Assembly: GCF_024713945.1 (NCBI RefSeq)
Contig: NC_134680.1
Location: 7,033,501-7,097,500 of the forward strand
Direction: 5' to 3'
From: Dermatophagoides farinae
Taxonomy: Eukaryota; Arthropoda; Arachnida; Sarcoptiformes; Pyroglyphidae
Length of the DNA: 64,000 nucleotides
Within the stretch, counting starts at the first letter, position 1. The number at the start of each line of letters is the position of its first letter. The translations under genes and the position numbers were made by a program. The notes beneath the pieces were generated by a model. The model was not told the DNA's origin, ran no database searches, and worked only from the letters and a program-made list of their open reading frames with translations. Positions 1 through 64,000 of this stretch are shown piece after piece.

Positions 1-571
1 AATGTTTTAATGTTTCACTCAATGTAACGGATCTTTGCTTTCTCTGTCAATGTCATCATTAGTATCGTAGATCATTGAATTTTTGTACATTCACCTTCAT
101 TTGTGGTTTTCTTGATTGTTATCTTTCTCTTTTCTAATCGATTTGATTTCAACCTCCACTACGTTCATTGTTATAATTTGATGTTGTTGTTGTTCTGTAA
201 CTCAGCAAGGAACAAGACTTGCAATAATCATTGTTGTCCTTATTGTGAGTTTTTTCAGTGAATTCATAACTTGTAAAATTGAAATACTTGCCACAACCGA
301 TAATGGCGGCAAAAGAAAGTTTTTTTTTAAAATACAACTGGATCGAAACAGATAGAGAGAGAGAAAAAGAATGTTTTTTTTTGGTTATGGAGAGAAAGAC
401 TTGATGATTATGATTCACCCGAATTGTTATCGCGTTATTCAATCATCGTTTCGATTGGTCTGTGTTTGTGTTTGGCTGTAATTGAAAAAAGAAAGTTTCA
501 AAGATTCAATCATTTGTTTTGTTGCTGTTTGTGATTAATAATCGATTGTGATTCAATGAGATTGTGTCATT
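1..571. other. Upstream flank of the protein kinase D gene
   Basis: No supported coding region. The sequence is AT-rich, with T-runs and scattered short ORFs that have no recognisable domain. It lies immediately 5' of the first PKD exon and probably contains promoter and 5' UTR, but no clear TATA box or initiator could be picked out. Confidence 0.4.
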
Positions 572-16192
<15,621 letters not shown>

Positions 16193-16323
16193 TTCATTCA
16201 TATTCATCATTTCAGACAAGCAATTATAAATCTAAAAGATATTCTTATTCATATTTATATTGGTTCAATTGTTTTTTCTCATTTCTGCTGCTTCATTTTA
16301 TCGAATTTTTGTAACGTGCCTCA

Positions 16324-16329
16324 AATAAA
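16324..16329 (+). terminator. Poly(A) signal of protein kinase D
   Basis: AATAAA lies about 130 nt downstream of the PKD stop codon and is the first canonical signal on the + strand. Confidence 0.6.
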
Positions 16330-16538
16330 AATGAACTCGAGATAACGAATTTACAATTTTACAATTTTCCAGGTTTTTATTGTGCATTTATTCATCATTC
16401 AAATTTATTTCTTTAATTTCAATTGATGAATGAATCATTTTTTCACAATTTCAAATCGAGCCGTCGAGTTATGGCGGAAATGTGTTTTTTGACCATTCTG
16501 ATAAAAGTTGTTGATACGCAACATTCTGATACAATAAT

Positions 16539-17834
16539 TCAGGCCGGTTGATATGATGGTTGTGAAGATGTCATCTGCGATGGCTGCTGTACATGTATAT
16601 CGACCGATGGCGCATTGGTTGGACGTCGTATGCAGAATTCAAGTGGAATCAAACAACAAAGGAAGCCCCAACAACCACAACAACAACACAAACTGCATGG
16701 TAAGATCAATATCGTCAACGGTAATAATAACCATTTCCAGTTCTGAATAATGTCTAGCCAAATTATAGCATCTAGAATGGAAAAATAACCCAAAGTTAAT
16801 GATATATAAGGAGTGTGTGAAAAAAACATACCGTTGTTAATGAAGTTGGACATTAATTTGTATTGAACCATACATTTATTCGATTCATCACAGCTGTTGA
16901 GATGACCACCATCCTTGCTGATAACGTTATCTATCCAGAATATATGATTGGGCGTGATGACAAACAGTAAAGTTTCGCGAACAAAGCCGGTTATGATATC
17001 TTCACCCAAGAATGGGCTCTCTTCTAATGTCGTATTGGATGCAAGTGTTTTGGAAAATACCTGATATGTGGTGTTTCCATTGCTTGAGTTGGATATGAAT
17101 TTATACGATCCACTATCCTTAGCGATTATTGTATTACGTGACTTTTCATAGAAAACCAAGATGATAACCATTTCCGAATTTAGTGAATAATCCGTATTGA
17201 TGGCCAAGAACGTATATTTTTGATCGGTCGACATGAACACTGTTCTGTTTGTGGCCGTCGCTTCAAACGTGCCATTCGTATCGTGGATAGGGTTGCCGCC
17301 AAACCTATTGAAAGTATTAACCGGAGAGAATATTCGCAATCGAAACCTAGGCGGATGAATGGCTGTCCAATAGGCCAATAAATAGTGGTGATTATCATCA
17401 TCATCATCATGATTGGTGAGCATTGTGACTACTCGGGCTATATTTCCCTGTTCATTAGGTCGAAGGACATTAGATTGTTGTGATTTGATCAACTTGGACA
17501 ATTTCGGATAATGATACCACAATGATTCAACTTGAAGATAATGGGACGATTTTTCTCTGGGAAAATACAAATTGAATTCCGAATCACTCATATAGACTTT
17601 ATACACCTTTCGGCTATAGGTAACCAAAATAAGCAACAAAAAGCCATGAGAATCATATTGCGGATTTGAAGTAACCAGATTGAAATTGGAAAGCTCCAGA
17701 GTTGTATTGGTGAAGAGAAAGCGGCGTCGTTCGGCATGTACAAGCAGCACACATTGAGCCAATGTGAGCAGAGTAATGGTTGGTACAATAATCATCATAA
17801 TCGAATCGTTCAAAGTAGAGAGAAAGACCAACAT
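16539..17834 (-). CDS. Type I membrane protein with Cys-rich juxtamembrane segment, unknown function
   Basis: ORF of 431 codons. Start is at 17834 or, equally good, at the downstream MetMet near 17798, which begins a clean signal peptide (MMIIVPTITLLTLAQC). There follow about 330 luminal/extracellular residues with several N-x-S/T sites. Near the C terminus comes a hydrophobic segment running into CCCCGCWGFLCC, typical of a palmitoylated or membrane-proximal Cys cluster, then a short polar tail. A 60-nt segment, 16831 to 16772 on this strand, has a strong donor (GTATGT) and an acceptor (TCTAG) and is a multiple of three, so it is probably an intron; removal gives about 411 aa. The architecture resembles the gene at 47288-48499, but no clear sequence similarity is visible. 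No family recognised; possibly lineage-specific. Confidence 0.75.
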   Translation of the reverse strand: MLVFLSTLNDSIMMIIVPTITLLTLAQCVLLVHAERRRFLFTNTTLELSNFNLVTSNPQYDSHGFLLLILVTYSRKVYKVYMSDSEFNLYFPREKSSHYLQVESLWYHYPKLSKLIKSQQSNVLRPNEQGNIARVVTMLTNHDDDDDNHHYLLAYWTAIHPPRFRLRIFSPVNTFNRFGGNPIHDTNGTFEATATNRTVFMSTDQKYTFLAINTDYSLNSEMVIILVFYEKSRNTIIAKDSGSYKFISNSSNGNTTYQVFSKTLASNTTLEESPFLGEDIITGFVRETLLFVITPNHIFWIDNVISKDGGHLNSCDESNKCMVQYKLMSNFINNGMFFSHTPYISLTLGYFSILDAIIWLDIIQNWKWLLLPLTILILPCSLCCCCGCWGFLCCLIPLEFCIRRPTNAPSVDIHVQQPSQMTSSQPSYQPA

Positions 17835-18098
17835 TCATGATTTATATAAGAAACAGAATGAATTATTTATTTTATTAAATAATAAACCACAATGAAATAA
17901 TTCAATCAATTCCAACATTCGAATTGGGTCATTCATGCATCATCAAGATTGTATGGTTTTCTCATCGACCAATGGTTAAAAACTAGGGTTGTCAACGGAA
18001 TTTGTTACAAATAAATAGGTAATTACATACATCACACAACACGATTCAGCCGAGTATTATCAAACAAATAAAATTCACTACTACATGCAAGTATGTCA

Positions 18099-21000
18099 TT
18101 AGGCCAGATACAAACGATGGAAATCGTTGGCCGAGAAGGATTGGTTGCATTTAGGACATTTCCGTTGTCGGGTTTCATATCGCGTCTTGAGACAATCATA
18201 GCAAAAGACGTGAAAACATTTGTTGAGCACGGCATCCTTGCGTTTCGTTTTGCATGATGGACAGGTTAGCTCCTCTCTTAATTCACGAATCTCCTCCTGG
18301 CAAACGATAAATTCAAAGTGTATAGTAATGTAAACAATCAATCAACAACACATACCTGTAGCACTTCGTCGGCGGTGGCAGCCAATTCGAATTTCTTGGC
18401 CCGTTCATATTTCCGTTTGTACATGATGACTTCTTCGTGTAAACGTTTCGTTTTGAATGTTTCCTGCTGCCATGCTGACGTTTTATCTGCAACGATCGAT
18501 TGTGCATCCTTTATCTGAGCCACATACTTGTCCAGATGAAGTTTGAGATCGGCCGCCGATTGCGAACTTTCTAGCGCTTTTCGTTTGAGAAAATCCATTG
18601 CCTGCTGTCGAACGGTCAATTCTTTTTCGGCTGTCGACAGGCTATTCTGTAGAATACGTTCACGTTCCTCTAACTTTCGAACGACCTGATTCTGTGCTTC
18701 AATTTGTTGCTACGAGCAAAGATAGATTAGAATATTATTAATTAATTGAAAAAATGTCTACCTGTAGTGTGACAATCTGCTCGGTGAGATGTTCCTTTTC
18801 CTCTTTGAGCATCTTATGTATCTGGTTCGCTTTAATGCGGTCTGACATGAGCTTGAAATTGGCATCATCCTTCTCTCTCAGCTGTTGAATGAGACGGCAA
18901 TTCTGTTCCTGCATATCTTCGAATGCCTGTCCGGTAACTTCCATTTCGTTGAGCAACGCCTGTTCCTGTTGTTTATGAGCGGCCACATTTTTCTGTAAAT
19001 CACGTATGATATCCTCGTATTTGGTCATCTTTTTATGTTCATCGTCTGTGAGACTTTTCTGTGATCCAGAACTGCTGCTGCTACAAGAGAATCGACGTTC
19101 CTTATCGGAACGTTTGGCTGATGATGAACAATCTTCGAGTAATTTTTTATTTTGCTGTCGTAATTCTTCCAATTCTAGTCTCATTTTCTTCTCCGTTGCC
19201 ATGAGCTGTGCTTTTTCCCTGTCAATGAATCAATGAATGAGTTTGAAATTCTAAGATCAAGAAAGCTTACCTTTTCTCTTTGTCCACTGATTTGAACATG
19301 TCGAGAAGAATTTTCAGCTCACGTTGTGATTCCCAGGATTTTTTCAACTGTCCTTTTAGCTCTCGGATTGTATCCGCTTCAGATTTACGATTCATTGACG
19401 ATGGTAGGCCTCTTTGCTGCTGTGAATGGTTACCAGTGGCACTTATCTGACCACTTGATGAAGAATGCGGCTGTGGTATCTGGCCATGACCATCAGCTTG
19501 ATTCACTGCAATGGAGCCATCCATACTGGACGAAGATTCCAAACAGTCCAGATTGGGAGATTCTTTCTTCACCATCGTCGATAAAGTTGACGGTGGGGGT
19601 GGTGTAGTATTTGATGATGATTCAGATTTAACAATGCGTTTACCATGATCTTCGGATGAGGATTCGGCTGCCATGGCCGTTATCGACGATGAGGATGGCT
19701 CAGTTTTGATATCGGTGGATGATGATGATGAAGAATCGGAACATGTGGTTGACGATTCAGTCTTTGGCTGTTGCTGCTGCTGTTGTTGTTGTTGGCTGGC
19801 TGAATTGCAACAATCGACCGTACACGTAGTGGACCAGGCCCCATTATCGACTGGGCGATTCTGTGATGATGTGTTGGATGATGGAAGTAGGATGCCGCCA
19901 CAGCAGACTTTCAGATTATTCTGTTCGATAATCTGTTTGAGGCGACCAATCTCGACATTCGATTCTTTCAAACGTTTCTTGATGCGAGCATTCTCACCCT
20001 TTAACTGTTGAGTATGGTTCTGCAACGAAGTGATCAGATGACGCATCTCTCGATTGATCGGACCGGTTTGTTCGTTGGCAGCGAGTGTTTGTTCAAATTC
20101 GAGCCGTAACATTTCGTATTCCTTACGTACTTGATTCAACGAATCTTCCAGCTGCATGCATTCATTGCGAAGCCGTTTCTGCATGGTAAGTTCTTCGGCT
20201 TCCATCTGTTCGATTTGTCGCATATGAACGTTTTTGGCGGCCGATAACTGTTGTCGACATTCTTCAAGTTGTGTTTTCAACGACATTGATTCGTTGAACA
20301 GAACGGAAAAATGCGACTGTAGTGACTTGTATTCGGCCGAATCTTTGATGACAACCTCGGGCAAACACTGTAAATCGATTTTGTACTTTTCCACTAGTTT
20401 CAATGTCTCTTTGTGTTCATTGTTTAGCTGTTCAAGTTCGACAAGCCTAGATTGAGCCTGTTCTCGTTGTTCTTCTAGTTCACGTTTTAGATCTTCGATT
20501 TTCGTTGATGACATTGTGGAAAGAGCGTCCTGTTTGCTCGAATCATTGGATGCAGTGGCCGATCCAGAAGAACCAGCATTCTGGCTATTCTGCAGACATC
20601 GAAGCTTTTCCCTGGCTTCGTACAAATGGTCCTCGAGACGTTGTTCCCGGGTTCTGGATTTATTCAATTCGAATTCTAATTCATCGACACGATTCTTGAG
20701 CTCGTCCAGCTGCATATCCTTTGAATCAAGTCTGTCTTTTGCTTGCTGATACTTTAGGCTAATGGTACGATTTTTTTCATGCAACGACGTGACCATCAGA
20801 TTAAGATTTTTATTCTCAATGGTGAGCTCTTCGTTCAGTTGCCGTACCTTTTCGTCGAGGTTCACTTTGGCAGCATGTTTTCGTTTGCGATTTGTTCTAC
20901 TCGATTTACTTGTAGCCATATCATCATCATCATCATCATCGTCATCAAGATTATCATCACGATCTGGCGATTTGATCGTGTCAGGTTCATCGGATCTGCC

Positions 21001-21774
21001 ATCGTCGTCATCATCATCGGCCAGCATCGAACTTCGATTCAATGCGGCCATAACTTTTTCATTGAGTTGCACAATACGATCAAATTCTTGTAATACTTTT
21101 GATACGGCCCTAGTAGAGAGCAATACTCGTTGCTGCATTTGCTCGTCCAATTCTTCTTTGTCCAGGTTGGCTAATTGTCGAACAAAACTGGTCGTCTCGG
21201 CATTTTCATTACGACGGTGACGACCATCGTTTGAATCATCTTCGTCGCCATCATCATCATCATCATCATCGTCATCATGGTCATCATCATTGGATTCGTC
21301 GTTCGGTTTGGTTGATTGATTGCCATTCGAGCCACTAGAATCATTCGATGCGTTTGGATCGAAACGTTGCAACAGGAGACGCATATCTTCGTTTAGCTGG
21401 TTCCAATATCGATTTATCACATACAGTTTAGTGTCATCGTTTAATTGTTTTTTCTCCATCTGTTCAAGACGAGCACGAAGCTCTGATTCGACACGTTGTC
21501 GATGTTTGATTCGTTCGGTAAGACGACGATTTTGGACTCGAAGCAACTGAAACAACAACAACAACAAACAATCAGATTAATACACATCATAACATACATG
21601 ACATTATCTTACCCCAATATCGAGATCATCTTGAGATGAAGCAACAAACTTTACATCGAAATCAATGTCCATTTTGGAACGTTTTTTAGTCGGCGTTTGG
21701 TTACCATTACCACCGGCACTGTTGTTTGTATCGGCGGCAGAATGGCATGAACGTTTCGAACCGATTGTCGCCAT
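18099..21774 (-). CDS. Bre1: E3 ubiquitin ligase Bre1 (RNF20/RNF40 homologue)
   Basis: Five exons on the minus strand: 21774-21613, 21546-19271, 19218-18762, 18709-18356, 18296-18099. All introns are 52-66 nt with GT-AG ends, giving about 1148 aa (fly and human proteins are about 975-1045). The protein starts with a basic nuclear-type N terminus (TPTKKRSK), continues as long heptad-rich coiled coils interrupted by Asp and Ser/Gln runs, and ends with a C3HC4 RING. The RING shows CPSC, the CFHVFCYDC centre and CPKC, close to the RNF20 RING. The family, with Rad6-type E2 enzymes, monoubiquitinates histone H2B during transcription elongation. SPT5, another elongation factor, lies about 16 kb away but is not linked in any operon sense. 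Its start codon is 290 nt from that of prefoldin 1, divergently oriented. Confidence 0.93.
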
Positions 21775-22064
21775 TCTCTCTCAAAATCGATGATTCGTAT
21801 GTAATATGTGTCAGTGATGATAAATATGGAACATTGGTCAGAATCGCGTATGAATGTATTTCGAGACAATGGATAACTATGTCCAGTGGTCGCCCAACAT
21901 AGCTCATGAGCAAACAAATTGATTCAGTGCAAGCCTTTCATAAACATCGTATTCATTGGGCAATTATTTGGTTGTCTTTACATGCGGTTTTTCTTCTTAC
22001 ACAACTTGTCAATTGAAACAATTTTGTCCTTTTGGAATATTTAACTTTTCGTTTCAACACGACA
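21775..22064. promoter_or_regulatory. Divergent intergenic promoter region, Bre1 / prefoldin 1
   Basis: Two housekeeping genes transcribed away from each other share 290 bp between start codons, so promoters of both must lie here. No TATA box is evident. The designation rests on gene arrangement only. Confidence 0.5.
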
Positions 22065-22442
22065 ATGGTTTCGACTGCTGATCCAGAATTGACGAAAGCA
22101 TTTCAAGAGCTACAGATTCAGGTGCTCAACACCCGGGAAAAGGTTCGTCATATCGAAGCCGAGATATCCAGCTGTGAACGACAAGCATTGATATATGAAA
22201 TAACCAAAAAAACGGTTGCCGATCTGAAGCCTGGTCATGAATGTTTCATCGGTTTAGGACGGGCTTTCGCTCGACAAGATCGACCAGAAATTCTTGCCTT
22301 GATGGATACGCGTATTGAAAATAATCAGGAAAAGATTCGCACAATGAAACAGGCAAAAAATTATCAAGAGGGTAAAGTTAAAGAAACCGAGAATAACATT
22401 CGTGAAATGATTCAACAGAAAAAGAATGCTGATAAAAAGTAA
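22065..22442 (+). CDS. PFDN1: Prefoldin subunit 1
   Basis: Intronless ORF. The ATG at 22065 (MVSTADPELTKAF) is preferred over an in-frame ATG 33 nt upstream because it aligns with the usual prefoldin-1 N terminus; it gives 125 aa, the family's normal size. The N- and C-terminal thirds are coiled-coil helices and the middle contains the beta-hairpin region (ECFIGLGRAF). The end VKETENNIREMI closely resembles human PFDN1. Prefoldin is a hexameric cytosolic co-chaperone that delivers nascent actin and tubulin to the CCT chaperonin. A poly(A) signal follows at 22521-22526. Confidence 0.9.
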   Translation: MVSTADPELTKAFQELQIQVLNTREKVRHIEAEISSCERQALIYEITKKTVADLKPGHECFIGLGRAFARQDRPEILALMDTRIENNQEKIRTMKQAKNYQEGKVKETENNIREMIQQKKNADKK

Positions 22443-22520
22443 AGTTATTTTTAACAAGTTTGATTGGTGATTGATTATGTGAATAATAATAAGATTTATA
22501 ATAATTTGATTTGATTAATC

Positions 22521-22526
22521 AATAAA
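22521..22526 (+). terminator. Poly(A) signal of prefoldin 1
   Basis: AATAAA about 80 nt downstream of the prefoldin stop codon. Confidence 0.6.
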
Positions 22527-22983
22527 ACAAAAAAGTATCCAATTTTATCATTCATCATCATTTTATTTAAAATTTGTATTCAGAACAGAATCTCAAAACA
22601 ATTGTTCGTTATTGTTGTTTATCAAAAAAAAAAAAATGTAAAAAAATTGATACTTTGAAACAACAATACAGCTGGTTTGCTACATTGTTTCAAATTCTAA
22701 GAACAAAATTAAATCTTGGTGCGCACTACTGAAAAGGGGTGTGGTCAGATATCCATTAGAACATGAGTATTCATTGTCACGTGATTAGCCCTAAAATGAT
22801 TAGTTGTGTTGTGTGTTCGATTTCTCCTTCAATCGTTGTTCACACTGATTGTCGTGTGTGTGTCGTTCTACATCAAAATCACATTTGGTAAATTGGAATA
22901 TTCGGTTTGTTTCCACATTTGGTAAGTTGATATTTTTCAAAATCCTACCTATCTTATCTTGTATGTTGATTTAGCATACAACA

Positions 22984-23235
22984 ATGGGTGGTAAAACATT
23001 TGGCAATTTAGCATTCATCCGCAATGTAATCTACATTCGTCTGTCTCCATACGAGCAGAAAGCTTTTCCAAATTATCTGAAGAATACTTGGAATGGTTTC
23101 AGACGGGATTTCAACAATGTTTTTCCATACGCTGCACCACCATTTTTGGCCAGCTACTTGATCTACACGTGGGGTAATCAGGAAAATGAGCGAGCAAGCC
23201 GTAAGAATCCGGCCGATTATGTCAACGACGAATGA
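22984..23235 (+). CDS. UQCRQ: Cytochrome b-c1 complex subunit 8 (QP-C / UQCRQ)
   Basis: Single coding exon of 83 aa, the family's normal size. The N terminus GKTFGNLAFIRNVIYIRLSP, one membrane helix (about residues 50-66, FLASYLIYTWG) and the C-terminal KNPADYVNDE match the small ubiquinone-binding subunit of respiratory complex III. There is no cleavable presequence, as usual for this inner-membrane protein. A 53-nt GT-AG intron (22922-22974) probably sits in the 5' UTR, ending nine bases before the ATG. AATAAA at 23282 lies between this gene and the convergent MTPAP gene. Confidence 0.92.
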   Translation: MGGKTFGNLAFIRNVIYIRLSPYEQKAFPNYLKNTWNGFRRDFNNVFPYAAPPFLASYLIYTWGNQENERASRKNPADYVNDE

Positions 23236-23281
23236 ATTCAGTTAGTCATCCTTAATTATTGTAGTATGAAGTGAGAGATTG

Positions 23282-23294
23282 AATAAAATTTATT
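23282..23294. terminator. Back-to-back poly(A) signals of UQCRQ (+) and MTPAP (-)
   Basis: The + strand AATAAA is at 23282-23287 and the minus-strand AATAAA is read from TTTATT at 23289-23294. They serve the two convergent genes, whose stop codons are only 75 nt apart. Confidence 0.6.
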
Positions 23295-23309
23295 TACAAA
23301 ATTCAATGA

Positions 23310-25256
23310 CTACTCATTTATGTTTGTATACGCATACAAACGATCATCGATTCGACCGGTAAATAGATCGATACATTGGAAATCGTTTCTTTGCATCAAC
23401 TGTAAAGATTGTTTACAAAAACAAAGAAACCGTTCTAGTTCTGCATCCGATACGGTCTTGGTAATGTTCAGATGAGTCAAGAATGGATTGATTACATAAC
23501 AGGCACTTGTTTTCGATGTCAGTGGCTTGGCCAAATCTATCTGGCCGGTTCGTAGATCAATAGCCTGAGTCCAGAAATTGTATTCAATGACGAATTGAAA
23601 GAATCCATGCACATGCTGTAGAATTTGATCGCTCACATCGGCATCACGTTTTTCTATTGCTGTTTGGCTGCTGTATATTTGATTTTCCCAATCATTAATG
23701 GTCAATATGATGCGTTCGCTTTGTAGATAAGCAATGACCAGAATGGTGAGCTGAAAACTGGAAAACCATTCACCAGGATTCGAATGGATAATGCCTAACG
23801 AACAACAGAAATGTGAATTATCAAGTATGAGATATATACATCACATACCATGATGTTTGGCCCAGAATTTGAGCAACAGAATTAAGCCACGAACCGATGG
23901 ACAACTGTGCGAACAATAATGGAGATAGGCGGCCATCTGAACGCCACTATTACATTCTGTATCCACCGAAACATCTACATTTAATGATGGCATCAAACGA
24001 GAACGACATTTGATGATTGGCACGAACGCTCGAAATATGCGTTGAATTTGTTTGAAATGCTTGACGTGCAAACGGTTATTTATTTTGATTGTTGATTCCA
24101 TTGTGGACGATAACGATCGCAGGATCCGTACCGAACGATGAGTGTGAACTTTGTGCTGGCCCCCATCTTCTACTAGACATAAATCTAGATCCGAATCTTC
24201 CATACCAAAACCGGATACATCCGATCCAAATGGTATTAATCGAAATTGATTACTACTCGTTCGTTTGGATAATTTCGATTGAAACAGCTGTTCCAATTGT
24301 TGGCAGATTAGGAAACGAATTCGATGCTGAGAAATAGGAATCAAATGTTGACCTTGCATCACTTTTGAGATTAAATGTGTGATGCGTGAATCTGAAGGCT
24401 TGATCTTTTGTCGTTCAAACCACTGCTTATAACGCATACTAGTAGCCGGTTTAAGGAGATAATCGTCAAACTGACCGATTAAGTGATTGTTATCGGCTCT
24501 GAATATGCGATATCGGTCGATCGAACAGTTGGACAGAATATCTGGCTGTATGAATATTTTGATTTTGTCGTTGCTCACTTTTGGCCAGGTTCGTCGGTCA
24601 TTGGTGAGAAAGCAGACATTATTATGAATGGTCGTACCGTATTTGGATTGCAAATCTGTTTTTTTTATAATGGAAATTGAATCAAGAATGAGATATCAAA
24701 TGGCATTCAACATACATACATCAAATGCTTACATTGACAACCATTGACATAGTGTTGATCATCACAAAATTGTACGAGAAAGAACCGTTTTGAATGCGGT
24801 CCACCTTGGATCGAACCGTTTGAATCGATTCGCCACCTGATTATGGATTCCGCTCTAGAATCAAACAATTGCCCATTCAGGTTTTCATCATCTTTGAGCC
24901 ATAAATGTCGTAAATTGGCGGTACCATCCTCTACAAGTAACGATCGGCGAGCCAAACGTTTATTATGGACAATCATCTGATTGAAAGTGGTGAATTTTCT
25001 TCCCAACAAGGCACTTGTCTTCCATATTAATTTATCGTTCAGTAATGATGGCCAAAAAACAATCGATCCATACATGATCAATCACCTGGCCGGACCACAA
25101 GTGATTATATTGATATGCACAGTAGATGGCGCCATCATCATAATAAAATTGATCACGTGATTGTTGTAGTGATCTGTCGTCGTCGGCATCATCATCGTTA
25201 TCAATTTTTGCTGTGTTGACGATGCAAACGAATTTGTTGGTTGTCATTGCAGACAT
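23310..25256 (-). CDS. MTPAP: Poly(A) RNA polymerase, mitochondrial type (MTPAP-like)
   Basis: Four exons on the minus strand with matching phases: 25256-25086, 24976-24733, 24655-23849, 23794-23310, about 568 aa. The nucleotidyltransferase core is clear: FGSDVSGFG followed by EDSDLDLCL, with catalytic Asp294 and Asp296 in this model. It is followed by the PAP-associated segment (LLKFWAKHHG, NPGEWFSSFQ) and the C-terminal NPFLTHLNITKTVS, which matches the end region of human MTPAP. The N-terminal part before residue 140 corresponds to the RNA-binding-like domain of that family but is poorly conserved. The enzyme adds 3' A residues to mitochondrial mRNAs. An alternative start at 25081, in the frame of exon 2 and ignoring the first intron, is possible. 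The start codon is 45 bp from the divergent SAC1 start. Confidence 0.85.
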
Positions 25257-25301
25257 ATCATCTGAAGACGGTAGCTAGTAATATTGGCAAATTGAATCAT
25301 C
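25257..25301. promoter_or_regulatory. 45-bp divergent start-to-start interval, MTPAP / SAC1
   Basis: The two start codons, on opposite strands, are separated by 45 bp. Promoter elements must therefore overlap 5' UTRs or the first codons of the opposite gene, unless the true starts lie in further upstream exons. No TATA box is seen. Confidence 0.45.
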
Positions 25302-27261
25302 ATGGAACTGCCGTACCTTGTGCATCGAAAACTAAGATTGTAAGTTGATTGATTTGAATCAAACACAATTGACTAATTGTGTGTGTGTGTGTTGTTATAT
25401 TGATTATCCACAGCTACGAAACGCCAGAATATTTTTATCTAATACCCGTCGATCGGTCTGGATCGAATGGCCAAGCTCTGAGCATCAATCGAGTGACGAA
25501 TGAAATGAATCTTTTCGATGGTGAGTATATACGATATGCTTGCTAGCTTTGCTACTCAACTTTTGGCTTTTATGTGAGCAGATAGTGAAGCCATTGAACG
25601 ATCAGTGTTTGCCGATATTTGCTACGGAATAATGGGCATCATACGGCTCATTTCTGGCAATCATCTCATATTGATAACTGAAGCTAGTCTGGTCGGTGAA
25701 ATCTATTCACCCGGTGCCATTGTCTATCGGATGGAAAATGTCCGTATCATTCCGTACAACGATACGAATTCAGCGGCGAGACAAACAGTGATGAGTGATC
25801 AACAGAAAGAGTACAATAATCGCTATTTGCTGATGCTTGAATCGATATTGCGAATGCCGTCATACTATTTTTCCTATGTCTACGATCTTTCATCTTCATT
25901 ACAGCGAACGAACCGACAACCGGGACAAAGTCGTACGCTCATACAATCAGCCAACATGGAATTCGTATGGAATGGTGCATTGTTAAGTCAATTGATGGCA
26001 GAACAAAAGTTTCATTATTTCTGTCTGCCCATCATCTGTGGATTTGTGGCCATCTATCAGGATTTGATCAAACAACGTCAATTTCGATGGATTCTGCTTA
26101 GTCGTCGAAGTAGGAACCGATGTGGTACTCGATGGTTTGCCCGTGGAATCAACACCGATGGTCATGTGGCCAATTTCATCGAAACCGAACAGCTGTTGCT
26201 AACCGATCATGATGATCGTTTCTCATTGGTTCAGATTCGTGGATCGATTCCGTTGTATTGGTCGCAGTTGCCGAATCTTCGTTATAAACCATCGTTTGTG
26301 ATACCGAAAGCGCCACACATAGAAAGCTATGGCCAACACGTTCGTCGTTTGGCACGTGAATATGGACGAATTTGTTTTGTCAATCTGATCTCAAACAAAG
26401 GATCCGAAAGTCGGCTGGGCAAATTGTTGACCGATGTTGTGAAACGATGGCAATTTCAATCGTGGCAATGACATCCCGTTTGTCAACTTTGAATGGTTCG
26501 ATTTCCATCACGAATGCAAACGACATGGATGGCAAGCGCTGTCCAATCTGATGGACCAAATTCGTTCGTTTATCGATCAATATGGTTATTATTGGTGGTC
26601 CAATTCAAACAACTGCTCTGTGCAACGAGTTCAACAAGGCATCATTCGAACCAATTGTATCGATTCATTGGATCGAACGAATGTAGTGCAGAGTATGATT
26701 GGCAAATATGTGCTACGAAAACAGATGATCGAGGCGGGAATTCTTTCCGAATTCGAAATGATTGAAAGCTATCCGCATCTTAATTCGATATTCTCGAACA
26801 TGTGGGCCGACCATGCTGATGTTTGTTCCACTCAATATGCAGGTACCGGTGCACTGAAGTCTGATTTTACCCGTACGGGCAAACGTCGTCTGACCGGTAT
26901 CATTGCCGACGGTCTGAATTCGTTGATCCGTTACTACAAAAACAATTTCGAAGATGGTTTCCGCCAAGATTCAATTGACTTGATTCTCGGTGTTCATCAG
27001 GTGGACGAGCGTGAAGGCAAACAGGTGAAATGTCCGTTGGAAGATCGAAATCTGGCCAAAATATTCTTCTTGCCAGTCCTGTTCCTGTTGTCGATGGCCA
27101 TGTTTTTGTGGTCATTGGTGTTGTATGGCAATGTATATAGCAGTATTGAACAAGCCATGTACACATTGTTCTGGTTCGCCATGTCGGCCATTTGTTTGGT
27201 CATCATGTACTACCTGGGCAACGAATTTGCCGATTACCCTACACTTGTACGAAGGCGATGA
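25302..27261 (+). CDS. SACM1L: SAC1 phosphoinositide phosphatase, reading frame broken once
   Basis: Exons 25302-25339, 25414-25520 and 25582-27261. The first part reads without stops to 26471; the rest continues in the +1 frame from about 26440. Family hallmarks lie on both sides of the break: FVWNGALLSQL, the GINTDGHVANFIETEQ region and WSQLPNLRYKP before it; FEWFDFHHEC, the CX5R catalytic loop NCIDSLDRTN, TGKRR and YYKNNFEDGFRQDS after it. Two C-terminal hydrophobic segments with a short hairpin anchor the protein in ER/Golgi membranes, as in SAC1. The family dephosphorylates PtdIns4P and other monophosphoinositides. One extra base near 26442-26470 (for example in the AAA run at 26448) would explain the shift; no intron fits there. 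Either an assembly indel or a recent lesion. Confidence 0.85.
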
Positions 27262-27383
27262 TTACCTATCAACATTATTAACATGGACACACAATGGATT
27301 TTGATTTTAATTTATAATTTTAAATTTTTACTCGGCCCATGTTTGATGATTAAATTGAGCATTTTATCAATTGAATTGCAACT

Positions 27384-28214
27384 CTAGACAAATTCAATGT
27401 CAGTAAATGTTCGTGCAATGGGAATGTCGCGGCAAATCTCCAACGCTTGATCAACAGCGGGACCATGTGTCAACACCAGAATGACATTCATACCGGCCTG
27501 TTTGGCTGCTTTGCCTTGTTCGGCCGATTTCGTTAGAAAGATAACGTCGGCCAGACTTTGACCAATTTTGGCTGCCACTTTGGTGAATGTTTCCGGGTTT
27601 AATAGTGGTCCGATCGATGTGTCAAAGTGGTCGTCGATGACCAGATTTAGATCTCCATGCGAAGTTTTCGACATGAATTTTCGGCTTGCTTCGGCCCAAC
27701 CATTGGACAGTATGTACAGTTTGATTGCTTTCGTATTCTTCCATCGTTGCACTGTGATGGCCACATCTGAATACACGGGTGTGGACAGTTTGTTGCGGTC
27801 ATAGCCATCGAACCAGACCTGGAAACGGAAGAAAGCATACGCCTTGGTCTCTTTCTCATTGTCCATACAATACTGGATGTAACGACAGACTTGTTCGATG
27901 GCATCCTTTTTTCGATTTCGCGAAACAGTGGTGCTTGGACTTTTCATTGATGAGCTACTAACGCTGCTTTGGCTGTTGTTTTTTTTTGAACTTCCCATCT
28001 GGATTTTCGGGGCTTTCGAATCTTTTTCTGCAGCTTCTGCCAATTTCTTCACTGCTTCTGCACATTCGGGTTTGGACCAATTGTTTTCGAGGTAAACACG
28101 GTAGGCGACCTTGAAATAGGGTATCAATAGCTTTTCGACAAATGATTCACGGGCCACAGTGCCAGCAATGTCAAACAAAACGGCGTTTGGTTTTTTTACT
28201 TTAACTTGAACCAT
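27384..28214 (-). CDS. Enolase-phosphatase E1-like HAD protein, probable pseudoenzyme
   Basis: Intronless ORF of 276 aa, near the family's length (about 260), with a Lys/Ser-rich insert at about residues 70-105. The fold-defining parts match enolase-phosphatase E1 (methionine salvage): FVEKLLIPYF, the VDGHFDT-like VIDDHFDTSIG, and KIGQSLADVIFLT. Catalytic motifs are altered. The first HAD motif reads LFDIAGT, where the family has D-x-E-G-T, so the nucleophile Asp remains but the Glu is Ala. The SSGS motif is SNGW, and the Asp of the metal-binding FLTD motif is Lys (FLTKS). It may therefore lack the dehydration/phosphatase activity. It is divergent with WDR18, 264 bp between starts. Confidence 0.8.
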   Translation of the reverse strand: MVQVKVKKPNAVLFDIAGTVARESFVEKLLIPYFKVAYRVYLENNWSKPECAEAVKKLAEAAEKDSKAPKIQMGSSKKNNSQSSVSSSSMKSPSTTVSRNRKKDAIEQVCRYIQYCMDNEKETKAYAFFRFQVWFDGYDRNKLSTPVYSDVAITVQRWKNTKAIKLYILSNGWAEASRKFMSKTSHGDLNLVIDDHFDTSIGPLLNPETFTKVAAKIGQSLADVIFLTKSAEQGKAAKQAGMNVILVLTHGPAVDQALEICRDIPIARTFTDIEFV

Positions 28215-28477
28215 ATTCCTAGCAGTGATATGTTTCCATGTTCGGACATTGCTTTCATATGATATGCAGCCAATTAGATTGTGATTAGATTAAAATGTTT
28301 TAAATTAAATTAAATCATCAATCATTTCATTGTTCCATTATTGCATTGTTTCAGCACAAAAAACTTTCCGTCAACAACGAATAGGGAGAAACTTTCCATC
28401 CATGCTACACGTGACCACAACATTCAAATTGATTGATTCATTTTATTAGTAAAAAAAAAAGAAAAAAATTGAAATCC

Positions 28478-30350
28478 ATGGCCCGAACTCAGGTATGACC
28501 TCCAATTTGACACATTTAGATTTGCATTTCAAATGTTTATTGTTTTGACATGAAAAGGTTGCGATAAGTACGCCAATGTGTCCATCGGATGGCGGTGATT
28601 GTATTGCCGTTTGGGATGTGAGTACGGGCAACATGCTAAGTACGTATCGATCATCAACCAGCCAACTTATACCGCGACATTGTATCGATCGAATTGGCTA
28701 CCAATATCTGATAAATGGTTATCAGAATTCTCCGTTGGTTCACGTTTGGTCATTGGATGGAAAAGATCGTCTGCATTTGAAATTGATCCTTCCAGGTAAT
28801 GTTGGAGCATTGTGTGTCACAGCGGACGGCAATTACTGTCTCACGGCTATTGATACACGTTTGTATATTTGGCAATTGGCATCCGGATATTTATTGGCCG
28901 TACTTGATGGCCATTATCAGCCGATTCGTGTGGTCAGAGTGACCAATGACCAGTCATATTTTATCACTGGTGGCGATGATGGTATCATTTTGATCTGGAA
29001 TCTTGCCAAAGTAATTGTGCCAGATTCTCGACAATCGTTTTCAGTGGTCGATGGCCATTCCAGTCGCTTAGAGCCGGATCGGACAATCACAAATTCATCG
29101 ACTGCAATCATTGACATCCATATTGGTCATGGAGGGGGGCCAAACGGTCGTTTTGTTGTTTGCAGTGAACAATCATCTACAGTGAAAATGTATCAACTGC
29201 CCACCGGAATTCATTTGGCTTCGATAACGTTTCCACAATCGATTGTATCGGCCGTTATGGATCGTATGGAACGAGCTTTATTCGTAGGATCGACTAATGG
29301 TCCTGTCTATGAAGTTTTGCTGTCTCGAGTTTGGCAACAAACGCAAAGAGAAGGTGACCACCAATCAGTACACTTGGATTTATCATGCATAGATGATGAT
29401 GATGATGAAAAATCGTCCGATCAGAATAGACAAGTGATGATCGGTCATACACGAGCCGTATACTCAATGGCCATAACAATTGATGGCCAAGCATTGTTGA
29501 CTGGATCACAAGATCAAACGATTCGTTTGTGGCACATTGGCAGTCATCAATGCATGCGAACTGTTCACTGCAAAGGACCTGTATCGAATCTAATGGTATG
29601 GCCCAGTATGGCTGGTCTGTTTCTCTTGGATTCGCTTGAATCAAGCAATTATTCCCTGAACAATGTGGATAACAATCAGATAGATCCTTCGCTATCGAGT
29701 TCGAACACTGGATCATTGGCAAAACGTCGACGAGGTAAATTATCTCCAATCTCCAGCAGCATCTACTCGAGGTCACAATCGATTGAGCAGACATTGAGAA
29801 CGTTGCCGAATCCTTCGAAACCGATATGTTCCGTCTTTCAACGTGATGTATTTCAACTGCGATTCAATCCAATTAGTCTGATCCAGTCAAACAGGCGTGG
29901 CCAGCCACAACAAGTGGAACCAACAGACGATTCTGGCCTGGTGAATGCATTCGATCATGGTGGCTGCCTTTGGACACGAAACGATCAAACATCGGGCCGA
30001 GAATTCTGGCCCGCAGGATGGTCCACCTTTATGATGCCATACTTGGATGAATGGCAACATTGCAACCAGGTTCGTAATGATTAGTGAATAGTGATTAGTG
30101 ATTAGTGATTATTTAATGATTTTTATTGCAGAAATACTTGTTATCCGATTCAAATGAAAAGTGCAATCAAGAAAATGGTGTTCATCGGACGAATGATATC
30201 CACAATGACCATGGCGATGATGGGGTGATTTCCAAGTTGCGACAAGCCAACCAGCAACTATATCAGTATGCCATCGAAGCGATATTCGATGGCCAGTCCG
30301 CCGATTCGGTTACCGGTGGCCACGTAGAATGCATTGAGCTGAACGAATAG
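28478..30350 (+). CDS. WDR18: WD repeat protein WDR18 / Ipi3 (ribosome biogenesis)
   Basis: Exons 28478-28492 (15 nt: Met plus four codons), 28558-30069 and 30132-30350, all phase 0, 581 aa. Human WDR18 is about 430 aa; the excess is in acidic and Ser-rich loops. A beta-propeller with at least five recognisable WD units is present, for example ACWD-like CIAVWDVSTG, the GGDDGIILIWNL unit and TGSQDQTIRLWHIG. KGPVSNL and the C-terminal KLRQANQQLYQYAIEAI coiled coil match WDR18, which joins PELP1, TEX10 and SENP3 in the complex needed for late 60S pre-ribosome maturation in the nucleolus. The tiny first exon restores the first blade strand (VAISTPMCPSDGGDC); without it the ORF would start at 28576. 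Confidence 0.85.
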
Positions 30351-30633
30351 AAAAGTGCACGATTTACTTGATTATGTTGACTCCATGCACATTGAATTTG
30401 ACTGTTTTGCTTTGTGTCATGGTGGGCTGGCCGGTTAATTGTTCGCTTGGCATAACTTTGAGTTGGTTCCATCTGTGTGTATGTTGTATATGAGAATGTG
30501 CATAACAAAAACATGTTAGTGAATTGTAATTGTAAATAAATAGATGTGTGTGTGTGTGTGTGTGTGTAGAAACTTGGATTTATTTTTGATGATGAAATAA
30601 AACAAATATATAACCAAATGGGACAAATTTGGG

Positions 30634-33600
30634 TCAGAATCGTTGTATGAATGATGACAGGGTGAATTTCGGTTTAGGAGCTGCATCAACGGGCTTGTTG
30701 TCTGTTTGGGATTGTTTGACTGCCATGCAAGGGTGAACAAGTCGATTCTTGAGCAATGACCAATAATAACGGGCTCTATCCACTAATTGTTGGCCAAAAG
30801 TGGTTTGCTCACCAGTAACCGATGATGAGGATCGTTTTTGGCCATATCTAAATTATTCAAAAGAATCTTCGGTCACAATTGATTGTGATTGAGGTGATTG
30901 GATCGAGGGAAATGTGTGAATGAGTCAGATTCAATGTTATTCAATGTTACTATATACGATAGACTATGCACGCATCATATCGATTTATTGGGCCATAACT
31001 AATGGTCAATGAACAATTTGATTGGACTGAAATCGCTTGAGAATAATTGAATATATTGTTATGGATAATGGCGAGTTTTGAATGTCAAAATGCAATTCTA
31101 TCGTGCTTGGTTTGCGTGTAAATGAGAGATTTTCGTTGAAATGAAATGCCATAATTGCGATATTAATTTATGACGACCATGATGATGATGAGGGTGACAG
31201 GAATGGGGTCTCCACTAGTTTTGGGCGTCATGTCGATCAGATGGCCAATCGATCACCAAAGCCACCATTGTCTTGGGAGACCATCACGATGAGTTGACCT
31301 TGACTTTCGGAATCTGTTTGGTTCGGAATTTGTTTTGGTGTGTGTGTGTGTGTGTGTATTTTCAATGAAAAATTGATTCATTTGAAATCATTGACAATCG
31401 AATGGTTTAATGGCCAAGCTAAATTTAGTTTATGACTATTTCATATGCTTGCTCTAGTTCTCGTCTATTGCTAGCCAGAATGTTTTACGTGATGATTACT
31501 CACATCATTTGGTTAGTTTAGCAGATTGGTAGTTTGGGAATGCAAAAAAAGCAATTAAAGACTTACGAGTAAAATGCAATTGCGGCCACCATGACAAACA
31601 TCAATGAACCGAGAGCAATGAGTGCTCCGATCAGACCAACCTGAACACGGGAAAGTTGTTGATGTGGACGATGAGCTGTCGGCGGATCATGCTGATTCGA
31701 TTTGAGTGAATATGATTGATGACCCCCCAACTGGCTATTTGTTGTGGATTCTTCGTCTAATTTCGATGCATCGGCTGTTGTTGAGGTTGTGGCGGTGGTG
31801 GTGGTGGTTGTGTCATCGAATTTGGATCTTAAATCTTCGGATGGTGAATGGTATCTAGGTGGTGGGTTGGCTGTCACCGATTCCACCGATTCGATGTCCT
31901 CATCCACTTCGTACTCACTTTGTTTTGGTGGTGAATTTGAATTAAAATGTGGCCTTAACCTTTGATTCATGTGTGGTGATGATGAGGAAGCCTTTTTGTA
32001 TTCGATATCTGGACCTTCTTCTTCAGTGATGAATGAGGCATCGGAAAGGCATTCAGTCACACCGACACATTCGTCAGTCATCAGTGGTTGATTGCAGTAG
32101 AAATAGTTATTGGGATTGGGCCGGTAGTACCGGATCATAGGCGGCGGCATGTCGGTTGTGGTTGAAGAGGAACTGGTTTCCAATTGGAAAACGCCATCTT
32201 GCATTTGATCTTGCAAATAGGATTGCCGCTCGAAAAGACGACACATGCGACTCATTCGGCCATCACAGTGAATGATACCATCACCGAAACACTGAAACTG
32301 CGAACGTCGAACCATGGCCATAGTTGGACATATAGCGTCGATACGGAAATGGCATTGACGGGGAAGAGGAGCGGCCATCATTGTTGGCTGACCGTGCGGA
32401 AATCCAGCCGATAGTCCGGGTGGCGGTGGTGGCATGAACGGTATGATTGGCTGATTGTATGGCGCCGGTGGTTGATTAATAGGCGCCATCATAGGATGGA
32501 ACATTGGAATCGGAGGACCATCCATCAAGTCTTGGTCATGATGATGATGTGGCCGAAATGTCTCCATCATCGGATGAATTGGCATCGATGATGATGGAAT
32601 TTCAGTGCTGGTGCTGGTGCTGGTGGTGGTTGTAGTCGGTCGACGTTTGAAATAACCATCGTCCCGAGAATCATCATACTGTGGTGGAAGCGTAATGGTC
32701 ACTGTTTCATAGACGTCTTCACGCTTGGCTGTTGTTGGCGTTTCAGTGGTTTTGGTGGTGGTCACACCTTCATCGATCTCTACATTCCCGTCGCCCTCCA
32801 CCGCCGAATCTGTAACTTCTTCTTCAACTTCTTCTTCTTCTTCTTCTGTTATGGGTGTTGTCGTTGTGGTTGTGATTAAATCCGCATTTCTGACGTCTTG
32901 TTTTTTCCTTCTGTTTAATTCTTGGGCCGTCGTTATAATAGCAGTGATGGTGGTGGGTGATTGTGTTGTTGTCGTCGTCGATGTTGTGGTGGTGGTTGAA
33001 GATCGTTTCGTTGGTTGGTCATAGAGCAAAAGTTGTTGATCGCCACTTTTCACCTTAACCTTGACTAGCGTTTTCTTTTTCTTCTTGCCAAACTGATTGG
33101 CTCTACCCTCGCGGACATCTTTGTTGATGGGAGTGGCTGTAGTGGTTGATGTGGCCGACGGAAAAGTTTTCACCAAGGTGGTCAATCGAGGCACAGCGGT
33201 TGTGTGGTGGCCATTTCCACCGAGACGAATGTACTTTTTTCTGATGTTTCGGATGCTGGTGACCGATGGGGATGGTGCGACATGGTGTGGTGGAGCGACA
33301 GTAGTGGTAGTCAGATTGAGCCGTCTGTGGCGATTGATGATAATTTGGGTGAAATTGATGAATCGAGCTTGGCGAATGTTTTCGTCTGAAGATTGTTTCG
33401 GTGTTGGCGCTATGAACAGAGAACGGGATGGCGATCTTAGTAATGATGCTCGACCTGGTTGCTTTTCCATATCGTCATCGTGGATCATTTCGATATTTGA
33501 AACGGTGGACAAATCCTCTAGCGACATGATCACTTCCGTGTTGTTGATTGTTAGAGCTATGGTGTGGTGTTTACACAATGATGATGATCAATAATGACAT

Positions 33601-33867
33601 GATGATGATGTCATGCACAAATCACTTACCATGATGAATGGCCATGTTTATCGAGATGATCATGATGGCCAACCACAATGATGACATGGATGAATGTGGT
33701 GTTAATGATCTTATCCAGTTTGGCCATATCGAACATTTTGTCCACCTTTTGTTGACGTTATTATTATAGTCCATTGTTGGATTAACATGGTGGTGAGGGC
33801 CATTTTCCACTGACGCGATAATTACTGGGTCCATTTCCGGACTTGACTGATGATCAGCAGCTTTCAT
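30634..33867 (-). CDS. Thr-rich mucin-like membrane protein, unknown function
   Basis: Three minus-strand exons in phase: 33867-33630, 33556-31567, 30847-30634, about 813 aa. An internal hydrophobic segment near residue 65-78 (SLWLAIMIISINMAIHH) could be a signal anchor. Then comes a long Thr/Ser/Pro-rich region with TTTTTT tracts, a Pro-rich MAPINQPPAPYNQP stretch, and a compact Cys-containing segment (CHFRIDAICP, CFGDGIIHCDGRMSRMC, YFYCNQPLMTDECVGVTEC). A transmembrane helix (LIGALIALGSLMFVMVAAIAF) follows, and the last exon encodes a 70-aa basic cytoplasmic tail. The start ATG follows directly on a splice acceptor, so non-coding or further coding exons upstream are likely. The pattern suggests an O-glycosylated surface protein. 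Family not recognised. Confidence 0.7.
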
Positions 33868-34259
33868 CTGGAAAAATGATGGGAAAAGGTTGAATGAACC
33901 AATGCATACAGTGATAATGATTGTTTGTAACAGGATACCAAAGGGGTTGCCTTTGTTGTTTGAGAGGATGACGATGGAATGATTGTTTCGCTGATAATTA
34001 CACTAGAGAAGAACAAAAAAAAAAAAGACAGGAACACACGACGGTTCTGGTTCTGTGTCCAACGGACGAATGGCGAATGAATTGCTTTTGTGCAATTGCT
34101 AGTGTGCACAAAACATTGCCTGTGTGGACTAATTACCATAATGACATGGTGAAAGTTATGAAAAGTAAAAGCAAGCAAGCAACCAGGAAACCAGGAAACC
34201 CGATGAATTTTATTATTAGTAATTAGTAGGCTAGTCGCATAGAGAGCGATAGCCGGCAA

Positions 34260-35429
34260 CCGTAGTGTTAATCACTTTGTTTCCGAATACAGGAATGGAT
34301 TAACACTAACTTGCAATAGCAAACAAATTGATTCGGGTCATGTCTCTGTGTCACAGATGTGACCCGATAGGCAGAATACATGGTCCATGGCAGAACACTT
34401 GGAATTGCCAAGAATGGGTGTGTTGGATGCAATCGATCATGGCAATCGACCATTGGCTCTTAAATAATGCAGTGATTTTCACTGGAATCGAAAACATTCG
34501 GATCAGCAGCAGCAGCAGCAGATGAGCGATATCTGATGAGGTTAACAAAACTGTTTGGCATGCATGCATTATTCATTAATTAAATGCCGATTGATAAGCG
34601 CTTTCGCTTTTTCAATTGGTGGTCGGGCGGTTCATAACAATGTAATCACTAAACTAGGTCAACTGTGGTCAAACTGTTTAATGGTGGTTATGATGATGAT
34701 GATGATGATGACTCGCTATATTCTCTCATTATATTGCATACATAGTACCCACTTACCTGATAACAATTGGGTCATACGAGATGTATGGTGATGATTATGC
34801 GATGAGATGATTAGAAACAAACATGCAAACAAGCAAACAAACACATACTGTTCATATGATGATCCAGCGAGACATTGTTGATCGTATGTGTGTGTGGGAG
34901 TCATTCAAGGGACAAAAAGGATGTTTCATTTCCTTAAAGAGAAGACTTGTCTATTGGAAATTGGAAATGGAGAGAAGCATGCATGCAGCAAGACATTTGT
35001 CCGTTTGTCATTGTTTTGCAGGGTCCGAATTGGCCATTTGTAGCTTTGGTTCCAAGAGAATTATTAGAAAAGTATGACTCACGAGATAATAAAAACTGGC
35101 CATGAGGCAGGTAAAATAAATATGGTTATCATGACCATAAATGTCAATCATACATAATGTCCATTCATTCACATTCATTCATTCAGCTGCACAGGTGTGA
35201 TGGCCGTCCATTGTTCATTCATCCGTCATCCGTATGACTAACCGATTCGTAGATAGTGTGCGAAAGAGGTGGAACATTGCCAATCATTCATTATGTGCAT
35301 GTCATTGTCTGGATGGTCAAGCTTGAATGATGGAATCGAATGTGGCTTCCTGATCAATGAATAAAGTGGACAACCCTCGGCTTTGTTCTGGCAAAGTCAT
35401 TGATGCGAAAACCAAACCGAATGTGAATT
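34260..35429. other. Intergenic region between Thr-rich protein (-) and serpin (+)
   Basis: No supported gene. Contains ATG/GAT trinucleotide runs (about 34687-34711), a CAG run (about 34505-34521) and ATTC repeats (about 35163-35184). Presumably holds promoters of the two divergent flanking genes. Short ORFs here have no recognisable motifs. Confidence 0.5.
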
Positions 35430-35495
35430 GTGCTGCGGTCGATATCATTCGGTATCAAAACGGACTGTCATTTCTGCTTTGAACAACAAACAGAC

Positions 35496-37352
35496 ATGCA
35501 ACGATATTTGCGTTTCGTATGGCTCGTTCTATGTTCATTGCTCCTCGATCACACAGAATGTCAATCGCTCATGTCGTACGGAATGAGGAGATTGGCCACC
35601 TCGTTGAATCAGTTTGGCATGGATTTGGCTCGTTCGATGGAAATGCAGCCACACCACACAACCTCATCATCGTATTCGTTTTGTCCGTTCTGTGTGGGCA
35701 CTTCGTTGGCCATATTGATGGCCGGCCTTGAAGACAACGGCCCGTTACAGCAGCAGCACCAGCAGCAGCAACAACAAAACTACGCCGAAGAACAGTTTCG
35801 AACATCCGAACACGCCACTGAACGGTTATACGACTCATTGCGATACGCTCTCTACCTGAATTCGATGCAGCCACAAGAAGTGCATCTAGCATTTCTGGAT
35901 CTAATGCGTCACCTACAGGTCAATTTACCCGTTGGTTTCTCGATACAACAGCCACACAATTTGTGGGAAGCGAATCACCGGAACCATGGTCTTGCTGATG
36001 ATGTCATGTTCATAGTGAATCAGGTGTACGTCCAACGCTACATTCCGATGGACTATCGATTCTATCGTCTGGTGCAACGTTATTACCAGACGCCGATACG
36101 AAGCTTGGATTTTGCCTATGCACCGGAAGAATCGTGGCATCATATCAATGCCAAAGTGGAACATGAAACCCAAGGAAGAATCGACCATGTGCTCGATTCA
36201 CAGCTCGTGACATCGTCTCCTCATCCATTGTCATCCACACGACTGCTTTTTCTGTCCGGCCTTCATTTCCGAGCTAGACTTGACTTTCGACAATTGGTTA
36301 GTCCTGCGATGCATGATCAACAACGACGTCGTCGAGGTGCCCTGCAACGACTCTGGCCTTTGCGGTCACCTTTTCTTCCGCCAGCTAATCATCACCAGAT
36401 TTTGTTTCCGGCTTTGGTTCATTCGAACCACCATCAACCACCACCACCACCAATCAATCGTCCTCCATTCGGATTGCTATTCAAACCATGGTTGGCCAAC
36501 AACATAACAATAACGACAACATTGCCATCCACTTCAACATCATCATCACCATCTACGACGACGACGACGACGACGACGACGACCACCACCACCACCACCA
36601 CCAGCACAGCTTCGCCTGTAATTGCTTTGAAATTATCATCAACAACTACCGCGGCACCAGTCCAAAATACCCATCATATGGAACATGCAGCAACATTCAA
36701 TCCATTCGAACCATTATTATTATCAAACGACAAGGGTAATCGAGTTGCAGTTAAGAAAAGAATCCGACTACGGTATCAGCACAACGATTATCTGAACAGC
36801 ACCGTTATTGAATTGCCATTTGTGGGAGGTACAGTGTCCCTGTTGATTCTGCTTCCGGACAGTCTACAACAAATGCCGTTGATGCTATCCCGGTTGAACG
36901 GTCAGCTGATCATCGATCTATTGCAGACACTACAGACGAGACGGATGGACATAAGTTTGCCATTGTTTACAAATCACACCCATTATATAAATCCTGATCG
37001 CCTGAGTAATCTTCTCACTTTGATCGGTTTAGGTGAGCTATTCACTGTCACAAACGACAATCATTCGGATGACCATCGTTCGTTGGCTGCAGCATTGGTG
37101 CCAATGATGCAGATTTCTCACAAATGCATGATTGATATGAATGTTATCGACGACGACGACGACGACGACAACGATGATGATGAGCACAATGACTGGTCAG
37201 GAACAACACAAGACAACAAGATCGCCAAGAGACTCTCTCATCAGGAAGATGCGATGAAGCACATTAGTTTGCAAATGGAAACCTTCATCTATCTCATCAT
37301 CGACAACGTTTCCGGCCTCATCCTGGTGATGGGCAAACATGGTTCAAACTAA
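35496..37352 (+). CDS. Serpin-fold protein, secreted, with degenerate reactive loop
   Basis: Single-exon ORF. The Met at 35496 starts a good signal peptide (MQRYLRFVWLVLCSLLL); an upstream in-frame Met at 35430 is less suitable. About 618 aa against roughly 380-400 for typical serpins. Serpin landmarks are FGMDLARS near the start, MFIVNQVYVQ, SLDFAYAPEESWHHINAKVE, TRLLFLSGLHFRARL, VELPFVGGTVSLLILLP and the C-terminal TFIYLIIDN..GLILVMGK. Two departures: a 120-residue His/Pro/Thr-rich insert in the middle, and a reactive-centre region where the usual hinge (E-x-G-T-x-A-A) is replaced by a long Asp run after HKCMIDMNVI. It is therefore probably not an inhibitor. Function unknown; extracellular by its signal peptide. 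Confidence 0.8.
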   Translation: MQRYLRFVWLVLCSLLLDHTECQSLMSYGMRRLATSLNQFGMDLARSMEMQPHHTTSSSYSFCPFCVGTSLAILMAGLEDNGPLQQQHQQQQQQNYAEEQFRTSEHATERLYDSLRYALYLNSMQPQEVHLAFLDLMRHLQVNLPVGFSIQQPHNLWEANHRNHGLADDVMFIVNQVYVQRYIPMDYRFYRLVQRYYQTPIRSLDFAYAPEESWHHINAKVEHETQGRIDHVLDSQLVTSSPHPLSSTRLLFLSGLHFRARLDFRQLVSPAMHDQQRRRRGALQRLWPLRSPFLPPANHHQILFPALVHSNHHQPPPPPINRPPFGLLFKPWLANNITITTTLPSTSTSSSPSTTTTTTTTTTTTTTTTSTASPVIALKLSSTTTAAPVQNTHHMEHAATFNPFEPLLLSNDKGNRVAVKKRIRLRYQHNDYLNSTVIELPFVGGTVSLLILLPDSLQQMPLMLSRLNGQLIIDLLQTLQTRRMDISLPLFTNHTHYINPDRLSNLLTLIGLGELFTVTNDNHSDDHRSLAAALVPMMQISHKCMIDMNVIDDDDDDDNDDDEHNDWSGTTQDNKIAKRLSHQEDAMKHISLQMETFIYLIIDNVSGLILVMGKHGSN

Positions 37353-37528
37353 ATTATTGGCAACAATTGTCACACATACACCCACACAGCGAATGAAAAT
37401 GTAGTGTTAAGTAATGAATCAATTGAGAATGGAGCAATCTTTTTATTATTGTCACACAATGTTGAATGATGAAAGGAAAGAATGAATTTGAAACATTTGA
37501 TATTTGATTGATAATAATAATATCATGT

Positions 37529-40500
37529 CTAAGTCTGTTGGTGTTCTACCGGTTCCAGATTACTGGACAGAATGGAAACCACTCGATCCTCTTTGGGCAA
37601 AAACACCGAGCACATAGAGCCGGAGATGCTTCGGATGAAGCCATGTTGTCCGATGAGATCCTCGTCCTGGTGGATGGATTTGATTCTCACTTCCATATCA
37701 GTGGTCAACCAATCGGATGCATAACCACCGCTTGGATCGGATCCTATGCCAACACCAGGTGTTTGTGGGTTGAGATGGAAATTCACATCCGGTGTCATCG
37801 GCGAATAGCCAAATGGAGCCGGTGACGGTCCTACGCTATGTGGATTGTGGTATGTAGCGCTACCGGTCGATGCTGGACTTGGTGCTAGGTATCCCGGCGA
37901 TGGAACTATGCCGTGCAAGTATCCGCCACTGCCACTAGGTGATGGCGATGTTGTAGGATAAGGTGAATAAGGTGTTGAATCGGAACCTGAATTTTCATTG
38001 ATGAAAAATGATGAATCCTAATTCTCTCTATAAAAAAAACTATCTGAATACATACCCGGAGTGGCTGGTGTATAAGCCTGAGGCGTTTCGGGATTGTTGT
38101 AGCTGGGCGTGTTGGGCGCAAGAAATGTTCCTGGAGACGGTGATGTGTCCAGGTAATCCTCGAATTCTGGCCGTGGCGTTGCTCCAGAATCCCAAGCAGG
38201 CGTTCGCGATCCATCATGTAACGGCGTTCGACTTGGATCGTGCAACGGTGTTCTGGAACCAGAATGCATGGGCGTTTGCGAACCATAGCTTGGAGTACGA
38301 CTTCCGGCATACGGGTTTGGAGTGCTGGCAGCAGAATCCATTCCGGGAGTTCGGCCGGCAGCCGAATTGGGCAATATACGACCATCTGCAGTGACCAACG
38401 CTATTCGAGTCTTGTCGACGGTGATTGTTTGGCAACTTGTGTGCAGTTCAACGCGAGCTGTTGCTCCGATCGCATCTTTGACGATGCCGATGTAGCCTTT
38501 GTAGTGGCCTTGGGTGATTTTAATCGTTTTGCCAATCAAATTCAGATCGTTGCGATCACGACCAGATCGTTGAAAACCTTGTCTGGGCATTGGAGAACCG
38601 CCACCGGTGGCTGCTGATGGATGTGCGGGCGATTGCATGACTCGTGGTGACATGTAACCGGCTTGTAAATTACCGCCGGCGGAAGCGGGCGGAGCTTTTG
38701 AAGCTCCTTGCAATAGTAAATGTCGCGTTTTGCACGCAAATATGCCACCATTCTCGAGCACCATACGCGAGTAAAGGAATGCAATGCCTCGATACAGATG
38801 TTTGATTTCGCCTTGACGACCAGTGTATGGACCGTCGTGTACGCGAACTTGGTCTTTCACTTGAATTTGATTGGAATCTGAATCCAACGATACTGCACGT
38901 TTGGAGTCACGTTTTCGTAGAATGGCCTGTGGTTTCACCTGGACGACACGGTCATGCATGTTTAGAACATGGAAATTTTCTCTTTCCAGACGCACTATCA
39001 CTCCAACAGTCTGCGCATCCAGGTGGACAAGATCGCCCCATTGGTATTGACCCATTGAATCGACACCGGTGGCCATATCCGAACAGAGTTGAAGATCTTT
39101 GTGCAGCACTCGAAGTTCGTGCATGGTCAGATCGGAAAACAAAACAATTTGGTCATCTTCCACCCGAATTATGAGGCCGGTGTCTCCTTCATAGCGACCG
39201 GCAATCACTTTGACATGATCACCAGGTTTAAAGTATTTACGCAATTCATGTGGCTGAAAGGGAAGTGGAGCGTCGAGATCTTCGTGGTTGGCAAGCATTT
39301 TGATGAGATTGCCTTCGATGGTCAATATTTTGCCGGTCAAGCCTTTCAATTCGCCACTGATTACTTCGATATTGTCGCCCGCTGCAAACGAATGGCCACG
39401 ATCTTCGGCCAATGTCGATTCGGTGAGATGAATTTCCATGCCTTCGGGGTGTTCTTCGAATCGTTCCAGTTCGGCCAAAGTAGGTTTCACACCTTCCACC
39501 TGAATGGCATTCATGTTGAACGCTTTGTAGAGAAAGCCACGACGATAACGATTCGATTCGAATATGATAAAGTCGCCGTCATTGGTCACCTCGCCGCCAA
39601 TCGATCGAATGGCGTCCATGTCGAACAGTTTGGCTGCCGGTTTCTTGAATCGTTTCTTTTTATTGTCACCATCATCATTGTTTTGAGAATCGTTGCCTGG
39701 CGCACGGAGCGCTCCTCTTAATCTGGTATAATCGATACGCGGTATTAGTTTGAGATGCACCTGATTCTGGGCAACGTCAACATAGTCCACCTGAGCCAGA
39801 TCGTCTTTGTAAAGGCCACGTTTAAGACGAACCCATTGACCGACCTAATTGTAATAAATGAATTAATGAATGAGTGAGTGAATGATTCTATGGCCATTAC
39901 CTTTAGGTTAGAAGTGTCTTTGGTCACTTTGAGAACTTCGGTCATTTCGGCAATGGGCACCATGGTTTGTTTGTAAAGACCAAGACGAAGGTTGCCAACG
40001 TTTTGAATGGCCTGTTTGACGTGCGTTTGTTTGTATGCTTCGATGTAAATGTAGCCTTTGATGCCTTCGGGTGCTACCACCGATTTGATTTGCAAAGGGT
40101 CGTCCGAGTTTTGATGGGCGATGAATTTTCGCATCAGTTGCAAAACAGTTTGTTTTTCTTCGCCGATACGGCATTTGACCATCCAAAGGTTTGGATCTTT
40201 GACACCTGGCATCAACGCTTGTTGTGAGATGTTGTTGGAAAGTTCTGCGTCACCATCGTAGCCATGTGCTACAGACGTCGGTTCGGCATACTTCATTCGA
40301 TAATAGTTTTCGATTTGGTCTTCTTCGCTGGTCAGAATCATCTGCAGACGGCGATGCTGATTACGATCTGAATGGTCGCTGCTGTCCAATTTGTTGTCAA
40401 TAATATCCGGTTGTGCGCCTTCTTCCCATTCTTCGTCGTCTTCGATCTCGCTATCCACTTCGGCTTCTTCGAGAATGAATCCACCGTGACGAGGCTTTTT

Positions 40501-40768
40501 TCGTTTCTTTTTACTGGATTTCTTTTTCGACCGTTTGTTGCTGCCGTGTTTAATCGGTTCATCCGAATCCTCGTCTTCTTCCTCGTCGTCCTCGTCATCG
40601 TCAAGATCTTCGCCTTCCGGCTCTTCTTCGTCTACTTGTTCTTCTTCATCATCGTCGTGGTCGTCTTCATCATCGTGTCGACGGTTCTAGCATTTAATTG
40701 AATTTAATGTTTATGATGATGATCAAACTGAAGCTTACCTTGTCAAATGAATCGTCGGAATCGGACAT
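37529..40768 (-). CDS. SUPT5H: Transcription elongation factor SPT5
   Basis: Four minus-strand exons: 40768-40739 (10 codons), 40686-39901, 39844-38056, 37986-37529. Introns are 52-69 nt; total about 1020 aa (human about 1087). Order: very acidic N terminus, NGN domain ([30 protein letters not shown]), several KOW modules ([86 protein letters not shown]), a C-terminal repeat region with SRTPxxDGSRTP-type and TPxxP motifs that P-TEFb phosphorylates in the family, and a last KOW-like segment. With SPT4 it forms DSIF, which controls Pol II pausing and processivity. Confidence 0.95.
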
Positions 40769-41086
40769 GATTATCGATGGCGATGATTAATGTCGATTAA
40801 ATGTGGTTGATGATTAACGCGACAAAAACAAATATCAATGAATTCAATGTGTCAGTTTTATGTGCGGTATATTTGATCACGACAACAATAACACGACTCG
40901 CCATTCCGACACGTCCTATATGAACGGCAACGAATTCAAACAAAATTTTCAATTTTTTATATCATCAAAAAAGAATACAAATACAAATTGATAAATCTTA
41001 AATGGAGCAGGCGCATATTCAAACAATTTGAATTTTTTCGACAATTTGAAATAAAAAAACGAATGATGATGATGATTTGATTTATT

Positions 41087-43461
41087 TTATGACAACAATT
41101 GTTCGACGTAGGTGAGGATTTCTGTCAAAACGCTGTTTGTTTCTGGCAAAGATCCTGTGGAAAGAAAACGCCTTGATCGACACAATGGACAAACTGGACT
41201 CTTTCGTTGATGCTGCATGGTGGTGAGATATTGCTGAAGACATGGCCGACAAAAGTTATGGCCACATTCAGTGGTGATCATATCATTACCATCATTCTCA
41301 ACAATTTCGATGCAGCATGCACAACGGAATGCATGGCGAACGGTGATACGAAATTCGACTAGATTTTTATGTCGCTGGGCCAGTATGTCCGACCAGACTT
41401 GCTTGTTGGCTTCGTCCTTGCCAATCAATTTGACCAGCGTTTCCGGTATGACGTAGTAATCTATTATTGGATTCGATTCGCTCTGTTTTGATTGATGATC
41501 GTTGATCGATGATGATCTGGCTTGTTTGGACCGTATATTCGCATCAGTGGTCCAGAAACGTTTCTGTGCAACCTGGCGACACCAGCCAGGCGGATATTGT
41601 AATTGATGAAGGCCCAATTTTTTTGTTCTGTATCGTCCGGCATCGGTCCATGGTGCCGGTTCTTTGTCGTCTCGACGAAGTAGGAATCGCCAAACTCGAT
41701 GTCCGTTGGTGGCAGCTTCAGGCCAATAGCTTTGTACTTTGTAGAGTCCGTCATATCGAACACCAATCTTGGGCAAATACCTGGACCGTTTGTGTTTTGG
41801 AATGCGGCTATTTCCGCTTCGTAGCACTCGTATGGGCAGACCTTGTTTCCATAAATCGCGATCAGGACCGTGAGCACTGGCGCCGTATTGTTCATTGATC
41901 GGAACCGGACAATTTCGTGCCAATGCTAGAGCGTCTCGTTGCAGTTTCTGGTCACATTGCGAGACACTCTTGCTACCGCTTCGTTTGCGCACTGATCCAG
42001 GTGTGTTGACTGTGTAGTAGATCTCGTCGCCTAAATCTACATCCTGTGGGTTGAGTGCAGCGAATACAAGCGAATAAACACCCAACGATTGGCTACCATG
42101 AATGCCGGCCACCAAAGGAGCATGGACACCTGCTTCGGATGCTTGTACTCGGAATCGCCACCACGATCCAACGGCCACTTGTGGTATGTGGCCGAACGTT
42201 TGAGATTTGACTTGGTTTCGATGTGGATGTTTGGAACGTGAAGCACAGGCCATGCCATATCCCCAAGCCATATCGATTCGTGTTGTTGAATATGTATCCT
42301 GCTGACGTTGTTGAAGATGAGATTGTTGTCGACTTAACAATTCGTCATTGGTTTCATTGCGGCATTCATCACAATACCAGTCGTGGTCGTCATCGGGTGT
42401 TTTGTCCAACGGCTGTTTCAGACACCAAAGATGCACGGCACGTTCACATTCGTCACATACGAGTTGTTTGTCTGGATCAGCTTTCTCCGAACACACTTGA
42501 CAGCCACATTCCGTGCATCGATTGATTGTTGCGTCGTCACGGCATTGGTTACAATCTGGTTCGATATGGCCTGGATTATTGTTGATTAGCACATTGGTTG
42601 ATTGTTTAGTTTGTTTAGTGACGGTTAGTGATACTTACGGTTAATTTGGGATCCATTCTTGATGATTAGGTCAAGCTGTGAGTTTCGTTCAGCGATAGGA
42701 ACGTTGGATTCGAGATTGTAAATGAGTCCATCGCCATAACTAATCTGTTGTCTGATGATGGGCATTTCTGAGCCGTGAGTGACCAACGCCAACCACACAC
42801 TCATGCGGTCACGACGACTACGTTTTGTCATTTCCACAACAGCCGCATACCATTGATGATCCAGGCAAACAAGTACAGTCTGGCCTGGTCGCAAAGCTTC
42901 TTTGCCGATCATGCAGTACGGTTGTGGTCTGATTTGAGACAACGAACGAATTTGGTCGCTGCCCAGAGATTGTTTTTCGAACGATATGTGATAGTGGATG
43001 GATGATGTTGATTTTGTCATTCGGACAATTCGGCCAGGATACCATGATCCAGTTTGCTCGTTGAATGCATCGACATGGTCATCCACCGAGTAGTAATCGT
43101 CTTGTTGGATCGATTGTTCATCATCGTCATCAGATTTGTTGTGATCGTGGTCAGCGATTTTGGATTCCACTATGTTCGTGGCGGTGGCCAACATAACATG
43201 AATGACATTGTCATCAGACAGACCGTACGTTCGAATCGAATATTGATCTTCGAGTTGTTGTCCATTGAAGAATAGTCGAATCGTCGTTGATTGGTCGGTC
43301 CAATGTTCTGGCCACATTTGCTCTAATCGATCTTTGATCAACTGTCTTAGCAATCGAACTGGGTGGTGATTGGATGGACACCACCAGACGTCGAATTTAG
43401 ATTCTTGGTCTGATGACCAAGAACTACCGACTAGTTGGCAGCGGAATCTTGTTCCCGGCAT
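41087..43461 (-). CDS. UHRF1: UHRF1-type E3 ubiquitin ligase (UBL-TTD-PHD-SRA-RING)
   Basis: Two exons: 43461-42639 and 42570-41087 (68-nt intron, phase 1), about 768 aa, close to human UHRF1 (793). Order: ubiquitin-like domain (about 1-95), tandem Tudor (VDAFNEQTGSWYPGRIVR), PHD finger (CDECERAVHLWCL, WYCDEC), SRA domain (VGSWWRFRVQASEAGVH, AGIHGSQSLGVYSLVFA, RYDGLYKV, FLLRRDDKEPAPWT) and a C-terminal RING (CACCIEIV, CGHNFCRPC, CPLC). UHRF1 reads H3K9me plus hemimethylated CpG, ubiquitinates H3 and recruits DNMT1. Here the SRA 5-methylcytosine pocket and finger are not conserved (see findings), so the methyl-CpG role may be lost. The gene lies 318 bp upstream of SPT5 on the same strand. Confidence 0.93.
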
Positions 43462-44142
43462 GACCGTATTGTATCGTATCGATCAATCGATTGACTGGAT
43501 GGATTGTTTGAATCATCGTATTATTTTCATCGCACATCGGAACAAGCGGGTTGGACCCGAAATGAACCGCCTATAGTGTGATGACAAGCTGTACGTTGGC
43601 ACGCGAATCAACAGCCGACATCTGTTGCATCTGGTAAGTCGTTTTTTTCGTCGGTTTTTTTTGTCAATTTTTTTCTCGGCTTTTTTACTTTTTTTTATTC
43701 ATCATCATCAATATATAACATATGCGCGTGGCCCACCAACCAGAAGGGTTATATGACATTTGGCCAGATGGCTGTTTGTGTTTTTTTTCTGTTTTTTTTG
43801 TTTTGTTTTTTTTTGTCATTCGAGACCGTTATCAAATTACACACAGAGCTCAGGGTTGGTTTGAGTCGTTTATTTTTTTCGGTTTTGAAATTTGAAAATG
43901 TAAAAAAAGTTTGAGGATTCAAAAGAGAATGAGAGAACAATTGTAATCCGATTCGAAGAAAGAGAAAAACAGAGGCCTTGTTCATATATGAATAACGTTG
44001 AATAAGATTACAGTTATTCGAATGGCTGAGACGAAAAAAAAAGAATAAATATGGGTTACACAGGGTGTTTAGAGAATAAAAAGTCCAGTTCAAGTATGAG
44101 AGAGAGAGAGAGGAACATCGAATATGCTTGTTGTTGGATTCG
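43462..44142. other. Intergenic region between UHRF1 and the Gln/Ser-rich gene
   Basis: No supported coding sequence. Dominated by T- and A-runs (for example 43661-43698, 43778-43815) and GA repeats (about 44098-44112). It should contain the 3' UTR of the Gln/Ser-rich gene and the upstream region of UHRF1, both on the minus strand. Confidence 0.5.
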
Positions 44143-45719
44143 CTAGTTGTCAAATTTCGGTCCGACATAGGTGGGTGATGGCATCATTGCTGAGGAAGAA
44201 GATTGGTCTTTGAACTGTGATGATGATGATGATAATGGCGATGATGAAATTCGAGATTGGAATACGTTCGACGTGTAGTAACTGGCGCCTTCGTCTCGCG
44301 ATCCGTTATCGCTGTAAACATCACGGCCACCGTTATCCTGGACATTCGACGACGACCATGACGATTGTGACTGTTGTGGCTGATGACTATTACTGCTGCT
44401 GCTGCTGCCTTGTTGACCTTGTGACCAGATCGCATTGTTGGGTCCTATGAATGGGCCATCCAGGCTGCTGATTGGAACTTGACCTGATTGCATGGGCCGT
44501 TCATTCGACTGTAATGGCGATGACCATTGGTTGCCATTTTGGCCATTGTAAGCACTGGCTATCGACGGTACCGATTCAGACATGGACGGTCCATAGTGTT
44601 GAGATTGTTGATGTGGTGCTGGTTGATGAACGTACGAGCTTTGTGGCCGATGATGATAAGACGGCTGTTCTAGCTGTTGGTGTTGGTGTTGTTGGTGGTG
44701 GTGATATTGTTGTGGTTGGTAATGGTGGTGATAAGCAGCAGCATGTCCATAATTTCGACCATACAAGCCTTGCATTGATCCAGAAACATGTGGTCGTTCG
44801 ATCGGTGATGACCACTGACCAGCAGACATGAATGATGGTGACGATGATGATGGCACCGCTACGAACGATGGTCGATAGCTTGAAGCAGCACCATGCATTG
44901 ACGATTTCGATCCAGAGCCCGTTACGTAACGTTCAGCAGATGGACCATTTGAATTGTACAGGCTAGAAAGGTAAGCTGGCGGTGAGCTGCCAAGTGAACT
45001 AAAGTCTGCGGCCATTTCATTATTATTACCAAAGCCATAGGGTGCTGGTCGATACGAATAAGAATACGAGGATCCCGAAGTCATCATCGGCGTGTTGTTG
45101 TTCTCTCTTCTAGGACGAATTTGACAGTTTAGAGCGCAAATCATTCAATTCAATGATGATGAGATATACAAACCTGTAGAATATGGCGTTCATTATGTTA
45201 CGCAAACGACTGGTCAACGATGAACGACGACCTCCGATCGGTGACGACATTGGCCGTAACATGGACATGAATGACGATGGACTGGTCATCACCATCGAAG
45301 ACCAACTAGTGGGCAAGGTCATCCACGACGAAGAAGACGGCGACGAAGGTGAGGATGGTGCCGCTTGTGCCAATGCCTGGAGCAGAGCTTGATACTGGGC
45401 CATATTTCCGGCGCTGCTAGTTGAAGGTGATTTGATGGCGGTGGGTACCGATGATAGGAAGGCAGAAAGATCATTCGTGTAGTAGGATGTGCTGGACGAT
45501 GGTGGTGGTGGTGAACCAGACTGGTCTGATCTGACGACCTGGTTTCTGCTTACAGGATGCAAATTGGTCGATTCATTTAACGATGGTTGGGCATTATGTG
45601 GCACTGGGGTCAACAGCAGCAGTTGTAGAAACGACAAAGCCACCGACAACAGGAGAAGATTCTTCTGTGAAGAATGAAACAAACAGAGATGGAATTGATT
45701 CATGTTTTGTTGCTGTTGT

Positions 45720-45752
<33 letters not shown>

Positions 45753-45772
45753 CGATTGATGACCGTTGTCAC
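44143..45772 (-). CDS. Secreted Gln/Ser/Pro-rich low-complexity protein
   Basis: Two minus-strand exons: exon 1 ends at 45174, exon 2 is 45109-44143; intron 64 nt, phase 2. Starting at 45703 (MNQFHLCLFH...) gives a 498-aa protein with a hydrophobic signal sequence NLLLLSVALSFLQLLLLTPV. The in-frame Met at 45772 would add a poly-Gln leader before it, which is less likely for a secreted protein. The mature part is almost entirely Ser, Gln, His, Tyr, Pro and Gly (for example YHHHYQPQQYHHHQQHQHQQ), with no cysteines to speak of and no recognisable domain. Such composition suggests a structural, cuticular or gland product, but that is inference. Coordinates here use the longer start. Confidence 0.7.
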
Positions 45773-47254
45773 AAGTGACCAGTGTTATGAGAAATGGCCA
45801 ATGACCAAATGGCACAGATTTGTGTATACAGTGTTGCACAAACCGGTCATGATTTAGCCTTTGGCTAACCGATAATTAATTCACCCCACTCGACTATGGT
45901 TATCGTGGCAAAGTGGCCGGATATAAGCATCATCACTGGTATTCAGGTCAATCTACGGGCAAGCGCATCCATTGGTGTGTGTGTGTGTGTGTGTGTGTGT
46001 GCGTCAGAGTGGACAAGAAAAGATTTGAGAAAAGATGTTTGCAATGGACTTACCATGTTGTTCATTGATCCTGGTGATGAAAATTAGTCTTGATGATGTG
46101 ATGGATCTGGATCTTGATTCAATGACAATGACAGACAAATTTGGACCAGCTAGGAACACATTGACACGAGGACAGACGATGATGGTGATTCAGTGTTGAG
46201 ATTCGTCAAAAAAAAAAACAAACGATTGACGTCGATGTCTGGCTCATCTAAGGATCTGACTGAATGTGAAATCCTGGTTGTCTCGACATTGAACATTGAT
46301 GTTGGCCATGACATTCATTCATTCATACAACTCGTTGTTCTCTCTCGAACACGAATGCCAGTATGATTAGCAGAGAGTGGTTAGGTTCCCGATGTAGGAC
46401 ATCATTCAAACGATAACCGGCGAGAGAAACAGGCAAGTCTACTTTTGCCAAACTCGTTTTCTTCTTTTCTGTTTTCATCTTGTTCGGGTGAGGATGCATC
46501 ACTGCGGTTATTAGGATGGCCATCACGATGTTGTCGATGTTGTTCATCATCATCATCATCAACATCGTCATCGACAACGATAACAGCTTCGTGATGTTTG
46601 TAGCAATTTGCCATCATTATGAATGATTGCCAAGGCCGGAAGAGGTGAAACTTGGCATACTCGTTGACCTTGATCTTGTTAAGTGGTGAGATTATTATTA
46701 TTATTATTATTAGCTAAGCCGATTATTGGTCAAGTATCGGCAAAAACCCTCGATCGATCGAATCACGCACACACACACACACACAGTAATACAGTGATGC
46801 CCTTGTAAGATTCATAATTGACCTTGTTGTTGTGGTTGATGATGGATGCTTTTACACAATGGCTGATGCTGACAAATGGGTTGCTTTGATTCAAAAATGT
46901 ATTTTGAGTGTGTATGCACAAAGAAAAGGTGTTAATTAGAGCCTATTGTTTGCTCACCCAACAGCTGCATCGTTTCTTCATTTGAGCAGTTTCACATTTC
47001 TACATTGACATTGACCACAATGGCCGAATCACCTATATCACTAACACACACGCATCAACAGACATACAGGCGGTTGATTGCATGAAGCATAAATGGGAAA
47101 ATTCCATTCTCAGCGCCGATAATGAAACAGGATTTCATTTCATCGCGTTAATAAATCTAATCAATAGCCCGAGGGATTTGTTTGTTTGTTTGTTTGCTTG
47201 TTCGAATTTCGAACCATTCACACTGATGAACAATGATGAATGTTGAGCATATAA
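45773..47254. other. Intergenic region with microsatellites
   Basis: No supported gene. Contains (TG)n at about 45976-46001, CAT runs (about 46547-46561), ATT runs (46693-46711) and (AC)n (about 46768-46786). A good minus-strand donor (ATG|GTAAGT at about 46052) could belong to a 5' non-coding exon of the Gln/Ser-rich gene. No matching acceptor could be fixed. Confidence 0.45.
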
Positions 47255-47287
47255 ATGTTTCAGTCTAGAATCGTTTTTGTTGAACAT

Positions 47288-48499
47288 ATGATGGAGGGCT
47301 TTCGCGTGTTGGCGATCACGTGGTTTATTCGTGGTGTGTTTGCTTTTCAGGACATGACCAAGTGGCAAATTTCCATCAACCAGGCAGCATCCTTTGTTCG
47401 GTGCGGTGCTACACACGATTATCTGGCAAATACGGTGTCCATGTCCATTGTGCAAGGTCGCCTATACCAATTTGTACGCTCGTGTGACGATTCTCAGTTG
47501 ACTGTTATTGTCTACGAGCTTAAACCGTCCACCACCAACGTAGAGAGGTTGGACTTGTCCAACGGTGCAAGAGCGACATTGAATCAAGTGGAAAAATCGA
47601 TTGCACAGATGATACAAGATACAGCAAAAGTGATTGACCGAATGAACATGCGAATCCATCTAGCCATTTATTATTCGGACAAATTGAAACAGATCTTGTT
47701 CCATTTGTTCATATCAGATGTGGCCAACGACAGATTCTTTGTGATGACTGACTTGCCGGATGGAGAGGTGAGCTTTTTCGATGGAGAATGGAAGTACAAG
47801 ATGCGTTTTGCGATTATTAGTGACAGCAATGCCATTTATGTGATCAGTTCATTTTACGGCCTCTCACAATTCCTAATCAGACAATTTGACAAAGATCATG
47901 AATCTGCTTTGGCCTATTATCTGTGTGTGTTTGAAAATCCACTTACCATTCAGCGTTCAAAGAAGCCATGCATTAGCACCAAAGAAGCAATCGATGTATT
48001 TGGTCATGTTCAGTATGGATACACATCACAAACCATCACATTTCCCGTATATCTTTATCTGGTTGCACCGGCCAAAAAAACAGTGTGGATAGTCAGCGAG
48101 GACATTCTTGGCGATGAAAGTCAACGTCTCTTTAAGTTGAGACGCATCTCGTTCCAAGAATATTTCCATTGTCAGCAAAATCCGGACGCTGCCATTCCTG
48201 GTCGATTTTTCGCAAACAGTGACATTTCTTGGTTCTATTTGGCGCCCATATTCATGTTGGTATTGTCCATCATGTTGGCCATTATGTACTGTTTGATCCG
48301 CTATTCGCGCTCTCGTCGCCGATACGCAATGTCAATTTCAACTGAACCACAACAACAACAACAACCGACCTTGGAATCGGAGATTTCGAAAACGATCGAG
48401 GCAGAATACGACAAAGATGACAAAAAGACAAGATATCCATTACGGATGGCTGGACATGAAGCGGCGGAAAACATTTTACTACGATCACCAGCAACTTGA
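47288..48499 (+). CDS. Type I membrane protein, unknown family
   Basis: Intronless ORF. The MetMet at 47288 opens a signal peptide (MMEGFRVLAITWFIRGVFA); an in-frame Met exists 33 nt upstream. About 403 aa: a roughly 310-residue extracellular domain of mixed alpha/beta character with few cysteines, a transmembrane helix near the end (WFYLAPIFMLVLSIMLAIMY), a basic stop-transfer (RYSRSRRR), and a 60-residue cytoplasmic tail with a Gln run and several acidic residues. Size and layout parallel the gene at 16539-17834, though no convincing sequence identity is seen. The function cannot be named; a lineage-specific surface protein is the best description. Confidence 0.7.
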   Translation: MMEGFRVLAITWFIRGVFAFQDMTKWQISINQAASFVRCGATHDYLANTVSMSIVQGRLYQFVRSCDDSQLTVIVYELKPSTTNVERLDLSNGARATLNQVEKSIAQMIQDTAKVIDRMNMRIHLAIYYSDKLKQILFHLFISDVANDRFFVMTDLPDGEVSFFDGEWKYKMRFAIISDSNAIYVISSFYGLSQFLIRQFDKDHESALAYYLCVFENPLTIQRSKKPCISTKEAIDVFGHVQYGYTSQTITFPVYLYLVAPAKKTVWIVSEDILGDESQRLFKLRRISFQEYFHCQQNPDAAIPGRFFANSDISWFYLAPIFMLVLSIMLAIMYCLIRYSRSRRRYAMSISTEPQQQQQPTLESEISKTIEAEYDKDDKKTRYPLRMAGHEAAENILLRSPAT

Positions 48500-48834
48500 C
48501 TTTGGTGCTAATGATGATGATGATGATGATGATGATGGATTTATTTTTTTTTTAATAGATTCAAAATAAACACATTTGAACTGCCATCCAGCGGCCACAA
48601 ATCAAACCACCGAATGAAAGCATCTTGTTGTTTTGTTGTTTATAACGGTAAATGTTTGAGCATCATTTTGAAGCAAACACAGATACAAACAGGGTTGTTA
48701 TTGTTGTGAGTTTACCGACTTTGCTCACAGGATGAAGCCGAGTCAAATGTTTGTGCCAATTGGTCATCTGTGATCAAGTGTTTTATGAATCATCATCATT
48801 GCAATAATAATCTAGTCATATTGATTTCACTGTT
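48500..48834. other. Gap between membrane protein and chimaerin
   Basis: Contains a GAT/ATG trinucleotide run (about 48510-48536) just after the upstream stop codon and an AATAAA at 48565-48570 that probably ends the upstream gene. The rest is presumably chimaerin promoter/5' UTR. Confidence 0.5.
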
Positions 48835-50737
48835 ATGATTATGATGGCATCCAACAATCAAATGCACAACTATCTGCGTGAAATACGCGGCATATCTGGT
48901 GTTGTGATGACCAGTGATTCATCGTCATCTTCTTCGTTGGTTTGTTCGGGTATCAAATCCACTTTGGACGCAAGTAGCAGTAGCAACAGCAATCCATTGG
49001 CTGAATCGTATGGACAACAACCGAAAGCTTTGAATCGTCAGAGTCGTGTGGTGCTGCATCCCCAATTACATCAGCAACATCTGAAGAATGTCTGGAAACA
49101 TTACTGTGAGTTTTGTTCAGATGATTGCTTTGCACATTTTTACATTATCTGTCTATCTATGTTCTAGTGTATGAACTTCAGCAACGGGCGCCCACACCCA
49201 AACGAGTGGTTTGTCCATTTGTGATACGATCGCGACCCTCCCACTATGGTCGAGAATTCCATGGCATTATGTCGCGTGATGAGGCCGAACAAATCCTGCT
49301 CGACGATGGCAAACAGGCGACGACTGATCAGACTTCTCATCACCACCAGGACGATGGGCGCTATCTGATACGTGAATCGTCGCGTCAAAAGTCTCAGATG
49401 ACGCTGTCGTTGCGGTTCAACAATCAAACAAAGAATTTTCGACTTTTTTACGATCATCAAGGTGGCCAGCACTACGTCAACGAACTGAAGCGTTTCGACA
49501 CTGTCCATGACTTGGTGGCCGATGGTCTCATCACACTTTATGTGGAATTACATGCCGCCGACTACATTGCCAACCTGGCCAATCAGTCTCGATACGAAGA
49601 ATCGCCCTACATGACGTTGCACAAGAATCGACTTTTGAAAACCAACAAACAGACACGGTCCGCGTGTAAATTGGACAATGTGCAGATAATGCCCATTCAG
49701 CCGCAAGAATTGTGTCTGCAAGACGATCCCTGTGATGATGATGATTCGTTGGATCGGAAATTTGATGTTCGTCTGTACGAAAAGGCTCACAATTTTCGGA
49801 CGCACACGTTCATCGGACATCCGTGGTGTGATTTTTGCGGCAACTTTATCTGGGGACTCATAGGACAAGGTGTCCGCTGTGAAGGTTTGTCTTTTTAATT
49901 TGTTTGTTTATTGATGATGTATTGATGATACAAACTGTCCAAAACAGACTGTGGCTTTGGAGCTCATCGGAAATGTTCAGAATCTGTGCCAAACGACTGT
50001 TGTCCCGATTTACGTCACATTCGTCGCATATTTGGAATCGATTTGACCACGTTCTGCAAGGCCAGTCAATTGCCGCGACCATTCATCGTTGAACTGTGCG
50101 TCGCCGAGATAGAACGTCGTGGTCTTCGTGTCGAGGGACTTTATCGTGCCTGTGGTTCTTCTGACGAGATTGACCTGTGGAAGAATCGATTCGAAACGGA
50201 CTGGGAACACACCCCCTTGGCTCAGATTGAAGACATTCATGTGGTGACTGGTCTGCTGAAACAGTACTTGCGATTGCTGCCCATTCCGTTGATAACATTC
50301 GATTCGTACCAACGTTTCGTTGATTCGGCAAGTATGTGGATTGAACATGTGAGAATGTTGGTAGCAATGTGTTGATGATGATTTGTTTTGTGCAGAAAAA
50401 AAGCTGCCAAGAGCAAGCCGTACAAGGATTGCGGGATGCGTCTCATCATTTGCCGCCAGCCCACTATCAAACGCTCAAATTCCTGATTGTCCACTTAAAC
50501 AAGCAAGTATAGCTGATTATTGATTATTGATTGCCATTAATCGACACCACATGCAGGGTCTGTGCATACGAGGACTACAACCTGATGTCGGCGAAAAACC
50601 TGGGTTTAATATTCGGTCAGACGTTGATATACACGCCCAACATTCCGATGATGTTTCAGATGATGAATTGCTGCTGGGAATACGAATCCAAGGCCATCGA
50701 ATTGATGATTCTGTTTCATGATAAAATATTCAAGTGA
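48835..50737 (+). CDS. CHN: Chimaerin (SH2-C1-RhoGAP, Rac-specific GAP)
   Basis: Exons 48835-49105, 49168-49884, 49948-50348, 50396-50502, 50557-50737; 558 aa. The last intron uses a GC donor (AA|GCAAGT). Order: Ser-rich N terminus; SH2 domain from about 115 (YGREFHGIMSRDEAEQ, with GRYLIRES as the phosphotyrosine pocket); C1 domain at about 298-347 with the full H/Cys zinc pattern (HNFRTHTF, CDFC, CEDCGFGAHRKC); RhoGAP from about 360 with the arginine finger in EGLYRACG (Arg396) and LPPAHYQTLKFL, NLGLIFGQTL. These match alpha2/beta2-chimaerin, a diacylglycerol-activated GAP for Rac downstream of receptor tyrosine kinases. The N terminus before YLYELQQRAP is the least certain part; upstream exons are possible. 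AATAAA occurs at 50751 and 50774. Confidence 0.93.
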
Positions 50738-50750
50738 ATCTATCCATGTA

Positions 50751-50779
50751 AATAAACTAGGAATGAATCCAATAATAAA
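50751..50779 (+). terminator. Poly(A) signals of chimaerin
   Basis: AATAAA at 50751-50756 and again at 50774-50779, within 45 nt of the chimaerin stop codon. Confidence 0.6.
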
Positions 50780-52330
50780 TGTTACGTTGCTTTACTCATC
50801 TTATTCAATGATTTGGTGGATGTGTTGTTGCACCAAACATTTAGAATGACCAGATATGGATCAAGTGATCAATTTTTCATTGGTCTCTTATGTTTAGTCC
50901 GAGTTATGTAGAGATTAAATTGGAATAGAAACGTGACTTGGCCTTGAAAGGAAAAGGGAATTTCCAATGAAATTGAAACGGCGGGTCTCTTCAATTCAAT
51001 AGAATGATGATGCAATAGGTGGATAGATGGCATTAGTGGCAAAAAGGATGCGTTTGTTGTGAACATCTCTGTAAGTTGTTTCTGGATGGGAAAAGGATGC
51101 GTCGTTTGTGCATGCATTGAATGTGTGAGTAACTTGTGACTCATTCGTGATTGATGGTTTGAAGCAAGCACGTGTTTTTTGACTTGATAAAAATGTGTGT
51201 TTTCACTAATTGATTTGTTTTTTATTTTGCTGTTATTCTCTGTGATATCAAATCAAATTTTTATTTCATGTTAAATTTCACCATTGGTAGAATTTGGAAA
51301 ATCCATCGTTGAAATTATTGATTCTTTGATTCTTTTCTTTTATATTATTTTAATTTTAATCTGTGTCTTACATTCTTGAATCAATTTTTTTCATTTCTTA
51401 ATTTATTAATTGATTTTGTATTCATTATGAGCGAATCACCGGCGTCGATTTTTCATTCTATTATCAATGTTGTTGAAGATATCGATATCTCCGACATCAG
51501 CCATGATAATTTGGATCATGATACTGGGAATAATCTCAATTTTGATAATCTCAGTGATGTAATATATCAAATTTTTATTTTATTTTTATTTTATGTTAAA
51601 TTTTTATTAATCGTCATATTTATTATTGCAATTATAATACTTGAATGTATTTTTCCAATTACAAAACAACAATTATTAACAACAATTGATGACAACGATT
51701 ATTATGAATTACAAAACCAAAATCATAATAATCTTTGCTATCAAAATCGAAACAAAAACGTGTTATTGACTTTGTAATAATGTGTTTTAATGTAATCTGT
51801 TTTCGATTTTGATATTACTCTCTTTCTGTGATATCAAATCAAACAAATTATTATTATTTTTATTTTTATTTTATTTTATTTTATGTTAAATCTTGTGAGT
51901 ATTTTGATTATTTTGATCATTTTGTTATTGTTATGAGCTTAATGCCATTGTATTTCAATTATTTTATTGTTTGCTGCTCATTTATTGAAATCAGTAGTTA
52001 ATAATGCAGCTAAATTGCTAACATGCGAAACAATTATTTTTTATCTATACAAGAATTGTACAATTATTTTTCATCTTTTGTATAATTTCAGATTGGACAA
52101 TTTTCTACCAATCAGTGGCAAAGCAGAATTAATTAATTTATGTTTATTTTTATGTTGTAATGGTCTTGAGTCGATAGCGCGACCCCAAGTGGTGATGATG
52201 CCAAGCAACACGTGTTGTGTTGCTCATTGTTCGTTTTTGAATTGTTAAGTTGCGTTTTGTTTGTCATTGAATAAAGTCTTGCATTTATTTGTGTGATTGC
52301 GAATGATAATACGTTACAATGTATCAATTG
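50780..52330. other. AT-rich region at the edge of the mobile-element block
   Basis: Very AT-rich. A short ORF from 51427 (MSESPASIFHSII...) encodes an acidic stretch followed by one strongly hydrophobic segment, about 116 aa, with no known domain; it may be spurious. The motif CTGTGATATCAAATCAA followed by T-rich sequence and ATGTTAAAT occurs near 51240-51278 and again near 51828-51890, suggesting repeat ends. AATAAA is present near 52270. Confidence 0.4.
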
Positions 52331-52627
52331 TTATTTATTACTTTTTTGACGCATTTTAAATGATGCAATTAAAATCAAATTGTTGAAAACAACAATAACC
52401 GATGAACAACTGTTGAATGACTGGAAAACATTTGTTGTAAATGTTTTCAGTAATTTGAAACAGTATAACCAAATCCTGGTTGATACCTGCGATGATTGAA
52501 TGATTAACTCATACAAAAAAAGAAGAAATTCGCCAAAGTTGGCCAACTGATATTCACATCCGTCACCTGATGCTTTATTGGTACAAAATGGGCATCAGTG
52601 AAACTAGAGCTGCTGTTTAAAAAAAAT

Positions 52628-52747
52628 ATGGGTGGAGTTGACCTTGCTGATCAATACGTTTTGACTTATTGTGTTTTCCGAAATTCATTGAAATGGTGGC
52701 GGAAATTATTTTTTTGTGGACTTGAAATTTGTGTCATCAATTCCTAG
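52628..52747 (+). pseudogene. piggyBac-type transposase fragment
   Basis: A 39-codon stretch ending in TAG reads MGGVDLADQYVLTYCVF then SLKWWRKLFFCGLEICVIN. This is the conserved C-terminal block of piggyBac/PGBD transposases (M-G-G-V-D-x-x-D-Q, followed by a WW-containing helix). Flanking sequence is degenerate with many stops (about 52340-52600 and 52750-53030), so only a scrap of a dead copy remains. TTAA target sites and inverted termini could not be assigned. Confidence 0.6.
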
Positions 52748-53390
52748 ATAATTTATCGAGCCTAAGAAGAAAAAAATAATCATGTGCCCATGAAACTTTA
52801 TAAATTTGTAAAAACTCTCATAGACTCGTAAAATTACTGGAACATATTTTCTTGATCACTATTTTTCGAATCATGGTAAATTAATGTATTGTGTAAATCG
52901 ATATCGATCAACTTTATGATGAAGTTTGTTTTGTTAATAAATTCATGAAAGAAGTACAGATAAAGAATTCATCAAAAAATGAGTCAATATTTTAAATAAA
53001 AGATACAAGATGAACAAAATTGATATTGTAACAAGAACGGTTTGAGAATCTAGCGCCATAGTGCAATTTGCTGAAATGGGTGTTACCACGGCCACCCAAA
53101 ATTATTCGATTTGTTCCAATTGACGATCATCGTTCATCAATTGAGAAAATCATCATCAAGTACTTTTTGATGTCGGCAGAATCAATGAAATTCGGTTGTA
53201 TATTCGTCGTCGTCGTATTAGCAGACTCAATTTGAATCAAAAACTTGTCATTTCTTTTTTCTTTCCTTGTGATTTATTGACATTTGTTTTCTACATTCTT
53301 TTCTATATTTTCATGATAATCTACATACTCTTATTGCATACTTTATGTAATTCTTGCATGGTAACATCAAATTGGCACTATAACAAACCA

Positions 53391-53690
53391 TGGTGCATAC
53401 GATGCCATTGTTTTTTCAAAAGCAATGTCCGTCATTGTCTAGATCAGTCATTCTCAACCTTTTTTTGTTGCTACTGATTTGTGAACAATTTTTGTGCCAC
53501 GGCACAGGGGTTGAGAATGACTGGTCTAGATGGTCGCATGTTTTTTTCGATTCATGCGACGATACTGGTGACATCAGAATCAAAGCATTCGACGTTGAAT
53601 GTGATGCTTTCTATGATCAGATTGTTGCCAATCATACATTTTTGCTGTATAATGTGTTGGTATACAACAATGCTGATCTGATATTTGTTC
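53391..53690 (+). pseudogene. OB-fold (RPA70-like) protein fragment
   Basis: In the frame that continues into the downstream reverse-transcriptase fragment, the residues WSHVFFDSCDDTGDIR, KAFDVECDAFYDQIV and TFLLYNVLV resemble an OB-fold of the large replication protein A subunit (family pattern: D-x-S/T-G-E-I-R-x-x-A-F, then a Phe-rich strand). The MITE at 53445-53523 interrupts it. This is a weak, short match made from memory. It is probably a captured or pseudogenic fragment, not a gene. Confidence 0.4.
53445..53523. mobile_element. 79-bp hAT-type MITE with 8-bp target duplication
   Basis: Both ends carry the perfect 15-bp inverted terminal repeat CAGTCATTCTCAACC, resembling hAT/Charlie-like termini. 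The element is flanked by the perfect 8-bp direct repeat GTCTAGAT at 53437-53444 and 53524-53531. Eight-base duplications are characteristic of hAT transposases. There is no coding capacity, so it is a non-autonomous miniature element. Removing it and one duplication joins a continuous reading frame. Confidence 0.88.
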
Positions 53691-54106
53691 CAGAATGTCG
53701 ATCAGCGTTCGGCAATGCTAACATACCGATAAGCGAGCAAGAAGTGTTAGGTGCAATGAAAACCATGGACAGAAAACACAAAGCTCCCGGTGTGGACGGT
53801 TTTATCGGCGAAATCATTGGCCATTTCGTACTGGCCAATATAAAATTTGTCACAGCATTCTTCAACCATTGTCTGATGAATGGCCACTTTCCAGATGCAT
53901 GGAAAGTGGCAGTAATAAAATTTATTAACAAACCTGGTAAAGATAAAACAGACATCGGCAGCTATCGTCCAATCGAATTATTGTCTGTTTTTGGCAAGTT
54001 ATTAGAAAAAATACTTGTCGATATACTTACATTTGATTTGGAACAAAGACGATGTCTATTTGATAACCAGTATGGCTTTCGTAAACAAAAATCAACAATT
54101 GACGGG
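53691..54106 (+). mobile_element. Non-LTR retrotransposon reverse-transcriptase fragment
   Basis: About 138 codons of the RT fingers/palm region: KAPGVDGFIGEIIGHF, MNGHFPDAWKVAVIKFINKP, SYRPIELLSVFGKLLEKIL and NQYGFRKQKSTI. Order and spacing are as in LINE reverse transcriptases. It belongs to a different family from the 59-64 kb element. It lacks the endonuclease upstream and the YADD block downstream, and stops where the next LINE fragment begins (about 54107). Confidence 0.75.
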
Positions 54107-55619
54107 TAGTAGATCGCATCCATTATGGATAACCGACAAACAGGAATGAATCAGATCAAAATAGCCCAACTCAACACGAATCATTCTCCATCAGCGACAA
54201 CAGCATTTATCGATTTTTGTAATAATATGCGATTGAGTAGTCGTATATGATAAATGTTATAACCATGATCGGAAACTGTTGCTAATTCATGAATATCGGA
54301 AATTACGTGTTGATTATCGGAAACGTTTTGATGAACTTAAAGAGAATCATTTACGAAAAGAAATTTTTGGTGAAAACGATACCGATCATTACCAACGAAT
54401 GTGTCGACTTTTGAAAAATCACCAAATTGTGCCAGCATGAACATTTTCAAATAGTAGTGGTCCGCAAAATACTGTCGAAATATTGTTAAATGATTTATTC
54501 CCAGATGATACCTTATCAAGTGATACGGCACAACAAGCCAATATTCGAATGATGGTAAACAATTGGAAACAACAGCATGCTAATGTTAGGGGTAGCTTCA
54601 ATCCGGTATCGACTTTGGAATTGCTGAACATTATCAACAAGACGAAAAATGATAAAGCTCCTGGATATGACAACTTTTCTCCCATCATTTGTAAAAAAGT
54701 AATGGCTGTAGTAAATTCAACTTAAGAAAACAAAAACAAAAACAAAGCAAAAATCTTTTGTTGAAAATATGTATGGTTTATTCAAAGGTGGTATCAACAT
54801 TGAAAGACAAAAACAATAATTAATACAATACACACACGCACCCGAGCCACATCAAAAAACCGCGAAAACTAGCTGCGCTTGCTCAGGAAAGTTTTGTCTT
54901 CTAAGCAGGGCTCACTTCACGACAAATGGCCTTTTTCCCAGAAATTCTGGTTTTGATTATGAATGCGTGCCTCCGATTGTAATATTTCCCGTATATCTGG
55001 AAAATTTCCGTTGTAAAGATCATCCCAAAACCGGGCCGTCCAACTTATGATAAATCTAGCTGGACATAAAAAACGACAACCGTCACAGTCGAGATTAAAG
55101 TTCACTCGTCATTGTTATCACCATCATCATCATGTGCATAGTCATCATTGAGCATGTGCCTTCGCGCCCTTTTTTCTTGATCGCTGTTTGAGCAGGAGAG
55201 ATCGATATCATCATCATCATGGCTTTTCATCATCACCATCAACATCGTAAATGAATTTGTTGATACTTTTCTTGGCATTGTGATTATCATCGTGATGTTG
55301 TTATGTTTAGGTTTTTTTATTAATTATTTATTTTCTTGTATTAAATTATACTCAATAAAATCAAAGTTTATTTCAAACCGGCCAGTGATAAGAAGTTTTT
55401 TGACTATAGCAGCTATAGACCAATTGGTCTTCTTCCGATCTTGGCCAAATGTTTGGAAGCGGTAATGGCTAATCGTATCAAAAGTCACCTGGATGCAAAC
55501 TCCCCACTATCGATATACCAGTATGGATTCATGCAACGACGTTCAACTGAACACGCACTGCTGGAATTAAAATCAAAAATCGAATCCAATTTGAAAAATG
55601 AACAATTGGTTCAAGCATA
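54107..55619 (+). mobile_element. Mosaic, broken copy of the 59-64 kb LINE family
   Basis: Four pieces align in order with ORF2 of the intact element. 54107-54240 holds the end of ORF1 and the ORF2 start (QIKIAQLNTNHSPSATTAF). 54240-54716 covers residues about 334-487. 54926-55055 is FPEILVLIMNACLRL onward, with a stop. 55389-55619 is YRPIGLLPILAKCLEAVM onward. The endonuclease domain (ORF2 residues about 36-333) is deleted. Unrelated segments interrupt at 54717-54925 and 55056-55388. Frames are broken by stops, so the copy is dead. The sequence AATGGC flanks the first interruption on both sides, as expected for an insertion with target duplication. Confidence 0.82.
55056..55388. other. Foreign segment inside the broken LINE
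   Basis: Not part of the LINE. On the minus strand it reads as a short acidic ORF (DDDDIDLSCSNSDQEKRARR, ending in ...DDDGDNNDE, 55290-55105), possibly a captured C-terminal gene piece. The other interruption at 54717-54925 carries a minus-strand AATAAA near 54775. Their origin is not recognised. Confidence 0.35.
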
Positions 55620-55850
55620 AAATCCGTGATTCTCTTTATCTAATGAAAAGTATGTCGCAAACATACGAAATGTTTGAACACATTTAACCAATTTATTCAG
55701 TGGATTTCAATCATAATGGTCGATACATTTGTTCAAGTGGTAATGATCGCAAGGTTTTTTTAAATGGAAATTATTTTATTTCATCAAGAATGATGATCGG
55801 CAATGGCCAATCATTGAAAAACATCAATACAAAAATAATATCAAGGGATT
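55620..55850 (+). pseudogene. Possible WD40-repeat exon fragment
   Basis: After an acceptor-like TTTATTCAG at about 55693-55701, one frame reads VDFNHNGRYICSSGNDRKV, the shape of a WD repeat strand pair (x-F-x-x-x-G-x-Y-I-x-S-x-x-x-D-x-x-V). No second blade or in-frame neighbour is seen. Probably a stranded exon from a duplicated gene; weak support. Confidence 0.3.
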
Positions 55851-55852
55851 AG

Positions 55853-55996
55853 GTGGGAAAACCATTTTCCACCACTCGGATTTCTATCAAAACGAATGTA
55901 CACGGCTGTTCAGGAAACGGAACAGCTATCTTGGTCAATTTTTTGGTGGTTTTTCGGTGGAAAAACCATTTTCCACAACTTGGATTTTTTATCAAA
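55853..55996. repeat. Two direct copies of a 40-bp unit, about 104 bp apart
   Basis: GTGGGAAAACCATTTTCCAC followed by CACTCGGATTTCTATCAAAAC at 55853-55892 recurs with few changes at about 55956-55996. Each copy contains the short palindrome GGAAAA(A)CCATTTTCC. A tandem or partial element duplication. Confidence 0.65.
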
Positions 55997-56023
55997 ACTC
56001 CAGAATCAAGAGAGAAATGGAAT

Positions 56024-56075
56024 AGCGAAGCTCGTGACGGTTTTGCGTTGTCCCGGAGGTTAACCTAACCTAACC
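56024..56075. repeat. Partial hairpin module abutting (CCTAA)n
   Basis: AGCGAAGCTCGTGACGGTTT... ending TGTCCCGGAGG (56024-56059) is a partial copy of the module at 57159-57271. It runs into GTTAACCTAACCTAACC; the telomere-type pentamer is here in the opposite orientation (56062-56075). Confidence 0.7.
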
Positions 56076-56090
56076 ACTATCGTTACCTCA

Positions 56091-56427
56091 TGTTGTAGAT
56101 CACTTGACACATGAGTGGTATAACATTGTATATGAAGGACTCGTTTTAAACTTGTATTTAAGTCGTGACGATTTATGAAATAAACATCAGATCAGATCAG
56201 ATATTATTATAATCATTTTGGTCTAGCAAGACTACGTAGCGCATAGCTACACTCGTATAACAGAGAGCAGTGGACAGACGCAATTTCGGATTCTTATGCA
56301 CAACGTAGTTGGTCCTTAAGTATCATCAGGTCACAATAACATCGTACAACTCTCTTGTTAAAATATATCCAAAGTCGATCTTGAAGAAAAGTTACTTTCT
56401 CTCTCTTCTGCCTTATTAAAACCAACA
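56091..56427 (+). mobile_element. Candidate solo LTR-like segment
   Basis: The segment begins TGTTG and ends CAACA, has a TATA-like TATTTAAG near 56155 and an AATAAA near 56179, in LTR order. No target duplication or primer-binding site was found, so this is tentative. Confidence 0.3.
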
Positions 56428-56444
56428 ACCCTTTGTTTGTGAAA

Positions 56445-56792
56445 ATGGCACCACGAGACGCCCAAGATAACCGAGACTATGTAAGGGACGAAGAGATTAA
56501 CATTGCTCGGGACCAAGATGAGCAGAGATTCCAACAATGGGCCTATTACCAGTACTGGCTGTATTATGTAGCCTATTACCAGTACTGGCTGTATTATGGC
56601 ACGCTTATGGTCAGAATCAACGCGGCAATGACATTAGGTTTAATTGACGATCGTGAAGATCGAATACGATCAATCGGGGAGGTACGACATTTCCTGGTTT
56701 ACCGTGATGGAACCATCCGACCCGTATATTTTGACTCGGAACCGATGCTTGGTAATTCTGGACGAATAGAAGATGGAAATATTGGATGTTGA
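56445..56792 (+). CDS. Orphan ORF with internal 30-bp duplication
   Basis: 115-aa ORF from ATG 56445 (MAPRDAQDNRDYVRD). An acidic N terminus is followed by two tandem copies of an aromatic-rich 10-mer (AYYQYWLYYV / AYYQYWLYYG) encoded by a perfect 29-30 bp repeat at about 56540-56599, then a polar C terminus (VRHFLVYRDGTIRPVYFDSE). Composition is balanced and less AT-rich than its surroundings, which favours real or recent coding. It lies just after the LTR-like segment, so it could be a retroelement ORF. No family recognised. Confidence 0.4.
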   Translation: MAPRDAQDNRDYVRDEEINIARDQDEQRFQQWAYYQYWLYYVAYYQYWLYYGTLMVRINAAMTLGLIDDREDRIRSIGEVRHFLVYRDGTIRPVYFDSEPMLGNSGRIEDGNIGC

Positions 56793-56799
56793 AGTAATC

Positions 56800-57158
56800 A
56801 TCGGACAACAATTCAAACGAAACTTTGTGATACTCCTTTGCGTGTTCAAAATTGGAATTTTCTTATATCTTAGCCGTGTCATGTGATGATTCGTTCATTA
56901 TTTTTTTTTATTTTTTTTTTGCTACTGTATCAATTTTTTTTTGATACATTTGAGGTTCATTTAAACCTCACGGTTGTCTTTCTAAATTTAAGGTTTATTT
57001 AAACCTCACTAGAATATCCATAGTTTTGTGGTATAACTATCAGTTATTGCCGGAATCGACTGTTTTGTGAATATTTATTTGTTGTTTTTTGATATTAATG
57101 CAATGAACTGCTCGGATATTTACACAATTATCGGTGGTCAAATTCCCGGGAGGACAAT
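56800..57158. other. AT-rich spacer between orphan ORF and hairpin module
   Basis: Contains T-runs (about 56904-56942) and two short direct copies of a motif, AGGTTCATTTAAACCT and AGGTTTATTTAAACCT (about 56953-57007), each nearly palindromic around TTTAAA. No gene supported. Confidence 0.45.
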
Positions 57159-57271
57159 CGAGCAAAACCTCACGAGCGAAGCTCGTGACGGTTTTGCGAT
57201 GTCCTGGAGGAGTGCCTTTCGAGCAAAACCTCACGAGCGAAGCGAGTGACGGTTTTGCGATGTCCCGGAGG
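57159..57271. repeat. Two tandem copies of a 52-bp hairpin module
   Basis: Copies at 57159-57210 and 57220-57271. Copy 1 contains the near-perfect inverted repeat AAAACC(-)TCACGAGC / GCTCGTGACGGTTTT around a GAA loop. Copy 2 runs directly into GGTTAGG repeats. Confidence 0.75.
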
Positions 57272-57418
57272 TTAGGTCGGTTAGGTTAGGTTTTTTTTTA
57301 ATCAGTTCTTCAAGTGATGGATCAAATAAAAATTATTATACGCTCGAATGTCTGGTATATTTTCTTCATAATGTTCAGGTTAGGTTAGGTTTTTTTTTTG
57401 GTTAGGTTAGGTTAGGTT

Positions 57419-57454
<36 letters not shown>
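57271..57454. repeat. Interstitial (TTAGG)n telomere-type tracts joined to T-runs
   Basis: Tracts: GGTTAGGTCGGTTAGGTTAGG ending at 57290 then nine T; GGTTAGGTTAGG ending at 57389 then ten T; GGTTAGG x4 overlapping at 57400-57421 then 33 T (57422-57454). TTAGG is the ancestral arthropod telomere unit. Read on the minus strand, each is an A-tail followed by CCTAACC. Confidence 0.85.
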
Positions 57455-57459
<5 letters not shown>

Positions 57460-57465
57460 TGAAAA

Positions 57466-57475
57466 ATTTTATTTG
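57466..57475 (-). terminator. Poly(A) signal before the 33-A tail
   Basis: On the minus strand, CAAATAAAAT occurs just upstream of the 33-nt A-run at 57454-57422, as expected for the 3' end of a reverse-transcribed polyadenylated RNA. Confidence 0.55.
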
Positions 57476-58490
57476 ATCAAATATCAGGGTTGGCGATGGC
57501 CAACCAAATAATAACAATTACAATGGTAATATATTCATGTATATCGAATAGAATCATAAAAAATAAAAAGAAAGAAAAAATTTAACATAAAAATAAAATT
57601 AAAAAAAGAAAAAGAAAGATATGGTTTCCATTTAATTTTCGCCGTTTTACACGTTGAATGCCAGTTGATGGAAGAGCCATGTTTTGCGCTATTCTTGATC
57701 TGGATATAGTTCATGATTATAAAAGTTTCAAATAATGCAGGTGACAGCAATATAACAGATGGAGGACGAAGATTGGGAATGATAATGGTGGTGATCGGTC
57801 AATGGCGATGATTGAAGATGGAGGATGGACACGGAAAAGGCACAAATCGGTGGTGAAAGACACAACAAGGGTCGACAGCTATTGCTGGATGTGGTGTTAA
57901 TTACCAAGGACCACTGTGTTTTGTCGATGGTGATTGAAGCAAATATTGGTAATGGCACACTAGTGTCGAGAAACTGGTGGCTCAGCTGATGATGGTCATT
58001 GATGTTGATAATGATTGAGAATAGATTCGTTGATGATGATGACGGTAATGGTGATGATCGGAAAAGATGGTATAACAATTTCACAACACTGAGAAACAAT
58101 AACCAATTTTCACTAGAAAGAATAAATGTCACAACAATCACAATGGTATGTTGGCATATAGTGAAAACCATAAGAAAAAATTTTAAAATTTTGGCAAAGT
58201 CACACACACAGCACAAAATTTGATTATAATTTGCTAATTTAGACTAGGTCTAATGAGTCGCAATATCTGCTTGTTTGTCGACGACTTAAATACAATTTTC
58301 TTCATTTTCTTGATTTTTCGAGATGTTGTTCGTCACCGAAATTAAGAGGCCAAAAGTGTTGATGACCATTAGAAATGTTGGCATATACTAAATATTCATG
58401 GTTGACTTTTTCTTTTTGTTGAAAGATGACTGATGATCATCACCAAAAGTCATGTCTAAAAATTCGAGATTTTTCTAGATCATGACTGGT
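57476..58490. other. Region upstream (minus strand) of the 33-A tail
   Basis: No confident gene. A minus-strand ORF at 58216-57728 (162 codons, rich in Ser/His/Ile) has no recognisable domain and is probably chance. It may be the 3' UTR or body of the retrotransposed unit that ends in the A-tail. Confidence 0.35.
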
Positions 58491-58496
58491 ATATGG

Positions 58497-58695
58497 TATA
58501 AATAGATGGTCTTGGCTGAGAAATTTTTCATTATACTTGGTGACAATCTTGCTGATAGGTCGACCATGCCATCTCTGCATTCACCATCGAACACTTAGAC
58601 ATCACCAGTCCTGACCGCGGCTGTCAATAGCTCTGCCATGGATGTCAACGAAACGCTTCTTGCAACCACCTGTTGACCATGATGACTTACAATGG
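58497..58695 (+). promoter_or_regulatory. TATA box and possible first exon of a small + strand transcript
   Basis: TATAAATAG (58497-58505) is followed about 60 nt later by short uORF-like ATGs and a strong donor AATGG|GTGAGTG at 58696. A matching acceptor TCTGCAG lies at 59124-59130. Spliced coding would be tiny. Pattern-based only. Confidence 0.3.
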
Positions 58696-58739
58696 GTGAG
58701 TGTATTTGTGTTTTATGTACATATATGTTTTTATGTGTT

Positions 58740-58985
58740 TTAACAATTAGTAGTAATAAATTATAGGATTTTTCAATTACCTAGGCTTATCATATTAATA
58801 TAGGATTATTCAATTGAACTAGGATTTTCAAATTTTAGGGTTAACAAATTTCAATGTATTTTGACAATCAATATTGACTATTAGGATTTTTCAATTGATA
58901 TAGGTCTATCTAATTTAACTAGGATTTTCATATTTAGGTTTATCAAATTATTTAGGATTAACAAATTTCAATTATTGACTAGTAT
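58740..58985. repeat. Degenerate TAGG-rich tandem repeat
   Basis: Several imperfect copies of a unit resembling TTAGGATTTTTCAATT / TTAGGGTTAACAAATTTCAAT, spaced about 100 bp for the longer match (about 58800-58880 versus about 58905-58985). Strongly AT-rich. Confidence 0.5.
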
Positions 58986-58997
58986 GTACCAATTGTT

Positions 58998-59011
58998 GTT
59001 TTTTTTTTTTT
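58998..59011. repeat. T-run, possible LINE A-tail (minus strand)
   Basis: A run of about 14 T reads as an A-run about 400 nt downstream of the LINE ORF2 stop codon on the minus strand. It is an alternative to the 57422-57454 run as the element's 3' end. Confidence 0.35.
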
Positions 59012-59355
59012 TAAAAATTATTAATTATCATTGATTTAAAATTTTCATTACGACAAATAACAAATGTATGTGTATAAAAAGATCACAGGTATGTCGTTGT
59101 CTATGTTAATGTTTCATTGTGAATCTGCAGCCAATGGCGGCCGTTTACGGTATGCCATCCCATAGCCATGGCGCATCAGTGAACAGATGGTGTGAATATT
59201 TCAGTAAAAACAAACATAAAAACGTGTAAAATCTATCGTGTGTGGTATTCAAATGTGTACTGTTCAGCTGATTGATTCGACTTGAAGGACATCATGGTCG
59301 TAATTTTTTCTTTCCTGAAATTAACATATTCAGTTCAGGTGGTTTGTTTATATCA

Positions 59356-59418
59356 CAGTTCGTTACAATCACAGCTGGTTGCTATGACGGTTGGTTACTA
59401 TCACAGTTGGTTGCTGTC
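59356..59418. repeat. Short minisatellite spanning the LINE ORF2 stop
   Basis: Variants of CACAGTTGGTTGCTATGA / CGGTTGGTTACTAT repeat three to four times with a 16-18 bp period. Confidence 0.55.
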
Positions 59419-62400
59419 TATGTTCATTGTGTTTGTTTGGCTACTGTTTTCACGATGCCGATTATTTCTATATGTGTCGACCAGCATGGCTAGTTGTTCA
59501 TAAAGAACAGCAGTAATTCTTATTCGCTCGGCTGGATTTGTTACATTTCGTTTTGTCACCATATAGTCGTTTCGAAGGCGTGCCGATAATTGACATTCAT
59601 TGATCATGTGTAGTACTGATTGATTTTCATGACCACAGGGGCATTTAGGATCGTCAATGAAGCCAAATCGTTTCAAATATTCCCCGAATTGGCCATGGCC
59701 GGTTAATGTCTGTGTAAGCCAAAAATTGATATATGGCCAGAATTGTCTTGCGTCTCCGACATTGGGACATATGGTCTTAATTGATGTGCCATATTTATCG
59801 AATCTGTATTGCCGGTCCCATATAACATGTGATGCACATGATTCCAATTTTTTAACAGTAACCATTGGTATTTGTTCATAATCGAAACCTGGCCGAACTC
59901 TAGCAGCTGACTTTAATGTCTTTTTCAGTTTGATTTGTTTTTCATCGGACCGGTCTACTCTTATCCATATAATACTGATATTTGTTGGCGTTGACTCGAC
60001 TATTTGCTTAGCCAAATTTGACAATTTATTATGGTCCTTCTTTTTTATGTGGTTAATGGCCCCGATGTTATTATTCAAAATGGTGATTGGTGCTGTACTA
60101 CTATATTTTTCTTTGCAGAAATTAACCGCCTTTAAAATGACAAAGAGATCGGCTTGTAAGTTTGAACAGAAGGTCGGCAATCGATGTGTTACGGTCCCGA
60201 TAAAATATGTCCCATTGAATAATTGAAAGCCGCATCCAATTCCGAATCTGGTTCTTATTATTTTGGTATACACTTGACAGTATGTTCTAGCAAATGATTG
60301 ACCGTGGTAAATAACTGGATACGTCGTCACATTGACCCTTGTCTCATCTGGTATATCCACAATCAAATCCTTTCCCCCGTGGTGGTATTTCCGGGTTATT
60401 CGTGCCAATGATACTTTTGCTTGTTCCATTATTTCAATATATAAAGGCACCATATCAGCAATAGCAGTAGTTGAAACAAAAGCTGCCGTTCGGTAAGATT
60501 TTGTTACTAGCTGCGCGATCGGACGTTGGAATTGTCGTAGCTCTTTCTGCATGTGAACATATGATGCTGCTCGACACCAGATTGCACATCCATATGTGAT
60601 TATCGGCACAATGATTGATTCATACAATCGTTTGATGATTTTTGATCCTAAACCGTATTTCATTCGTGCAAAGCCAAGTAATTGCCGGTATATTTTTGTT
60701 GCTTTGGTAATGGCATATCTTAGATGTGACCGAAAATCCATTTTCTTATCGATAATTACACCAAGAACTTTAGCCTCATCGCTAAAAACTAGATCATGTC
60801 CGTTGATGTTAATGGCCGGTATCGGAACAGGTCGAATTTTCCTCGAAATTGGAACCACTGTTGTTTTTTCGGATGCCAAGGTCAATTTGTTCTCGTTGCA
60901 CCAACTTGTTGCCATTGTTAACAATTGTTTAATGGATATTGCTAAATCGTCTGGTTTTTTGCTAACCACAACAGCAGTGATATCATCGGCATAAGCCTGA
61001 ATGTGCATGTTGGGCGGAAACCGATTCTTCAGGAATCCATCTATCACAATGTTCCAAAGTAGAGGACCTAAAATCGAACCTTGAACTGTTCCTTTATTGG
61101 TGGACTTGGAGCCGAAAACGCCACTATAATTCGTGATAACACGCCGGTCGTCCATATAGTTGATCATCAACTTTATCATATATGTTGGAATGGCCATATC
61201 GATTAATTGTTTGATAATACCTGGTGGCCAAGCATTATTAAAAGCTCCTTTTATGTCTAACGATACCAGTGCTACTAGTTCTTTGTTTTTCAAATTGGTT
61301 TCAATTTTGGTTTTCAATTTCAGCAAAGCATGTTCGGTTGAGCGACATTGCATGAAACCGTATTGGTATACTGATAACGGACAGTTCGCTTCCAAGTGGC
61401 TTTTAATCCGATTGGCCATAACCGCTTCCAAAGCTTTAGCCAGAATCGGGAGAAGACCGATTGGTCTGTAGCTACTGGATTTGTCATATGTTGGTCGACC
61501 AGGTTTTGGGATAATTTTCACCACAGATATTTTCCAGACATATGGAAAGTAAGATAGCCGGAGACAGGCATTCATAATTGCCACCAGTGTTTCTGGAAAG
61601 AAGGCCATGATCTTTTTACAAATTATGGGCGAAAAATTATCGTAACCAGGAGCTTTGTCGTTTTTGGTTTTGTTGATGATATTGAAAAGTTCCAAAGTGC
61701 TCACTGGATTAAAGCCATTTCTGATGCCGGCATGTTCTTGTTTCCAATTGTCAACCATATTCCGAACGTTTGCCTGTTCAGTAGTGTCATTAATTATCAC
61801 ATCATCGGGAAAAAGATCCTTGAGCAGCGTATCAACCGTATCTTGTGGGCCATTACTATCAGAGAAGGTTCTGGCTGGAACAATTTTTTGGTTTTTCAAG
61901 AGCCGGCACATGCGTTGATAGTGGTCATTATCATTTACACCGAAGATTTCTTTTCGCAACTGGATTTCTTTTAGTGTTTCAACACGTTTTCGATATTCCA
62001 AACGTAAATTCCGGTATTCGTCAATCATTTGCGCTTTCCGAACTTGATTATAACATTTGTTGATTTTACGATAAATTTTCTTTTGCTCATTGGTCAATCT
62101 GTTCAATTCATCGTCGCGTGACCATGGCAACCTTCGTTTCCTATTTCTATTGTATTTGACAAGATTTTCTTCACACGCCCACCGGATTGATGATATGAAA
62201 GCATTTACAGTTGCATCCAAGTCCGCTACATATTCGATGTTTTCAATGTAAGATGGGCTGACATCATAATCGTTAAGATGATTTTCAAGACATTGGGCCC
62301 ATGTTTCCCAGTCAGCATCTGATGTGTTCCAGCGTACAGTGGATGGTGGAATTTTCGGCAATTCATAATTTTTATTTATATCAAAAACAATAGCTCGGTG

Positions 62401-63060
62401 ATCACTCATTTGTATATCATCAATGACATGCCAGTTATTTATCATGTTGGAAGTTGACATGGATGCTAAGGTTAGGTCAATATGTGAAGTAAGCCGGTTG
62501 TTGCCACGAATGGTATCAAATGTTGGCTTGTTGGAGTTGTTCATCACCTCCAGATTGCATTGTATAATGGCTGCCAGAAGTTCATCACCATGCTTGTCGT
62601 TGTAGTCAGCCCCCCAATATCTGTTATTTGCGTTCATATCGCCGGCAATAATAAAATCACGACCATTGGCGTAATTAGCCACGTTCGTTATATTGTTTAA
62701 AATCGGAATGATAGAATCGACTGGGTGTGCATAGACAGAGACGACTATCAAATTGTTAAAATCACATACAATAAAATCCGGGGTCGATAAATGTGAGATA
62801 ATGATTGGTTGGATTTTTGGATTGAGAATGCACATACAAGCTCGTACCCGTTGATTGTTGTCGACCGGCGCAACGAACATGGGACAGAGACGATTAGGAA
62901 TGTTTGGAAGTCCCTGTTTTATTGGTGGTTCCGATATGATCGCAATATCTATGTTTTTGCTGTTACAATAATTTATAAAAGCTGTGGTCGCAGATGGTGA
63001 GTGGTTCGTATTGAGCTGGGCAAATTTAATCTGGTTCACTGTTTGTCGATGATTATCCAT
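59401..63060 (-). CDS. LINE ORF2: endonuclease, reverse transcriptase, C-terminal zinc knuckle (R1-clade-like)
   Basis: Intact ORF of 1219 aa. Residues 1-230 are an AP-type endonuclease: KFAQLNTNHSPSATTAF, IDIAIISEPP, AGDMNANNRYWG, SHIDLTLAS and SDHRAIVFD (Asp220/His221). Residues about 430-780 are the reverse transcriptase: KAPGYDNFSPIICK, the SSYRPIGLLPILAKALE block, VSLDIKGAFNNA with Asp602, GTVQGSILGPLLWN, and the catalytic YADD at 690-693. Near residue 1160 a CPCGHENQSVLHMINEC zinc knuckle follows. The N-terminal NLN-like start and the C-terminal C-x-C...H...C motif are typical of the R1/TRAS/SART clade. It starts eight bases before the end of ORF1's stop. No internal stop or frameshift is seen, so the copy may be recently active. 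Confidence 0.93.
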   Translation of the reverse strand: MDNHRQTVNQIKFAQLNTNHSPSATTAFINYCNSKNIDIAIISEPPIKQGLPNIPNRLCPMFVAPVDNNQRVRACMCILNPKIQPIIISHLSTPDFIVCDFNNLIVVSVYAHPVDSIIPILNNITNVANYANGRDFIIAGDMNANNRYWGADYNDKHGDELLAAIIQCNLEVMNNSNKPTFDTIRGNNRLTSHIDLTLASMSTSNMINNWHVIDDIQMSDHRAIVFDINKNYELPKIPPSTVRWNTSDADWETWAQCLENHLNDYDVSPSYIENIEYVADLDATVNAFISSIRWACEENLVKYNRNRKRRLPWSRDDELNRLTNEQKKIYRKINKCYNQVRKAQMIDEYRNLRLEYRKRVETLKEIQLRKEIFGVNDNDHYQRMCRLLKNQKIVPARTFSDSNGPQDTVDTLLKDLFPDDVIINDTTEQANVRNMVDNWKQEHAGIRNGFNPVSTLELFNIINKTKNDKAPGYDNFSPIICKKIMAFFPETLVAIMNACLRLSYFPYVWKISVVKIIPKPGRPTYDKSSSYRPIGLLPILAKALEAVMANRIKSHLEANCPLSVYQYGFMQCRSTEHALLKLKTKIETNLKNKELVALVSLDIKGAFNNAWPPGIIKQLIDMAIPTYMIKLMINYMDDRRVITNYSGVFGSKSTNKGTVQGSILGPLLWNIVIDGFLKNRFPPNMHIQAYADDITAVVVSKKPDDLAISIKQLLTMATSWCNENKLTLASEKTTVVPISRKIRPVPIPAININGHDLVFSDEAKVLGVIIDKKMDFRSHLRYAITKATKIYRQLLGFARMKYGLGSKIIKRLYESIIVPIITYGCAIWCRAASYVHMQKELRQFQRPIAQLVTKSYRTAAFVSTTAIADMVPLYIEIMEQAKVSLARITRKYHHGGKDLIVDIPDETRVNVTTYPVIYHGQSFARTYCQVYTKIIRTRFGIGCGFQLFNGTYFIGTVTHRLPTFCSNLQADLFVILKAVNFCKEKYSSTAPITILNNNIGAINHIKKKDHNKLSNLAKQIVESTPTNISIIWIRVDRSDEKQIKLKKTLKSAARVRPGFDYEQIPMVTVKKLESCASHVIWDRQYRFDKYGTSIKTICPNVGDARQFWPYINFWLTQTLTGHGQFGEYLKRFGFIDDPKCPCGHENQSVLHMINECQLSARLRNDYMVTKRNVTNPAERIRITAVLYEQLAMLVDTYRNNRHRENSSQTNTMNIDSNQL

Positions 63061-63997
63061 AGTGGATACGGTCTATTACCCGTTTCAGTTGCTTTTGAAA
63101 GACCGGACACAAGTTGTCATTTGCCATATGGGTCGGTACGTGTTTAATACGATTTTTATAGCAATTGATACATGCCGGTTCATTCCTCCTATTGGGACAA
63201 TCAGCAAAATCATGTGCATCAGCGCAGTATGGACATACTGGTTGTGGTTCCCGACAATCAGCAGCATGATGGTGAAAGCCATAACAATTGTAGCATTGAT
63301 GCAAAGGATTTAAGTCCTCGGCATGTACATAAGAATAGTCAATGTTGACTCTTCCGCTCATTTTGTTAATGATAATATCTCTGATTCCAGAGTCGACCCG
63401 AAGCCCATAGTTCCAGAATTTAGTTGGTTGTTTGTTTCTTCGGTCAAAGCATATTTCCATACAGTTTCCGAGTTCCAGATTTTGTTCTTCCATATAATTT
63501 TTAATTAACACATTAAAGGAGCCAATCATGTCCGGAATATCTTCTTTTTTGATATCGACACGCACACCTTTTAGATATATAATCGGGTTTCGTTTACGTT
63601 GGTCTTCAGCAATGAAATCTTTATCTTTCCGAACCAGTTCATCAAATTTCTTTTTATTATCTTCTGTTGCAAATTTAACCATGAATTTTCCTTTGGATAA
63701 GGCAGCTGTCTCTTTAATAACAATCCCATGTGCCGCCGGAATAATTTTGTTGGCCAAGGCTCTTCTTGTCTGTTCAGCATCTTCATTGTTTGGCATAGAA
63801 ATCACCGTGCCTAGCAACGGTTCTTTATTCGCCACCGATTTCTTGACGACATCGGCAAACGTGCTCGATCTAGTTTCAATTATTGGATTTTCACTTGTTG
63901 CTTCGAATTTTTTAGCGAATTTGTCGATTGTTTCTTTCATGCACTTTAATTGTTCGTAGATGGCAGCGTTGTTTGTTTTTTCCCTGTTGGCTGGCAT
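63053..63997 (-). CDS. LINE ORF1: gag-like protein with three zinc knuckles
   Basis: 314 codons from the ATG at 63997; the frame is open to the window edge, so the true start could lie outside. The N-terminal half is charged and helical. A central RRM-like/association region follows (KFMVKFATEDNKKKF, YLKGVRVDIKKEDIP). The C-terminal part carries CCHC knuckles CYNCYGFHHHAADC and CPYCADAHDFADC, and a third Cys/His cluster beginning CINCYKNR. This matches ORF1 proteins of R1-clade LINEs, which bind element RNA and target the particle to chromatin. It overlaps ORF2 by 8 nt (ATGGATAA), suggesting coupled translation of ORF2 after ORF1 termination. Confidence 0.88.
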   Translation of the reverse strand: MPANREKTNNAAIYEQLKCMKETIDKFAKKFEATSENPIIETRSSTFADVVKKSVANKEPLLGTVISMPNNEDAEQTRRALANKIIPAAHGIVIKETAALSKGKFMVKFATEDNKKKFDELVRKDKDFIAEDQRKRNPIIYLKGVRVDIKKEDIPDMIGSFNVLIKNYMEEQNLELGNCMEICFDRRNKQPTKFWNYGLRVDSGIRDIIINKMSGRVNIDYSYVHAEDLNPLHQCYNCYGFHHHAADCREPQPVCPYCADAHDFADCPNRRNEPACINCYKNRIKHVPTHMANDNLCPVFQKQLKRVIDRIHYG

Positions 63998-64000
63998 AGA

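Follow-up and report, generated by a model that had tools for sequence, protein, structure and literature searches.

Does the chromosome end of a mite harbour LINEs that insert specifically into its telomeric repeats? The question is raised by a stretch of 64,000 nt of the Dermatophagoides farinae genome (hereafter the window, C4:7033501-7097500) in which, 27 kb from the end of the 7,117,990-nt contig C4, A-tails run directly into units of the telomere motif. The main known examples of chromosome ends made of transposon stacks come from silkworms and fruit flies. Searches of 62,435,336 bases in 22 contigs indicate that the locus very probably belongs to a TRAS-like system of telomere-targeting LINEs that also has TART-like traits, the label TRAS-like being given by endonuclease and target. 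The three window tails would then be the most internal portion of a chromosome end composed of stacked (TTAGG)n-inserting non-LTR retrotransposons.

The window element and its 3' end

On the minus strand a run of 33 A at 57454-57422 is followed by the 22 nt CCTAACCTAACCTAACCTAACC at 57421-57400 and then by ten A at 57399-57390, with CCTAACCTAACC directly after. The sequence-only reading had described three A-runs (33, 10 and 9 nt), each meeting CCTAACC at 57271-57454, and an AATAAA ahead of the longest; the former proved exact to the base and the latter was confirmed at 57473-57468. The short tails had also been taken as stacked, repeated or truncated insertions, and this requires some refinement. 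The A10 seems to be a remnant of which only the tail is left, and the A9 closes an insert of about 80 nt (Table 1) for which no second full match was seen in the loci examined and no source was found; this insert is perhaps a foreign RNA copied in trans.

Table 1. Features of the window (positions of the 64,000-nt stretch).
Feature	Position	Strand	Basis
ORF1, gag-like, CCHC zinc knuckles	63053..63997	-	314-aa open frame; knuckle positions aa 235 and aa 255
ORF2 (1219 aa) with APE-type endonuclease, reverse transcriptase and a CCHC at the C terminus	59401..63060	-	Pfam, PDB match, motifs
3' UTR of the window element, internal A-run near 59011	57455..59400	-	alignment to distal copy
3' hairpin GGTTGGC-CATC-GCCAACC	57488..57505	-	model match of 45.1 bits at 57455-57515
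AATAAA polyadenylation signal	57468..57473	-	sequence; last base 13 nt ahead of A33
A33 tail of the window element, adjoining CCTAACC	57422..57454	-	sequence
Telomeric repeat remnants (CCTAA)n enclosing the inner A10 tail (57390-57399)	57378..57421	-	sequence
Insert of ~80 nt (83 nt at 57300-57382), A9 (57291-57299), then CCTAACCTAACC	57279..57377	-	sequence
Palindromic subtelomeric repeat, base of the stack	56913..57270	-	50 genome matches
Older degenerate telomeric-LINE 3' end with hairpin	55755..55845	-	model R1, 54 bits at 55762-55822
Broken family A-type ORF2 pieces, opposite strand	54926..55611	+	tblastn against the window ORF2

The element that ends in the A33 tail has two reading frames. 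ORF1, whose 5' end may lie beyond the window edge, matched no Pfam family at E 0.001 (DUF5074 only, at 0.065). ORF2 matched RVT_1 (8.1e-35) and Exo_endo_phos_2 (1.5e-18) and carries PTFDTIRG, GDMNA, SDHRA and CCHC motifs. The best PDB match of its endonuclease is that of TRAS1 (1wdu, E 1.3e-24, against 1.2e-7 for the R1Bm endonuclease, 2ei9); PTFDTIRG is common to the window ORF2 and TRAS1, and R1Bm has PTFSTANG and then a four-residue gap. For the family C endonuclease 1wdu is again the best match (1.1e-25). General Pfam scans of the element proteins found endonuclease and reverse transcriptase families only; a Myb-like domain is named for TRAS Pol in an excerpt of PMC5537684.

That this LINE and the tails belong together had been inferred, with 59011 as an alternative 3' end. 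A second copy of the same family (A), truncated in ORF2, is found some 18 kb further out on C4 (C4Rend 7247-9222) and agrees at 99.5% over 1983 columns from the end of ORF2 to the A tail; a second alignment of the same pair gave 98.97% over 1558 nt. Since the distal copy matches through to the tail, the 3' end of the element is at 57454. The link is thereby upheld and an end at 59011 is ruled out, as the distal copy continues through that A-run.

The inner side of the stack is formed by a palindromic subtelomeric repeat. Of its 50 matches, 49 are no more than 55 kb from a contig end, and the remaining one is at an internal joint in C5. Units of this palindrome recur in the 3' UTRs of families C, C2 and F, and more weakly in B', and the subtelomeric repeat is therefore probably an old LINE remnant. 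Further in, the degenerate 3' end matches that of element B2 at C10R at 81%, and the broken ORF2 pieces have amino acid identities of 77% (55375-55611) and 91% (54926-55060) by tblastn. A small inverted GGTTAGGTTAGG piece at 56064-56076 adjoins another copy of the palindromic repeat. The subtelomeric part of the window also holds a plus-strand ORF (53390-54109) that matches RVT_1 only weakly (26.9 bits, under the cut-off); this is a decayed LINE piece.

Position, orientation and phase across the genome

The junction pattern is far beyond chance: A10CCTAACCTAA occurs exactly at 35 places in the genome (11 forward and 24 reverse) against 0 + 1 for the control read backwards, and CCTAACCTAACCTAA gave 989 + 697 against 33 + 21. 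Within 55 kb of a contig end lie 34 of the 35, the exception being C5:2827908, and 32 of these 34 have the 3' end inward (forward at left ends, reverse at right), the tails at C8:9920 and C9:3580433 being of opposite polarity. The other distinguishable phases, A10CTAACC and A10TAACC, were found at 0 and 0 places in the genome (one backward control gave 1). Of the five phases, three cannot be told apart, all reading A-CC, and the chance of all 35 falling among them under random phase is (3/5)^35, or about 2e-8, an estimate which treats copies as independent although they are not fully so. The junctions had been likened to those of both TRAS and SART. The TRAS orientation stands, with its 35 places; the SART orientation, A10N{0,3}GGTTAGGTTAG, has 0 places in the genome and this half of the comparison falls away.

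Further evidence came from a search for relatives of ORF2, in which 38 of 125 candidates were scored so that all counts are lower bounds. At least 45 rows were obtained, at least 39 of them with identity of 38% or more (seven of the 39 being second pieces of elements already counted). Within 55 kb of contig ends lie 37 of those 39, and the other two are an inverted pair in C5. Among the candidates scored, 36 of the 37 terminal rows share one polarity, C4:35754 being opposite, and 17 of the 22 rows that cover at least 1100 residues of ORF2 have no internal stop. Where checked, LINE copies have a 3' end of poly(A)-CCTAA and lie within terminal TTAGG tracts of contigs, as had been expected.

A further row, at 32%, is terminal, and five at 29-30% are at least 71 kb from any end. 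Three of these five internal LINEs have neither CCTAACC nor a GGCCAT..GCC hairpin core within 2.4-3.0 kb past the matched end, their exact 3' ends not having been located, and one of the three (L049) gave weak matches to the hairpin model, of 20.0-24.5 bits against 45-54 bits in the window. These data bear on the idea that ordinary dispersed LINEs lie beside interstitial telomere repeats by chance. Some telomere-like repeats are indeed internal, among the first 100 matches listed, as that idea would have it, but it is contradicted by the terminal position of 34 of 35 junctions and of the ORF2 rows, and the three internal LINEs without motif or core speak against it as well; we give it almost no credence.

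Within contigs, at C5:2827256-2832875 and C9:3577876-3580871, tails or ORF2 pieces and subtelomeric repeats lie head to head. These internal telomere-to-telomere joints are either scaffolding mis-joins or chromosome fusions.

Stacks, fused joints and repeated ends

Elements were found by the tail-junction and ORF2 searches at 14 of the 20 ends of C1-C10, and by the same searches no element at the other six; the contig ends contain N stretches and possible mis-joins. Most chromosome ends of the assembly carry stacks of several LINE families sitting in TTAGG. Fifteen open frames picked from the sequence examined fall into six ORF2 families, with identities of 80% within B, 83-99% within B', 73% within C/C2, 73% within E/F and 74% within D, A standing separate; between family groups identity is 37-54%. 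The earlier proposal of one LINE behind the tails therefore holds as to a telomere-linked LINE and fails as to its being a single one. At the right end of C4, read inward, about 770 nt of CCTAA are followed by a 5'-truncated B' element, A37 and about 400 nt of CCTAA, then by the truncated A copy, A40 and about 190 nt of CCTAA, and innermost by an additional stretch, a B'-type element (83-87% to B'), an N stretch and the window element. The left end of C7 (46.5 kb, the first 2.5 kb being N) has five stacked bodies in one direction. At the left end of C4, positions 1-2500 (L037) begin with inverted TTAGG, followed by about 540 nt of mixed CCGAA/CCTAA and an N stretch, possibly a mis-oriented end piece or a variant motif.

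Several bodies are fused directly. On C7 left a family C 3' UTR stops within the hairpin loop and is joined to the 5' region of C2, and an F-type 3' UTR breaks off some 130 nt ahead of the hairpin and is joined to B. Three C bodies about 9.7 kb apart form a tandem on C4 left; between these, and between the bodies of a pair on C3 right, there is no hairpin, A-CCTAA tail or array of three or more units, and each 3' UTR has a single internal piece, two to three CCTAA units long. At locus L002 the last 148 nt of a D-type 3' UTR are of E type (98.6%). We read the fused joints as template jumping by the reverse transcriptase, recombination being possible. On C7 a copy of B lacks an A tail and runs directly into telomere repeat, (CCTAA)82.

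The telomeric stretch that follows a tail is mostly short. For 45 distinct tails with 10 A or more in the sequence examined (a count that leaves out tail-less copies such as B on C7), the median was 19 nt under a strict definition, with 37 of 45 at 50 nt or less and 6 of 45 above 100 nt, and 23 nt under a loose one, with 34 of 45 and 8 of 45 respectively. This favours insertion near the chromosome end without deciding between insertion and addition to the end. Elements might attach to the chromosome terminus itself in the style of HeT-A and TART, by endonuclease-independent priming from the telomere 3' end, and not by nicking the array. The short stretches, the near-uniform polarity, the head-to-tail stacks and the fused joints would all suit such attachment, whereas the TRAS1-like endonuclease with its catalytic motifs kept, the single fixed phase expected as the product of a TT^AGG nick, and the repeats of more than 100 nt after six (strict) or eight (loose) of the 45 tails argue for nicking within the array. 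We consider attachment to the terminus unlikely, though a reading to be reckoned with.

It might also be supposed that the stacks spread mainly by subtelomeric recombination or duplication, with little retrotransposition. Near-identical blocks do occur on different ends (C7 and C4, 98.4% over 8.2 kb), and C4 has a tandem of 9.6 kb with 94% agreement. Against this, tail lengths vary from place to place (10-42 nt), 5' truncations differ, different families alternate and the 3' junctions share one common phase. Spread of this kind is improbable as the main process.

A 3' hairpin is common to families A, B, C2, E and F, with a variant form in B'; for family D its own 3' end was not seen in the sequence examined. 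The stem closes on GGCCA..GCC, about 14-47 nt ahead of the tail. Sequences with this core before a tail were picked by script, giving 25 distinct ones, and the inner three pairs are fixed because selection was by the core; the outer pairs have two-sided changes in three of four. Over all seven pairs 94.3% of cells are paired, against a mean of 86.1% in shuffles, of which 0 of 500 reach 94.3%; hairpin controls slid along the sequence gave 19-57%. Cells changed on both sides number 13, against 4.3 in shuffles. Two of the five measures were not above shuffles, namely pairs with two-sided change (104/500) and further pair types (338/500). The B' hairpin, GGCGGC-CATT-GCTGCC, is outside the core filter and was seen by eye in L001 and L009. 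The 3' hairpin is presumably a recognition signal for the reverse transcriptase.

At the other end of the elements, a 5' segment has a second copy within the 3' UTR in five of the six elements in which both regions were compared, and the two copies are identical in three: E (433/433), B2 (309/309) and C (250/250). The copies agree at 293/299 in B on C7 and at 356/357 in B' on C3, where a longer gapped alignment gives 730/807. A repeat in every element is ruled out by C2 on C7, which has no detectable one. For the window element the part of ORF1 within the window gave 0 matches to the 3' UTR, the 5' UTR lying outside this comparison, and for family D, compared across copies, a 5' segment and a D-type 3' UTR at another place are 77% similar. 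In E and B2 the repeat begins at the 5' end of the insertion, directly after telomere repeat (in B2 after a C run), and in C about 10 nt past it; the 5' copy of B on C7 is joined directly to the 3' UTR of another element, and that of B' on C3 is the only copy where two bodies meet. In the 5' segments of B, C and E on C7 left (L040-L044) a motif like CCTAGTGTTATGCTG lies near the start of the 5' repeat and may be a promoter or initiator.

Between insertions the segment can diverge strongly. C on C7 and C on C4 agree at only 76% in the segment against 98.4% in the surrounding blocks, and the E segment at 85% with L002 and 74% with L007, whereas B on C7 and L015 agree at 267/267 and B' on C3 and C4 at 356/357. 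The rule that copies within an element are always closer than copies between elements is true for C and E and false for B and B'. Renewal of one repeat copy from the other is therefore suggested for C and E and not shown for B and B'.

A proposed mechanism and its relation to known systems

A TERT gene is present at C1:166455 (847-aa ORF; Telomerase_RBD 3.9e-16, RVT_1 1.8e-13, FADD), and an active telomerase is presumed. In the mechanism that we propose, the ORF2 endonuclease would nick TT^AGG on the G-rich strand, or a 3' end ...GGTT that is already there would be used, and the element RNA, gripped via its 3' hairpin and A tail, would be reverse-transcribed from that TTAGG-strand primer. Priming at either position would join the tail to CCTAACC and turn the 5' end of the element towards the chromosome end. 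Telomerase may then add TTAGG distally and so provide the next landing site, new elements landing mostly near the previous one. Fused joints would probably arise when the reverse transcriptase leaves one RNA at its 5' end and jumps to the 3' region of a second one, and the copy of the 5' segment in the 3' UTR could let an element eroded at its end regain 5' end and promoter. By these steps the elements may contribute to telomere length.

The closest known system is TRAS1 of Bombyx mori, an R1-type LINE; insertion sites of TRAS and SART in TTAGG repeats are given in an excerpt of PMC7265360. TRAS1 and the mite elements share the TTAGG target, two ORFs with zinc knuckles and the presence of TERT; 1wdu is the closest endonuclease structure to the mite ORF2, and the mite A(n)-CCTAACC junction is what would be expected from a TT^AGG nick (derived here from the nick site in the same excerpt). 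The mite system differs in being that of a chelicerate, in having six families in essentially one orientation with no SART-like partner found, and in its 5'/3' repeats and fused tandems. It also has 5'-truncated copies, whereas the available part of PMC4700185 reports only full-length elements as identified at Bombyx telomeres. SART1, likewise a TTAGG-specific LINE, requires its own 3' UTR and poly(A), and its tail joins AGG (both from the excerpt of PMC7265360). It thus has the opposite orientation, with the tail on AGG, of which there are 0 places in the mite genome.

With TART, HeT-A and TAHRE the mite elements share head-to-tail stacks in one direction and a long 3' UTR, and their repeated 5' segment resembles the perfect non-terminal repeats which, together with a long 3' UTR, an excerpt of PMC5537684 describes for TART. 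The Drosophila elements are Jockey-type and attach to ends in a genus with no telomerase and no TTAGG, whereas the mite retains TERT and has TTAGG at contig ends. A bolder proposal, which we put forward tentatively as a possibility, is that a transposon telomere like that of Drosophila arose independently in a chelicerate, which kept telomerase. Its odds are slightly lowered by B and B', in which copies within an element are not always the closer ones. Several TRAS-like families with LTR-like 5'/3' copies would renew these mutually, the reverse transcriptase would jump from RNA to RNA so that one event adds a fused chain, and telomerase would supply only short TTAGG landing pads.

Retrotransposons in telomeres that keep short repeats are listed, in the available part of PMC10088271, for a few insects, the anole lizard, a fungus, an alga, rotifers and Giardia, with no arachnid in that part, and among the open-licence papers listed by the searches there is no report of telomere-specific LINEs in mites or other arachnids. 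In the mite system a TRAS-like endonuclease and target are combined with TART-like repeated ends and stacking, in a class without such a report among the papers listed. D. farinae is reported, in an excerpt of PMC5805368, to be without a piRNA pathway, so that how its telomeric elements are controlled is a separate question. Both the hairpin common to the families and the fused joints lend themselves to testing, and the repeated ends are a possible answer to end erosion. The mite unites silkworm traits (TTAGG-specific insertion beside TERT) with fruit fly traits (head-to-tail stacks and repeated ends), and could therefore show the passage from a telomerase-based to a transposon-based chromosome end.
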